A stretch of DNA of 55,455 nucleotides from an uncultured Bacteroidales bacterium. Lineage in GTDB: Bacteria > Bacteroidota > Bacteroidia > Bacteroidales > UBA4417. The first letter of the stretch is position 1; each line of letters opens with the position of its first letter. The stretch covers positions 1 to 55,455 of the forward strand of contig CAIRMR010000117.1 of assembly GCA_903879715.1 (NCBI GenBank), read 5' to 3'. A model generated the notes under the pieces. The model was not told where the DNA came from. It did no database searches and worked only from the letters and a program-made list of their open reading frames with translations. The position numbers were made by a program, and so were the translations under genes. Below, in pieces: positions 1-55,455 of the stretch.

Positions 1-1
1 A

Positions 2-64
2 CCATTTGAAGAAGATGTGGGTATAGATAAAACGCAAAACCTGATACAAGGGGTTCTTTTCTGA
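2..64 (+). CDS. C-terminal tail of an unidentified plus-strand protein (truncated by window edge)
   Basis: An open frame enters from the left edge and ends at TGA 62-64. It encodes about 20 residues beginning PFEEDVGIDKTQNL and ending in QGVLF. The composition looks protein-like, and the stop is followed by a plausible convergent intergenic gap of about 120 bp before the minus-strand DUF4837 gene. The fragment is too short to assign a family, and it could also be a chance open frame. Confidence 0.35.
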   Translation, partial: PFEEDVGIDKTQNLIQGVLF

Positions 65-187
65 AAACGAATAAATTGAAACCTAAAACCCTGATATATT
101 TATACCTTTACTTCAATTACAAAACGTTTAGGACAGTATTGTTTCAAAACCTTAAAATCGCACTATTTTCTATTTCCTGTTTTCTAT

Positions 188-1186
188 TTACTTCTTCCCC
201 GGCTCCCCAAATTCCGCGCCCCAGATAATAGATTCCAGTTGCCGGATATAGTTGCGTTTCGATTTGTTCGGGTAATAAACATATCCGTCGAAGACAATAA
301 TACGTTGACGGGGAGCATCCACTATGGCAAAACTTACAAATGGCCCACCCATAAAATCGCCGAATGTTTTCCACAATCCACGCGTTTCGACTGCAAACAT
401 ATTTTTGAAAAGTATTTTGCGGGATACAGGCGGATAAACATCGCGCTCCAAAGTCATATAGGAGCCCTCAAGCGGGCCCGGGACATAAAGCCTGGTGTAT
501 CGGTCGCGGGTAGCCAGGATTGCGGCAGGGCTCATTTGGGCTGTATCTTTGTACGGATAGGCATAGATCAACAGCCCCAGGCTGTTGGCATTGGTTTCGG
601 ACCGCAACCAAACAAAATCGTTCATTTTTTTTGCCTGGTAAAAATCGTTCGAAATCACCATCTTTATCCCGAATTCATCCTTCAGCAGTTTTTCGGCAGG
701 AAGATTCCGGCTTACTGCGTTATGCGCACTATACCTGGCCCGTTCACTCTGGTTAAATAGCTCTTTGATGGCTTCGCTGTGCTTTGCGAACAGGTTGAAG
801 AAAGCAGTATCTGAACCGGCCTTAATTTTTACGACCCGTTGCGGATGCGACCATACATTCCTGAGTGTTTCAACCTTGTTTTTTTTATACCTGTCTTTAA
901 TATCAATTACTAATACATTGCGATGCGACTGCAGAAATCTACTGAAATCTTTAGGAATAATATTTATAAGTGTGTACTCAGGTTCAGCTTCGGGCAAGCC
1001 AGCCATATTCTGAGTAAGCGCCCCGCGAATAGTGTCGCCAACCTGGCCGTTCCAGTCCTGTTTACTGCAAACAACAAGTATTTCGGAGCCCCGCCCTGTG
1101 GAATTAGGGCTTTTTCTTTTGTTCACACCACACGATACCCATAACAGAGTGGCAAACAAAAAATAAAATAATCTCTTAATCCACAT
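188..1186 (-). CDS. DUF4837 family lipoprotein
   Basis: A 332-residue protein with a signal peptide whose lipobox ends in WVSC (Cys-19), so it is predicted to be an outer- or inner-membrane-anchored periplasmic lipoprotein. After a short Ser/Thr/Gly linker the mature part starts with GSEILVVCSKQDW, which resembles the start of DUF4837 proteins of Bacteroidota. The C-terminal half carries a MGGPFVSFAIVD block and a final tyrosine-rich FDGYVYYPNKSKR segment, also in keeping with that family. The function of DUF4837 is unknown. It ends head-on to the truncated plus-strand frame and is separated from the transglycosylase gene by about 130 bp of GA-rich DNA. The family call is from memory of family members. 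Confidence 0.75.
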   Translation of the reverse strand: MWIKRLFYFLFATLLWVSCGVNKRKSPNSTGRGSEILVVCSKQDWNGQVGDTIRGALTQNMAGLPEAEPEYTLINIIPKDFSRFLQSHRNVLVIDIKDRYKKNKVETLRNVWSHPQRVVKIKAGSDTAFFNLFAKHSEAIKELFNQSERARYSAHNAVSRNLPAEKLLKDEFGIKMVISNDFYQAKKMNDFVWLRSETNANSLGLLIYAYPYKDTAQMSPAAILATRDRYTRLYVPGPLEGSYMTLERDVYPPVSRKILFKNMFAVETRGLWKTFGDFMGGPFVSFAIVDAPRQRIIVFDGYVYYPNKSKRNYIRQLESIIWGAEFGEPGKK

Positions 1187-1319
1187 CAGGATTTTAAACT
1201 TTATACGGTGTATTAAACAGGCAAAAAGAGAAGCGAATGGGTGAAGAGCAAAACAGAGGAGAGCGGACGAACGATTAGACTGGTCTAACTTTCAGAACTA
1301 TAAACTGAAGTAATCAGAA

Positions 1320-3365
1320 TTATCCCGCAGGCAGTATCACCTTAATTTTCTGCCCCACCTTTAAACCGGATTTACCAGAAATTTTATTCCATTCTTTGAG
1401 CTGATCAATAGTAATGCCATCATAATGTTGAGCAATACTCCAAAGTGTATCACCTGGCTTAACCGTGTAATAAACAAGTTTTAAATCTCTTTCAGCTTTA
1501 GATTGCCCTTTAGCGGGGGTTTCCTGCGCAATAGCTTTTGAATTAGTTCCGGTATCAGGCTGATTTACTCTAAGTTTTTGGCCAACCAACAAATTATTAG
1601 TTTCCAATGAATTCCAGCTTACCAGTTCATCAGTGGTTATGCCATAGGTCGTCGCAATTTTCGAAAGAAACTCACCTTTTTTAACTACATGGTATTTTGC
1701 ATTAGCCAAAACCTGTTTTTGAGTAGCAGCAGGCTTCACTGTTTCCTTTTCCTTTGTAACTGCAATATTTTCGTCAACTATGATTTCCCCCGGAGCATTA
1801 ACCCTTATTTTCTGGCCAATCATAACGTTTGTACTTTTCAGTTTATTCCAGGCCATCAGGTTTTTGGTTGTAACGTGGTATTTGGCAGCAACTTTACCAA
1901 GGCTTTCGCTTTTTTTAACCACATGATATCGGGGACTTACAGTTTTTGAGGTTTGTTTCTTTTCAACCGAAGCAACTGTTTGTTCAACAGTTAAGGAATC
2001 GCTGCCAGAAGCTACTACGTGACTTGCAGGAACCGTTTTAGGAGTCTTGGCCTGAATTGCCGGCTGTTTTGACTGAACATAAATTTTCAAAGCCTGGCCT
2101 TTATATACCGATGATTTCTTTAATTTATTCCATTTCTTAATTTCGGAGGAGGAACAATCATACTTCCGGGCTATCGAAGCCAGGGTTTCTCCCTTACGGA
2201 CTTTATGAGTTACCTTTTTAGTAACGATATCATAATCAGAATTATCCTGGATTTTGAACTGGTTGGCATCGTATCCTTTAAGCTGATAATACGCATACAA
2301 GGATGTCTCATTATTCAAAAAATCAGCAATTGATTTTTGAGGCAGCCGAATAAAGAACGGATTGGCCGGTGTTGCCGGGATAAAACCTGTTCGGAAAGTC
2401 GGATTCAGAAATTCAAGATCAGAAAGGCTGAGTTTTAGTTTATCTGAAAGTATACTTAGTGTAAGTGGCTGATGAACCGCGATAGTATCTGTTTCGTGAT
2501 ACAGAATTTTTGGCATAACCGGGTATATGTTATGCTCGTTCGAATAAGCCATAACATAATTTACAGCGATAAAAGCCGGTACATAATCGCGGGTTTCGCG
2601 CGGCAGATATGGCATGATTTCCCAGAAAGTCATTTTCCCGCCTGAGCGCCTGATAGCTTTATTTACATTACCCGGACCAGAGTTATAGGCTGCAAGTACC
2701 AGCAGCCAATCGTGGTACATATTATAAAGGTCGTTGAAGTGTCGGCAAGCCGCAACTGTTGATTTTAAAGGATCATTCCTATCGTCAACATAAGAGGTTA
2801 GCTCAAGGCCGTACACTTTTCCTGTATAATACATAAACTGCCAAAGGCCCCCGGCACCAACCGGCGAACGCGCCTTGGAATTAAGCGCAGATTCAACAAC
2901 AGCAAGATATTTTAATTCGAGTGGAACATTGTATTTATCAAGCTGTTGTTCAAACATCGGGAAATACATCTGGGCCAAGCCGAGAACGCGTGCTGTAGTA
3001 CCCTTTTTTTTGTTGGCATACATATCAATAAACATTCTAACACGTGGATTGTAAGTCAGGTTTATCGGCGACTCAACATCCAGGCGCTGCATACGGTAGT
3101 AATATACCGAATCGGGATAGGTTGGAATAAAGTTAGGCAGAAAGTTATATTTGTTTTCATTAAGCCGGAACTTTGTATTTTCAGTGCTTTCGAAGTATTT
3201 AAGTGTGCTCAGGCTGTCCATAGCAGCCACTATAAAATTGTCTCCGACAAACTCAAAATCCCCTGAGGCTTTGTCAGGGCTTGTGTATTCCCCGGCTTGC
3301 TGTGCCTGTATAGAGACAGTAATACCCAAAAACAGTATTAGCAATAAATGTTTTGCTTTATTCAT
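1320..3365 (-). CDS. MltD-like membrane-bound lytic transglycosylase with four LysM domains
   Basis: A 681-residue secreted murein hydrolase. An N-terminal signal peptide (about residues 1-22) precedes a family-1 lytic transglycosylase (SLT) domain at about 130-300. The catalytic Glu lies in the VVESALNS motif (Glu-158), followed by the family's SPVGAGGLWQFM block and AAYNSGPGNVNKAI. Four LysM peptidoglycan-binding repeats follow in the C-terminal half, each starting with a YxVxKGE/D-type motif and ending GQKIKV or similar, separated by Thr/Lys/Ala-rich linkers. The enzyme should cleave the MurNAc-GlcNAc bond to give 1,6-anhydro ends, for wall remodelling. No lipobox Cys is visible, so it may be periplasmic rather than lipid-anchored. 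The start follows a clear signal peptide. Confidence 0.9.
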   Translation of the reverse strand: MNKAKHLLLILFLGITVSIQAQQAGEYTSPDKASGDFEFVGDNFIVAAMDSLSTLKYFESTENTKFRLNENKYNFLPNFIPTYPDSVYYYRMQRLDVESPINLTYNPRVRMFIDMYANKKKGTTARVLGLAQMYFPMFEQQLDKYNVPLELKYLAVVESALNSKARSPVGAGGLWQFMYYTGKVYGLELTSYVDDRNDPLKSTVAACRHFNDLYNMYHDWLLVLAAYNSGPGNVNKAIRRSGGKMTFWEIMPYLPRETRDYVPAFIAVNYVMAYSNEHNIYPVMPKILYHETDTIAVHQPLTLSILSDKLKLSLSDLEFLNPTFRTGFIPATPANPFFIRLPQKSIADFLNNETSLYAYYQLKGYDANQFKIQDNSDYDIVTKKVTHKVRKGETLASIARKYDCSSSEIKKWNKLKKSSVYKGQALKIYVQSKQPAIQAKTPKTVPASHVVASGSDSLTVEQTVASVEKKQTSKTVSPRYHVVKKSESLGKVAAKYHVTTKNLMAWNKLKSTNVMIGQKIRVNAPGEIIVDENIAVTKEKETVKPAATQKQVLANAKYHVVKKGEFLSKIATTYGITTDELVSWNSLETNNLLVGQKLRVNQPDTGTNSKAIAQETPAKGQSKAERDLKLVYYTVKPGDTLWSIAQHYDGITIDQLKEWNKISGKSGLKVGQKIKVILPAG

Positions 3366-3510
3366 CCTTTATCCTCAAAATTAAAAGCTAAAAATCAATC
3401 TTTTTTATTCCCCCAAACATGGAATATTCCAATTGTTAAAAATACAACAACGAGCATCTGTAAAAATGCGCAGTAAGTAGTATTAATTCACAATCGGTTG
3501 TTCAAAAAGT

Positions 3511-3598
3511 ATAACGACCGAAACCGCAGTTTTGGTATTCAACTATATCAATATAATGGGCTTTCCATTTCAGCCCGCTAAAAGTTAAAGGTCGTTAT
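3511..3598. repeat. Intergenic inverted repeat enclosing a hairpin
   Basis: ATAACGACC (3511-3519) is exactly complementary to GGTCGTTAT (3590-3598). Inside lies a second hairpin, GGGCT/AGCCC, at about 3558-3576. The element sits in the gap downstream of tatA and upstream of the transglycosylase gene, so both minus-strand genes would include or abut it. It could be a transcription terminator/attenuator or a REP-like intergenic repeat. Read on the minus strand, the closing arm is followed by a short T-run. Confidence 0.4.
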
Positions 3599-3626
3599 GG
3601 ATCAGGTAGTTTGATCGCAATGCTAA

Positions 3627-3803
3627 TTACTTGCCGGTATTGGTATCAGATTTGGTATCTGTATCTTCATCTTTAATTCCATCTTTAAAGCTTTTTACGC
3701 CTTTTCCAATACCTCTCATCAACTCGGGAATTTTTTTACCGCCAAATAATAACAGTACAATAGCAAGTATCAGAATTATTTCAGTTGGTCCTAATTTACC
3801 CAT
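3627..3803 (-). CDS. tatA: Sec-independent translocase protein TatA/TatE
   Basis: A 58-residue protein with the TatA layout. A short N-terminus (MGKLGPTEI) leads into one membrane helix (about residues 8-21, [12 protein letters not shown]). The [21 protein letters not shown] amphipathic segment contains the conserved FG..K(I/L)PEL hinge. The tail is short and acidic, rich in Asp, Thr and Lys. TatA forms the pore or membrane-thinning patch that moves folded, twin-arginine-signal proteins across the inner membrane. No tatC is in the window. The gene stands alone, 380 bp from the upstream EnvC-like gene, with its own -7 box just upstream. Confidence 0.93.
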
Positions 3804-3834
3804 GATATTTGATTGTTTTTCGTTAGTGCAGCCG

Positions 3835-3842
3835 CAAAGTTA
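3835..3842 (-). promoter_or_regulatory. Bacteroidota -7 promoter element of tatA
   Basis: The minus strand reads TAACTTTG, a match to the Bacteroidota sigma-A -7 box TAnnTTTG, 31 bp upstream of the tatA start codon. Confidence 0.6.
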
Positions 3843-4183
3843 AATTAATTTGAAAGCAAGAATGTACTTTTTAACATAAAAGTTCTAAAAGCATGAAAAG
3901 TATTTAGATTAAAGTATATGTTATAAAGGATTACAACAACTTAATAATAAATATTTTACATCCTTATACTATGAATTGTTCTCCATTCGCATACGAAACA
4001 CACATATCAGAGAAACATCAATAATTTTTTAGTTTATCGTTTTAGTTCGGTAAAAATCCATTCGGGATTGCTCTGTACTCTCGGATTAATTGTATCAATT
4101 TTATACTAATAAAAAACATAGCAGCCTTTATGTTTGCTGGATATGGGCAGAGAAAGCATATTTATATGGCCCGGCTATGTTGT
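3843..4183. other. Non-coding AT-rich gap between tatA and the EnvC-like gene
   Basis: No credible coding frame, hairpin or repeat was recognised here. It is very AT-rich (about 3843-4130) and probably holds upstream promoter DNA for tatA and the 3' trailer of the EnvC-like operon. Confidence 0.5.
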
Positions 4184-5617
4184 TTAAATTTTCAACCAAC
4201 TGGCGGGATTCTGAACTATCGTTCCCTGCCAGAGTTCAAAGTGAAGGCGGGACTTGGATTCACCCTGCCCGGTAGATACCGTTCCCAGCGATTGCCTGAT
4301 TTTAACCCGGTCACCTTTCTTCACCGCAACATCCTCAAGATTTGAATATACCGAAAGGTAATCGCCATGCCTTACAATAACTACATAGTTAAGGTTGGCA
4401 ATAAAAATAACACTTGATACTTCTCCTTCAAAAATTGCTTTTGCTTTAGCTCCTGTTACTGAAGTGATATCAATACCATTATTTTTTATCTTAATATTCT
4501 GAAATTCAGCATGAGGATGCTCTCCAAAAGAAGACACAATAAAGCCTTTATCAATCGGGGAAGGCAAGCTGCCTTTGTTGCCTGCAAAACTGCCTGTAAG
4601 AGCAACATCTTCGGCGGTAACCGACATGCTATTTGATTTTACCGGAGCCCCCTTAGCCGCTGTAGAGCGGGATACATCAGCCCTTGCAATGGGTTCGGAT
4701 TTATCAGGCTCAGGTAATTTGGTGCCTGGATCAGCTTTGGCCCTGGCTTTTTTGTCAGCTGCAGCTTTCGCTTTGGCTCTGTGATCGGCATCAGCACTGG
4801 CTTTACGCTCGGTTTCAGCCGCTAATGCAGTTTTGCGGGCTTTCTCCTGGTCGGCTTTCCGAATCTCCTCAGCAACAAGCTTTTCAATGGCTATCTGCAG
4901 GTTGTTTAAAGCAACTTCGTTTTTCTTAAGTTTTACGAGCAGGTTTTTCTCCTGCGAAGTAAGACTTTTAATTTTTTCATCTTTCTGGCTTTTTTCATTT
5001 GCCAGGATATTCCGTTCTTCTTCCTGGGAATGCTTCAACGTGAGTTTTGATGATTTTCTTTTCTCCAGCTCAAGCTTCTTGGCGGCCAGTATCCTTTGCG
5101 TTCCAGTGATAGATTGCACCTGCGATTTCCGGTATTCGGTGTATTGCTGCAGGTATTTCAAGCGTTTGTATGCCTGGTTGAAGTTGTGCGACGAAAAAAG
5201 GAACATCAACCTGTTGTACGCGCTCCGGTTGCGATACGTTGAATATATTAATCGCGCATATTCATCTTTAAGACTCTTCAGCGTTGAAGTGATACGATAA
5301 ATTGTATCACTCATGTTATTTACCTGCTTGTCGATGCTGCCAACTTCCTGTTCAATGGCATTAATAAGATCTTCCCGTTTATCTATTTTCTTGTTAATTA
5401 ATATTAACTGATTAAGATTGGCTGACTTATTTTGTTTGGTCTGTTCCAACTCCCGGTTAACCTGGATAATATCTCTTTCAATTTTTAATTTACGGCTTTG
5501 CAATTTGTTTTTATCATTTTGCGCGTAAATAGTAGCCACTGTTGCCGTTAGAAAAAGAACAACAAAGCAAAATAGAAGTATAAATATACGGTTTGTATTC
5601 CGGGATTTTTCCATCAT
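4184..5617 (-). CDS. EnvC-like murein hydrolase activator (coiled coil + degenerate LytM/M23 domain)
   Basis: A 477-residue exported protein. A signal/transmembrane segment (about 9-33) is followed by a long coiled coil (about 35-265), an Ala/Lys-rich low-complexity linker (about 265-330) and a C-terminal LytM (peptidase M23) domain (about 350-477). Two zinc ligands of active M23 enzymes appear to be missing. The HxGIDI motif reads NNGIDI (Asn-379 where His is expected), and HLHFELW reads SRLHFELW. This is the pattern of EnvC/NlpD activators, which stimulate N-acetylmuramoyl-L-alanine amidases during septal wall splitting instead of cutting peptidoglycan. Its start codon overlaps the stop of the DUF4292 gene by 4 bp, so it is translationally coupled at the end of the flippase-dut-TPR-DUF4292 operon. 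Confidence 0.88.
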   Translation of the reverse strand: MMEKSRNTNRIFILLFCFVVLFLTATVATIYAQNDKNKLQSRKLKIERDIIQVNRELEQTKQNKSANLNQLILINKKIDKREDLINAIEQEVGSIDKQVNNMSDTIYRITSTLKSLKDEYARLIYSTYRNRSAYNRLMFLFSSHNFNQAYKRLKYLQQYTEYRKSQVQSITGTQRILAAKKLELEKRKSSKLTLKHSQEEERNILANEKSQKDEKIKSLTSQEKNLLVKLKKNEVALNNLQIAIEKLVAEEIRKADQEKARKTALAAETERKASADADHRAKAKAAADKKARAKADPGTKLPEPDKSEPIARADVSRSTAAKGAPVKSNSMSVTAEDVALTGSFAGNKGSLPSPIDKGFIVSSFGEHPHAEFQNIKIKNNGIDITSVTGAKAKAIFEGEVSSVIFIANLNYVVIVRHGDYLSVYSNLEDVAVKKGDRVKIRQSLGTVSTGQGESKSRLHFELWQGTIVQNPASWLKI

Positions 5618-6465
5618 TTGTTTTTGGATTGTAGTTCCTTTATTTCCGTATAACTTTCCGGAATCCTGAATGGATAAATTTGCTCCTGGTCAAGTTGTAT
5701 TTTAGAGTACTTTAGCTGAATCCTGATCTTTTTGTCATCGGTTTCAACTTTGAAATCCAGATTAGTAGGAATTAGCTTACCATCCACATCGTCAAATTCG
5801 CCATAAGTGGCTATGAACTTCCGGCTGTCACGCTCAGCTTCCTTGAGTAAAACCTTCATAATTTTAAAGTTTTCCGGGTCAAGCCATATACTTTGTATCG
5901 GGATATTGATGTCATCCTCGCTGCGGCGGACATACCTGCGAAGTTTTCGCCTGTTTACAGTAGATAATTTATATTGCTGATTTTCGACTGAGGCTTTAAA
6001 CGTATTTGACTCGTACAAAGAAAAATCATTTCCTATAAGAAATGCCTGTGCCATGTCGTAATCCAGTGTTTTATTGAGCAATTGGTTGATATAAGCAAAA
6101 CCGTGTATGAAATAAGTATTACTCAACCTGTTTATGTACTTGATCGAATCAGGCGTAAGCATAAATCGTACCGCTTCGATTCCAAGCGCGGGAGTAATGG
6201 AAATCCAGATAATACTGTCGTAATCCATGCGAAGATTTCCGGAAACGCTTGTTTTCTTATGATCAATCTGGTAAGTCACACTAAACTTGGCCGAAAACTG
6301 ATTAAACTTCAGTTCATGTTCTTTTAACTTATTGGTCAGGAATTCAGTGCCCTGCACTTTTATTGGTTCCTTAACAGCTTTGCGGCTTCCTGTACAGGCC
6401 CAAAAACCGGATACCACAAATACCAATAAAATCAATTGTACAAGCCGTCTGGTAAATCTATTCAT
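5614..6465 (-). CDS. DUF4292 family lipoprotein
   Basis: A 283-residue lipoprotein: basic N-terminus, hydrophobic stretch and lipobox GFWAC (Cys-24). The mature part has beta-rich repeats of the LolA/LolB-like type (KFSVTYQIDHKKTSVSGNLRMDYDSIIWISI), as in DUF4292 proteins of Bacteroidota. It overlaps the TPR gene upstream by 8 bp and the EnvC-like gene downstream by 4 bp, so the three are almost certainly one translational unit. The LolB-like fold and the position suggest a role in outer-membrane lipoprotein or envelope assembly, but that is inference; the family's function is not established. Confidence 0.82.
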   Translation of the reverse strand: MNRFTRRLVQLILLVFVVSGFWACTGSRKAVKEPIKVQGTEFLTNKLKEHELKFNQFSAKFSVTYQIDHKKTSVSGNLRMDYDSIIWISITPALGIEAVRFMLTPDSIKYINRLSNTYFIHGFAYINQLLNKTLDYDMAQAFLIGNDFSLYESNTFKASVENQQYKLSTVNRRKLRRYVRRSEDDINIPIQSIWLDPENFKIMKVLLKEAERDSRKFIATYGEFDDVDGKLIPTNLDFKVETDDKKIRIQLKYSKIQLDQEQIYPFRIPESYTEIKELQSKNK

Positions 6466-8200
6466 CCATGTTCCTTTCTTTTATTTTTTTCTCCAGGAAC
6501 TCTGAGCCTTTACCAATTTTTTGTGCATTCTGCCATTGAATCATTGCCTTATCGGTATTCCCAAGCTTGAAGTAAATATCACCCAGATGTTCTAATAAAT
6601 CAGCATCCGGAGAAGGGGTGGCGGCAACAGCTTTTTCAACCCAATCAGCCGCTTCGGAGTATCTGCCAAGCTTATAAAGCACCCAGCCATATGTATCCAT
6701 GTTAGCGGCATTGGCCGGGTCTAATTTCACGGATTTGGATGACATAGTCTCAGCTTTATCGAGATTTTCATTCCTTAACGAAAGATAATAGGCATAATTG
6801 TTGAGAACATAACTGTTTTCGGGTTGAAGTTTTAATGCATTTTCATAATTATCGTCCGACAAACGGTAATTTTTTAAACGGTTATATGTATCGCCCAGGT
6901 AGGTGTAAAACTGAACCAGGAGTATATTGTTGCCGCTTATAAGTTTTACTCCTGAATTGAAACTGACGATGGCATCATCATACTTACTTTTCTCAAGGCA
7001 GGCAACACCTTTAAACAAGTAGGGCACAGGTAACAGGGGGAAAAGCTCAATGGCTCGTTGACTTTCTGATTCCAGTGCCGGGTAATCAGAAAGTTGGATT
7101 TCAGCATTCAGCAGGCTTTCCCATACAGCATAGCGGCTGCTGTCAATAGCAATTACTTTTCTGAATTCATCGCGGGCTTCAGTGTACTTTTTATCATCGA
7201 GAAGGAAATCGCCATATATAGAGTGAGCTTTGGCTTCATCGGGATGGGTTTGAACCAGGATTTGCGCAAGTCCCATAATTTCCTCCTTGTTTTTATCATA
7301 CATTTCGTCCCCCGAAAAAATAGCAAGCAGCACCCTGATTTTTGTATCAATATCCAGTTTGGGATTAGCAAAACCGAATTTTAATTCATCGATTGAACGT
7401 TTTATATCTCCTTTTTTCCTGTAATAATCGGATAAAGTAATATGAATATATGGATTGTCAGGATCTTTACTCAGTATTTGCTGGTAATATTGCGCAGCTT
7501 CATCGGGTTTACCTGCCTGCATGTACATTTCGGCTATCATTGAGACATAACGGGTTTCCTGGTCAGGAAATTCTTTGATCAGTTTTTGAATCTCTGCTGT
7601 TGCCTGGTCTGTCTTCTTCTGAATCAGGTAGATACGATGCTTTTGTAAAGATATCTCTTCGGTTACTCCCACTTGTTCTTCAATTTTATCATACGTTTCT
7701 ATAGCATTTTTACCATCATCATTCATCAGGTAAGCATTAGCAAGCTCATACAGGTAATCGACACTACCAGGATACTGTTTCACCAGATTCTCGCATGTTT
7801 CCAGGAGTTCTTTTTTCATGCCTGATTTACCATAAATTTCAACCAACAGTAGTTTATACCATTTGATTTCAGGTTCCAGTTCAGCGGCTTGTTCAGCATA
7901 ACGGGCGGCGGTACCGTAATCGGTGGCATCAAAGTACATTTGCGCAAGCTCATACATAGAAGCTGAATGCTGTGGGTTTTTAGCAAGACAAGATTCAAAA
8001 AGCCCTATTGCTTTTGCCGTTTCGCCTATTAATTTTGCATTGGTCGCGTCAATATAAATATTGGTAACTTCCTCATAACTGGCAGCTGTTTCGGCTGTTG
8101 TTTCCGATATGTGCTTCTTTTTCTTCTCCCGTTTCTGCGCAAATCCTTCCCCGGGCCATATTATGACCAGTAAAAGTAGTATTGTGATTATTTTATTCAT
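6458..8200 (-). CDS. Secreted tetratricopeptide-repeat protein
   Basis: A 580-residue protein with a cleavable signal peptide (about 1-21) and a Lys-rich stretch at about 22-30. TPR units fill most of the rest, for example SMYELAQMYFDATDYGTAARYAEQA, NSYVLNNYAYYLS and NMDTYGWVLYKLGRYSEAADW. Such TPR arrays are protein-interaction scaffolds, and in Bacteroidota this one sits upstream of DUF4292 and EnvC-like genes. The gene overlaps DUF4292 by 8 bp and follows dut by 133 bp of pyrimidine-rich spacer. A role in envelope assembly alongside its two partners is plausible but inferred from context only. Confidence 0.85.
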   Translation of the reverse strand: MNKIITILLLLVIIWPGEGFAQKREKKKKHISETTAETAASYEEVTNIYIDATNAKLIGETAKAIGLFESCLAKNPQHSASMYELAQMYFDATDYGTAARYAEQAAELEPEIKWYKLLLVEIYGKSGMKKELLETCENLVKQYPGSVDYLYELANAYLMNDDGKNAIETYDKIEEQVGVTEEISLQKHRIYLIQKKTDQATAEIQKLIKEFPDQETRYVSMIAEMYMQAGKPDEAAQYYQQILSKDPDNPYIHITLSDYYRKKGDIKRSIDELKFGFANPKLDIDTKIRVLLAIFSGDEMYDKNKEEIMGLAQILVQTHPDEAKAHSIYGDFLLDDKKYTEARDEFRKVIAIDSSRYAVWESLLNAEIQLSDYPALESESQRAIELFPLLPVPYLFKGVACLEKSKYDDAIVSFNSGVKLISGNNILLVQFYTYLGDTYNRLKNYRLSDDNYENALKLQPENSYVLNNYAYYLSLRNENLDKAETMSSKSVKLDPANAANMDTYGWVLYKLGRYSEAADWVEKAVAATPSPDADLLEHLGDIYFKLGNTDKAMIQWQNAQKIGKGSEFLEKKIKERNMDE

Positions 8201-8333
8201 TCAGTTAATTATCTAGTTATTAAAAATAAATCCTTGGCCAGATTCATAAATTTCTCCCAATCCCGTTGTCTCTTCATCCCGCATTTCTCTTAGTCTCCCT
8301 TCTCCTTGTCTAACTTTTCCTCTACTCTAAAAA

Positions 8334-8768
8334 CTACTTCACTCCCGTGTGCCCGAATCCACCTTCACCTCTATCGGTAACCGACAAAGATTCAACCTCA
8401 TTCCAGTTTATATGTTCAAAGCGGGCAATTATCATCTGCGCTATACGTTCGCCGGGTTCGAGTGTAAATGGAACGTCAGAGAGATTTACCAGTATAACTT
8501 TTATTTCGCCACGGTAATCAGGATCAATGGTTCCTGGTGTGTTTACTATAGAAATTCCATGCTTTGCAGCCAGGCCGCTACGCGGACGAACCTGCGCTTC
8601 GTATCCTTCGGGTAACTCAATATACAAACCTGTCGGAACCATGGCTCTCTCAAGAGGTTTCAAAATGAAAGCTTGTTCAAGATCAGCTCTCAGATCTAAA
8701 CCAGCTGAGTGAACTGTAGCATATTGTGGCAGAGGAAAACGTGAGCGGTTTACGATATTAACTTGCAT
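8334..8768 (-). CDS. dut: Deoxyuridine 5'-triphosphate nucleotidohydrolase (dUTPase)
   Basis: A 144-residue trimeric dUTPase containing all five motifs in order: [36 protein letters not shown] (with the catalytic Asp), GERIAQMII and the C-terminal P-loop-like [10 protein letters not shown]. It hydrolyses dUTP to dUMP and pyrophosphate, keeping uracil out of DNA and supplying dTMP synthesis. Length is normal for the bacterial enzyme. It begins 26 bp after the flippase stop codon, so the two are cotranscribed. Confidence 0.96.
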
Positions 8769-8794
8769 GGTAATTAACAGGTTTAGGTTATTGT

Positions 8795-10276
8795 TTACGT
8801 GCGTTTTAACAGTGATTTAAGCCTTGTGATATCCATTTTTTCTCTTTTCAGAACAAAAGTTATGAAACCAATTATGTACAGAGTATTCAGTGCAATCCGT
8901 GCGCCTAATGCAGATGGTGCGACAAAAACGCTGACAAGGTAAAGGGCAATTCCTGTGAAAAAATACAGAATTATTGTCTTCCAGTCATAAGGAATCGGGT
9001 AAAATTTGCGACTCAGGTAATAACTGAAAAGAACCATCGACAGGTAACTGAAAAGATAACCCCATGCTGCAGCCATGAAACCATAAACCGGCATGAAAAT
9101 GATGTTTATTACCAGGTTAATACCCAATCCCAGCAATGTGATTGTAAGGGCATACTGCGTTTTGCCTGACAATTTATACCACATCGACAAATTGAATACA
9201 ATACCAAGTAATATATTGGCTATCAGCATTATAGGCAATATTGATATTCCACTCCTGAATTCCTTACCCAGCAAAAGTGCAAACAACTCAGGATACATCG
9301 CAATTCCCAGGAAAATAAGAACACAAAATGCAACAAAATATTTCATCACATCCGCATAAATTTTCTTCATATCCTCGCGTGCCGATGATGCAAAGAAGAA
9401 AGGTTCGGCAGCATATCGGAACATTTGTACAAACAGCACCATAAATACTGCCAGTTTAACGTTGGCATTAAAAATCCCTAACTGATCCTGCCAGGGTGAT
9501 GTTGTGGGTGCAAAAAACCGGAAGAAAATTCTGCTTATAAAGTCATTAGCAACACCCGGTAATCCGGCAATCATTAGAGGCAAAGAATAGATCAGTAACT
9601 CCTGCAACTGCTTTTTCGAAAATACGAACTGCATATTCAGCAACCTTGGAATAAAAAGCAGAAGCGAAACAACGCAACTCAGCAATATTGCCAATAGTAT
9701 GTACCCGTAATCGGGCGTAGCCGGGATAAACCGGAGTAAAAAAGAGTCCGGATGCGAAATGAAATATTTGGGTAAAACGAAGAACAGGAACACATTGAAC
9801 CCTACTTCGGAAAGTATTTTTATACTTCGGAATGCAGCAAACTTAAACGCTTTGTTTTTAAACCTTAGTTCAGCAAAAAGTATTGCTGTGAAACAATCAA
9901 TAGCGAGGATAAGGGCTGCATATATGATATAAGTTGCCGGGTGTTCAGTAAAAACACTAAGCTGAGCGGAAAACAAAATTATTAAAAGCAGGAACGACAA
10001 TGAGGTTGCCCCCAGCGACATCAAGGCAGTTGAAAAGATAACTTCAGATCGTGTTTTATCTTTGCTGGCAAAACGAAAGAATCCTGTTTCCATTCCAAAC
10101 GTGAGTACTACCTGTAAAAGAGCTATGTAAGCCAGTAATTCAGACGCAAGGCCGTAATTACCCGTTGTAAGCGTACGGGTGTATAAAGGCACAAAAAAGA
10201 AATTAATGATCCTGGCAACAATAGAACTCAGTCCATATATCGCAGTTTGCCCGGCAAGTTGTTTTATTGGATTCAA
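8795..10276 (-). CDS. Wzx-type polysaccharide/lipid flippase (MATE/MOP superfamily)
   Basis: A multi-pass membrane protein of about 493 residues with some 12-14 predicted helices and the N-terminal [22 protein letters not shown] signature of the polysaccharide-biosynthesis/export family. It probably flips lipid-linked oligosaccharide or another undecaprenyl-linked substrate. An upstream in-frame ATG exists at 10363, but the stretch it adds contains a -7 box (TACTTTTG, minus strand 10307-10300) and is not protein-like. I therefore place the start at TTG 10276, immediately before NPIKQLAGQ. It heads the operon with dut, TPR, DUF4292 and the EnvC-like gene. Confidence 0.85.
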
Positions 10277-10299
10277 AAACGTTTCATTATTAATCGGTA

Positions 10300-10307
10300 C
10301 AAAAGTA
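10300..10307 (-). promoter_or_regulatory. -7 promoter element for the flippase-dut operon
   Basis: The minus strand reads TACTTTTG, matching TAnnTTTG. The predicted transcription start near 10294 lies downstream of the annotatable ATG at 10363, which argues for the TTG start at 10276. Confidence 0.55.
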
Positions 10308-10428
10308 AGTAAATAGAGTGTTCCCTGTACACATTGTTGCGTTCCGGGCTTTGGAGTTAACAAATATTATGTATCAAAGGAAGTTGATAGTGTGTTTTGA
10401 AAATGGTGATGCGAAGAGAAATTTAAAA

Positions 10429-13400
10429 TCACAAGGCATCCCTCATCGGAAGATCTACAAAAAAGGTGGTGCCTTTTCCCGGCTCAGTTTCGAACCAAAT
10501 GCGTCCGGAGGAATTATCAATTATATTCTTGACCATGGCTAATCCAAGGCCCATACCGGCAGTTTTGGTAGTGAAATTAGGGGAAAAAATTCTGGTTTGA
10601 CTTTCAGTGGAAATACCGGTCCCATTATCCTGGAAGCTGATTTCACATATATTGTCAATAACATCGAGTTTTATCCGGATAACCCCTTGCTTATCGGCTG
10701 AAATGGCCTGTAATGCATTCTTTATCAGGTTATTAAAGACCCGAAGTATCTGGTTGGGGTCTGCCTTAATAATACATTCTCCCTGATAGGTATCAAAAGT
10801 GATTTTGCAGTCCGACTGATCACGGAATAATGCCACTGATTGTTGTATCAGAGGAATGACATCAAACTCTTGAATCTGAGGTTCAGGCATTTGTGCAAAA
10901 TCAGAAAACTCAGTTGCTATAGACGAAAGGGTATCAATCTGCATGATCAATGTTTGCGAAAACCGTTTCAGCCTGACATCCCAATCTGGTGCTTTGTCAT
11001 TCCAGGCTTTCATAAGCAATTGCATGCTGAGTTTGATAGGCGTAAGAGGATTTTTAATCTCGTGGGCAACCTGGCGGGCCATTTGTCGCCAAGCGCTTTC
11101 ACGCTCGCTGCGGGCAAGCAAATCAGCGCTTTTCTCCATTTCATCAATCATCCTGTTATATTCTTCCACCAGGCGGCCGATTTCATCCTTCCTGGTCCAT
11201 TCGATCTTTGCATTTTTGTCGCCTATTTTTACTCTGCTAAACTGGTTTCCTATCTGTTGTAAGGGTTTAGTAATATATCTCGACAGCAGCAAGGCCAGTA
11301 CAACTGTAATAACAATCATTAAAATATAAATATTCGCCAAAGCGGAAATCAGTCCGGAAATCTCACGACGTATCTCTTCCTGTTTAGCAAAATAGGGCAA
11401 ATTGAGGTATCCTATTAACTGGTTATTAATATTGCGAACGGGCGTATATGCAGACAAAAAGGAATAGGTGCCGATTGTCTCCCGTTGAATAAAAAAAGAT
11501 TTTTTGTCAACCATTAATTGCTGAGCCCCCGATGGATTAATTTGTTCAGCAATCATCCCTTCCCTGAAAATCTGATCGCGGGATGAGGCAATCAGGAAAC
11601 CTTTGGAATTATAAATATTAATATCTGTGAAATACGTATTTGAAAGATTGATTAATAAATCTGCGAGTTCGTCCTGGTGAACTTCATCGAACGAAATGTA
11701 TGCTCCATACCTTGTTTCAAGGTCTATTAATACAGAATTGAGCTTCTCACTTAGGATTTCATTGTTCTTATTTGCATTCAACTTGTTGATAAACAGCAAA
11801 CTAACTGTAACCAATACGAGTGAAGAAATAACTATTGTTGAAATCATTATTACCTGTAGCCTCAACCGGAAAGTATAAATTCCAAGACTCCAATTCAAAG
11901 TGGGTCCTTTAAGCCAGTTAATCAGTGCCAGCATAACCATTAACAAAAGGAACAAATACGAGAACGGAGAAATTGAGTCAGATACTCGGGGAACCTCTTT
12001 GCTAAGGACTATCATTGTATTCGGATCCACATTTAATACATAGTGGCTGTATCCTTTCGAAATAAAAAATCCCTGGTTTAGTTTATAACGTGTAATATTC
12101 CTGTTATCGATGTCAAAAGAGAACTTGCCGACATTTTTAACAAGTTCACCTTTATCATAAAATGCGTAAGAATAACCGGACAAATTATCGGTATTGGCAT
12201 TTTTTGTATCAAAAAGCAGTTCCGGGTATCCTAATCCTTTCCAGATATCATTTGTACTGATTTCAACAAAAACGGTATGTGGATTTTCACTATCTGAATC
12301 ATTAATTTTTATAGGGATTTTCCCCAGATAATACATAGCATCAATGGATTGCCGCAGGAAATACAAACCCGGAATGGAAACCGGACGCATGAACTCTGCT
12401 ATTTTTCCATCAAAATATTCATCACATCCGGTTATAATATTTCCAGGCTTTATGCTGAGTTTTTTATCATGCTGACAAACAGTTATCTGCACAAGATATT
12501 TGCTCCAGTAACCTGAGAAATATTTGTTCTTGATATAAGCTGAGACTTCGTTTAAGGCAGTATCCGATCTTAAGTTAGCTAGTTTTTTTGCAAGAAGCAG
12601 ATCCTGTTGAATGTTTTTGGCTGCTTCATTAAAATAATACTCTGCCAGATTATCCCTTGCATCAGAAAGATGAGTTGCCAGTATTCTGCGTTTTTCATGC
12701 TCGCGGATTGTTTCTGATTTATTCACAATATATGTTGCCATTGCCGACAACACGATTACAGTTGAAATTACCAGGCTGATCCGGTATTTCCTGGACGAGT
12801 TAACATTAATCTGGAAATACAAAATGAGAAGTAATGAAAATAAAAACATTGTAATAACCAGGTCGAAACTACCGATTGCATCTGTCAGGACTGCATATGC
12901 AAGAACACTGCTCAGCGCTATAAATATATATATATTGATATTGCTGATCCAGTTTAATAAATACTTTCCGACAATCGCAAAAATGAATAAAAACCCTAAT
13001 AATAACGAAGCTATAATAAGTACACCAACGTGGCTGATATGCGGCAAACTCAGAATGTTTTCGAAACGAAACGAAATACTGGAATTAAGAACTAGCTCAG
13101 ATATAGTCTGAGTTAAAAAATAATACACAGAAATTAAGGCCGGAATAATTAATACTTTGGCTATTTTTATAAACAGAGTGGGATTCAGCTGCTTTTTCTC
13201 CAACAAAGAAACATATTTAAAAGCAAAAAAGCTTAGCTGTACTCCGATCAGAGTGTTAATTAAGAAATCACCCAAAGAGGGTAACAGCTCAGATGAAGCG
13301 AAATAAGCAGGATTAAATAATTGTATCTGGTGAAGATCAGCGGGAAAACTAAAATAAAACTGAACTGCTCTCAGCATTATCACATCACAAATGAAGAAAA

Positions 13401-14139
13401 GAAAATAGGGCCATTTGTGTCTGAATTCACCGATCAACAACTTATACATGAACAAAACAGCCGAAATAAGGCCAAGGAAACTGGAAATGTACAAAGTAAA
13501 AATCAGGTATTGTAACCATAGTGCCAGTTCGAACGGCTGTTCATAGGTTAAACTAAAAAGAAATTTTCCGGCCGGGCTATTAATATTATTTTCTCCTCGT
13601 CGAAGCACAATAGCTGCATTATCCGGAGCGCTGAATCGTTTATAAAAACCAGATGGGAGGTATTCGTTGGAAAATTTATAATTATAGCGAATTAACTGCA
13701 GGGCTATAATTAGTTCGCCGCCCCTTCTTTGCTGCCTTACAAGGTAATACCCGCTTCCGCTTCGAAGCACTTCAGATGTAAAATTCTCACTGTCTTTAAT
13801 AAAAGGTGCGGCAAAAACGTTTGCTGTCCAGAATTTAAGACTATCGTTCTTGTAAACCAGAATTTCGATTCCTTTTTCAGCTATGGCATTATGATAGTTC
13901 TTGTCCAGGAATTCTGTGAATGATTCTTTATCCTGAAAATTTTGCGAGGCAACAATTTTAATTTCTGCTTCAAGGTCTTTTATTGCATCAGCAATTTCTG
14001 AAGTTAATCGTTTTGAAACGTTACGAGGAGAGTAATGTTTTTTAGTTGAGGAAGAAATCAGAAAAGCGGCTAAAAAAAACACTATGCTTAAAAAAAGCAT
14101 GATCAGGATGTGTTTTTTAAGTTTTTGCCGGGTAATCAT
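10429..14139 (-). CDS. Very large NtrY-like membrane sensor histidine kinase
   Basis: A 1236-residue protein. A first membrane helix and extracytoplasmic domain (about 10-210) are followed by a cluster of helices (about 210-460) reminiscent of 7TM sensor proteins. Next come a second periplasmic domain (about 480-740), more helices flanking a dCache-like extracytoplasmic region (about 770-930), then HAMP, HisKA and HATPase. The phospho-acceptor lies in RQVAHEIKNPLTPIK (His about 1026), the ATP-binding boxes are DNGTGIS and GMGLGLAMVKNI, and the gene ends just after. The HEIKNPLTPI H-box is that of the NtrY/NtrB subfamily. No response regulator is adjacent. The number and kind of sensory modules make the stimulus impossible to guess. 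Confidence 0.85.
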   Translation of the reverse strand: MITRQKLKKHILIMLFLSIVFFLAAFLISSSTKKHYSPRNVSKRLTSEIADAIKDLEAEIKIVASQNFQDKESFTEFLDKNYHNAIAEKGIEILVYKNDSLKFWTANVFAAPFIKDSENFTSEVLRSGSGYYLVRQQRRGGELIIALQLIRYNYKFSNEYLPSGFYKRFSAPDNAAIVLRRGENNINSPAGKFLFSLTYEQPFELALWLQYLIFTLYISSFLGLISAVLFMYKLLIGEFRHKWPYFLFFICDVIMLRAVQFYFSFPADLHQIQLFNPAYFASSELLPSLGDFLINTLIGVQLSFFAFKYVSLLEKKQLNPTLFIKIAKVLIIPALISVYYFLTQTISELVLNSSISFRFENILSLPHISHVGVLIIASLLLGFLFIFAIVGKYLLNWISNINIYIFIALSSVLAYAVLTDAIGSFDLVITMFLFSLLLILYFQINVNSSRKYRISLVISTVIVLSAMATYIVNKSETIREHEKRRILATHLSDARDNLAEYYFNEAAKNIQQDLLLAKKLANLRSDTALNEVSAYIKNKYFSGYWSKYLVQITVCQHDKKLSIKPGNIITGCDEYFDGKIAEFMRPVSIPGLYFLRQSIDAMYYLGKIPIKINDSDSENPHTVFVEISTNDIWKGLGYPELLFDTKNANTDNLSGYSYAFYDKGELVKNVGKFSFDIDNRNITRYKLNQGFFISKGYSHYVLNVDPNTMIVLSKEVPRVSDSISPFSYLFLLLMVMLALINWLKGPTLNWSLGIYTFRLRLQVIMISTIVISSLVLVTVSLLFINKLNANKNNEILSEKLNSVLIDLETRYGAYISFDEVHQDELADLLINLSNTYFTDINIYNSKGFLIASSRDQIFREGMIAEQINPSGAQQLMVDKKSFFIQRETIGTYSFLSAYTPVRNINNQLIGYLNLPYFAKQEEIRREISGLISALANIYILMIVITVVLALLLSRYITKPLQQIGNQFSRVKIGDKNAKIEWTRKDEIGRLVEEYNRMIDEMEKSADLLARSERESAWRQMARQVAHEIKNPLTPIKLSMQLLMKAWNDKAPDWDVRLKRFSQTLIMQIDTLSSIATEFSDFAQMPEPQIQEFDVIPLIQQSVALFRDQSDCKITFDTYQGECIIKADPNQILRVFNNLIKNALQAISADKQGVIRIKLDVIDNICEISFQDNGTGISTESQTRIFSPNFTTKTAGMGLGLAMVKNIIDNSSGRIWFETEPGKGTTFFVDLPMRDAL

Positions 14140-14278
14140 AGGAAAAATATTACAAACTCCAGTATTATCAAGGGTTTTAGGGGCAATTTTAAAACAGGCT
14201 CCAGAATTAACGATCTCGGAAATTTAAGGGCAAGGTATTACAGACACTGTCGGGGCGAATATAAGGCTTAAAATCGGC

Positions 14279-15160
14279 TCATTTCATTTTTATCACGTAA
14301 ATCAGGCTTGAATGACCCATATTTTGCCCGGAATTTAAATTGGACCAAAAACCATTCCATAAAGCCGGCACCCAGCGCATTTTTCCGCTCTTATATTTTT
14401 CACTTAGCAGGCTGACATAAAATGCGTCAAATTTCATCGCAAGTATTTTTACAATTGTAAACCCGAATTTCTCTGCCAGCAATTTCATGTCTGATTGTGT
14501 AAAATGATACAGGTGCCTCGGCAAATCGTAACCGGCCCAAAACTCACCGTATGTTTTTGCATCATCCGCATTACAATTCGGAACAGCAATAATTAATGTG
14601 CCCTGAGGTTTTAATAAATTTTTAATTTGCTCCATTCGTCCTTTGAGATCCGAAACATGTTCGAGTACATGCCACATAGTTATTACATCGAACGAAGCTT
14701 TGCCGAACGAGTTTAATTTCTCTTCAGGGAAAACCTGTAATCCATATTCAGAAATTGCGCGTGCCCTGGTTTTATCATCCGGTTCAATTCCGGTGGTTTT
14801 CCAGCCATGCTCCGACATGTAATTCAGAAACTGCCCGGTTGCGCAACCAATATCTAAAATTTCCCCTTTTTGCTGAAATTTACTGATCAGTGCAAGTTTC
14901 CGTCCTAAGGTGTATTTTCTAACCTGTTGGTACACTGCTGCAAAAATCCCTTGCTTAGAATCCGAATGCGAAATATAATCAGCCGATTCATAATATTTTC
15001 CCAGGTCCTCAGCTTTGGGCCGTGGATTTGTAAAACGGAAACCACAATCAGCACATTTAACAATTTCGAATTTTTCGCCGGTAAGGAAATAATCCTTTCC
15101 GGAAATAAACGGTTCAAATATTTCAGATCCGCAGACAGGGCAATTTTTTAATAACTCCAT
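14279..15160 (-). CDS. Class I SAM-dependent methyltransferase with N-terminal zinc ribbon
   Basis: A 293-residue protein. The N-terminus has two Cys pairs (CPVCG at 8-12 and CADCGFRFTNPRP) typical of the zinc-binding module before the methyltransf_23/UbiG-like domain. The SAM-binding motif I is ILDIGCATGQFLNYM (about residues 107-121), with the acidic residue after beta-2 (GIEPDD) and motif IITMWHVLEHV. Proteins of this kind often methylate sugars or lipids in surface-polysaccharide biosynthesis. The substrate cannot be read from sequence. It follows mnmG on the same strand, separated by about 150 bp containing a parS site. Confidence 0.85.
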   Translation of the reverse strand: MELLKNCPVCGSEIFEPFISGKDYFLTGEKFEIVKCADCGFRFTNPRPKAEDLGKYYESADYISHSDSKQGIFAAVYQQVRKYTLGRKLALISKFQQKGEILDIGCATGQFLNYMSEHGWKTTGIEPDDKTRARAISEYGLQVFPEEKLNSFGKASFDVITMWHVLEHVSDLKGRMEQIKNLLKPQGTLIIAVPNCNADDAKTYGEFWAGYDLPRHLYHFTQSDMKLLAEKFGFTIVKILAMKFDAFYVSLLSEKYKSGKMRWVPALWNGFWSNLNSGQNMGHSSLIYVIKMK

Positions 15161-15289
15161 TCAGTGTTTTTGTATTCGATGTATACTTATCTTAAAATCT
15201 AAATTTTATCGCTGTACCTTATTCTTGCAACTTGTGGCTGCAATCTTTCCCGAACTTTTTCCAAGCTAAATTAAGGTTAAACTTCCTTA

Positions 15290-15305
15290 TGTTCCACGTG
15301 AAACA
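15290..15305 (+). promoter_or_regulatory. parS centromere-like site (ParB/Spo0J binding), copy 1
   Basis: TGTTCCACGTGAAACA, a near-perfect palindrome that fits the bacterial parS consensus TGTTNCACGTGAAACA at every fixed position. It begins just beyond the mnmG stop codon. ParB should load here and recruit ParA/SMC for origin segregation. Confidence 0.85.
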
Positions 15306-15309
15306 AGTT

Positions 15310-17181
15310 CTATCTTCCAAGGAAAACAAGCAGAACTGAAATATCCGAAGGAGAAATCCCACTTATTCGCGATGCCTGTCCGATAGTTGCCGGCTTAATT
15401 CGGGTTAATTTTTGCCTGGCTTCCGTTGATAAGGACGGAAGGCTAAGATAATCGAAATCCTGTTTCAGCGGCATATCATCAAACTTCGAAAGTTTTTCAG
15501 CTATTTCCTGTTCTTTGTTAATGTACCCTTCGTACTTGATCAGAATTTCAGCTTCTTCGAGAATTTCGACTGAGTCCGCCCCAATTTCCCTGGTAAAATT
15601 ACCAAGGAAATCCAGGTGCGCGATCAGTTGTTCAAAAGAAACCTGAGGCCGCAATAATATGGAATCCAGTTTAACTTTCTGCCTGATCGGAGCTGTATCA
15701 ATACTCTCCAAAAATCCATTTACCTGGTCCGGGCTAACGCTGGTATTCCGCATAAATGATTTAACTTTTTCGATCCATTCCTGTTTATTTTGAACTCTTG
15801 AAAGTCTGGCAGCGGATGCCAAACCGAGTTCAAAGCCGGCCGGTGTGAGGCGTAAATCGGCATTATCCTGACGCAACAGAATACGATATTCAGCTCTTGA
15901 GGTAAACATCCTGTATGGTTCGTCTACGCCTTTTGTAATTAAATCATCAATTAAAACACCGATATAAGCATCCGATCTCTTAAGAATAAACGGCTCTTTT
16001 TCGACTAATTTCAAATGTGCATTTATGCCAGCCATCAAACCCTGTGAAGCAGCTTCCTCATAACCGGTTGTTCCGTTAATCTGCCCGGCGAAATAGAGGT
16101 TTTCGACCAATTTGGTTTCGAGTGTATATTTTAATTGGACCGGTGGAAAATAATCATATTCTATGGCATATCCCGGTCTGAAAATTCTGGCATTTTCGAG
16201 TCCGGCAATTAAATGAAGTGCCTTAACCTGTATTTCGGCAGGAAGTGAGGATGAAAATCCATTCAGGTAATACTCAACTGTGTCCCAACCTTCAGGCTCT
16301 ACGAAAAGCTGGTGCCTGGTTTTATCAGCAAAACGGTTAATCTTATCTTCGATTGATGGACAGTATCTCGGGCCTATGCCATCAATCTTTCCTGTAAACA
16401 TCGGCGATTCGTGAAAGCCAGTTTCCAGAACTTTATGTACTTCCGGAGAAGTGTAAGTAATAAAACACGGCCGTTGTTTCTTCAGAATTGGTGTGTCAGT
16501 GAATGAAAATTTACCGGCATATTCATCTCCCGGCTGTTCTTCCATTCGGGAAAAATCGATGGATCTCCCATCAATTCTAACAGGAGTTCCTGTTTTCATA
16601 CGGCTTGATTCAAATCCAAGTTGAACCAGGTTTTCTGTTAATCCTGTCGAATTCTTCTCCCCTATTCTGCCTCCGCCAAATGATTTCATTCCGATATGAA
16701 TTAATCCATTCAGGAAAGTTCCATTGGTAAGCACAACCGCTTTGCTTTCGATATGGTATCCCATCGCAGTATGAACACCGGTTACGAAACCATCTTTTAC
16801 CGATAATCCAACTACGGTATCCTGCCAGAAATCAACATTAGGAGTTTCTTCCAAGGTTAACCTCCACTTTTCTGAAAACCGCATCCTGTCGCTTTGGGCA
16901 CGTGGGCTCCACATGGCAGGACCTTTTGATCGGTTTAGCATCCGGAATTGTATCATCGTATGGTCGGTAATAATACCCGACTGACCACCAAGCGCGTCAA
17001 CTTCACGTACAATTTGTCCTTTAGCTATGCCCCCCATAGCCGGGTTGCAAGACATTTGGGCAATTGTCCCCATGTGCATAGTAATCAGTAAAACCGAGGA
17101 TCCAAGGTTGGCTGCAGCCGCCGCGGCCTCACTACCGGCATGTCCGGCACCTACTACAATTATATCGTATTTCTTAAACAA
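15310..17181 (-). CDS. mnmG: tRNA uridine 5-carboxymethylaminomethyl modification enzyme MnmG (GidA)
   Basis: A 623-residue FAD enzyme. The N-terminal Rossmann motif is DIIVVGAGHAGSEAAAAAA. Family signatures include GGIAKGQIVREVDALGG, the Cys-containing MSCNPAMGG, the MLNRSKGPAMWSPRAQ block, and near residue 370 FAGQINGTTGYEEAASQGLMAGINA. The C-terminal helical domain, which contacts MnmE and tRNA, ends RISGISPSDISVLLVFLGR. With MnmE it installs cmnm5 or nm5 groups on U34 of tRNAs reading NNA/NNG codons. The gene is flanked on both sides by identical, inverted parS sites, and the upstream one falls within its leader. Confidence 0.97.
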   Translation of the reverse strand: MFKKYDIIVVGAGHAGSEAAAAAANLGSSVLLITMHMGTIAQMSCNPAMGGIAKGQIVREVDALGGQSGIITDHTMIQFRMLNRSKGPAMWSPRAQSDRMRFSEKWRLTLEETPNVDFWQDTVVGLSVKDGFVTGVHTAMGYHIESKAVVLTNGTFLNGLIHIGMKSFGGGRIGEKNSTGLTENLVQLGFESSRMKTGTPVRIDGRSIDFSRMEEQPGDEYAGKFSFTDTPILKKQRPCFITYTSPEVHKVLETGFHESPMFTGKIDGIGPRYCPSIEDKINRFADKTRHQLFVEPEGWDTVEYYLNGFSSSLPAEIQVKALHLIAGLENARIFRPGYAIEYDYFPPVQLKYTLETKLVENLYFAGQINGTTGYEEAASQGLMAGINAHLKLVEKEPFILKRSDAYIGVLIDDLITKGVDEPYRMFTSRAEYRILLRQDNADLRLTPAGFELGLASAARLSRVQNKQEWIEKVKSFMRNTSVSPDQVNGFLESIDTAPIRQKVKLDSILLRPQVSFEQLIAHLDFLGNFTREIGADSVEILEEAEILIKYEGYINKEQEIAEKLSKFDDMPLKQDFDYLSLPSLSTEARQKLTRIKPATIGQASRISGISPSDISVLLVFLGR

Positions 17182-17189
17182 GTTTAAAG

Positions 17190-17205
17190 TGTTTCACGTG
17201 GAACA
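17190..17205 (-). promoter_or_regulatory. parS centromere-like site (ParB/Spo0J binding), copy 2
   Basis: TGTTTCACGTGGAACA on the plus strand, which is the exact reverse complement of the site at 15290-15305. It lies 8 bp upstream of the mnmG start codon, so ParB binding here could touch mnmG expression. Confidence 0.85.
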
Positions 17206-17246
17206 ATGTGCTGTAAGCATCTGTTTGTAAGGCTTGCAGCGAAGTA

Positions 17247-17669
17247 TTAAAGATTCGGAAAAGATAAAAGATAAAAATCTTCCTTACTTCTCATCATCTT
17301 TTTATCATCAGTTGATTTGTCTTTATATCCCGAAAGATGCAAAACACCATGTGCCATTACCCGGCCCAACTCCGCATCAAAACCAGTTTTAAAGCTTTCT
17401 GCATTCTCCTTTATTCTTTCAATACTTATAAAAATATCACCCGAAAGAATTCCCTTCTCGGAATAATCGAATGTAATGATATCCGTGAGCGTATCGTGTT
17501 TCAGATATTTCTCATTCATCGAACCGAGGTAATCGTCGTTGCAAAAAATATAGGTTATATCCCCTGCCGTCTTTTTCTCTGTTTCGAGAATAGATTTTAC
17601 CCAGGCTTTCACCTTGAGTTTATTCTTCAGATTATAGTCAACTTCAACTGTTGAAAAGCTTATCACCAT
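17247..17669 (-). CDS. ybeY: Endoribonuclease YbeY (rRNA maturation factor)
   Basis: A 140-residue UPF0054 protein. The metal-binding signature reads HGVLHLSGYKD (His-107, His-111, Asp-117). The third ligand is Asp where enterobacterial YbeY has His, which I recall as common in Bacteroidota. Also visible is DTLTDIITFDYS. YbeY takes part in 16S rRNA 3' end processing and ribosome quality control. It is followed by mnmG after about 65 bp that include a parS site, and starts 10 bp after the DUF4175 stop, so it is probably cotranscribed with that gene. Confidence 0.95.
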   Translation of the reverse strand: MVISFSTVEVDYNLKNKLKVKAWVKSILETEKKTAGDITYIFCNDDYLGSMNEKYLKHDTLTDIITFDYSEKGILSGDIFISIERIKENAESFKTGFDAELGRVMAHGVLHLSGYKDKSTDDKKMMRSKEDFYLLSFPNL

Positions 17670-17679
17670 ATATATTTTA

Positions 17680-20600
17680 TTATTCGAATGAGAGAAAGTA
17701 TGCGTTTACTTTTGATTTATAGAATGGTTTCAGGTTAGGTGGTACGGTCCGGAACAATTCGGTCTCCTTTTCCTTTATCTTGTTGTATTCGAAGTACTTA
17801 GATGGATTATTGTAAAATATATCCTTTGATTCCTTCGATTCCCGTTTTTCATCAAGTTCCCGTTGCTGTTCGGCTTTTTCCGACTCAAGCATACGGGTTA
17901 CAATTTCCTGCTGACGCCGGATTGTTTCAATATTTATACGTTTATTAACCAGATCCGTTTCCGTTTGCTCCATCTGCTGCATCATCTCTTTGATGTTTTT
18001 GTCAACGCCGGTTCCCTCCTTTTGCATCTCCTGCCCGTATTCCTGCATTTGTTTGCGCAGTGCTTCCTGCTGGGCAGCCATGCGGGCAAACTTCTCGCTC
18101 ATCTGCTTTTGTCCCTGTGAGCCTTGCTTCCCGGGAGCGGGCATTCCTTCTTTAAGCTGTTGCAATTGCTTGTTCATTAGTTCCTGCAATTGCCGCATGG
18201 ATTTCATTTTTCCCGCACTCATTCCAGGCTTTGGATTCTTTTTACCAGATTTACCGGAACCTTTGCTCTGCGCATTCTGCTGCATTTGCTTTAACGATTC
18301 CGATAACATCAATGCCAGGTTATTTACCGAAGTCATTGCATACTGCTGTTTGGTTTTTGCCGGCGCCACATCACGGCTATTCAGTTGACTGACAGCGCCT
18401 TCCATGTTATTTTCAACAGCAGTCATCTCGCGAAGGATAAAAGGCTCAATACTAGCCTGCCGTTTACTGAGTGCATACAAACTATCGGAAACAATTTCCA
18501 GGTCGTCCTTTAGGTTTTTCTGCCGCTGAATGATCTGAAGGTATTTAGGATTGGTAGTACTTACGACATTCAATTGTTTCATGATATCTTCCTGGTCGAA
18601 TGAAATCTTTACCAGGTTATCCAAAATCTGCCTGATCGCTTCCATATCTTCGCCTTCATCCTCCTGCTCCATTGCCTGCTGCATCTCAGAAAGTTTCTCA
18701 CTCAGTTTTTCCATTTTGCCGGATGCCCCTTTCTGCGATTGGGAAGCTTTCTGAGGTTTTCCACTTTTTAATTCCTCGCTGCTATTGTCCATTTCCTGGT
18801 CAATATCCTTTTGATCCGCATCGGTATTTTCAAGTTTGTTCGGTTCTTCCAGTTCGTTGTTCTTTTTATCCAGTTCGTTCAGATCATCTTTCAGTTGGTC
18901 AAACTGTTTATTAAGATCATCTTGTTTCTCATTAAGTTTATCGAGATTTTCCTTCTTAGCCTCATTGGTTTCATCACCCAGCTTTTTCTGATCTTCTGCA
19001 AGCTTATCCAGTTTTTCTATTGATTGCTGTAGTTTCTGTTCAACTTCCAGCTGTTTAAATAGTTCGAGATTCCGATCGAGTTCTTTTTCAAGACCTTTGC
19101 TGTCATCCTTCATTTTTTCAAGCATTTCGGCCACTTTATCCTTGTCGATATTCTCGAGCATTTTCTGTAATTCCTCGTACATCTTTTTCATGTCTTCGGT
19201 CATCACTTTATTAAACAAATCCTCAAGCTGTTTTTGCTTTTCCAAGATCTCAGGCGAAAGCTCCTGGTATTGATTTTGTTGCAGACTTTTCTCTTTGTTT
19301 TCCTTTTGAATTTCCTGAACCTGCTCCTGCAATGAGTTCTGCTTATCCAGCAATTGTTTTAATGCCTGTTTCTCCTGCCAGCCAACTTCCTTTTTATCTA
19401 CCATTTTCTTCTGCATATCCTCCACCTGTTTTTGTAAGGATTTCGACTGTTTGATAACCGATTCCATCTTATCCTTGATGTCATCGTTTTTCATATCCGT
19501 CATTTTTTCAATCTCATCCAGCGTAGGAACTTTAAAGATATGTTTAGTTGAACCTGTTGACTTATTGCCTGTTACGCCGTCATTATCCCAGACTTCAAAA
19601 TAATACTGCACTTCGTCACCAGGTTGAACAAATAAGGTTGACATATCCATAAAGTAGAAATACTGTTGCTGGAGCAAGGATTTATCAAGTTTGACTTCAC
19701 GTGTTTTAACGTCAGGGGTAGTTGTGTTTTCAGAACCTGCTTTCTTAACCGTCCAGGCAAACTCAAGCTTACTTAGCCCATAGTCATCTTTAACATTTCC
19801 CTGGTAGTAAAGCCTGTTATCATAAATGGAATCTTTAAATTCTTCAACAGAGATAGATGGATACAAATCGGGAATAACATTTACCAGGTATGACAGCGAA
19901 TCGCGGTTACTAAAATACTCATTGCCGATAATAACCGAATAAGGCATCCCTGACATCATCCGCGCCGACTGGGTAAATGTATTGGATTTCCCGGCTGCGA
20001 CTTCTGTCAGCTTCCCTCCTATTCTGAAAAGCAGCTTTCGGGTATCGCGTGTAAAAAACTTCCAGGTTAACCTTGTTCCGGCAGGCACAGTCAGGTCACC
20101 GGTATTTGACATGGTTTCGCTTTTCCTTCCAAGATACGCAGGGTATTCAGCCAACACATCAAAGGAAAGTATAATGGGTTTAGGAAGAATTTTTATGGTG
20201 TATTCCTTTGAATTGTATTGGTCAGTCGTGATTATAAAAGGTGTATTCTGCTGCAGGTTCCTGAACGTATAGCTGTAAAGCACATTGCTCTCTTTCTCCA
20301 TCCGGTAGTTAGCCTGGTTGGATTGAAGAAATAATTGCGCTGGTATCTCGTCACCTTCAATTTTAACCTTAACAGTAAAATCATCCTGCTGAACTGCCTG
20401 GAGTTTATTATTTAATATCTTAATTGTGAAAGGTGCCGGTCGTTCAAAAACTTTATTGTGATTGATAATCCGTTTGGATGGCGCTATAATAAACGAAGGT
20501 GAAATTACTAAAGCGGCCAAAAGAAAAATAAGCGGTGGCAAGGCATAAGGCAGGTATTTGCGATTCTTCTTCAGATCAACTGCGTCGGCAAAAGGAACAG

Positions 20601-21021
20601 GCTGCAAATGCTTTATCTTTTGATCGATACTTGCCCGGATCAGATCACTGCTTTCATTCTTATCTTGTTCAAGCTGATACAACTGCAAAGTATTTATCAA
20701 TACATCCTTAACTTCAACGAAATGCTTCCCTATAATTTGAGCCGCCTGCTCATGATTTATTACTTTGCCCAACCGGCTGATATGAGCAATTGGAAGTACA
20801 ATATAATGACCTATAATGTATACAGTTGTAAACAGGAAGGTATAGAAAAGTAAACTCCTTGTACCTGTACCAAACCATGAGAAATATTCGAGCAGCACAA
20901 TCAAAATAAAATACATACCGATGGCTGCCAGCGAATAAAGCAGCCCGCGGATAAGTTGGTTTTTATAGTATTTCCGGATAAACTCATCGATCTTCCGGAT
21001 CAATAAAGCATAGTTACTTTC
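17680..21021 (-). CDS. DUF4175 family membrane protein with very long glutamine/lysine-rich coiled coil
   Basis: A protein of about 1113 residues. Three N-terminal membrane helices (roughly 23-50, 60-85 and 155-180) precede a periplasmic beta-rich, Ig-like region (about 190-500). From about 510 to 1080 the protein is almost pure coiled coil rich in Gln, Lys, Glu and Met. An in-frame ATG at 21084 would add 21 residues, but it lies only about 10 bp from a -7 box (TACCTTTG, minus 21101-21094). I prefer the ATG at 21021 (MESNYALLIRKIDEF). Members are found in Bacteroidota and alphaproteobacteria; function is unknown. The layout suggests an envelope-spanning structural or tethering role, which is inference. 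Confidence 0.78.
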   Translation of the reverse strand, partial: ESNYALLIRKIDEFIRKYYKNQLIRGLLYSLAAIGMYFILIVLLEYFSWFGTGTRSLLFYTFLFTTVYIIGHYIVLPIAHISRLGKVINHEQAAQIIGKHFVEVKDVLINTLQLYQLEQDKNESSDLIRASIDQKIKHLQPVPFADAVDLKKNRKYLPYALPPLIFLLAALVISPSFIIAPSKRIINHNKVFERPAPFTIKILNNKLQAVQQDDFTVKVKIEGDEIPAQLFLQSNQANYRMEKESNVLYSYTFRNLQQNTPFIITTDQYNSKEYTIKILPKPIILSFDVLAEYPAYLGRKSETMSNTGDLTVPAGTRLTWKFFTRDTRKLLFRIGGKLTEVAAGKSNTFTQSARMMSGMPYSVIIGNEYFSNRDSLSYLVNVIPDLYPSISVEEFKDSIYDNRLYYQGNVKDDYGLSKLEFAWTVKKAGSENTTTPDVKTREVKLDKSLLQQQYFYFMDMSTLFVQPGDEVQYYFEVWDNDGVTGNKSTGSTKHIFKVPTLDEIEKMTDMKNDDIKDKMESVIKQSKSLQKQVEDMQKKMVDKKEVGWQEKQALKQLLDKQNSLQEQVQEIQKENKEKSLQQNQYQELSPEILEKQKQLEDLFNKVMTEDMKKMYEELQKMLENIDKDKVAEMLEKMKDDSKGLEKELDRNLELFKQLEVEQKLQQSIEKLDKLAEDQKKLGDETNEAKKENLDKLNEKQDDLNKQFDQLKDDLNELDKKNNELEEPNKLENTDADQKDIDQEMDNSSEELKSGKPQKASQSQKGASGKMEKLSEKLSEMQQAMEQEDEGEDMEAIRQILDNLVKISFDQEDIMKQLNVVSTTNPKYLQIIQRQKNLKDDLEIVSDSLYALSKRQASIEPFILREMTAVENNMEGAVSQLNSRDVAPAKTKQQYAMTSVNNLALMLSESLKQMQQNAQSKGSGKSGKKNPKPGMSAGKMKSMRQLQELMNKQLQQLKEGMPAPGKQGSQGQKQMSEKFARMAAQQEALRKQMQEYGQEMQKEGTGVDKNIKEMMQQMEQTETDLVNKRINIETIRRQQEIVTRMLESEKAEQQRELDEKRESKESKDIFYNNPSKYFEYNKIKEKETELFRTVPPNLKPFYKSKVNAYFLSFE

Positions 21022-21093
21022 CATTATTTTCAGTTGGTCAACCCAGGGTGAATTATAGCTGATTATTCCCGGAGTTGTTAACAAATTAACCTA

Positions 21094-21101
21094 CAAAGGT
21101 A
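21094..21101 (-). promoter_or_regulatory. -7 promoter element for the DUF4175-ybeY transcript
   Basis: The minus strand reads TACCTTTG, matching TAnnTTTG, about 73 bp upstream of the preferred start at 21021. Confidence 0.5.
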
Positions 21102-21174
21102 ACAACTATAGTTGATTGTTGTTTGCTCCGTTTTCAGGAAGAGTATATTCCAAATCCTGAGCATTTTAATTTTA

Positions 21175-21345
21175 CCACGGAGACCTGAAGAACACAGAGG
21201 TTCACGGAGGCGAATAAAAAAAGCCTATTGTTTTAGGCCATAAGAGTGGTAAATAAGAGTTTATTTCTCTTTTTCAATAATAAGAATTCTACAGGCTTCA
21301 CATTCTAAATCTCTGTGCTCCTCCATGTTCTTCGTGCCTCCGTGG
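21175..21345. repeat. Long imperfect inverted repeat (REP/MITE-like element)
   Basis: The left arm 21175-21210 (CCACGGAG...CACGGAGG) and right arm 21311-21345 (CTCTGTG...CTCCGTGG) are reverse complements at roughly 27 of 35 positions. They enclose about 100 bp that contains a terminator-like hairpin. No open frame is inside. The element fills most of the gap between the divergent DUF4175 and gltX genes. Confidence 0.6.
21216..21238 (-). terminator. Terminator-like hairpin on the minus strand inside the inverted repeat
   Basis: GCCTA/TAGGC with a 6-nt loop (21223-21238). On the minus strand it is followed by seven T residues (21222-21216). No minus-strand gene ends here, so it would end a short transcript arising within the repeat or is simply part of the element. 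Confidence 0.4.
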
Positions 21346-21425
21346 CTATATTTCTTCTTTTCCTAAACAACTCAAAAATGAATTTTATGCAAATCAATGA
21401 ATAAAAAACAGAAGTAGAGGTTTTG

Positions 21426-21433
21426 TATCTTTG
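21426..21433 (+). promoter_or_regulatory. -7 promoter element of gltX
   Basis: TATCTTTG matches TAnnTTTG and ends 20 bp before the gltX ATG. The leader is therefore very short, and it contains AACAACAAAA at 21442-21451. Confidence 0.65.
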
Positions 21434-21453
21434 CGCCCTTTAACAACAAAATT

Positions 21454-22977
21454 ATGCGCGAAGTAAGAGTACGTTTTGCCCCAAGTCCCACCGGCCCGCT
21501 ACACATTGGCGGAGTGCGGACAGCTTTATATAATTATCTTTTTGCCCGTAAACTCGGCGGCAAATTTATCCTCCGGATTGAAGATACCGACCAGGGAAGA
21601 TTTGTTCCCGGTGCTGAACAATATATTATTGAATCATTGACCTGGAGCAGAATTCATTTCGACGAAGGTGTTCATATCGGCGGCCCCTACGCACCTTATC
21701 GCCAGAGCGACCGTAAGGAAATTTATCATCAGTACGCTCTGCAGCTTCTGAAAAATGGAACTGCGTATTTTGCCTTTGATACACCTGAAGAACTGGATGC
21801 CATTCGCAAGCAATACGAATCACGAAAGGAAACTTTCCAGTATGGTCCTCAAACCCGCATGGGATTGAAAAACTCACTCACACTTCCTGAAAATGAAGTT
21901 AAAGCATTACTGGATGCAGGCGTTCATTATGTTATCCGCGTTACAATTCCTGAACATGAAACCATCACAGTACATGACTTGATACGTGGTGTTGTTACCG
22001 TAGATTCCGCCCTGCTTGACGATAAAGTTTTATACAAATCAGATGGAATGCCGACCTATCACCTAGCCAATGTGGTTGACGATTACCTGATGAAAATTTC
22101 GCATGTAATACGTGGAGAAGAATGGCTGCCATCAGCACCGTTACATGTTCTTCTTTATCGCTTTTTCGGCTGGGAAAAAGAAATGCCGGAATTTGCCCAT
22201 TTACCGCTGCTGCTGAAACCCGATGGAAACGGCAAGCTTAGCAAGCGTGATGGTGACCGTTTGGGCTTCCCTGTTTTCCCTTTACGCTGGACAGATCCGA
22301 AAACAAACGAAGTATCTTCTGGCTACCGCGAAAGTGGTTACCTTCCCGAAGCTTTTATTAATATGCTGGCTTTCCTGGGATGGAATCCAGGAACAGAGCA
22401 GGAATTGTTTACGCTGGATGAATTGGTTCATGAATTCAGTATTGAGCGCGTAAGTAAATCAGGCGCTAAATTTGACGTGGAAAAAGCTCACTGGTACAAT
22501 CACCAGTACCTTTCGAAGAAAACTCCGGCTGAATTGTCGGCATTACTGATTCCGATCCTGGAATTAAAGAATATTAAAGCTTCTCAGAAATATGTTGAAC
22601 AAGTCTGCACATTGATTCACGACCGGGCTGTGCTGATTCCGGATTTATTTACCCAATCGCATTTCTTCTTCCTCGATCCTGAATCGTACGACGAAAAAGT
22701 AGTGGCCAAAATCTGGAAAACCGAAACCCCTACCCTATTGGCGGAATATATTCCTGTGCTTGAAGCGACCGAACCTTTTACAAAGGAAAATATAGAAGTC
22801 AACACCAAAGAATTTGTTCAGAACAAAGGAATCGGAATGGGCCAGCTTATGAATCCATTGAGGTTAATAGTAGTTGGAACTAATGCCGGTCCTGGAATGA
22901 TGGATATGATGGCTGTAATTGGTAAAGAAAAGACTTTAGACCGCATTCAAAAAGGCATTGAAAAAATTGTTGTGTAA
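21454..22977 (+). CDS. gltX: Glutamyl-tRNA synthetase
   Basis: A 507-residue class I aminoacyl-tRNA synthetase. The HIGH-type signature is in APSPTGPLHIGGVRTALYN (residues about 8-26), followed by the RIEDTD block and, near residue 262, the KMSKS-type motif KLSKRDGDRLGFPV. It charges tRNA-Glu with glutamate. A separate glutaminyl-tRNA synthetase (glnS) is present at 28-30 kb, so this enzyme is expected to be discriminating rather than to mischarge tRNA-Gln. It is monocistronic, with its own promoter. The region downstream is a decayed M13-peptidase gene. Confidence 0.97.
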   Translation: MREVRVRFAPSPTGPLHIGGVRTALYNYLFARKLGGKFILRIEDTDQGRFVPGAEQYIIESLTWSRIHFDEGVHIGGPYAPYRQSDRKEIYHQYALQLLKNGTAYFAFDTPEELDAIRKQYESRKETFQYGPQTRMGLKNSLTLPENEVKALLDAGVHYVIRVTIPEHETITVHDLIRGVVTVDSALLDDKVLYKSDGMPTYHLANVVDDYLMKISHVIRGEEWLPSAPLHVLLYRFFGWEKEMPEFAHLPLLLKPDGNGKLSKRDGDRLGFPVFPLRWTDPKTNEVSSGYRESGYLPEAFINMLAFLGWNPGTEQELFTLDELVHEFSIERVSKSGAKFDVEKAHWYNHQYLSKKTPAELSALLIPILELKNIKASQKYVEQVCTLIHDRAVLIPDLFTQSHFFFLDPESYDEKVVAKIWKTETPTLLAEYIPVLEATEPFTKENIEVNTKEFVQNKGIGMGQLMNPLRLIVVGTNAGPGMMDMMAVIGKEKTLDRIQKGIEKIVV

Positions 22978-23018
22978 ATAGCTTTTCAATTAACGGAACA
23001 CATACTTTATAAAACTTC

Positions 23019-23318
23019 ATGAAATCAGTTTTCTGTTTTTAAGGTTAAATTGCTATTGTTGCCTTCATTGCTTCATGTACAAATACTTCGGCTAAAATCA
23101 ACGAAAAAAATGCCATGGCCATGCATATTGATTCGACAATAAAGCCTGGCGATGATTTCTTTCTGTTCGCCAGCGGGAAATGGTTTAAGGAAAATCCTAT
23201 TCCGGCCAGCAAACAAAATAATGGCTTGTGGCAGATGATTCAGATAGCAAGCAAGGTGATGCAATGTGGCGGGCCGATAGCCTGCGGGTTAAAATCTGGT
23301 AATGATTGTAATTCTTAA
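23019..23318 (+). pseudogene. Remnant of an M13-family (PepO/neprilysin-like) metallopeptidase lipoprotein
   Basis: In one frame, ATG 23019 starts a signal peptide that is interrupted by two stop codons (TAA 23040-23042 and TAA 23046-23048). It resumes as IAIVAFIASC, a lipobox, followed by a mature N-terminus. That N-terminus holds the M13 hallmark KPGDDFFLFASGKWFKENPIP. Near 23255 the homology jumps to another frame (about DAMWRADSLRVK) and then ends. The HExxH catalytic domain, normally about 400-500 residues further on, is absent. This is an internally broken gene start left after deletion of the rest. The original was probably an outer-membrane- or periplasm-anchored oligopeptidase. Confidence 0.72.
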
Positions 23319-23939
23319 AACTGCAAGTTAAATATTGACGGAAGCTATATATCAGAAAAGGTTGCCCTGGGTCAGGCAGCTTTTTTTGTAAGTCTGTTTT
23401 TCACCTTGCAACATGATTCAGTATTTGAGAGTAAAAAAATGAAGAGCGTTTTAAAAACTGTTTTATTACGGGATTCGCTCCGGCAAATAAATGGCGAATT
23501 TCAAAATTGTAATTGAGATTTTACGATTCCAATTTTAAGCGCTTTTAAACACAAAATTTGAGCACCAGTGTACGTATCAGGAATTTTATTGCAATCTCAG
23601 CGACTTAAATTAACCTGCCGAATCACTTTTAAAACCGGAACTTCTACCCTATTTTACTGACAAACAAGTAGTTTTGAAAGTTAATTTTCCTGCCAGATAC
23701 TTGTAAAAAATTATATAAAAATCTATAGTGTTTTTCAGATTTAACCTTCAAAATAAAAAAACTGCATGATTCTGAAAATAAAATAAAATGCATGAGTAAT
23801 TTTTCGGGACCAATCCTGTTTTGACAATGTTTTCCCGAAAAGAGGTTTTCTGGCTATTTATTTTTTTCGGGATTAATCCTTTTCCATTTCCAGCCATCAA
23901 AGGTTAGATTCATTTTGTAAACTGTAACTAATATTCCCC
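23319..23939 (+). other. Non-coding region upstream of the outer-membrane barrel gene
   Basis: About 620 bp with no credible frame. The first part may be eroded M13-peptidase DNA, though I could not recognise further homology. The last 150 bp hold duplicated TTCGGGA-type repeats. Confidence 0.4.
23800..23880 (+). repeat. Direct repeats and an inverted arm upstream of the barrel gene
   Basis: Two copies of TTTTTCGGGAYYAATCCT occur at about 23800-23817 and 23863-23880, 63 bp apart. Between them lies TCCCGAAAA (about 23833-23841), the reverse complement of the first nine bases. One arm can therefore pair with either direct repeat, giving mutually exclusive hairpins about 60-130 bp upstream of the start codon at 23940. 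It could be an operator or an attenuator. Confidence 0.4.
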
Positions 23940-26780
23940 ATGTTGAAACTTAAGTTTACCCTATTCTTTATTTGTCTTTTATTTTTAAATACCGCGTTCG
24001 CACAGGAATTTCGTCTTTCAGGCACTATTGTCAATCAACAGGATAATCTGCCAATGGTCGGAGCTACATTAAAACTTGTAAGTATGCGCGACTCCACAAA
24101 AGTCAATTACCGGAGAAGTGACATAAAAGGTGAGTTCGTATTTGATAAACTGACTAAAGGGCGCTTCCGCCTGGAGATAACTTATATAGGATCTCAGAAG
24201 TATACTAAAGAAGTAATTGTCGGAGGAAAATCGGTAAATATTGGAACTATCATTTTAGAGCCATCAGCAAACATCCTTGGCGGAGTTGAAATCAGAGGAA
24301 CCGCTGAAAGGGCGGAGCAGAAAGGAGACACTACCCAATACAATGCCACTGCATTTAAGGTTACCCAAGACGCAACAACGGAAGACCTGGTAAAGAAAAT
24401 GCCCGGAATTACTATCGAAAACGGGACAGTGAAAGCACATGGTGAAGATGTAAAAAGAGTGCTGGTTGATGGCAAGCAATTTTTTGGTGAAGATCCTTCC
24501 GTAACGTTAAAAAACCTTCCCGCCGAAGTAGTAGATAAAATCCAGGTTTTCGATAAACTTTCGGACCAGGCAGCCTGGAGCGGTTTTGACGATGGCAGCG
24601 GGCAGAAAACCATTAATATTGTTACCCGGAATGCAAAAAAAACAGGACAATTCGGTAAGTTTTCAGCCGGTTATGGAACCGATGACCGATACCTGCTGGG
24701 AGCCAACGTTAATTTTTTTAATGGTGATCGCAAAATAACCCTGCTGGGAATGAGCAACAATGTGAATCAGCAGAATTTCTCGGCCGATGATGTGATTGGC
24801 AGTGGTGGCGGAGGCCGTTCAGGTGGCAGAGGTGGTTCCGCAATGCAGGTTGGTCCGTCAAGCGGGATATTCAGTACGCATGCCATAGGTTTTAATTACA
24901 CTGATTCCTGGGGAAGCAAACTGATTTTAAATGCAAGCTATTTTTGGAATAAAGGCGAAAACATCAATAACAAACTAATTAACAGGCAATATATACTTGG
25001 TGAAGATGCAAGCCAGTATTACAATGAAATCAGTAAATCAGAATCAGATAATGTTAATCACCGTTTGAATATGCGGATTGAGTACAATCCTGATTCAAGC
25101 AATTCTTTCATTCTAACTCCAAGGTTTAGTCTTCAGTACAACCAATCCAACAGTTATTCTATTGCAATTACCGGCGTGCATCCTGAATTTACCCCTGATA
25201 GCCTAATAAATGAATCTGTTAACAATAATGAGAACGATGCGAACGGGTACAATTTTAACAATGACTTACTTTACCGTCATAAATTCCTCAAAAAAGGCCG
25301 AACTGCCTCCATTAATATTGGCACTGGTATAAGTAACAGGTATCGTGATAGTTATGTGAATAATCTGAGTGTTTTTTACAATTCACAGGTAGGAAAATCA
25401 AATGATACTACAGATCAGTATGGTAAAACCCTTTCGGATGGCTTAAACCTTTCAGCAAATCTTGTTTATACCGAGCCTTTAAGCAAAAACAGCCAGCTTC
25501 AACTTAACTATTCTGTTTCCTATTCTGAAAATTCAAACGATAAAAGGACTTATAATTATGTAGCTTCCCAACAGAATTATACATCATTCGACACGCTTTA
25601 CTCAAGTATTTATGACAATGATTATATAACTCACCGCGTTGGAACCGGCTACCTTTTTCAGACAGAGATGATGAATCTGAACGCAGGTATTTCCTATCAG
25701 TACGCTGCTCTTCAAGGGAATACAAGTTTCCCGGATATTGATTCCACCCGTAAAACATTTAATTCAGTACTTCCGAATGTGATGATAAACTACAAATTTA
25801 CCAAGTTTACCAACCTGAGAGTTACTTACAGGGCAAGTACCAATGCACCTTCGGCCACCCAGTTGCAAAAAGTTATAGATAATTCAAACCCACTGCTTCT
25901 TTCAACTGGTAACCCTGATCTGAAACAAGAGATCAGGCATTTTGCCATGTCGCGTTTTTCGCATTCCAACAAAGAGAAAACCACTAACCTTTTTGGAATG
26001 TTATTTTTCCAGAAAGTTCAGAACTATATAGGAAATTCAACACTCATCGCTTCGAGCGATACGGTTGTAAACGGCCAAACAATTAACCTGGGAACTCAAT
26101 TATCGATACCCGAAAACCTTGATGGTGCCTGGAATGGCCGCATTTTAACAACGATTGGATTTCCGGTTAAACCCATTAAAAGCAACCTGAATTTTAATAC
26201 CGGTTTCAGTTACAACCGATTGCCCAGCCTGATCAATAACAGGGCTAATTTTTCAAATACATACGGATTCAATATCGGAGCTGTTTTGAGCAGCAATATC
26301 AGCGAGAAAATTGATTTTACCCTCACTTACAACATTAACTATAATATTGTTGAGAATACCATTCAGCCAAGTTTAAATAATAATTACCTGTTCCAGATAG
26401 GATCCATCCAGTTTAACTGGGAATTCTGGAAAGGGTTTTTTGTTCAGAATAGTGTGACTTATCAGAATTATAACGGTATTTCTTCCAATATCAATGATCA
26501 ATATACGCTTTGGAATTTTAATCTGGGTAAGAAAATATTTAAGAATAAATCAGGCGAAATAAAATTGTCATGTTATGATATCCTAGACGAAAATAAAAGT
26601 CTGAACCGCAGTGTAACGGATACTTATATCGAAGATTCAAATACCCAGGTACTACAGCAGTATTTTATGCTTGCATTTACGTATAGTCTGCGTAATTTCA
26701 CAGGCAAACTTCCAACAAATGAAAAACGCGGTTTTGACGGACCTCCGGGAGGGAGACCGGATGGACCACCGATGCATTGA
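23940..26780 (+). CDS. TonB-receptor-like outer membrane beta-barrel protein with carboxypeptidase regulatory domain
   Basis: A 946-residue outer-membrane protein. Signal peptide 1-21 is followed by an Ig-like CarboxypepD_reg domain (about 25-105), a plug-like segment with GTVKAHGEDVKRVLVDGKQFFGEDP (about 160-190), and a large C-terminal barrel (about 240-930) rich in aromatic Asn/Tyr/Ser strands. It matches the OMP_b-brl_3 type rather than SusC: no SusD partner follows and the SusC signature is not visible. It ends in a Gly/Pro-rich tail (GFDGPPGGRPDGPPMH). Gly-rich loop GSGGGGRSGGRGG near 285 looks like an exposed loop. The substrate is unknown. Confidence 0.85.
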   Translation: MLKLKFTLFFICLLFLNTAFAQEFRLSGTIVNQQDNLPMVGATLKLVSMRDSTKVNYRRSDIKGEFVFDKLTKGRFRLEITYIGSQKYTKEVIVGGKSVNIGTIILEPSANILGGVEIRGTAERAEQKGDTTQYNATAFKVTQDATTEDLVKKMPGITIENGTVKAHGEDVKRVLVDGKQFFGEDPSVTLKNLPAEVVDKIQVFDKLSDQAAWSGFDDGSGQKTINIVTRNAKKTGQFGKFSAGYGTDDRYLLGANVNFFNGDRKITLLGMSNNVNQQNFSADDVIGSGGGGRSGGRGGSAMQVGPSSGIFSTHAIGFNYTDSWGSKLILNASYFWNKGENINNKLINRQYILGEDASQYYNEISKSESDNVNHRLNMRIEYNPDSSNSFILTPRFSLQYNQSNSYSIAITGVHPEFTPDSLINESVNNNENDANGYNFNNDLLYRHKFLKKGRTASINIGTGISNRYRDSYVNNLSVFYNSQVGKSNDTTDQYGKTLSDGLNLSANLVYTEPLSKNSQLQLNYSVSYSENSNDKRTYNYVASQQNYTSFDTLYSSIYDNDYITHRVGTGYLFQTEMMNLNAGISYQYAALQGNTSFPDIDSTRKTFNSVLPNVMINYKFTKFTNLRVTYRASTNAPSATQLQKVIDNSNPLLLSTGNPDLKQEIRHFAMSRFSHSNKEKTTNLFGMLFFQKVQNYIGNSTLIASSDTVVNGQTINLGTQLSIPENLDGAWNGRILTTIGFPVKPIKSNLNFNTGFSYNRLPSLINNRANFSNTYGFNIGAVLSSNISEKIDFTLTYNINYNIVENTIQPSLNNNYLFQIGSIQFNWEFWKGFFVQNSVTYQNYNGISSNINDQYTLWNFNLGKKIFKNKSGEIKLSCYDILDENKSLNRSVTDTYIEDSNTQVLQQYFMLAFTYSLRNFTGKLPTNEKRGFDGPPGGRPDGPPMH

Positions 26781-26890
26781 AAATGAGCATTAACCCGGTA
26801 TTGGAATTGTGAAAAACTTTGCTGAAAAGGCAGTATCCCTCTTTTGGATATGAACTGTGGCGCCGACCGGCTAAACAGTTTCAATTTGTG

Positions 26891-27577
26891 TTATTTCAGC
26901 AGGTATGACCTGAAACCAAAAGATCCCAAGAGCAGAGATATTGAAAATTCAGGTTTGGAATAATCGGTTTGAATGAATGTCGGTATTGTTTCGCCATCCG
27001 GACTTTCATAAACGCCATTAATCATACCTACATAACGGTAGCCGGCACTCGCATTAATTTTACACCACATTGTCATTTTCATTTCAACAAATAATTTTGG
27101 TGTCAATATGAATACCACATCGTCATAAATTTTATCAGTATATTTATTCATTGGGCCTTTTGCGGAAATGTCTATTCTCCCCATACCTGCGGAACCACTT
27201 AGCCCCCAATTCAGAATTCTCCTGGATTTATGAATATAACCCAGCACACCACCGGCATGTATCATATCTATTTCTCCATCGGTAAAAGTCGTATAACCAA
27301 TTGTTGACAGATCGGTTCGGGGCACTTTTGTTACTAGTTTTTGCCCGTAAAGACCAATAAAGAATTTATTGTTAAATACAACTCCGCCGGTAGCTCCCGC
27401 ATCGATTGCAGTATGACCTTCAACATCCGACAATGAAATAAACGGGCCGAAGTATCCGTTTACCTGACCCCCTCTTTCAGAGCCAAGCAAATGAAACCGG
27501 TCGTTTTTATTTTGCGCAAATAGCGATAAAGCTGAATGACAAATGATAATGCAAACAAATAAAACTTTGCTTCTCAT
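26891..27577 (-). CDS. Hypothetical exported protein, probably a small outer-membrane beta-barrel
   Basis: A 228-residue protein I do not recognise. A signal peptide (about 1-22, ending SLFAQ) is followed by alternating Gly/aromatic strands such as GGQVNGYFGPFISLSDV, AGATGGVVFNNKFFIGLYGQK and INASAGYRYVGMINGVYESPDG. The last segment is FSISLLLGSFGFRSYLLK, strand-like but without a C-terminal Phe. This pattern is typical of 8-strand barrels of the porin-family/outer-membrane-protein type. It is convergent with the large barrel gene upstream. Confidence 0.7.
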   Translation of the reverse strand: MRSKVLFVCIIICHSALSLFAQNKNDRFHLLGSERGGQVNGYFGPFISLSDVEGHTAIDAGATGGVVFNNKFFIGLYGQKLVTKVPRTDLSTIGYTTFTDGEIDMIHAGGVLGYIHKSRRILNWGLSGSAGMGRIDISAKGPMNKYTDKIYDDVVFILTPKLFVEMKMTMWCKINASAGYRYVGMINGVYESPDGETIPTFIQTDYSKPEFSISLLLGSFGFRSYLLK

Positions 27578-27813
27578 TTTTTTATATCATTAATTTTAAG
27601 TCTGATTCTGTTTTCTTGCGAGAAACAAAGATATTGTGTTCAGCTTTGCTATCCGTAAATTTTCGCTTTTTTTTGATTTTCTGGTCTTTCCACCTGATTA
27701 TATTTGTTAAATTAATTGAATATCAGGAGACTAACAAATTCTATTGAAAGAAAAGATATTTTACAGTTATTATGGTAATCGTGTATTTTGTATGAATACT
27801 GTTTGTAGGTGTA

Positions 27814-27850
27814 TAAAAAAACCACTTGCAAAATAACTCTGTAAGTGGTT
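27814..27850 (-). terminator. Rho-independent terminator of the glnS/tRNA-Gln transcript
   Basis: On the minus strand, AACCACTTAC pairs with GCAAGTGGTT (10-bp stem, 27850-27841 with 27829-27820, one G-T pair), followed directly by a T-run (27820-27815). Confidence 0.8.
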
Positions 27851-27862
27851 GAATTTGATTTA

Positions 27863-27949
27863 TCCGACCAGGGCTTCCCGTTTTTATCGGGATAATTGTC
27901 TCGCCCTGGTTGGACTTAAACAAAGAATCCCGCTCATCGCGGGATTCTT
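27863..27949 (-). ncRNA. Structured trailer downstream of tRNA-Gln with a partial tRNA 3'-end duplicate
   Basis: Two further hairpins lie between the tRNA and the terminator. One is a perfect 11-bp stem, AAGAATCCCGC/GCGGGATTCTT (27923-27949). The other has arms 27863-27874 and 27903-27914 and an internal CCCG/CGGG hairpin. The left arm (27863-27875, TCCGACCAGGGCT) is an exact 13-bp copy of the tRNA-Gln T-arm/acceptor end at 27956-27968. It may be a relic of tRNA duplication or a processed RNA trailer. RNA status is inferred. Confidence 0.45.
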
Positions 27950-27952
27950 ATG

Positions 27953-28025
27953 TTGTCCGACCAGGGCTCGAACCTGGACTCTTCTGATCCAGAATCAGAC
28001 GTGTTGCCGATTACACCATCAGACA
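27953..28025 (-). tRNA. tRNA-Gln (anticodon CUG)
   Basis: The minus strand folds as a 73-nt tRNA. The acceptor TGTCTGA pairs with TCGGACA, the discriminator is A and CCA is not encoded. The D-arm has GGTGTAATCGGCAACAC. The anticodon stem-loop TCTGA-TTCTGGA-TCAGA gives anticodon CTG, and the T-arm is CCAGGTTCGAGCCCTGG. It lies 66 bp downstream of glnS on the same strand, so the synthetase and its cognate tRNA probably share a transcript. Confidence 0.95.
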
Positions 28026-28091
28026 ATTTTCATTTGAGGAGCGCAAAATTATACAAAATTTTAAACGCAACATCAGAAATAGTCAGATTTT

Positions 28092-29816
28092 TTAGAACTG
28101 TTTTGATTTAGTCCAGGTATCTTTAAGGGCAACTGTACGGTTAAACACTATGGATGAGCCACTTGTATCAGGATCTACACAGAAATAACCAAGTCTTTCG
28201 AACTGAAACCTGTCGCCTGCTTTTGCTTTGGAAACCGAAGTTTCGGCATAAGCCGTGATGATTTTCAAAGAATCAGGATTCACATTTTCTTTGAAATCGT
28301 GTCCCTCTTCAACATTCTCAGGCGTTTCGGTTGAAAAAAGCCTGTCGTATAAACGAACTTCAACCGGCAAAGCATGAGCAACAGAAACCCAATGAAGAGT
28401 ACCTTTCACTTTTTTGTTGCTGTTTTCCATTCCACTGCGGGTGTCGGCCTGGTAAGTACAATGAATCTCGGTAATATTTCCCTCGTCATCCTTTACAATG
28501 TTCTCGCATTTAATGATATAACCGTATTTCAGGCGAACTTCTCCGCCTGGTTTCAGTCGGAAAAATTTTCCGCTAGGATTTTCCTGGAAGTCTTCGCGTT
28601 CGATATAAAGTTCCTTTGAGAACTGTACCTTGCGGAAACCGGCTTCAGTATCTTCCGGGTTGTTAGTGGCTTCGAGTTCTTCAACCTGTCCTTCGGGAAA
28701 GTTGTCGAGTATAAGTTTTACAGGATTAAGAACCGCCATTACACGGTTTGAGCGCTTATTGAGATCCTCACGAACACAGAATTCGAGCAATGCAACATCA
28801 ATCAACTGGTCGCGCTTGGCGATACCGATTGTATCAGCAAAGTTTCGCAACGATTCAGGAGTATATCCGCGGCGACGCAAACCACAAATGGTCGGCATAC
28901 GCGGGTCGTCCCAACCGTTTACAACATTTTCGTTAACGAGTTGTAACAGTTTGCGCTTGCTCATAACTGTATATGTTAGATTTAAGCGGGCAAATTCGAT
29001 CTGTCGCGGACGATAATCGCCTTCGGCAACCTGTTCGAGGTACCATTCGTAAAGTGGCCTGTGTACCTCGAATTCAAGCGTACAGATACTGTGTGTAATT
29101 CCTTCGAGGTAATCACTTTGACCATGAGCGTAGTCGTACATCGGATAAATACACCATTTGTTGCCGGTACGGTGGTGATCGGTATGCAGAATACGATACA
29201 TAATCGGATCGCGCAACAGCATATTGGGATGAGCCATATCCACTTTAGCTCGCAGAACTTTGCTTCCGTCAGGAAACTCACCGTTTTTCATACGGGCGAA
29301 CAAGTCCAGGTTTTCTTCAACTGAACGGGTCCGGTATGGGCTTTCTTTCCCTGCACGGGTAACAGTACCACGATATTCGCTTATCTGCTCTGCATTCAGA
29401 TCGTCAACATACGCCTTACCTTCTTTAATGATTTTTACTGCCCAGTCGTAAAGCTGATCGAAATAATCGGAAGCGTAAAAAAGCCGGTCGCCCCAGTCGA
29501 AACCAAGCCAGCGCACATCTTCCATGATGCTATCCACATATTCAGTATCTTCTTTCACCGGATTAGTATCGTCAAAGCGCAGGTTAGCCAGCCCATTGTA
29601 TTTAATAGCCGTTCCGAAATTCAGACAGATACTTTTGGCATGCCCGATATGCAGGTAACCGTTTGGTTCCGGCGGAAAACGGGTATGAACACGTCCCTGG
29701 TTTTTGCCCTGGGCGAGTTCATCTTCAATAATCTGGTGGATAAAATTTAATGAAACTTTCTCTTCTGTTGGGGTAGTAATATTTTCGTCAGTCATGATGA
29801 TGGGGCATTTAAGCAA
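28092..29816 (-). CDS. glnS: Glutaminyl-tRNA synthetase
   Basis: A 574-residue class I synthetase of the GlnRS type. The signature [20 protein letters not shown] (HIGH motif) is near residues 45-64, then [12 protein letters not shown], the Gln-tRNA-specific catalytic core, and VMSKRKL (KMSKS motif) near 285. The C-terminal two-barrel anticodon-binding domain runs from about 360 to 560. It attaches glutamine directly to tRNA-Gln. Bacteria with GlnRS do not need the GatCAB transamidation route for this tRNA. An in-frame Met 7 residues further in (MTDENITTP) is an equally possible start. tRNA-Gln(CUG) follows on the same strand. Confidence 0.97.
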
Positions 29817-30166
29817 ATTATTCCATAATAATTTGCAAAGGTAAAGTTTATTGGCTTTGGGGGAAGGTATTGAGGTTAATAGTTAATGGAAAATGGAAAA
29901 TAGTTGCAGTAAAACAAGATAATAGTTAATTGAAAATAGAAAATAGTAAGAATGAAATTGGCTTGAAGTATTGAATGTGGACGAATACAACTAATTTTGC
30001 ATTCAATTGTTTTAATAAGGGTTTTGGAGTTAGGGATTGGGGTTTAGGGAATTCATTCCGATAACTTTGGATCATTTATTAATTATTTAAATGGATTTTG
30101 GGGTTTATTGGTATCTTTCTGCTAACCATTTTCCATTAACTAATCAACCATTAACTAATAACCAAA
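29817..30166. repeat. Low-complexity intergenic region with dispersed repeat words
   Basis: There is no gene in this 350-bp stretch. It contains two copies of an AATAGTTAATKGAAAATRGAAAATAG word (about 29877-29903 and 29921-29947), a G-rich block (30019-30049) and CATTTTCCATTAAC (30127-30140). Similar blocks recur at 33604-33673. The folB promoter probably lies in the last 100 bp. Confidence 0.5.
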
Positions 30167-30523
30167 ATGGGCCTCATCGAAATAGAAGGAATGGATTTTT
30201 TTGCCTACCACGGCTGCTTCAAGGAAGAGCGTGTGATTGGCACCAGGTTTACCGTTGACGCATGGCTAACAACAGACACATCTGAATCAGAAACCAGCGA
30301 CAGTCTTAAAGATACGGTGAATTACCAGGCTGTTTACGCGCTTTTGAGGCAGGAGATGGAGCTACATTCCCATTTACTCGAACATGTTGCCCGGAGGATG
30401 GTAGATGCCCTTTACAGGGATTTCAAGACATTGACTCATGTTAAAATAAAAGTTTCGAAACTGAATCCGGCACTGGCGCATGGCGGAAAAATCAGGCAGG
30501 TGAGTGTGACCCTGGAACGGTAA
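30167..30523 (+). CDS. folB: Dihydroneopterin aldolase
   Basis: A 118-residue FolB protein. The N-terminus MGLIEIEGMDFFAYHGCFKEER contains the conserved YHGCFKEER motif with the substrate-contacting Glu and Tyr. Next are FTVDAWLTTDTSESETSDSLKDTVNYQAVY and the C-terminal KVSKLNPALAHGGKIRQVSV (catalytic Lys in KLNP). It converts 7,8-dihydroneopterin to 6-hydroxymethyl-7,8-dihydropterin and glycolaldehyde in folate synthesis. It stands alone; no other fol gene is nearby. Confidence 0.95.
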   Translation: MGLIEIEGMDFFAYHGCFKEERVIGTRFTVDAWLTTDTSESETSDSLKDTVNYQAVYALLRQEMELHSHLLEHVARRMVDALYRDFKTLTHVKIKVSKLNPALAHGGKIRQVSVTLER

Positions 30524-30527
30524 AGGA

Positions 30528-30569
30528 ATGTCAGATGTCAGATGTTCGATGTCGGATGTCGGATGTCGG
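30528..30569 (+). repeat. Heptanucleotide tandem repeat (ATGTCRG)n
   Basis: Six consecutive 7-bp units directly after folB: ATGTCAG twice, ATGTTCG once and ATGTCGG three times. The tract ends at a truncated seventh unit. It lies between the folB stop and the CWC gene and is probably slippage-prone. Confidence 0.75.
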
Positions 30570-30631
30570 ATGCAGATTTGCAAAAAAATGAACCCGGAAA
30601 CTCTAATCTAACTTTTTAAAATAATATCCTT

Positions 30632-30823
30632 TTGAAAGATAAAGACCGACCCTTCGAACAAAAGAAATGCCCGCGCTGTGGCACTTCATTCACTTGTAGT
30701 ACTTCAGCAAAATGCTGGTGTTTTGAAGTGGATGTACCTGCCGATACCATGCAAATAATACAGGACAAATGGTCGGGATGCCTTTGCCCCGAATGCCTTA
30801 AGTCATTCGCAAAGCATGCCTAA
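30632..30823 (+). CDS. Cysteine-rich CWC family protein
   Basis: A 63-residue protein starting with TTG at 30632 (KDKDRPF follows; no ATG is available). It has eight cysteines arranged as KKCPRCGTSFTC, KCWCFEVDVP and CLCPECLKSF, so the CWC motif and a Cx1Cx2C C-terminal cluster are present. These small proteins probably bind zinc or another metal; the family's role is not known. It is immediately upstream of tRNA-Cys (53 bp), which has its own promoter. Confidence 0.8.
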   Translation: MKDKDRPFEQKKCPRCGTSFTCSTSAKCWCFEVDVPADTMQIIQDKWSGCLCPECLKSFAKHA

Positions 30824-30830
30824 AAAAGTA

Positions 30831-30862
30831 TTTGTTGATAATTTGTTATTTACATACCTTTG
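30831..30862 (+). promoter_or_regulatory. Promoter of tRNA-Cys
   Basis: TTTG (30831-30834), a 20-bp spacer and TACCTTTG (30855-30862) match both halves of the Bacteroidota promoter (TTTG, about 19-21 N, TAnnTTTG). The tRNA begins at 30877. Confidence 0.75.
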
Positions 30863-30876
30863 CACCGCCAAAACAA

Positions 30877-30947
30877 GGTTTCGTGGCCGAGTGGTTAGGC
30901 AGCGGTCTGCAAAACCGTCTACAGCGGTTCGAATCCGCTCGAAACCT
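30877..30947 (+). tRNA. tRNA-Cys (anticodon GCA)
   Basis: A 71-nt cloverleaf. The acceptor GGTTTCG pairs with CGAAACC, and the discriminator is U. The D-arm is GGCCGAGTGGTTAGGC, the anticodon loop CTGCAAA carries GCA, and the T-arm is AGCGGTTCGAATCCGCT. A U discriminator is expected for tRNA-Cys. CCA is not encoded. Confidence 0.97.
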
Positions 30948-30950
30948 CAG

Positions 30951-30977
30951 TAAAAGCCTCCATTTTGGGGGCTTTTA
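30951..30977. terminator. Bidirectional terminator between tRNA-Cys and the thiolase gene
   Basis: TAAAAGCC (30951-30958) pairs with GGCTTTTA (30970-30977), extended by TCC/GGG, giving an 11-bp stem with a 5-nt loop. T residues follow on both strands, so it can end both tRNA-Cys and the minus-strand thiolase transcript. Confidence 0.75.
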
Positions 30978-30994
30978 TCGTTTATGCCGTTAAT

Positions 30995-32239
30995 TTATTC
31001 ACCTCGTTTATATACAATTGCAACGACGGTTTTATCATCCCCTCCCATATTAACAGTCATGCCGTAAGGTCGTGAAGTATCTATCTTGATTTGATTCAAG
31101 CCGGCTTTGCCGGTAAGTTGTTCCCAAATAGTTACAGCCATGTGTACTCCGGTTCCGCCTGTAGGATGACCCCAGCCGATAAGTCCACCGGTGGTGTTAA
31201 TAGGTATTTTCCCGTCGCGGGCTGTATTTCCGGCAGCAACAAAAGCAGCGCCTTCGCCATGAGCGGCAAATCCCAAAGCTTCAACCGCCAGTATTCCGGC
31301 AATGGTAAAACAGTCGTGAAGTTCTATAGTTGCAAGTTGCTCTATACTAATTTCCGCAGATGCAAGTGCCTGCCTGATGGCTCCGCGCATGGTTGACAGC
31401 ACAGTGAGTTGTGGCGGATCTTCAGTAATATCGTCAACGGCATGTCCCCAACCAATTATCTCAACAGCATAAGCGTAAGCAATACCGGCTCGCATAAGAC
31501 CTTCGTCACTTAATACAGCAATTCCGGAAGCTCCATCACTTACCTTGGAACAGTCAAAAACATTAAGATGATCGGTAAATGAACGCGGATCGGGTTCGGT
31601 CAACGCTAGTCTTTCAAGATCGATAACCGTATTATGATGTTCCTGTGCTGTCGGGCACAGACGTGCATTTTCGATGGCATTCCTGTACCAACGCGCAAAA
31701 CCTTTGCGGGCATAATCACGTCCAAATTTTTCATAATAGGCTCCTGCCCTGTCGCTGAATTGACCGGGGAAAAAATAGGCATGACCTTCTTTTCTTTTAC
31801 TGAACCAGCCGGCACCGGCAAGGATATCGGCTCCGTAAATGGCTTTCACCGTATTCTGAACTTCCACTCCTATGCAAAGAACGGAATCCGCTGTTCCGGC
31901 CAATACCGATTTAATTCCGGTGACCAGGGCCAGACCACCTGATGCACATGCTCCTTCGACACTGATCGATGGTTTGTAGCGTAAACCTTTATCGACCATG
32001 GGTAAAAAAGCGCCAAGATGCGCCTGTTTATTAAATCGGGCCGACATGAAATTTCCCACAGCGCTTTCGTCTACACTATGTGCTCCACCCAATTGCGTGA
32101 TTACGCCTTGCCCGGCTTCTTTCAAATAATGCTCCAGCCCCGGACGTTCGGTGCGTGGATTAAATTCTTTGCGGCCGGTACCAAGTGAAATGGTATTGTA
32201 ACCGGCAGCCATATATATTTTACGTGATGGTTTTGGCAT
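30995..32239 (-). CDS. Thiolase family protein (acetyl-CoA C-acyltransferase)
   Basis: A 414-residue thiolase. The nucleophilic Cys lies in SVEGACASGG (Cys-98). The second half has the ELHDCFTIA motif and GLIGWGHPTGGTG (catalytic His region). The C-terminal catalytic Cys loop reads YGMTVNMGGDDKT, so a Cys is not apparent there, as in SCP2/SCP-x-type thiolases. Thiolytic cleavage of 3-ketoacyl-CoA is the likely role. It is the last gene of a three-gene cluster with 3-hydroxyacyl-CoA dehydrogenase and enoyl-CoA hydratase, consistent with beta-oxidation or short-chain acyl-CoA metabolism. Confidence 0.88.
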   Translation of the reverse strand: MPKPSRKIYMAAGYNTISLGTGRKEFNPRTERPGLEHYLKEAGQGVITQLGGAHSVDESAVGNFMSARFNKQAHLGAFLPMVDKGLRYKPSISVEGACASGGLALVTGIKSVLAGTADSVLCIGVEVQNTVKAIYGADILAGAGWFSKRKEGHAYFFPGQFSDRAGAYYEKFGRDYARKGFARWYRNAIENARLCPTAQEHHNTVIDLERLALTEPDPRSFTDHLNVFDCSKVSDGASGIAVLSDEGLMRAGIAYAYAVEIIGWGHAVDDITEDPPQLTVLSTMRGAIRQALASAEISIEQLATIELHDCFTIAGILAVEALGFAAHGEGAAFVAAGNTARDGKIPINTTGGLIGWGHPTGGTGVHMAVTIWEQLTGKAGLNQIKIDTSRPYGMTVNMGGDDKTVVAIVYKRGE

Positions 32240-32259
32240 TTCGATCGAATTAAAACCTG

Positions 32260-33594
32260 TTACAAATAATCATTTAAAGGACCATAAGCATGGAAGAAAC
32301 CGGTGAGTAAAACGGTATTTACATCATTCCCGTTTTGTGCAACTCCATCGGTGACGAGTTTAAGTGCTGTTGCGCGGGAGTTCAAGGCAAAAGTCATTGC
32401 TAGTGATGCTCCTTCTGATCCGGAGTCTAGCAGAGCTTTAAAAGCTGGTTTCAGAACGGGATCTTTATCGCGTAGCTTGACCAATTCTTTCCATGGCAAT
32501 ATATCATTAGGAACAACTCCCAGCCAGTTGTCTGACTTTTCCCGGAAAGCAGAAATCCCGATATAGGTAACTGAAGATTTATCAATAATACCAACAGGCT
32601 TACCTTTTTCATATTTCAGGAAGCCATCTTTCTGGCTTCCATCGCTGAATTGTCCACCTTTAACACCACTGAGAACCAGTTCATCCAGCAGGCTGCTGTG
32701 CATTTTTTCGCCCTGCATATGCGGTTGCATTACGCGAAGAATAAACTGAACTACATCAAGCCCTACATAATCAATCAACTGGAAGATTCCCATGGGCCGC
32801 GACAGGAAATCACGCGTAACCCGATCGACGCAATAAATTGCTTCATGTAAAGGCATCTGAGCTGAAAGCCGTTCCGCTTCAGCGATCCCGAATAAAGCAT
32901 CGCGCATAAAATGACCGTTGCCGATAAAGCCTGCAATATCGTTTGATGGAACTACTGTTTTACGAAGATTAGCTGCGTATTTGTTGGCAAACTCAATCAT
33001 ACCTGAAGAGTTTTCAGCTATAGTGATAAGTTCAACTAATTTTTGAACAGCGGGCGGATTGTAGAAGTGAAATCCTAGTATCCTTCCTTCCAAAGCAGCA
33101 TTCTTATTAAGACCACCAATAGGGACTGAAGATGTATTTGTAAAAAACCAGGGTTGATTTTTATTGTTTTCATTGATTAAACGAAAAAGCTTTTCCTTCA
33201 ATGTCTGGTTTTCACTAACTGCTTCAAAAACCAAAGTGGAATCATACGCGGCTTCAATACGGGTAGTAGTGCGGATAATACTCATTACGTCATGCACATA
33301 AGCGTCGATTATTTCGCTATTTTCGATTAATTGGAGTTGTGGGGCGTAAACACTACGAAGTGCAACTGCCTTCTTTTCGGCAGCTTTCAGAACTTGTGAC
33401 TGCAAATAATATACTAGTCCGGTGAGACCTTCATCAGAAGTATCAATTGCATTTAATACAAAAGATTTCCCTTTGTTTTCATGCTTAAGCATCTGATCGG
33501 CCATTTCGATGGCAGTGAGCAGTACAATTCCGCTACCCATTTTCCCGGCTGCACCGAGTACAGAGACTTTCTGGAGGCGTTGTATGTATTCCAT
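32260..33594 (-). CDS. 3-hydroxyacyl-CoA dehydrogenase
   Basis: A 444-residue NAD-dependent enzyme. The N-terminal Rossmann motif is KVSVLGAAGKMGSGIVLL (about 8-26), then VFEAVSENQTLKEKLF, the active-site HFYNPPAVQKLVEL block and a 3HCDH C-terminal domain (PMGIFQLIDYVGLDVVQFIL). The NAD motif reads GAAGKMGSG where the canonical sequence is GAGxMGxG. It oxidises 3-hydroxyacyl-CoA to 3-ketoacyl-CoA, the step before the thiolase. It is 20 bp upstream of the thiolase and about 90 bp downstream of enoyl-CoA hydratase on the same strand. Confidence 0.88.
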   Translation of the reverse strand: MEYIQRLQKVSVLGAAGKMGSGIVLLTAIEMADQMLKHENKGKSFVLNAIDTSDEGLTGLVYYLQSQVLKAAEKKAVALRSVYAPQLQLIENSEIIDAYVHDVMSIIRTTTRIEAAYDSTLVFEAVSENQTLKEKLFRLINENNKNQPWFFTNTSSVPIGGLNKNAALEGRILGFHFYNPPAVQKLVELITIAENSSGMIEFANKYAANLRKTVVPSNDIAGFIGNGHFMRDALFGIAEAERLSAQMPLHEAIYCVDRVTRDFLSRPMGIFQLIDYVGLDVVQFILRVMQPHMQGEKMHSSLLDELVLSGVKGGQFSDGSQKDGFLKYEKGKPVGIIDKSSVTYIGISAFREKSDNWLGVVPNDILPWKELVKLRDKDPVLKPAFKALLDSGSEGASLAMTFALNSRATALKLVTDGVAQNGNDVNTVLLTGFFHAYGPLNDYL

Positions 33595-33603
33595 TTTTTT
33601 GTT

Positions 33604-33673
33604 GAGGGTTTGGGGGTTAAGGATTGGGGATTAGGGGCGAAACTGTTAACGATTTTCCATTAACGATTTTCTC
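33604..33673 (+). repeat. G-rich block plus TTAACGATTTTCCA tandem repeat
   Basis: The gap between enoyl-CoA hydratase and the dehydrogenase gene holds four G-tracts within 33606-33637. Two tandem copies of TTAACGATTTTCCA (or near copy) follow at 33646-33659 and 33660-33673. The same pair of blocks is seen upstream of folB (30019-30140). Confidence 0.5.
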
Positions 33674-33683
33674 ACTTCACTAA

Positions 33684-34451
33684 CTACCACTGTGGTTTTC
33701 TCTTTTCGAGGAACGCTTTCATTCCCTCTGTGCCTTGTTTTCCAAAAAGCTGGCCGAAAGCCTGTGCTTCGAGCAGGCTGCCTTGCCCTAATGAAACCTG
33801 GTAACCTTGCCGGGCAACAAATTTCACACGTTTAACAGCTTCCGGCCCTTTTGATGCTATTACACCGGCAATTCGATATACTTCCTCCATTAACTGCTCA
33901 GGTTCCGTGACTTTCTGAACAAGTCCGATGCGCAGAGCATCGGCAGCAGTGAGCATTTCGCCGGTTATTAGCATGTAAAGCGCATCGCCCATACCAACAA
34001 GTCGAGGCAAACGTTGGGTGCCTGCATACCCGGGAATAAGCCCCAGATTGACTTCGGGTTGACCGAATTTAGCCGTACTCGCTGCAATCCGGAAATCACA
34101 AGCAAGTGCAAGTTCAAGGCCACCTCCCAGCGCAAAGCCATTAATAGCAGCTATTACCGGCACGGCAATGGTTGAGAAACCCCTGAACGTATTTTGTCCT
34201 CGCAGCGAGAAGGCTTCAGCTTCCTCAGCGGTTTTATTTACCATTTCGGAAATATCCGCGCCCGCAACAAAGGCTTTACCCATGCCGGTTATCACAATTG
34301 CGGTAAGTCCTGGATCTGTAGCATCGTTGGCAATAAAGTGATCCATCTCATCGAAAAAAGCCGTGTTAAGGGCGTTCAGACTTTCGGGACGGTTGATCGT
34401 AACCAGCAACATGCTGCCGATGCGCTCGGGTTGTAATATTTTATAATCCAT
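33684..34451 (-). CDS. Enoyl-CoA hydratase/isomerase
   Basis: A 255-residue crotonase. Oxyanion-hole motif GMGKAFVAGADISEM is near residues 56-70. The catalytic glutamates sit in ALGGGLELALACDFRIA and FGQPEVNLGLIPGYAGTQRLPR. It hydrates 2-enoyl-CoA to 3-hydroxyacyl-CoA, the first hydration step feeding the neighbouring dehydrogenase and thiolase. No signal peptide is present; the protein is cytoplasmic. It is first in the cluster. Confidence 0.93.
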   Translation of the reverse strand: MDYKILQPERIGSMLLVTINRPESLNALNTAFFDEMDHFIANDATDPGLTAIVITGMGKAFVAGADISEMVNKTAEEAEAFSLRGQNTFRGFSTIAVPVIAAINGFALGGGLELALACDFRIAASTAKFGQPEVNLGLIPGYAGTQRLPRLVGMGDALYMLITGEMLTAADALRIGLVQKVTEPEQLMEEVYRIAGVIASKGPEAVKRVKFVARQGYQVSLGQGSLLEAQAFGQLFGKQGTEGMKAFLEKRKPQW

Positions 34452-34622
34452 CGATAATGGTATAAACAGGTTAGGATTGTCCTACAAATGAAACAGAAAC
34501 AAATATAAAGATATTTCGATATAAGAAACAATTCAGCAACAAGAAAGTTATTCCCTTTGTTTGCCCTTATGCTGTAACAAAAGCCCTGATAAAGCAGGAA
34601 TATGCAAATAAAAGTTCATAGA

Positions 34623-34751
34623 CAGGAATTACAAACCCCGCCCTGCAGTATAACTTTAGGGCCTGGTAACAGAAATAAATTCTTATACTGGAATTACAAA
34701 TTCCAAACTCCCTGGAGCGGGATTACAAATCCCGCTCAGCGATTACAAATC
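34623..34751 (+). repeat. Cluster of ATTACAAAT palindromic repeats
   Basis: The 333-bp gap between enoyl-CoA hydratase and tsaB holds four copies of an ATTACAAA word (about 34623, 34690, 34716 and 34741). Two are clean hairpins: AGCGGGATT-ACA-AATCCCGCT (34716-34736, 9-bp arms) and GGAATT-ACA-AATTCC (34690-34704). The others have drifted. The rest of the gap shows nothing recognisable. Confidence 0.65.
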
Positions 34752-34785
34752 CAGCTCAGCTGAAATTCCGCTTTCTAAATGTTCT

Positions 34786-35493
34786 TTAGTAAAGCCCCTT
34801 CACCCTGGGTTTTCCGGCAATAAAGTCTTTAAGGTAAAATGGCTCACAATAAGCGACATCGGCAAAATTAGTATTCTTAAATTCACTCTCAGCCAGCACG
34901 CAAATTGCGAAAGCGGATAAATTAATATTGTCGAAAAAAGTATAATTGTTATTCGATTCGAATGTCGATATGCACTTGGAAGCGCCATCCCCAAAATAAA
35001 TGATCTTTTTACCGGCGTGAGCTTCGAAAGAATTTTCGGTAATAATGTGGGCATTTACCGGTTCAATAACCTGAAGGTCCTCATCGAAAATAGCAGTATA
35101 AACCTCCATCCGCCGAGCATCAAGCATGGGTACAAATAAAATATTTTCCAGATCTTTTTCCAACTGTATACACTTCTGTAAAGCTTGCCACGCCAACGAC
35201 TGCAAAGTATCAATGGCAATGAATGGTTTGTCTAACGCGTAGCAAAGACCTTTGGCAGAAGATACTCCAATTCGCAGGCCGGTGTAAGAGCCGGGGCCCA
35301 TACTTACCGCTATGGCATCCATTTGAGGATAGGTTAATCCGGCTTCAGTAAATACTTCAGCAATATAGGTTGTAAGTGCGCCTGAATGATCCCTGGCACC
35401 AACCGATTCGCGTATAGCCAACAGTTTCCCGTCCCTGACCAGTGCCACTGAACAAATCGATGTCGCTGTTTCGATACCTAAGATTAAGGACAT
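34786..35493 (-). CDS. tsaB: tRNA threonylcarbamoyladenosine biosynthesis protein TsaB
   Basis: A 235-residue protein with the ASKHA-type N-terminus MSLILGIETATSICSVAL. The mid-protein signature GPGSYTGLRIGVSSAKGLCYAL and the LDARRMEVYTAIF block support the call. It lacks the metal-binding histidines of TsaD. With TsaC/TsaD/TsaE it makes t6A at position 37 of ANN-reading tRNAs. No partner is in the window. It is followed by the repeat cluster at 34.6-34.75 kb. Confidence 0.94.
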   Translation of the reverse strand: MSLILGIETATSICSVALVRDGKLLAIRESVGARDHSGALTTYIAEVFTEAGLTYPQMDAIAVSMGPGSYTGLRIGVSSAKGLCYALDKPFIAIDTLQSLAWQALQKCIQLEKDLENILFVPMLDARRMEVYTAIFDEDLQVIEPVNAHIITENSFEAHAGKKIIYFGDGASKCISTFESNNNYTFFDNINLSAFAICVLAESEFKNTNFADVAYCEPFYLKDFIAGKPRVKGLY

Positions 35494-35537
35494 GAGTGAA
35501 TATTAAATTGGCTGCAAATTTACAACCTTGTTAAATA

Positions 35538-35563
35538 AGAAAGGCCCGTTTCCGGGCCTTTCT
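35538..35563. terminator. Strong hairpin between tsaB and the HlyD adaptor gene
   Basis: AGAAAGGCCCG pairs perfectly with CGGGCCTTTCT around a TTTC loop (11-bp stem). On the minus strand it is followed by TATTTAAC, so it should terminate the efflux-pump operon upstream of tsaB. It contains no useful T-run on the plus strand. Confidence 0.7.
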
Positions 35564-35581
35564 CTAAAAATAAACTATTTC

Positions 35582-36946
35582 TTACTTTTTTTCATCAGAA
35601 TACAAATCCTTGGTTTCAACCTTTGTCACCTTATCGCCATCTTTCAGTTTTTTGGAAACAGCGCGGTATGGGGCAGTGATAATTTCCTGTCCTTCTTTCA
35701 GGCCTTCAAGGATCTGTATATAGGTATTATCCTGAATACCGGTTTTTACTTTCAGCATTTTCGCAACACCTTTATCATAAAGGAAAACGTACTCCTGAAC
35801 AACTTCGACTTTCTTCTTAGCGTTAGCATCATCCTGTTCCGGTTGTTCTTTTTCTTCCATTTTAGGTGCAGCCTTGGTCGTATCCGCTCTGGTGGTAACA
35901 GCCTGGATAGGAAGTGTCAGAACATTTACAACACTTTCGGTACGGATATCGACTGTTGCTGACATACCCGGGCGGAAAGGTGAATCATTGGGTTTATCGG
36001 CTTTTATCAAATCTTTATAGGAATCAGGCAGAATACGGATTTTAACATCGAAATTCGTTACCTGGTCGGCACTCACACCTACCGTATTTGCGGAGGTGCT
36101 GATTTCGGTTACAATTCCTTTAAATTTACGGTTCTGATATGCATCCACTTCAACCAAAGCTGTATCGTTAAGGGTAACACGTACAATGTCGTTTTCATTA
36201 ACACTAACATTCACTTCCATTGTCTGAAGGTTTGCAATACGCAATATTTCCGTACCTGATCCGAATTGCGAAGCACCGGCTACGCGTTCGCCTTTTTCGA
36301 GGTTGAGTTTCGATATTGTCCCTCCGACAGGGGCATAAATAGAAGTCTTAGATAGATTTTCTTTCGATTCCTTCACACCAGCTTCGGCATTTTTAACATT
36401 GAAAGCTGCTGCTTTAATGCTTTGTTCGGCTGCCTCAACCTGGGCCTGGGCAACTTCGAAATTAGCTTTCGATGTTTCAAATTCAGCATCGGAAATTGCT
36501 TTCTGGTTATGCAGTTTCTCATTACGTTCGAATGAACTTTTTGCATTGATAAATTGTGAGTTTATCTGCGCCAGCTGGGCTTTCGAATTAGCCAGGTTAG
36601 CCTGCGATGTATTAAGTGCTGCAATAGTACGATCGTAATTTGATAAGTATATTTCAGGATTTATTTTTGCAAGCAATTGACCTGATTTAACAAGATCCCC
36701 TTCTTTTACATATAGTTCAATAATTTCTCCCGATACATCCGGAGAAAGCTTTACTTCACTTTCAGGGGCAATTTTTCCGTTAGCCGAAACCACTTCCACA
36801 ATTGTGCGTTTGGTAACTTTCTCAGTTGCCACTTTTGTTTCATCGGGTTTACCGATCAGCCCTTTTTTCTTGGCAATAATGCCACCGATAAGAGCAACAG
36901 CAACAAAAATAATAAGTATCCAGATAATTCTTTTCTTGGTAAACAT
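35582..36946 (-). CDS. Efflux RND/ABC periplasmic adaptor subunit (HlyD/MacA-like)
   Basis: A 454-residue membrane fusion protein. An N-terminal helix (about 7-26) anchors it in the inner membrane. A lipoyl-like half (VKSGQLLAKINPEIYL) is followed by a long alpha-helical hairpin (about 105-205, rich in Ala/Gln/Asn) and the second lipoyl half KTSIYAPVGGTISKLNLEKGERV. A beta-barrel comes next, then a C-terminal membrane-proximal domain with a low-complexity Lys/Glu insert. It bridges an inner-membrane transporter to an outer-membrane TolC-like channel. It follows the TolC-family gene by 63 bp; the inner-membrane pump itself is not visible in the window. Confidence 0.9.
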   Translation of the reverse strand: MFTKKRIIWILIIFVAVALIGGIIAKKKGLIGKPDETKVATEKVTKRTIVEVVSANGKIAPESEVKLSPDVSGEIIELYVKEGDLVKSGQLLAKINPEIYLSNYDRTIAALNTSQANLANSKAQLAQINSQFINAKSSFERNEKLHNQKAISDAEFETSKANFEVAQAQVEAAEQSIKAAAFNVKNAEAGVKESKENLSKTSIYAPVGGTISKLNLEKGERVAGASQFGSGTEILRIANLQTMEVNVSVNENDIVRVTLNDTALVEVDAYQNRKFKGIVTEISTSANTVGVSADQVTNFDVKIRILPDSYKDLIKADKPNDSPFRPGMSATVDIRTESVVNVLTLPIQAVTTRADTTKAAPKMEEKEQPEQDDANAKKKVEVVQEYVFLYDKGVAKMLKVKTGIQDNTYIQILEGLKEGQEIITAPYRAVSKKLKDGDKVTKVETKDLYSDEKK

Positions 36947-37009
36947 CGTTGATATGGATTAATTTATAGTTTGGTTTTTTGTTTGTCAGCTTATTCAGAT
37001 AATCAGCTT

Positions 37010-38365
37010 TTAATTCCGTTTGAGTGATAAAGGTTTACCCATGTAGAAATCAAGTACCGTACTCTTAAAAATGAATTCAAATTTGGCATTCAACTGATCT
37101 GATTCTGCTTTTTCAAGGTCTTTTTTTGAGTTATTATAATCTACTGAATTCAATGTTCCAACGTTGAATTTCTGATCCGCGTACCTGAAGGACTCACGTG
37201 CGGCATTAACACCAATGGAAGATGCATTATAATTATTCAAAGCGGCTTTGGCATCGGCATAAGCCTGTTCAATAGTTTTGCGAAGCTGAAGTTTGCTGAG
37301 TTCAAGGTTATATTGAGAATTTTCTACATTTATTTTAGCCCGGCTGATAGCAGTACGCGTTGCCCATCCATTAAAAATAGGCACATTCAGATTAAGCGAA
37401 ATAGAACGGTTGAAATTGTCTTTTACCTGATCGGCAAAAGGTTTTGTATTATACGAGTAGTTAATTGTATCGAGTATCTTGTTGGCTCCCGAAAAACCTG
37501 TTCCTAATGAACCCTGTAATGTAAGCGTTGGCGACTGACCACCCTGTGCCATTGATAAACCAATTTCGGAACTTTTAACTCTGGATTCAGCACTCTTGAT
37601 AAGAGGCTGAGTTTCTAAAGCAAAATCATAAATTAGTTCCGGAGGGGTTGCCAGGCTAGGTTGTAATGCCATTTCCAGGTCGGGAGTTTCAATTTCAAAG
37701 CCTTGGGTTGTAGGTAAATCCAGCATCTGAACCAATGTAAGATATGCAATATCCAGGTTATTCCGGGCACTTACAACCTGTGAATTATCCAATGCGCGCT
37801 GAGCTTCGAGTGTATAAAAATCACCCTGTGCCAAGGACCCGGCATCAACAAGTGTCTTTAACCTTTTCGATTGCAATTCAGTTACATAAAGCTGATTTTG
37901 TGTGGTTTTAACCAATTCTTTGTAATAGAGTATCTGCAGATAAGCTGTAGCTATATTCAGCGACATATCATCCATGAATTTATCAGTATCAAAATGAGTG
38001 GCTTCCAGGTCCTTCTTGCGTTGCTTAATCTGGTTTAGCTTCTGGAGACCACCAAAAAGTGTAACCGTGGATCCCAGATAAAAGTTATCAGTTTGCACCC
38101 TGTTGGTTGCAAATTGATTGGTATAGCGATCAACTGTCTGGCCAAAATTATATCCATGGCTGGCCCCGCCGTTTACTGAAGGAAGCAGGCTTAGTTTATC
38201 CTGTTGTAACAAAGTCTGCTCATTTTCAACCTGCAGAAGCTGTTGTTTTACCTGGATATTATTGGTGAGCGCGTATTCAACACACTTTTCAAGTGTCCAA
38301 ACTTCCTGTGCTTTCAAAGTAGATATAAGCACAAGGGAACAAATTATCAAAAAATATTTTCTCAT
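37010..38365 (-). CDS. TolC family outer membrane efflux protein
   Basis: A 451-residue outer-membrane channel. Signal peptide 1-19 is followed by VWTLEKCVEYALTNNIQV, the opening motif of bacteroidal TolC/OEP proteins. Two repeats of long helices and short beta strands follow (AQRALDNSQVVSARNNLDIAYLTL and GTLNSVDYNNSKKDLEKAESDQ). It should form the outer-membrane tunnel for the HlyD/MacA-like adaptor encoded just downstream. Promoter: TAACTTTG (38431-38424, minus strand). Confidence 0.9.
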   Translation of the reverse strand: MRKYFLIICSLVLISTLKAQEVWTLEKCVEYALTNNIQVKQQLLQVENEQTLLQQDKLSLLPSVNGGASHGYNFGQTVDRYTNQFATNRVQTDNFYLGSTVTLFGGLQKLNQIKQRKKDLEATHFDTDKFMDDMSLNIATAYLQILYYKELVKTTQNQLYVTELQSKRLKTLVDAGSLAQGDFYTLEAQRALDNSQVVSARNNLDIAYLTLVQMLDLPTTQGFEIETPDLEMALQPSLATPPELIYDFALETQPLIKSAESRVKSSEIGLSMAQGGQSPTLTLQGSLGTGFSGANKILDTINYSYNTKPFADQVKDNFNRSISLNLNVPIFNGWATRTAISRAKINVENSQYNLELSKLQLRKTIEQAYADAKAALNNYNASSIGVNAARESFRYADQKFNVGTLNSVDYNNSKKDLEKAESDQLNAKFEFIFKSTVLDFYMGKPLSLKRN

Positions 38366-38423
38366 GGAAAACAGCTTATAGTTCCTAATATTAGTTAGTG
38401 TATATGTTATTGAATTAATTTTA

Positions 38424-38431
38424 CAAAGTTA
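38424..38431 (-). promoter_or_regulatory. -7 promoter element for the TolC-HlyD operon
   Basis: The minus strand reads TAACTTTG, a TAnnTTTG match, about 60 bp upstream of the TolC-family start. The gap to the divergent M1 peptidase is only 87 bp, so the two promoters probably share it. Confidence 0.6.
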
Positions 38432-38452
38432 TTGTAACTATCATATAAACAT

Positions 38453-40561
38453 ATGACAAAACCATTTTTAATTGCATTTTTAACAATATTTTTTCTATTA
38501 AACAGCCAAAACATCGTTTTTGCTCAATTCCCTTTGAAAGAAAATCGAAAAACGGCATTGTACAGCGATACAATAGAAGCAATTCACTATGGTATTCATT
38601 TAACAGATATCAATCTGACGAATAAAACAATACAAGGTTACACTGAAGCAAAACTTGTTTCCAGAACCGGGAAGCTTTCAGCAATTAAACTTGAGCTTGC
38701 CAGGCTGAGTGTTGATTCCGTGTTCATTAATTCTGTCAAAATTAAAGCTTTCAGTCTTTCCAACAATAAACTCGCAATTAAACTAAATGCGCAAATAAAT
38801 AGCGGCGATACAATCCTTGCCGCTATTTATTATCATGGACACACTTTTGTAGATCCAAGCGGTTGGGGCGGGTTTCATTTTTCGGGAGATTATGCCCTTA
38901 ATCTGGGCGTAGGTTTTGATGCCATTCCTCACAACCTGGGAAAAGCCTGGTTTCCATGTATTGATGACTTCCACGACAGAGCTCTTTATGATGTGTATCT
39001 GACAGTTGCCAATGATAAAAAAGCTATAAGTGGAGGTACTTTGGTTGATGTTACCAATCATGGAAACAATACCTCCACCTGGCACTGGAAAACCGAACAT
39101 ACACTGCCCACTTATTTAATTTCAGCCACTACCGGAAAATACGAATTAGTGGCAGATACATTCAATGGCCTGAAGGCACGTATTCCAATCACTTATTATT
39201 GCAAACCTGAGGATCTAAAAAAAACAGCCGGTACTTTCGTAAATATGAAAAATATCCTCCGCATTTTCGAAAACCATTTCGGACCTTACCCATTTGAACG
39301 GGTTGGTTATACCGGAACGCCGGGCGGATTAGGAGCTATGGAACATGCCTCAAATGTGAGTTATCCGTTCTCTGCATGGACCGGAAATACTGAACGTGAA
39401 TGGTGGTATACCCACGAACTTTCTCATATGTGGTTTGGCGATAAAGTTACCTGCGCTTCGGCCGAAGACATGTGGCTTAATGAAGGCTGGGCCGTTTGGT
39501 GCGAATCACTGTACCGCGAAGGAATTTACAGGAAACAAGCCTACAGGGATAATATGCGCTCTAAATTGAAGGGTGTGCTGCAAACGACCGCAATAACAGA
39601 TGGCGGTTATTTCGCCCTATACGGGATTCCTCAAACCATTACTTATGGAAGCACTGTTTATCAGAAGGGCGGACAAGTAGTACATACACTTCGGGGATAT
39701 CTGGGCGATAGCTTGTTTTTCGGGGGCGTAAAAGCATACCTGCAAAAATATGCTTACAATTATGCTTCAACTTACGATCTTCGAGACTTCCTTTCATCCT
39801 ATAGTGGAATTGATTTAAAACCCTTTTTCGACGCCTGGGTATTTGCTCCGGGATTTCCACATTTCTCAATAGATTCGTCGGTTATAGTCAAATCAGGAAG
39901 CGGATATGATGTTAAAGTTTTCGTAAGCCAGAAACTCAAAGGCACCACCCAATACGCTAATGCAAATCACCTGGAAATAACATTTATGGATAACTCCTGG
40001 CAAAAAAATATTGATACCATTGTATTTTCGGGTGCCGTAGGACATAAAACCTTTCACCTTCCATTTTTCCCAACTACAGTGATGGCGGATATGGATGAAA
40101 AGATTTCGGATGCTACAACCGATCAATTTAAAATTATAAAAAGCACTGATGAATATGACTACAAGCAGACCTTTTGCAAACTCCAGGTAGAAAAGATAGC
40201 CGATTCAGCCTTAGTTCGTATTACGCATAACTGGGTAGCTCCTGATAGTCTGAATTTACTGCAGCCCGGAATCCGGATTTCCGATTCACGTTATTGGACA
40301 GTAGAAGGGATTTTTCCAAACGGATTCAAAGCAAAGGGGGAATTTACCTATAAAGCAACCGAAAATCTTGACAAAACGCTTCTGACGGATCCTAAGGATT
40401 CGCTTGTAATGCTTTATCGGACTGGCGCAGGAAGTATCTGGGCAAAAACTCCGTTTATACGCAAGGGCTCCTGGGCAGAGGGTACAATTACAGTTAACAA
40501 GCTGCAGAAAGGTGAATATACTTTGGGTGTTTTGAATTCAAAATACATGGATAAAAAATAA
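38453..40561 (+). CDS. M1 family metallopeptidase (aminopeptidase N-like), exported
   Basis: A 702-residue protein with a signal peptide (about 1-24). An N-terminal beta domain is followed by the gluzincin core: exopeptidase motif GGLGAMEH (the usual GAMEN with His for Asn), zinc motif HELSH at residues 321-325 (catalytic Glu-322) and the distal ligand in LNEGWAVW. The C-terminal part has a beta-rich domain. It probably trims N-terminal residues from peptides in the periplasm. It diverges from the TolC operon. The Asn to His change in the exopeptidase motif could alter N-terminus recognition. Confidence 0.9.
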   Translation: MTKPFLIAFLTIFFLLNSQNIVFAQFPLKENRKTALYSDTIEAIHYGIHLTDINLTNKTIQGYTEAKLVSRTGKLSAIKLELARLSVDSVFINSVKIKAFSLSNNKLAIKLNAQINSGDTILAAIYYHGHTFVDPSGWGGFHFSGDYALNLGVGFDAIPHNLGKAWFPCIDDFHDRALYDVYLTVANDKKAISGGTLVDVTNHGNNTSTWHWKTEHTLPTYLISATTGKYELVADTFNGLKARIPITYYCKPEDLKKTAGTFVNMKNILRIFENHFGPYPFERVGYTGTPGGLGAMEHASNVSYPFSAWTGNTEREWWYTHELSHMWFGDKVTCASAEDMWLNEGWAVWCESLYREGIYRKQAYRDNMRSKLKGVLQTTAITDGGYFALYGIPQTITYGSTVYQKGGQVVHTLRGYLGDSLFFGGVKAYLQKYAYNYASTYDLRDFLSSYSGIDLKPFFDAWVFAPGFPHFSIDSSVIVKSGSGYDVKVFVSQKLKGTTQYANANHLEITFMDNSWQKNIDTIVFSGAVGHKTFHLPFFPTTVMADMDEKISDATTDQFKIIKSTDEYDYKQTFCKLQVEKIADSALVRITHNWVAPDSLNLLQPGIRISDSRYWTVEGIFPNGFKAKGEFTYKATENLDKTLLTDPKDSLVMLYRTGAGSIWAKTPFIRKGSWAEGTITVNKLQKGEYTLGVLNSKYMDKK

Positions 40562-40651
40562 GAGCGCAATTCAAAAACCTAATCGCATAAACAATTGTAT
40601 TGGAATATTTAATATAACACAGAATTGTACCTCAGTAACTGCAAACAATCT

Positions 40652-41341
40652 ATGATAGAACTATATTTTGCTGAACTCCAAATCGCTTTTGAGAAACACG
40701 CCAATCCTGTACTAGCGGCTGGCTCTAAAGCATATATGCGTAATCTTTCAGAATACTACGGGCTCACATCGCCCTTGCGCAAGAAACTGACAAAAGAATT
40801 TATTGCAAGGTCCGGGTATCCGCCCTACGAACAACTCGAGGAAATGGTCCGCTTTGCATGGGAACAACCACAGAGGGAATGGCAGTATGTTGCTATGGAA
40901 ATTGTAGAAAAATCAGTTAAAAAAGCAGATCAAAGCCTTCTCGATCTGGCTGAATGGATGATAACAAACAAATCGTGGTGGGATTCAGTTGATTTTATAG
41001 CACCGAATATTGCGGGTGTTCTGTTTAAGCGTTACCCGAAAATCAAAATGCAGTATATTGAAAAGTGGATGCAATCTGAAAACCTTTGGTTGCAACGTTC
41101 TTGCCTTTTACACCAGTTACGCGATAATAAAACTGCTGACAGAGCCTTGCTTTTCAACCTTTGCGAACGGCTGGCCGATCATCCTGATTTCTTCATCCGT
41201 AAAGCCATTGGCTGGTCGCTGAGGCAATATTCAAAAGTATTTCCCGAAGCCGTTATTGATTTTGTAAACAGCCATAAGCTAAGTAACCTGAGCCGCAAAG
41301 AAGCGCTCAAAGTTATCAATCGGAAAGTTAACCCGACCTGA
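40652..41341 (+). CDS. DNA alkylation repair protein (AlkD-like HEAT-repeat glycosylase)
   Basis: A protein of about 229 residues built of HEAT-like helices. It has the SPLRKKLTKEFIARSGYP and WWDSVDFIAPNIAGVLF blocks; the WWDxVD stretch holds the catalytic Asp and Trp seen in AlkD/AlkC-type enzymes. Late motif is FFIRKAIGWSLRQYSK. It would remove positively charged alkylated bases (3-methyladenine, 7-methylguanine) without base flipping. An upstream in-frame TTG at 40625 would add nine residues, but ATG 40652 (MIELYFAELQ) matches family starts better. Confidence 0.85.
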   Translation: MIELYFAELQIAFEKHANPVLAAGSKAYMRNLSEYYGLTSPLRKKLTKEFIARSGYPPYEQLEEMVRFAWEQPQREWQYVAMEIVEKSVKKADQSLLDLAEWMITNKSWWDSVDFIAPNIAGVLFKRYPKIKMQYIEKWMQSENLWLQRSCLLHQLRDNKTADRALLFNLCERLADHPDFFIRKAIGWSLRQYSKVFPEAVIDFVNSHKLSNLSRKEALKVINRKVNPT

Positions 41342-41387
41342 GCCGAAGTTATACTGTGAAAGGGATAAACAGTGACCAGCTGTATTT

Positions 41388-41424
41388 AAATTCCAAGTCT
41401 CAAATTCCAAGTCTCAAATTCCAA
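41388..41424 (+). repeat. 14-bp tandem repeat AAATTCCAAGTCTC
   Basis: Two exact units (41388-41401 and 41402-41415) and a partial third copy (41416-41424). They sit between the AlkD-like gene and the response regulator, with no coding frame. Confidence 0.7.
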
Positions 41425-41512
41425 AGAGACAATTCTGGTAACTTTCAAAACAATCATTTACCTTTATTTTATTCCTGGAATTTTGATCTTGTTTCCTGGG
41501 ATGTGGAATTTA

Positions 41513-42220
41513 TCAGGCCGGATTTTCAGTAACCAGTTTAAATCCAATACCATGAACGTTAATCAGTTCAACCGAAGTATCTTCTTTCAGGTATTTACGG
41601 ATTTTGGCGATATAAACATCCATGCTCCGGGCATTGAAATAACTGTCGTTTTGCCATATACGATTCAGCGCAAAACTGCGGTCCACAACCTGGTTTACAT
41701 GCTCGCATAATATTTTCAGTAACTCTGCTTCTTTACTGGTGAGTTTCTGATCTTCTCCGTTCAGATGCAGATTCTGGTGATTATAATCGAAAACGAAATT
41801 ACCCAAGGTAAAAATTCCTTTATCCGTTTTACCATCGGTTACTTTAGCCGATCGCCTAAGAATGGCTTCGATACGGGCCAGAAGTTCTTCCATGCTGAAA
41901 GGTTTGGTAAGATAATCATCGCCTCCAGCCTGGAAACCTTTCAGTTTATCATCTTCAAGCGATTTTGCAGTCAGAAACAGGATCGGAATCTGCGTATCTA
42001 CTTTACGGATATCTTTAGCCAGTGTAAATCCATCTTTAATGGGCATCATTACATCCACTACACAAAAATCAAAGGATTCCTTGCTGAAAACGTCGAGTGC
42101 TTCTTGACCGTTTATACAAAGCCTGGGAGCATATCCCTTGGCTTCGAGGTAAGTGCGCAGAATAGTGCCAAGATTACGGTCGTCTTCGGCAAGCAGGATC
42201 TTTATTTTTTCGTTTTCCAT
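41513..42220 (-). CDS. OmpR-family response regulator
   Basis: A 235-residue regulator. The receiver domain (about 6-120) has acidic pocket residues Glu-12/Asp-13/Asp-14, phospho-acceptor Asp-56 in CVVDVMMPIKDG, and DDYLTKPFSMEELL. A winged-helix Trans_reg_C DNA-binding domain (about 135-230) ends with YIAKIRKYLKEDTSVELINVHGIGFKLV. It is 66 bp downstream of its partner kinase. Regulators of this class bind direct repeats with about 10-11-bp spacing, the geometry seen in the three operators at 44.0-44.7 kb. The assignment of those operators to this regulator is inference. Confidence 0.93.
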   Translation of the reverse strand: MENEKIKILLAEDDRNLGTILRTYLEAKGYAPRLCINGQEALDVFSKESFDFCVVDVMMPIKDGFTLAKDIRKVDTQIPILFLTAKSLEDDKLKGFQAGGDDYLTKPFSMEELLARIEAILRRSAKVTDGKTDKGIFTLGNFVFDYNHQNLHLNGEDQKLTSKEAELLKILCEHVNQVVDRSFALNRIWQNDSYFNARSMDVYIAKIRKYLKEDTSVELINVHGIGFKLVTENPA

Positions 42221-42286
42221 ATTCGGTATTATTAACGTGTTAATTACCTGTATATTATTGGATTGTGTATTTTATTCCGATTAATT

Positions 42287-43852
42287 CTATTTTGATTTAC
42301 CTGATCTGTTTTGTTCAGGAACAACATACGGCAGAAATATGGTAAAGGTACTACCTTTTCCGGGTTCGCTTTCAACCGATATCGTACCGCCGTGTTTTTC
42401 AACAATAAATTTAACATAGCTGAGCCCAAGCCCGAATCCTTTTACATTATGAACATCACCAGTAGGAACACGGTATAATTTTTCGAAAATTCTTTTCAGA
42501 TTGGCTTTGCTGATTCCCATACCCTTGTCAGTAACACTGATGTAAATACCATTTTCGGCATCAGCTGTCGAAACCATGATTTGCGGTTTTCGTGGCGAGT
42601 ATTTATTAGCGTTGTCGAGCAAGTTAAAAATGACATTCGACAGATGCACTTTATCCGCTTTAATTAACGGATGCTCCGCTTTGAGTGAATGTGTAATTAC
42701 TCCATCGCGTATTTCAATCTGAATGGCAATTTTATGAATAGCGTCCGCAATCAGTACATGCATATCAATGGCTTCAGGCCTGAGGTGGAGGTTCCCTTTT
42801 TCAAGAATCGCTGTTTGAAGAATTTTTTCCGCCATCTCACCCAGGCGGTGATTTTCGTCACCAATGATATTAATATAATCGGCATACATTTCGTTGCTCC
42901 GGGGAATATCTTTATCCGAAAGTGCCTGGCATGCCAGCGATATGGTCGAAATAGGTGTCTTGAACTCGTGCGTCATATTATTGATAAAGTCGTTCTTAAG
43001 TTCCGATAATTTACGCTGCCTGATGATAGTGAAAACCGAATAACTGAAAGCGGTAATAATAACAAGCACAAGCAATAAGGAAACCATCATCATACCCCAT
43101 AGGCTCTGCAGGTTGTATTTTGATTGCTGCGGAAAATAAAGCAGCAAAAAGTCACGGGTCGCAATGCCACTGCCTGAAAACAAAGGAAATGGAAAACCTT
43201 TGAAAAGTAATTCATCAGAATAATTCCCGGTTTTTTTGAGAACAATCTTATTCCGGTCAGGACTGAAGACACCGAATTCGTAATTAATCCGGATTCCCTT
43301 GTTTGCAAATTCGGTTCTCAGCAATGTGTCGATCAAACCAATGGAAATCTTTGTTTCTATATCTTTATTCCCTTCATCACCTAAGGCCTGGTTCATCAGA
43401 TAATTCAGCATAAACTGCTTGCGCACGGCTGCTACTTCTGAATAGTTCTCGGTAATACTGGAAGGAAGTGTACCCCGGATATTTTTATCCGAATTGCTAA
43501 CTTGCTCCTGGCTTTTTCCGGATGGTGCCAGTATCCGGCCTTCCAGGGCAGGTTGTTTTGCCATTTCAATACCCTGTGTATCCGAATACGAAATATTTTG
43601 TATTCCCGAAGTATTCAGTTGTATCTCACTTGTATCACGTAAGAGCTCCAGTGAACTGTTGGTTGTGCGTCGCGAAATTTCAATAGTTTCGAGCTTTATT
43701 AATGCAAGATTTACAGCGTCGTCGATACTGCGCCTGAAATTGGCTTCCCTGAGTTGCAACGAATTCTGTATCCAGTACACCTGAATGCCAATAAATACAG
43801 CCATTGCGGCTGACATGATCACTATTAATAAAACCAGTAATTGCTTTTTCAC
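42287..43852 (-). CDS. Membrane sensor histidine kinase, partner of the OmpR-type regulator
   Basis: A 521-residue kinase. Two membrane helices (about 6-29 and 255-277) bracket a periplasmic sensor domain of about 225 residues. HisKA carries the phospho-acceptor His-295 in NNMTHEFKTPISTIS, and HATPase_c has N-box LLDNANKYS, DKGMGIS and GFGLGLSYVKFI. It is of the RprX/PhoR-like class common in Bacteroidota. The promoter is -7 box TAAATTTG at 44015-44008 (minus), only about 30 bp from the first TTAAC operator, so autoregulation is possible. The sensed signal is unknown. Confidence 0.92.
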   Translation of the reverse strand: MKKQLLVLLIVIMSAAMAVFIGIQVYWIQNSLQLREANFRRSIDDAVNLALIKLETIEISRRTTNSSLELLRDTSEIQLNTSGIQNISYSDTQGIEMAKQPALEGRILAPSGKSQEQVSNSDKNIRGTLPSSITENYSEVAAVRKQFMLNYLMNQALGDEGNKDIETKISIGLIDTLLRTEFANKGIRINYEFGVFSPDRNKIVLKKTGNYSDELLFKGFPFPLFSGSGIATRDFLLLYFPQQSKYNLQSLWGMMMVSLLLVLVIITAFSYSVFTIIRQRKLSELKNDFINNMTHEFKTPISTISLACQALSDKDIPRSNEMYADYINIIGDENHRLGEMAEKILQTAILEKGNLHLRPEAIDMHVLIADAIHKIAIQIEIRDGVITHSLKAEHPLIKADKVHLSNVIFNLLDNANKYSPRKPQIMVSTADAENGIYISVTDKGMGISKANLKRIFEKLYRVPTGDVHNVKGFGLGLSYVKFIVEKHGGTISVESEPGKGSTFTIFLPYVVPEQNRSGKSK

Positions 43853-44007
43853 CCGTTTGGTATATTTTTTTAACTCTATCCTGTCAACGGCAGGTAGATT
43901 GAATTCTGAATTAACAACTACATGGAAATAACTGTACTTCGGTCCTCTTCCATTATCCAGCCTTCTTTTGATCCGATATCAAACAGCAAACTGGTTTTAT
44001 AACTCCT

Positions 44008-44015
44008 GCAAATTT
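44008..44015 (-). promoter_or_regulatory. -7 promoter element of the histidine kinase-response regulator operon
   Basis: The minus strand reads TAAATTTG, a TAnnTTTG match, about 155 bp upstream of the kinase start codon. It is divergent from small RNA copy 1. Confidence 0.5.
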
Positions 44016-44044
44016 ATAGTGCCTTACCATCAGTTAAATACTTG

Positions 44045-44109
44045 CTTAACATTATTTAACGTTCTTTTACTTTCGTTAACATCCCATGCGGATTCATGAT
44101 AGTATTTTT
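44045..44109 (+). promoter_or_regulatory. Phased TTAAC operator and -7 box, small RNA copy 1
   Basis: TTAAC occurs at 44045, 44055 and 44075, with the degenerate TTTAC at 44065, so the array has exact 10-bp phasing. The -7 box TATTTTTG is at 44102-44109, 27 bp after the start of the last TTAAC. The last repeat lies where a -33 element is expected, as for an activator that contacts RNA polymerase. Confidence 0.75.
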
Positions 44110-44113
44110 GTAT

Positions 44114-44229
44114 CGGTTAGTTGAGCAAAAAGTTATTTTCAATTCTCTGCTGGTTACAGAGATATTTGTTTTACTGTTTTGTTGTTTGTTTGGGAAATGC
44201 GACTCATATCATGGGTTGCATTTTTTATT
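44114..44229 (+). ncRNA. Candidate small RNA, copy 1 of three tandem siblings
   Basis: Predicted start is near 44114 (GGTTAGTTGAGCAAAA). Hairpin 1 is TCTCTG/CAGAGA with loop CTGGTTA (44143-44161). The unpaired GTTTTGTTGTTTGTTTGG (44175-44192) is identical in all three copies. The terminator hairpin is ATGCGACTC/GGGTTGCAT (44196-44204 with 44212-44220, loop of 7), then a T-run. No open frame is conserved between copies. The length is about 113 nt. Confidence 0.75.
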
Positions 44230-44311
44230 TGGCAATTCAGAGGTACTGTATTTTCATACATTAGCTTAAGGTTCCACGCGAATTTATACAGCATTAAAAT
44301 ATTTCCAATAC

Positions 44312-44376
44312 TTAACAATTTTTAACGTTCTTTACTTTTCATTAACATTTAAAAATTGATTCTCACCTTATCTTTG
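44312..44376 (+). promoter_or_regulatory. Phased TTAAC operator and -7 box, small RNA copy 2
   Basis: TTAAC at 44312, 44322 and 44342 again uses the 10-bp phase. The -7 box TATCTTTG is at 44369-44376, again exactly 27 bp after the start of the last TTAAC. Confidence 0.75.
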
Positions 44377-44380
44377 TATC

Positions 44381-44496
44381 GGTTAGTTGAACAAAAGTTA
44401 TTATATTCAATCTCTTTTTTATAGAGAATTTTATTGACAAGTTTTGTTGTTTGTTTGGAAAAATGCGGTTCTATTCAGGGCCGCATTTTTTTTATT
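44381..44496 (+). ncRNA. Candidate small RNA, copy 2 of three tandem siblings
   Basis: It starts near 44381 (GGTTAGTTGAACAAAAG). Hairpin 1 has changed sequence but is still paired (TCTCT/AGAGA, 44411-44427). The invariant 18-mer is at 44441-44458. The terminator stem is ATGCGGTTC/GGGCCGCAT (44463-44471 with 44478-44486), followed by eight T. Compared with copy 1, substitutions on both sides of the terminator stem preserve pairing. Confidence 0.75.
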
Positions 44497-44693
44497 TGTC
44501 TGTTTATAATTTTTCGGTACTCCTTAAGCTATTCCTGGCACAACATAACGAAGATTCGAGCCCGAAAAAGGCATTTTATCAATGATATTTACCAGTACTC
44601 TAAACAGATAATCTGTTATCTCTTCAAAATCTGTGGCCAAATTTGTTCGCTACCATTTTTCCGACGGGAGAAATAAAAAACAATTTTAACACC

Positions 44694-44758
44694 TTAACAC
44701 ATTTTAACGATCTTTTTATTTCGTTAACATTCTGCTGTTGTTTCGGGCAGTACTTTTG
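44694..44758 (+). promoter_or_regulatory. Phased TTAAC operator and -7 box, small RNA copy 3
   Basis: TTAAC at 44694, 44704 and 44724, with -7 box TACTTTTG at 44751-44758. The phase and the 27-bp distance are identical to copies 1 and 2. Confidence 0.75.
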
Positions 44759-44762
44759 TATC

Positions 44763-44880
44763 GGTTAGTTAAACAAAAGGTTATTCTTACAAGTCTCTGC
44801 TGGTTACAGAGATATTTTTATAACTGGTTTTGTTGTTTGTTTGGAGAAATGCGGCTCACATACTGGGCCGCATTTTTTAT
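44763..44880 (+). ncRNA. Candidate small RNA, copy 3 of three tandem siblings
   Basis: It starts near 44763 (GGTTAGTTAAACAAAAGG). Hairpin 1 is TCTCTG/CAGAGA with the same CTGGTTA loop as copy 1 (44794-44812). The invariant 18-mer is at 44827-44844. The terminator stem ATGCGGCTC/GGGCCGCAT (44849-44857 with 44865-44873) is followed by TTTTTTATT. It ends about 105 bp before pgi, which therefore has a separate promoter or read-through. Confidence 0.75.
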
Positions 44881-44985
44881 TGTAAAACTGTTAAATTATC
44901 AATAACGATATGGCATTCTGCAATTTTTTTAGTAATTTTATACTCTTAAAGATGATAGGCAGGAAATTTTTTAATTTTATCAACA

Positions 44986-46338
44986 ATGATAAATCTTCAA
45001 TTTCAATATAAACATGTAACACGTTTTCTTTCGGAAGAAGAGATTTATTTAATGCAGGACGAAGTCGATATCAGTCATAGTCTTTTAATCGAAAAAGCAG
45101 GGAAGGGAAATCAATACCTGGGGTGGATTGATCTTCCTGCCAGGACAGATGAAACCCTCATCAATACTATTGAAGCTGACGCAAAATCACTACGCGAAAA
45201 AATTGAAATCCTGGTTGTGATTGGAATCGGAGGATCTTATCTGGGATCAAGGGCCATCCTGGAAGCGCTTTCTTCACCATTTTCCGCCTTTTTTACCGAA
45301 AATAAAAATCCGGCTGTTTTATATGCCGGACAGAATATCAGCCAGGATTATTATTCGGAACTGATTCATCTGCTTGATAAAAAGGAATATGCCATTTTAG
45401 TTATTTCAAAATCCGGCACAACCACTGAACCGGCCATCGCTTTCAGGCTTCTAAAAAATCATATTGAAAAAAAATATGGACCTGAAGAAGCAGCCAGCCG
45501 GATAATAGCCATCACGGACGGTTCTAAAGGAGCGTTAAAAAGCCTTTCGGAAAAGAACGGGTATACAACTTATGTAATTCCGGATGATATAGGAGGCCGG
45601 TATTCCGTGCTTACTCCTGTTGGTTTGTTGCCGGTTGCAATTGCAGGATACAATATCAGGGAACTCATTGAAGGTGCAAATGAGATGCGAAAGGCTTGTG
45701 TTGAAACATCTTCATTACTTGATAATCCGGCAGCCTGCTATGCCGCAATCCGTACTTCTTTGTACCGTACGGGAAGCCAGATTGAAATTCTTGTTAATTA
45801 TGAACCTTCGCTGCATTATTTTACTGAATGGTGGAAACAACTTTTTGGCGAAAGCGAGGGGAAGGAGAATGAGGGTTTATTTCCGGCAGGCGCAGATTTT
45901 ACAAGCGACCTGCATTCGATGGGGCAATATATACAGGAAGGGCAACGGATGCTCTTTGAAACCGTAATTCATGTTCAAAAGTCAAAACATTTACTTTCGA
46001 TCCCCGCTAATGAGTCTGACCTGGATGGTCTGAATTATTTAACCGGAAAAACACTTCACCAGATAAATGAAATGGCTGCTCTCGGAACTACGCTGGCGCA
46101 TATTGACGGGGAAGTTCCCAATCTCGATATTTTACTGCCAACGATTGATGAACGTTCACTTGGCGAATTGATCTACTTCTTCGAATTCGCCTGTGGTTTG
46201 AGTGGTTACCTGTTAGGAATCAATCCATTTAACCAGCCTGGCGTGGAAGCGTATAAAAACAATATGTTTGCATTGCTGGGAAAACCTGGATTTGAAAATG
46301 AATCGGAAGCGATAAGAGAACGGATTAATGAGGAATAA
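44986..46338 (+). CDS. pgi: Glucose-6-phosphate isomerase
   Basis: A 450-residue enzyme, the short form common in Firmicutes and Bacteroidota. Motifs are GIGGSYLGSRAILEAL (about 80-95), VISKSGTTTEPAIAFR (phosphate-binding), DIGGRYSVLTPVGLLP and the catalytic-base region GLSGYLLGINPFNQPGVEAYK. It interconverts glucose-6-phosphate and fructose-6-phosphate. The three small RNA genes lie directly upstream on the same strand and terminate about 105 bp before the start. Confidence 0.96.
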   Translation: MINLQFQYKHVTRFLSEEEIYLMQDEVDISHSLLIEKAGKGNQYLGWIDLPARTDETLINTIEADAKSLREKIEILVVIGIGGSYLGSRAILEALSSPFSAFFTENKNPAVLYAGQNISQDYYSELIHLLDKKEYAILVISKSGTTTEPAIAFRLLKNHIEKKYGPEEAASRIIAITDGSKGALKSLSEKNGYTTYVIPDDIGGRYSVLTPVGLLPVAIAGYNIRELIEGANEMRKACVETSSLLDNPAACYAAIRTSLYRTGSQIEILVNYEPSLHYFTEWWKQLFGESEGKENEGLFPAGADFTSDLHSMGQYIQEGQRMLFETVIHVQKSKHLLSIPANESDLDGLNYLTGKTLHQINEMAALGTTLAHIDGEVPNLDILLPTIDERSLGELIYFFEFACGLSGYLLGINPFNQPGVEAYKNNMFALLGKPGFENESEAIRERINEE

Positions 46339-46537
46339 AATAGATATGGCGATGGAGCGAAACCGAGATGAAGAGATGAGAACACAAGGGGATATGCCAC
46401 TCGGCCATTTGAACCTTTGAACGGCGCAGGCATTTGCACTTCGGCTTGTTTCGGCTTCGCTCAACAACCACAGCTCAGTGCACTTTGAACGCGAAGAATT
46501 TAAACGCTGAACTCTTTAAAAATGAAAGGAGATTACC

Positions 46538-47281
46538 ATGGAAAACAGGCTATTCGAATATATGAATAAGCGTATCGGAGGCAATTTTATTCCTTCAAAC
46601 ATCATTAAGGAAGCCGGGCCGGTGATAACTATTTCGAGGCAGACCGGTTGCGGCGCAAGAGGTATTGCGTGGGAGATCTGCGAAGAATTAAATAAACCGT
46701 CAGTTGAAACTGACGGAAATAGAGTTAAAACTGAAGAAAATACAGCTAAAACTGACGGAAAGTGGAAATATATCAGCCGTGAAATTCTCCAGGAATCTGC
46801 CGAACAGTTGAACCTTGATCCCGAAGCTTTAAAAAATGTTATAGATGATAAAAACCGGGGCATGATGGATCAGATTGTAAGTGCGCTTTCAACTCATTCG
46901 CACAAGAGTGATCAGAAAATTATGAAAACGGTGCAGGACGTGATCAGGCAGTTTGCAAACAATGGGAAAGTTATCATTATTGGAAGGGGAGGAGCCAGTA
47001 TTTGTCATGATATCAAGCATTCGCTTCACATAAGGCTGGTTGCCCCCGAAGACTGGCGCATCGCGGAAATAGCACGCCGCCTGGATTTCAGCAAAGCCTA
47101 TGCAACTGAATATGTAAAAAAGCGCGATGAAGAACGTGAGCTGCTGGTCACCAAACTTTTAGGGAAAAAACCCGATAGTTCAGCGTATGATGTTGAACTG
47201 AACCGTAGCCGCTTCACCGAAAAAGAACTTGCTGATGCAATTATAAACCTTGCCCGGATAAAAGGCCTGATAAAAACTTAA
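46538..47281 (+). CDS. Cytidylate kinase-like family protein
   Basis: A 247-residue protein of the AAA/P-loop kinase (cytidylate kinase-like) group. The N-terminal ITISRQTGCGARGIAWEICEEL holds the glycine-rich loop, and VIIIGRGGASICHDIKHSLHIRLVAPEDWR is the second family block. It is 200 residues of familiar domain plus a 21-residue insertion of three 7-residue repeats (about residues 56-76), encoded by a 21-bp tandem repeat. A real nucleotide-kinase activity has not been shown for many family members. The upstream spacer from pgi has no detected gene. Confidence 0.8.
   Translation: MENRLFEYMNKRIGGNFIPSNIIKEAGPVITISRQTGCGARGIAWEICEELNKPSVETDGNRVKTEENTAKTDGKWKYISREILQESAEQLNLDPEALKNVIDDKNRGMMDQIVSALSTHSHKSDQKIMKTVQDVIRQFANNGKVIIIGRGGASICHDIKHSLHIRLVAPEDWRIAEIARRLDFSKAYATEYVKKRDEERELLVTKLLGKKPDSSAYDVELNRSRFTEKELADAIINLARIKGLIKT
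46703..46765 (+). repeat. In-frame 21-bp tandem repeat inside the cytidylate-kinase-like gene
   Basis: Three imperfect units (46703-46723, 46724-46744 and 46745-46765) encode VETDGNR, VKTEENT and AKTDGKW. The insert lies just after the P-loop helix and ahead of KYISREILQE. It looks like a recent slippage-type expansion, since the unit length is a multiple of three. Confidence 0.8.
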
Positions 47282-47299
47282 TTACCTAAACTACAACTG

Positions 47300-49036
47300 T
47301 TGAAGTCTACTGCACACTCTGATAATACCATTCTTTCATTAAGCGATTTAAGCGTTTCGTTCAACCATGAAGGTACGGAACATATGGCTGTAAACCATAT
47401 TTCGTTTGACCTTCAACGTGGCAGCACATTGGGTATTGTCGGCGAATCAGGTTCGGGAAAATCCCTTACATCTCTTGCTATAATGGGGCTTATCCCAAAG
47501 CCAAACGGCATAATTAATAATGGCTCCATACAGTTTTATGCTTCAAATGGTGACAAAACAGATTTACTAAAACTTCCTGAAACGGAAATGCGGCTGTGGC
47601 GTGGTAAAAAAATCGCCATGATTTTCCAGGAACCCATGACATCGCTAAACCCGGCTTACCGATGCGGAAAACAAGTGATGGAAAACATACTGGAACATGA
47701 AAAAGTTACGCGAAACGAAGCTCGCATCCGTACGCTCGACCTGTTTCGCGAAGTAATGCTTCCCGATCCGGAACAAACATTTAATGCTTATCCGCATCAA
47801 ATTTCGGGAGGACAGAAACAACGTGTGATGATTGCCATGGCACTGGCTTGTAATCCGGATATTCTGATTGCCGATGAACCAACCACTGCACTTGACGTAA
47901 CTGTTCAGAAAACGATTCTCGAATTGCTACGCTTATTGCAGAAGAAGCATAATATCAGCCTTATTTTTATCTCGCATAACCTGGATGTTATTGCTGAAAT
48001 TGCAGCCAATGTTTTGGTAATGTACAGAGGCGAAATCGTAGAAAAAGGTCCTATTGAACAGATTTTTAACCATCCTCAGAATCCATATACCAAAGGTTTG
48101 CTGGCGTGCAGACCACCTTTGGGGAAACGACCACAAAGATTAAAAGTAATAGCAGACTTTACAGAAAGATCAGGAAACATTGACGATACGTTCATTACTC
48201 AAAGTGAGCGTTCTCTGTTTCACAAGAAACTTTATTCCTCTGATCCGATTTTAATTACGGAAGGAATTAACACAGTTTTCACAACTAAGCGTAATATTGC
48301 AGGTAAACCTATAAAACAATATAAGGCTGTTAACAATGTTTCGTTCGAAGTCTATCCAGGTGAAACGCTAGGGTTGGTGGGCGAATCAGGTTGTGGAAAA
48401 ACAACTTTAGGTCGCACCATTTTACGACTGATAGAGCCAAGTTCAGGTAACACCATTTATAAAAATATTCAGGTAAACAATCTGAAAGCCGATGATCTTC
48501 GAAATCTTCGGAAGAAAATGCAGATTATTTTCCAGGATCCGTATTCATCACTCAATCCGCGGATTACAATCGGGGAAGCAATTATTGAACCAATGAGGAT
48601 TCACAAATTACATGGAAATGATAATTCGCGAAGGGCTAAAGTTTCCGATTTACTGCAAAAAGTGGGATTGGAAGCTTCGCATTATGGAAGATATCCGCAC
48701 GAGTTTTCAGGGGGGCAACGTCAACGGATATGTATTGCCCGGGCACTGGCCGTTGAACCGGAGTTTATTATCTGCGATGAATCCGTTTCCGCTTTGGATG
48801 TTTCGGTGCAGGCGCAGGTCTTGAATTTGCTGAATGATCTGAAAAAAGAATTCGGTTTAACGTACTTGTTTATTAGTCACGATCTTTCGGTAGTCCGGTA
48901 TATGAGCGACCGGTTGATGGTAATGAAAAATGGCGAAATCAAGGAAATGGGCGAAGCCGATGAAGTTTATACCAATCCACAATCAGAATATACGCGCCTA
49001 TTGTTGGATGCTATTCCTAAGGGAGTTGTCTTGTAA
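47300..49036 (+). CDS. Oligopeptide/dipeptide-type ABC transporter ATPase, two fused nucleotide-binding domains
   Basis: A 578-residue protein starting with TTG at 47300. NBD1 has Walker A GESGSGKS, signature SGGQKQR and Walker [13 protein letters not shown]2 has Walker A GESGCGKT, signature SGGQRQR and Walker [13 protein letters not shown], so Pro of the usual DEPT is Ser. Both halves have the Opp/DppD-type CTD ([16 protein letters not shown]). It resembles the GsiA/YejF class that energises peptide or glutathione uptake. No permease or binding-protein gene is in the window; it follows the cytidylate-kinase-like gene by 18 bp and may be cotranscribed. Confidence 0.9.
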
Positions 49037-49230
49037 GGGCGAGGAGCGAAGGGCGAAGGGTGAGGAGCGAAATGGCGAGAAAAAGTAGAGTGAGAAAATG
49101 AGAAGTAGGAATGGAGCAATAAAATTAACAATATGGTAATACGACTTTAGTTGATGAAAACTGTTGTATTAGTATACGCAAAAAGAATTCCAGGCAAATC
49201 GGCCCGGAAAATGAATTAAAAGAAATTAAA

Positions 49231-51393
49231 ATGTCAAAAAAGAAACAAAATCCGCAGGCTAACGTTGCCCGCAACGAATTTACAAACAGGGTGTTTAACC
49301 TGTTTTCGGAGAATTCCGACAACTCGTATAACTTCCGTCAAACAGCTTCGCAGCTTGGAATTACTGATAAACGTGAAAAAGACCAGATACGCTCTATACT
49401 TGAGCAACTTTGCATTCAAGGTTCACTGGTCGAAATGAACCGGGGAAAATATAAACTGAACCCAAAACTTAAAACTGCTATTGCCAAGGCAAATACAGTT
49501 ACCGGAATCGTTGATATGAAAGCCACCGGCAAAGCCTATATCATAAGTCCCGACCTGCCCGAAGATGTATTTATTGAATCCAATAATACCAATCATGCCC
49601 TGAACGGCGATAAGGTAAAAGTTCATCTTTTCCCGAAACGCAAGGACCGAAGGCCCGAAGGTGTTATCGTTGAAATAGTTGAGCGTGCCAAGAAACAATT
49701 TGTTGGCATAGTTCATGTTTCCAAGCGATTTGCATTCCTGGTGCCTGACAGCCAGTTGATTAATGTAGATATCTATATTCCGCTTACCGCGCTGAAAGGT
49801 GCAAAACACGGACAGAAAGCCGTTGCCTTGATCACCGAATGGCCCGAAAAGGCCACCAACCCGATTGGTGAAATTATTCATGTTCTCGGTCAGCCGGGCG
49901 ACAACAATGTGGAAATGAACGCCATCCTGGCCGAATTTGATTTCCCTCTCGAATTTCCCAAAGCTGCCGAAGCTGAAGCAAAACGTATACAAAACGTAGT
50001 CTCACCCGAAGAGTTGGCTAAACGTCGCGACTTCCGCGATATCTGGACATGCACCATCGACCCGGTTGATGCCAAGGATTTCGACGATGCACTTTCATTG
50101 CTAAAGCTTCCTGACGGAAACTGGGAAGTTGGCGTTCACATTGCCGATGTTTCGCATTATGTTACTCCGGGAACAGCAATTGATACCGAAGCTTACGAAC
50201 GTGGTACTTCCATTTACCTGGTCGATCGCACTATTCCTATGCTTCCCGAACAGCTTTCGAACCTGGTTTGTTCGCTCAGGCCTGATGAGGAGAAACTTTG
50301 CTTTTCTGCTGTTTTCAAACTAAATGACAAAGCTGAAATTCTGAACGAATGGTTTGGTCGCACTGTTATTAAATCAAACAGGCGTTATGCTTACGAGGAA
50401 GTGCAGGTAATGATTGAAGGCGCCGAAGGTGATTTTAAAAATGAACTGATGACCTTGCACAATCTTTCTTCAAAATTACGTGAAGAAAGATTTAAAAAAG
50501 GTTCCATTGCATTTAAATCGCAGGAAGTAAAATTTAAACTTGATGAGAAAGGCAAGCCGATCGGAGTGATGATCAAGGAGCAGAAAGAAGCAAACTACCT
50601 GATCGAAGATTTTATGTTACTGGCCAACCGACGAGTTGCTGAAAAAATTGCCACAAAAAAGAATAAGGATGGAGAAGCCAAAACCTTTGTTTACCGTATA
50701 CACGACGAACCAAATCCTGAAAAACTGGTTCGCTTCTCAGAGTTTTTGAAAAAGCTGGGTTATGGTTTTCAGACCACGAGCCGTAAAAGTATCACAACTT
50801 CATTTAATTCCTTGTTTCAGCAAATCCTTGGAAAAGGCGAGGAAAATATGATAGAAACCATTGCGATCCGCACCATGGCGAGAGCTGAATATTCAACCGG
50901 TAACATCGGTCATTACGGACTATCGTTCAAATATTACACTCACTTTACTTCCCCCATCCGCCGTTATCCCGACCTTATGGTTCATCGCTTACTGCAGTGG
51001 TATCTCGATGAAAAGCCGAGTGCTTCGCAAGATGAATATGCTGAAAAATGCCAGCACTCGTCGGACATGGAACGCAAAGCCATGGAAGCCGAACGTGCCA
51101 GCGTAAAATACAAACAGGCTGAATACCTGATGGATAGAATAGGGGAGGAGTTCGACGGATTGATTTCGGGCGTCAGCAAATGGGGCATTTTTGTTGAACT
51201 TACCGAAAGCAAATGCGAAGGCATGGTTTCGCTAAGGCTGATGAATGACGATTTTTATTATTTAGACGAAGAAAACTATCGGATTATCGGGCAACGATGG
51301 GGCAAAATTTACCGTCTTGGGGACAAAATCCGTATCAAGGTTAAAAAAATTGATCTGCAAAAAAAGCAGATGGATTTTGATCTGGTTCGTTAG
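49231..51393 (+). CDS. rnr: Ribonuclease R (exoribonuclease, RNB family)
   Basis: A 720-residue 3'-5' exoribonuclease. The N-terminal helix-turn-helix and cold-shock domains (about 1-230) precede the RNB catalytic domain (about 250-590). The RNB domain has metal-binding aspartates in TIDPVDAKDFDDALS, then GVHIADVSHYVTPGT and HFTSPIRRYPDLMVHR. An S1 domain follows (about 635-720, GLISGVSKWGIFVELTESKCEGMVSL). It degrades structured RNA processively. No SD is visible at the ATG. Confidence 0.96.
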   Translation: MSKKKQNPQANVARNEFTNRVFNLFSENSDNSYNFRQTASQLGITDKREKDQIRSILEQLCIQGSLVEMNRGKYKLNPKLKTAIAKANTVTGIVDMKATGKAYIISPDLPEDVFIESNNTNHALNGDKVKVHLFPKRKDRRPEGVIVEIVERAKKQFVGIVHVSKRFAFLVPDSQLINVDIYIPLTALKGAKHGQKAVALITEWPEKATNPIGEIIHVLGQPGDNNVEMNAILAEFDFPLEFPKAAEAEAKRIQNVVSPEELAKRRDFRDIWTCTIDPVDAKDFDDALSLLKLPDGNWEVGVHIADVSHYVTPGTAIDTEAYERGTSIYLVDRTIPMLPEQLSNLVCSLRPDEEKLCFSAVFKLNDKAEILNEWFGRTVIKSNRRYAYEEVQVMIEGAEGDFKNELMTLHNLSSKLREERFKKGSIAFKSQEVKFKLDEKGKPIGVMIKEQKEANYLIEDFMLLANRRVAEKIATKKNKDGEAKTFVYRIHDEPNPEKLVRFSEFLKKLGYGFQTTSRKSITTSFNSLFQQILGKGEENMIETIAIRTMARAEYSTGNIGHYGLSFKYYTHFTSPIRRYPDLMVHRLLQWYLDEKPSASQDEYAEKCQHSSDMERKAMEAERASVKYKQAEYLMDRIGEEFDGLISGVSKWGIFVELTESKCEGMVSLRLMNDDFYYLDEENYRIIGQRWGKIYRLGDKIRIKVKKIDLQKKQMDFDLVR

Positions 51394-51405
51394 TTTTTAT
51401 ACTCG

Positions 51406-51440
51406 AAGTGAGTGTTTTGTTTGAAATGAAACACTCACTT
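51406..51440 (+). terminator. Probable terminator after rnr
   Basis: A perfect 12-bp stem, AAGTGAGTGTTT (51406-51417) with AAACACTCACTT (51429-51440), loop of 11. The following T-run is weak, so a regulatory or RNA-processing hairpin is an alternative. Confidence 0.55.
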
Positions 51441-51577
51441 TGAATTAACCAGTTCACCAGTTTTTTGTTTGGCGTCGTATAAAATTATATATTTGTTAGA
51501 AGTCAATCTTTTCATTTGCTTTTGCAGGAATAACCTGATTTATACATCCCAAAAACATTAACCAAAACAAAACGCTT

Positions 51578-52402
51578 ATGAAATTCTGTCCGAATTGCGG
51601 AGCAGAGCTGAAACCAGAAGCCAAATTCTGTACAACTTGTGGAACTCCGGTTGCAGTTGTGTCACCTCCATCGTTTGAGCCAGTACCAGAGCCTCAACCT
51701 AGCTACCGGCAAGAAGAACCTGTTTATGATCAAGCAAAAGAAGCTTCCAGTACTTTTAAAGAGGCAATTTCAGGAAAAACAAACCTTGTTCAACGTGTTT
51801 TCAATATTATTACCAAGCCGAAAGAGGAATGGGAAGTTATAGCTTACGAACAGCCAAACACTATTAAACTAATTGGTGGCTATACACTTATTTTGGCTTT
51901 GATCCCGGCAATTTCAGCATTTTTACGTATTGGTGTTATCGAATTTTATTCGTATCAATCAAACGGGATTATGTATGGAATCAAACAATTTTTACATTTT
52001 GGTATCGGATCGTATTCGTATTTATCCGTTGGGGTGATGCAAGGACTCATACAATTGATCTCCGCTGTAGTTGGAGTATACTTGCTGGCATGGGTAATAG
52101 ACCAACTAGCTCCATCTTTTGATTCAGAGAAAAACTTCGGCCGATCTCTCCAGTTAGCTGTTTATGCTTCAACTCCTCAATGGGTTGCCGGAATTCTGTT
52201 ACTACTATCAACAAGCCTGAGTATGCTGATACTCTTAATCGGATTGTATGCAATTTATTTGTTTGCAATTGGATTTCCGGTATTGAAAAAGACACCAAAA
52301 GATAAAGTTGCCGGTTATGTTGCGTTAACCATAATTGCTATGATTGTTATACATCTGGTTTTAAGTATGATACTTACGGCAATTCTGGGGTTTTTATTTT
52401 AA
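51578..52402 (+). CDS. Zinc-ribbon plus Yip1-type membrane protein
   Basis: A 274-residue protein. The N-terminal zinc ribbon MKFCPNCGAELKPEAKFCTTCG has two CxxC knuckles. A Pro/Glu-rich linker (about 26-75) is followed by a helical domain with the RVFNIITKPKEEWEVI start typical of Yip1-domain bacterial proteins. Four to five membrane helices follow (about 95-270). The role is unknown. It has no start-linked SD and no obvious operon partner; a related zinc-ribbon protein is the next gene. Confidence 0.83.
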   Translation: MKFCPNCGAELKPEAKFCTTCGTPVAVVSPPSFEPVPEPQPSYRQEEPVYDQAKEASSTFKEAISGKTNLVQRVFNIITKPKEEWEVIAYEQPNTIKLIGGYTLILALIPAISAFLRIGVIEFYSYQSNGIMYGIKQFLHFGIGSYSYLSVGVMQGLIQLISAVVGVYLLAWVIDQLAPSFDSEKNFGRSLQLAVYASTPQWVAGILLLLSTSLSMLILLIGLYAIYLFAIGFPVLKKTPKDKVAGYVALTIIAMIVIHLVLSMILTAILGFLF

Positions 52403-52537
52403 AGCAGTATTATGTTATTCAGATAATAATTCCCGCCGAAACTTGATAAACACCAGAAACCTTTTTGTTATTTAACTGATTTTTAAAGTTACTAACATAA
52501 AGGTTTAATTTTGCCGATTCAATAAATCATATCAACC

Positions 52538-53437
52538 ATGAATTTTTGCCCCCAATGCGGAACCAGATTTGAGCCTGATGCTCGTTTCTGCCAGGAATGT
52601 GGTTTTGATAGAAACTCGATTGTAGCCAGAAGTGAGATAAAACCTGAGCCGGTAATTGAACTTCCCGTAACTGAAACCTCTCCGGTATCGCCGGAGAATC
52701 ATGTCATTCTTCCGAAAACAACTGAACCGTCCCGTTTTTTCTCACAACCTACTACTCAGCCCACCCAGGTAAACAAATCATTTAAAAAAACAAAAAAGAC
52801 CAGGATATGGTTATGGATCATTTTGATACTGGGCGCTATAGGCGCAGCTGGCTGGTTTGGCTACAATATGTATTTTGCTTTGGATAAGAAGACATCGGCA
52901 GATATTGCCTCAAATATCATCATTACGGAAAATTCCAAACCGCAGAGCCTGATGGATCAGGAATTAGCTAAGCAAAAATCGAAAGGAGAAAATCAAAGTA
53001 TTCCGCAGAAATCAGCAAATACTGATGTTGAACAATCAAAGGATGCATCTGAAAGTGCTATACAATCAACAGTAATCCTGGAAGTAGGCCACACCGAAGA
53101 ACCGAAAAATAAAAATCCTAAGAATCCTACCAAATTGACCATCAGGAATCCTACCATGATCACCAGAATTACAACCGATCATTACAACGATGGCATGGGA
53201 ACTCAACGCGGGGGAATAATAACAATTTCAGACAGTGATGATAATGTTATAAGGAGCTATAAAGCATTTGGAAAGACCGGTAAAAACAAAACACCCAGCG
53301 CTAAATGGATAGCCGAACCTAATATAAGGCTCGAAGAAGGAACATACTTAATATCCGATTCTGAACCTGAAACATGGTCGAAGACCTTTTTAGGCGGTAA
53401 CGGATTTGTTGTTGTTGAAGGCTATGAAATAGAGTAG
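52538..53437 (+). CDS. Zinc-ribbon single-pass membrane protein
   Basis: A 299-residue protein with the same N-terminal ribbon as its neighbour (MNFCPQCGTRFEPDARFCQECG). A Pro/Thr-rich low-complexity linker (about 27-84) is followed by one membrane helix (about 90-112, IWLWIILILGAIGAAGWFGY) and an acidic, Lys-rich linker. A C-terminal beta-type domain (about 190-299) contains LTIRNPTMITRITTDHYNDGMG and TGKNKTPSAKW. I do not recognise the C-terminal domain. It may be a surface or extracytoplasmic binding module tied to a cytoplasmic zinc ribbon, or the reverse. Confidence 0.7.
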   Translation: MNFCPQCGTRFEPDARFCQECGFDRNSIVARSEIKPEPVIELPVTETSPVSPENHVILPKTTEPSRFFSQPTTQPTQVNKSFKKTKKTRIWLWIILILGAIGAAGWFGYNMYFALDKKTSADIASNIIITENSKPQSLMDQELAKQKSKGENQSIPQKSANTDVEQSKDASESAIQSTVILEVGHTEEPKNKNPKNPTKLTIRNPTMITRITTDHYNDGMGTQRGGIITISDSDDNVIRSYKAFGKTGKNKTPSAKWIAEPNIRLEEGTYLISDSEPETWSKTFLGGNGFVVVEGYEIE

Positions 53438-53503
53438 GAGTTTAGGAACTTCGCTGTTATATTCCGGCAGAAAGCATTCTGCGGTAAGAATTGATTTTCT
53501 AAA

Positions 53504-53542
53504 ACAAACAGCCTGGCTTAACGATTGAGCCAGGCTGTTTGT
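53504..53542. terminator. Strong bidirectional terminator between convergent genes
   Basis: A perfect 15-bp stem: ACAAACAGCCTGGCT (53504-53518) and AGCCAGGCTGTTTGT (53528-53542). T-rich DNA follows on the plus strand and TTTT on the minus strand. It separates the plus-strand zinc-ribbon gene from the minus-strand membrane protein. Confidence 0.85.
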
Positions 53543-53544
53543 AT

Positions 53545-54003
53545 TTATGTTGTTGATTGAATATTATCCCCCTGCTTTCGTTTCAGAAAGTTAAAAATGA
53601 TCAGGTAAAATATCGGGAATGAAAAAAGATTCAGAACAAGAACACCGATAAATCCGCTTCCGAAAATAAACAATACTGAGAAAATCAGAAAAATAAAATT
53701 TGCAATGAAGGCAATTACTACAGCTTTTATCCGAAATAAATCCATTTGTTCAGATTCCATTCGCTCTTTTGTAAATACAATCAGTCCAAACCCGGTAAGG
53801 AGAAGTAAAAGGATGAGATCATCAGCAAAGTTAGTATTGAAAGTTGTAAACATTTTTGTTTCCAGGAATGAGGAATATACAGCAAATACAGGTAAAGTAA
53901 ACCTGAAATCAAACCACAAATAAAAAATGGCCAACACAATACCACAAAGGCTTAAAAATATACCGGCAAATTTCCAGGGATAGGGTAATAAGAATTTTTT
54001 CAT
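53545..54003 (-). CDS. Hypothetical small four-helix membrane protein
   Basis: A protein of about 152 residues with four predicted membrane helices (KFAGIFLSLCGIVLAIFYL, DLILLLLLTGFGLIVFT, AVVIAFIANFIFLIFSVLFIF and FIGVLVLNLFSFPIFYLIIF). I recognise no family. The longer frame starts at 54036, but an in-frame Met at 54003 (MKKFLLPYPWKFA) gives a more usual start. It has no gene partner; it converges on the zinc-ribbon gene through the terminator. Confidence 0.6.
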   Translation of the reverse strand: MKKFLLPYPWKFAGIFLSLCGIVLAIFYLWFDFRFTLPVFAVYSSFLETKMFTTFNTNFADDLILLLLLTGFGLIVFTKERMESEQMDLFRIKAVVIAFIANFIFLIFSVLFIFGSGFIGVLVLNLFSFPIFYLIIFNFLKRKQGDNIQSTT

Positions 54004-54075
54004 GTAGACAAGGTTTTCGAAAGATGAATTCACCATTAAATTTCATTCGCACTTCGCTAAACAAAAATCATAGAA

Positions 54076-54732
54076 TTAATTTTCTGCACTGGTATATATC
54101 GGGAACGTGGCATTTGTTCCGTCATCCATCGCCACTTTAACCCCAACAAGTCCATATTTGTGATTGGCTACATATGTAATTTTTGTAACACCGGAACCAC
54201 TCTTGAGGTAACTTGGATTTTCCGCTACTTGTATTACTTTGATTAAATAAAAACCGTAAGAATAATCATCAAGGTCTGTTTTAGCTACAACTGTCCTGAC
54301 TTCACCAGTTGAACCGATAGGGTAAGTATCCCCAACATTGGAATCGTACTTGACCAATACTCCGGCTGCGGGACCAGTCTTGCATTCAAAGCCTTCATCG
54401 GTTAACTTAAACTGTATATTAGTCGCAGTAACCTTATCCCCGGTAATAGTAATTCCAGGTATGTTGGCCACCAGGTTTTTCAGTAAAACGTTTTTAACTG
54501 TTGCCGAACCACTGTATGCAGATACTCCGCCTTCCAATGCAGTAACTGAAGCTGTACAATTGCTTATCCCTGCAATTTCCACAGAACTTGACTCGACTTT
54601 TACACCGACCTTACCCATTGAAGACTGGTTACCGTTTAAAACAGATGGATCATCATTTTTAAGAAGTTTTTCACATGAAAAACATGTGATGAGAATTGTT
54701 GCGCTAACAATAAAGACAAGCAGATTTTTCAT
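54076..54732 (-). CDS. Hypothetical lipoprotein
   Basis: A 218-residue protein with a signal peptide and lipobox ITCFSC (Cys-20). The mature part is beta-rich and low in charge, with SVEIAGISNCTASVTALEGGVSAYSG and GLVGVKVAMDDGTNATFPI repeats of alternating strand character. I do not recognise a domain. It sits about 73 bp upstream of the small membrane protein on the same strand and could be cotranscribed with it. Confidence 0.65.
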   Translation of the reverse strand: MKNLLVFIVSATILITCFSCEKLLKNDDPSVLNGNQSSMGKVGVKVESSSVEIAGISNCTASVTALEGGVSAYSGSATVKNVLLKNLVANIPGITITGDKVTATNIQFKLTDEGFECKTGPAAGVLVKYDSNVGDTYPIGSTGEVRTVVAKTDLDDYSYGFYLIKVIQVAENPSYLKSGSGVTKITYVANHKYGLVGVKVAMDDGTNATFPIYTSAEN

Positions 54733-55455
54733 AAGCAGAGATTTAGTGTGAATTAATTAATAGTGATAGAGATATAGTACATACAAATATATGTTAGATT
54801 TCAACAATTACAACTTTTTTAATAAATATTAATTTGTCTATAGAATTCAGGTATTAGATGAAAATGAAAAAGTCAGATAATAAAGATCTTGCTCTGATCT
54901 AAATTTAACTCAAAATTTAAACTATTTACTATTTAGGTGAAGCATCATCCATTTCCATTGCCTGATTTATACTCTAAGCTGCCCACAGTACGTTCGGAAT
55001 AAACCGGATAGAATATTTCCCGTCGGAATACTTGCAGGTTTTACACCGCACCCCAGGGGCTTTCATCAGTGTTTTGCCCTTTTCGGTTTGTGGAAGAAAA
55101 ATTAAAAAGACTCAAATGCCTGGAAACAGCTAAAAATCTGATAATGTTTTCAATAACTATAAAATAACATTTTTAATAATGCTAATGTCATTCGCTTTAT
55201 ATCCTGTTCCTAAGACCAAGTAAATAGATTTTATGTTCAAGATTTACTTTTATTTTATAATATCTGTAAAAACCCAGTAAATACGTAATGATAAATAGTA
55301 TAAGTAATCCAGCTTTATTCAGATCTTTATGTAAAATTTCTAATGAATTTAATATTAAAATAACACAGCCGTCCGGAAGTTTTCAAATTTAAGTGAAAAC
55401 CCTTCTGAAAGCCTTTGTTTATGTAGATAGATTGAGTTTTAGTTGAGAATTATCT
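54733..55455. other. AT-rich region with a possible broken protein fragment
   Basis: About 720 bp without a clear gene. On the minus strand an open frame (54974-55111) encodes 45 residues ending in YSIRFIPNVLWAA, including the Cys pair of GVRCKTCKYSDGK. It is preceded by an in-frame TGA and has no start of its own, so it may be the C-terminal relic of a lost gene or chance. The rest is AT-rich with no recognisable repeats. Confidence 0.3.

Follow-up and report, generated by a model that had tools for sequence, protein, structure and literature searches.

Three tandem units lie at 44046-44879 of the window (the whole 55,455-nucleotide stretch of Bacteroidales DNA analyzed here), each made up of TTAAC boxes, a TAnnTTTG box, a folded RNA and a terminator. 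With moderate confidence, the units are read here as genes for sibling small RNAs (sRNAs) under RprY, distantly related to the FopS RNAs of gut Bacteroides and likely to pair where translation begins. Other Bacteroidales families show this promoter and RNA layout too, again linked to rprX. This recurrence suggests a regulatory RNA system that has been overlooked and is related to FopS.

Multicopy sRNAs are already known in the phylum. Passages of PMC11697453 describe FopS, a 14-member paralogous sRNA family of B. thetaiotaomicron, and a further six-member family. The initial annotation knew of nothing comparable in Bacteroidota, a claim not supported in view of these families and of relatives of the window RNAs that match FopS below cut-off. 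The new part is therefore a two-component-linked operator on FopS-related or FopS-like siblings in many families. That annotation held no mention of the rprXY linkage, the spread through the order or the existence of two spacing classes that differ by one turn of the helix. Two consequences make the system worth attention: a widespread, little-studied two-component system (214/247 genomes of the order carry an rprX-like match) is linked to small RNAs, and the operator, precisely defined and with two spacings that differ by one helical turn, can be put to a footprinting test in cultured relatives, Draconibacterium orientale among them.

Three tandem units between rprX and pgi

The units occupy the interval between the divergent genes rprX (minus strand) and pgi (plus strand). 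The rprX-like histidine kinase gene (42287..43852, minus) encodes HisKA and HATPase_c domains, and its orthologues adjoin the operator in other families. A gene for an rprY-like response regulator of the OmpR family, the proposed activator, lies at 41513..42220 on the same strand. Its product carries Pfam Response_reg and Trans_reg_C domains and scores 321.9 bits against NCBIfam RprY, the best of 92 families, without reaching the curated cut-off of 370 for NF051850. By synteny, pgi (44986..46338, plus; NCBIfam 650 bits, cut-off 443) is a conserved downstream flank and is not thought to be part of the system. At gathering level, Rfam returned only two tRNAs from the whole window.

Repeat search and alignment resolve the units as direct repeats in three copies (102 + 70 + 41 nt), spaced by about 266 and 382. 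The order within a unit is TTAAC boxes, TAnnTTTG, a conserved 5' GGTTAGTT, a stem-loop, GTTTTGTTGTTTGTTTGG and an intrinsic terminator. Alignment bears out the initial description of three tandem units with TTAAC at 10-bp phase. The boxes start at 44046/44056/44076, 44312/44322/44342 and 44694/44704/44724, in steps of 10 and 20 bp, and a degenerate box fills the third position of each series. Alignment and operator search place the three operators, all on the plus strand, at 44046..44081, 44312..44347 and 44694..44729. The constant 27-bp gap reported earlier is correct if measured from the first base of the last TTAAC to the first base of the TA of the -7 box, which leaves 22 nt between them. 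Read from the letters, and for copy 1 also from the alignment, the -7 boxes are TATTTTTG at 44103..44110, TATCTTTG at 44369..44376 and TACTTTTG at 44751..44758 (plus strand); the last two positions agree with those first given, and the first box had been put at 44102.

Folding, alignment and model search predict sRNAs of about 113-118 nt at 44114..44229, 44380..44492 and 44762..44879 on the plus strand. Their fold z-scores are -4.1, -5.0 and -5.2 for copies 1 to 3, and 0/200 shuffles folded as well for any copy. The 18-nt G/U-rich stretch proposed as the seed, GTTTTGTTGTTTGTTTGG, is identical in all three copies, as had been noted; repeat alignment locates it at 44176..44193, 44441..44458 and 44827..44844 (plus). 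The terminators follow on the same strand at 44195..44226 in copy 1 (folding, pair changes), 44457..44492 in copy 2 (terminator scan) and 44847..44879 in copy 3 (repeats, folding). A simple scan called a terminator for copy 2 only and the 5' hairpin instead in copies 1 and 3, whose terminators are based on folding and pair changes.

The full operator, with up to two mismatches, is found at only three places in the 6.07-Mb genome (reversed control 0), and the 13-mer GTATCGGTTAGTT also occurs there only three times. Because each appears only three times in this genome, a scattered repeat is ruled out.

Conservation in the genus and spread through the order

A covariance model built from the three window copies (R1), the search that the initial annotation had proposed, was run on 60 genomes and matched 17, including 14 of the 16 genus genomes with the window's own counted. 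Two genus members (G011 and G013) gave no match to this model. Matches at E ~1e-3 in three genomes of other families (G018, G025 and G046) were dropped, as the synteny is absent there. An rprX-sRNA-pgi arrangement with one to three sRNA copies is present in all 14 genus genomes with context (13 fetched and the window), and in G009 it is divided between two contigs. The 12-mer GTTGTTTGTTTG is found in 26/27 genus matches to the covariance model. The operator, the -7 box at +22 (or 23) and a 5' GGTTARTT are held in 26/26 aligned genus copies, and the exact 18-mer in 19/26, in an alignment that was chosen by the exact 12-mer and in which only three further seed letters are invariant beside it.

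The middle of the RNA is rewritten across the genus, most clearly in four single-copy genomes, while its pairing is kept. In the stem-loop domain and terminator, 90.3% of cells are paired across the genus alignment, compared with 43-56% when the structure is slid, a comparison favoured by the use of the copy 3 fold as the counted structure. Cells changed on both sides number 29 against 10.6 in shuffles, with 0/500 shuffles as high, and in one copy (G010_1) a G-C pair in the long stem is swapped for C-G. These counts uphold the earlier proposal of a selected RNA family with a common promoter and covarying stems. An extra, dispersed copy of the genus sRNA was seen in G005 (L012, C131:759-881), with neither rprX nor pgi in the fetched 10 kb; it departs from the 12-mer in the last letter, its seed ending in A rather than G.

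Beyond the genus, an operator search of 247 genomes of the order matched 21 genomes (reversed control 0). Eighteen of the 23 non-genus sites lie just upstream of a divergent rprX. The remaining five all belong to G079, which has 6 operator sites; no rprX is present in the fetched locus, and 4/5 precede an RNA of the same layout. Of the 214 genomes with an rprX-like match, the 128 best-scoring were read upstream of rprX with an operator matrix made from genus sites only, and with a threshold of 4.0, the maximum of 640 base-composition shuffles. Scores above 4.0 were obtained for 61/128 regions and scores at or below it for 67/128. Two of the 128 (G001 and G004) are genus members; without them, 59/126 regions, in 40 families, score above every shuffle.

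The -7 box falls into two spacing classes. Among the 61 regions, exact -7 boxes at offsets 1-40 stand at offset 22 in 35, 12 in 11, 23 in 1 and 24 in 1, and the rest have no exact box in that range; outside the genus (59/126 regions), the figures are 33 at offset 22 and 11 at offset 12. A scan of named genomes, covering at least 117 stretches of which 80 were used, gave spacing 22 in 47, 12 in 37, and 13 and 19 once each, for at least 86 sites, with a permitted gap of 12-22 so that both classes are the ends of the range. Several of the named loci come from the same assemblies as genomes of the order set. A divergent rprX lies within 1.5 kb of 49 of these at least 86 sites. Spacings that differ by exactly one helical turn would be expected if an activator contacts polymerase from a single face of the helix.

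RNA-like features accompany the distant sites as well. A terminator is found within 200 nt in 30/45, against a mean of 1.0 (maximum 3) for dinucleotide shuffles and 1 on the opposite strand. Tandem copies also recur: two in Draconibacterium orientale (L223:4009-4375), two each in the Prolixibacteraceae loci L258 and L261, and three in Marinifilaceae (L288). The single records read from Parabacteroides, Prevotella and Phocaeicola show no operator upstream of rprX.

Two other arrangements of the operator were observed. In some loci, the rprX-divergent operator precedes a gene for an exported-looking protein instead of an sRNA, for example at L163:470-1114 on the minus strand (MKKLLLLGSL...VTTDTTF), with a similar arrangement in G241, G145, G168, G022, G159, G202 and L239. 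The one such protein tested matched no Pfam family. The layout is reminiscent of cpxP, which adjoins cpxRA. Separately, protein-coding frames on a 93-kb viral contig (IMGVR_UViG_3300020045_020105; L501-L504), one of them helicase-like by eye, are preceded by four promoters that have TTAAC-type boxes, four or five each, in 10-bp phase. This may be a case of a phage borrowing the host regulator. Across the five viral stretches with the operator, protein genes were present there and no RNA was found.

Proposed regulation and pairing

The RprXY two-component system is described from B. fragilis, and RprY from P. gingivalis, in PMC3646045 and PMC6032018. In the mechanism proposed for the window, RprY encoded next door would switch on the three sibling sRNA genes. 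Phosphorylated RprY would bind the TTAAC-type half-sites on one DNA face and bring RNA polymerase to the TAnnTTTG box. The RNAs would each form a 5' stem-loop domain ending in the G/U-rich seed before the terminator. This seed may pair with A/C-rich leaders around the start codons of envelope mRNAs and block translation, much as FopS represses translation of susC by pairing near its start codon, according to passages of PMC11697453. The tandem copies would mainly add dosage because the seed is common to them. Gene layout, conservation, folding, operator geometry, the rprX linkage and the similarity of relatives to FopS come directly from computation; activation by RprY, production of the RNAs, their pairing and their targets are inferred.

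In relatives, the motif TTTCATA, the complement of TATGAAA (a start codon followed by lysine), precedes the terminator in 39/111 RNAs, against 1.4 expected from base-composition shuffles, in a set whose sequences are related and whose counts are thus not independent. These 111 distinct RNAs with a called terminator were drawn from 172 candidates, of which 42 had none and duplicates were dropped. By set, the motif occurs in 6/21 genus, 7/46 order and 26/44 named RNAs with a called terminator. Several genus copies read TTCATAACTGGTTTTG; window copy 3 has TTTTTATAACTGG, and the window copies are without the CAT of the anti-start motif. Across families, the stretch remains rich in G and U although its exact sequence changes.

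Searches for targets came out negative or weak and did not confirm the proposed pairing. The spaced pattern AAACCANNNATGAAA matched 90 times in 16 genus genomes (at least 5 being the sRNAs) and the reversed leader 94 times, a single repeated 15-mer making up 20 of the latter; there is no clear enrichment, and therefore no target is claimed. A longer seed complement gave 144 matches in the same number of genus genomes (16 being sRNAs) against 93 in the control. The full seed complement gave 13 in the window's own genome (3 self) against 1 in the control, but not one of the 10 non-self matches seems to sit at a start codon. In 13 other genomes, the anti-start complement matched 19 times (4 being sRNAs) against 10 in the control. 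Of the 15 non-self matches, eight coincide with the start of an ORF of 66 aa or more, and by eye several of these ORFs encode signal-like N-termini. In the genus genomes, matches chosen for ending in ATGAAA, where they open a frame, mostly encode proteins with signal-like N-termini, two of them SusD-like (by eye); leaders before ATGAAA are biased in this direction. The one Draconibacterium pattern match (0 mismatches; L339) is, judging by its letters, the complement of the sRNA itself.

The G/U-rich strand of real, RprY-linked RNAs might instead titrate an RRM-type protein such as RbpB, with pairing a minor activity. We consider this unlikely, at about one chance in several. It would account for a G/U-rich stretch that is kept while the exact sequence varies between families and for the genome-wide target enrichment not seen, and FopS RNAs do bind RbpB in the account of PMC11697453. 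However, an exact 12-mer in nearly every genus match is stricter than a composition-type protein site needs, the stretch in relatives often contains the anti-start-codon TTTCATA, and FopS, in the same account, works by pairing.

An equally improbable account assigns the operator mainly to autoregulation of rprX-rprY, or to repression, with the sRNA promoter sharing it by position. The first operator does lie ~40-200 bp from the rprX start, and RprY of P. gingivalis is described as a probable repressor in PMC3646045. Against this, an operator of its own precedes every tandem copy, even those that lie hundreds of bp away from rprX, some genomes have sites without rprX within the fetched locus, and on the sRNA side the -7 box keeps a fixed offset of 22 or 12. 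Slightly less probable still is binding of the sites by a different OmpR-type regulator. The genome encodes further RprY-like regulators at G000:C179:6694-7392 (288 bits) and G000:C110:19030-19716 (238 bits), yet the adjacent regulator is the best match, at about 321 bits, and most non-genus sites (18/23) lie beside rprX.

An insertion repeat, the alternative already raised in the initial annotation, or a tiny-protein family is taken as refuted: three tandem copies and an 80-aa mechanical ORF that starts at the end of copy 2 and extends into the spacer are outweighed by an operator found only three times in the genome, fixed synteny, covarying base pairs, and 1-2 nt indels between copies at which a reading frame would break. 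Sibling sRNAs under the adjacent RprY remain the preferred reading.

FopS and other known systems

Similarity to FopS appears in the relatives of the window RNAs. The genus model (R2) was run on 62 chosen sources and FopS scans on 25, most of them picked for holding the operator; at E<=0.1, 20/20 non-genus R2 matches, representing 17 distinct RNAs, lie within 139 nt of the operator start. The Rfam FopS model (RF04319) gave 14 matches in 10/25 chosen loci (112,611 bases) at 30.1-43.5 bits, all below the gathering score of 56 bits; their E-values are quoted for 4227 families at once and are far smaller for one family. All 14 lie downstream of the operator and 13/14 have an exact -7 box at offset 12 or 22, mostly in the spacing-12 class, with the L160 operator, just outside the stretch scanned for operators, taken from the rprX-upstream reading. 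By the genus matrix, 7/14 of these operators score below 4.0. The FopS start, GUGUUUUUCAU..GGUUAA, aligns with RNAs of Draconibacterium and other genomes. One G021 RNA is matched by both models (L069, R2 E 0.19; L160, FopS 43.5 bits), and this overlap ties the window RNAs to FopS via intermediates, weakly at that step. The window copies themselves give no match to the FopS model even at E 10.

The promoters of FopS itself are different. The operator is absent by matrix from 31 FopS promoter rows (23 viral-loci rows and 8 named, some duplicates), the best scoring <= -27.5; the rows come from Bacteroidaceae, Parabacteroides, Prevotella and viral contigs (24 viral loci). These promoters (L477-L500, L506-L520) often have a TTAA..TTATA-like pair in 10-bp phase. 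A TTAA-like pair 62-64 bp before the -7 box is the best pair in 17/24 distinct FopS promoters with a -7 box. This pair is read as a separate element or a derived one, and may be where the regulator of FopS binds.

RprXY of B. fragilis and RprY of P. gingivalis represent the regulator family of the adjacent gene pair, and no sRNA partner was found in the available passages of PMC3646045 and PMC6032018. An rprX-linked sRNA was likewise not found in open-licence literature, among the matches listed; RprY was not found in PMC7366714, PMC10994844, PMC11697453 and PMC12596196, nor RprX in PMC10994844 and PMC12596196. Among Rfam matches to the sRNAs, L20_leader and other weak ones rest on T-rich stretches and the terminator and were rejected. 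The match of BTnc231, which we take to be BatR, to copy 2 was also rejected, at 21.6 bits against a gathering score of 80.4 and with most of the model deleted. GcvB has a G/U-rich seed and belongs to a different regulator and phylum from the window sRNAs. It works in a similar way, acting on translation-enhancing ACA motifs near the start (PMC3879156), and no homology to the window sRNAs was found in Rfam. BTnc231/BatR (RF04180) is a Bacteroides sRNA that acts at the starts of cell-surface mRNAs, as passages of PMC10861873 describe.

OmrA/OmrB of E. coli offer a parallel in arrangement. Passages of PMC4211561 describe them as tandem siblings with like promoters, common ends and divergent middles, controlled by an OmpR-family two-component system; for the window units, the corresponding OmpR-family control is proposed from geometry and linkage. 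The pairing region of OmrA/B is 5' and Hfq is needed (passages of the same paper), whereas the window sRNA genes adjoin their regulator genes, and no Rfam match to OmrA/OmrB was obtained at E<=10.

FopS remains the closest comparison. In both, the sRNAs are multicopy, each has a TAnnTTTG promoter of canonical form, and the seed stands ahead of an intrinsic terminator; both also have paralogues, several per genome for FopS and 1-3 copies in the window genus. They differ in length (~115 nt for the window copies, ~65-70 nt for FopS) and in architecture, since the window RNAs have a covarying stem-loop domain upstream of the terminator, whereas FopS has a single-stranded 5' part and the terminator. 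The window copies are tandem beside rprX, with a TTAAC operator absent from the examined FopS promoters, and all three lack the 5' UUUUUCAU anti-start seed. We give slightly less than even weight to the following tentative history. RprXY would be a Bacteroidales system for envelope stress that ancestrally acted mainly through a clan of sRNAs with anti-start-codon seeds; the FopS branch would have left rprX and changed its promoter, and the branch of the window genus would have changed its seed and multiplied in tandem. The window system would then indicate where the published FopS family may have come from.
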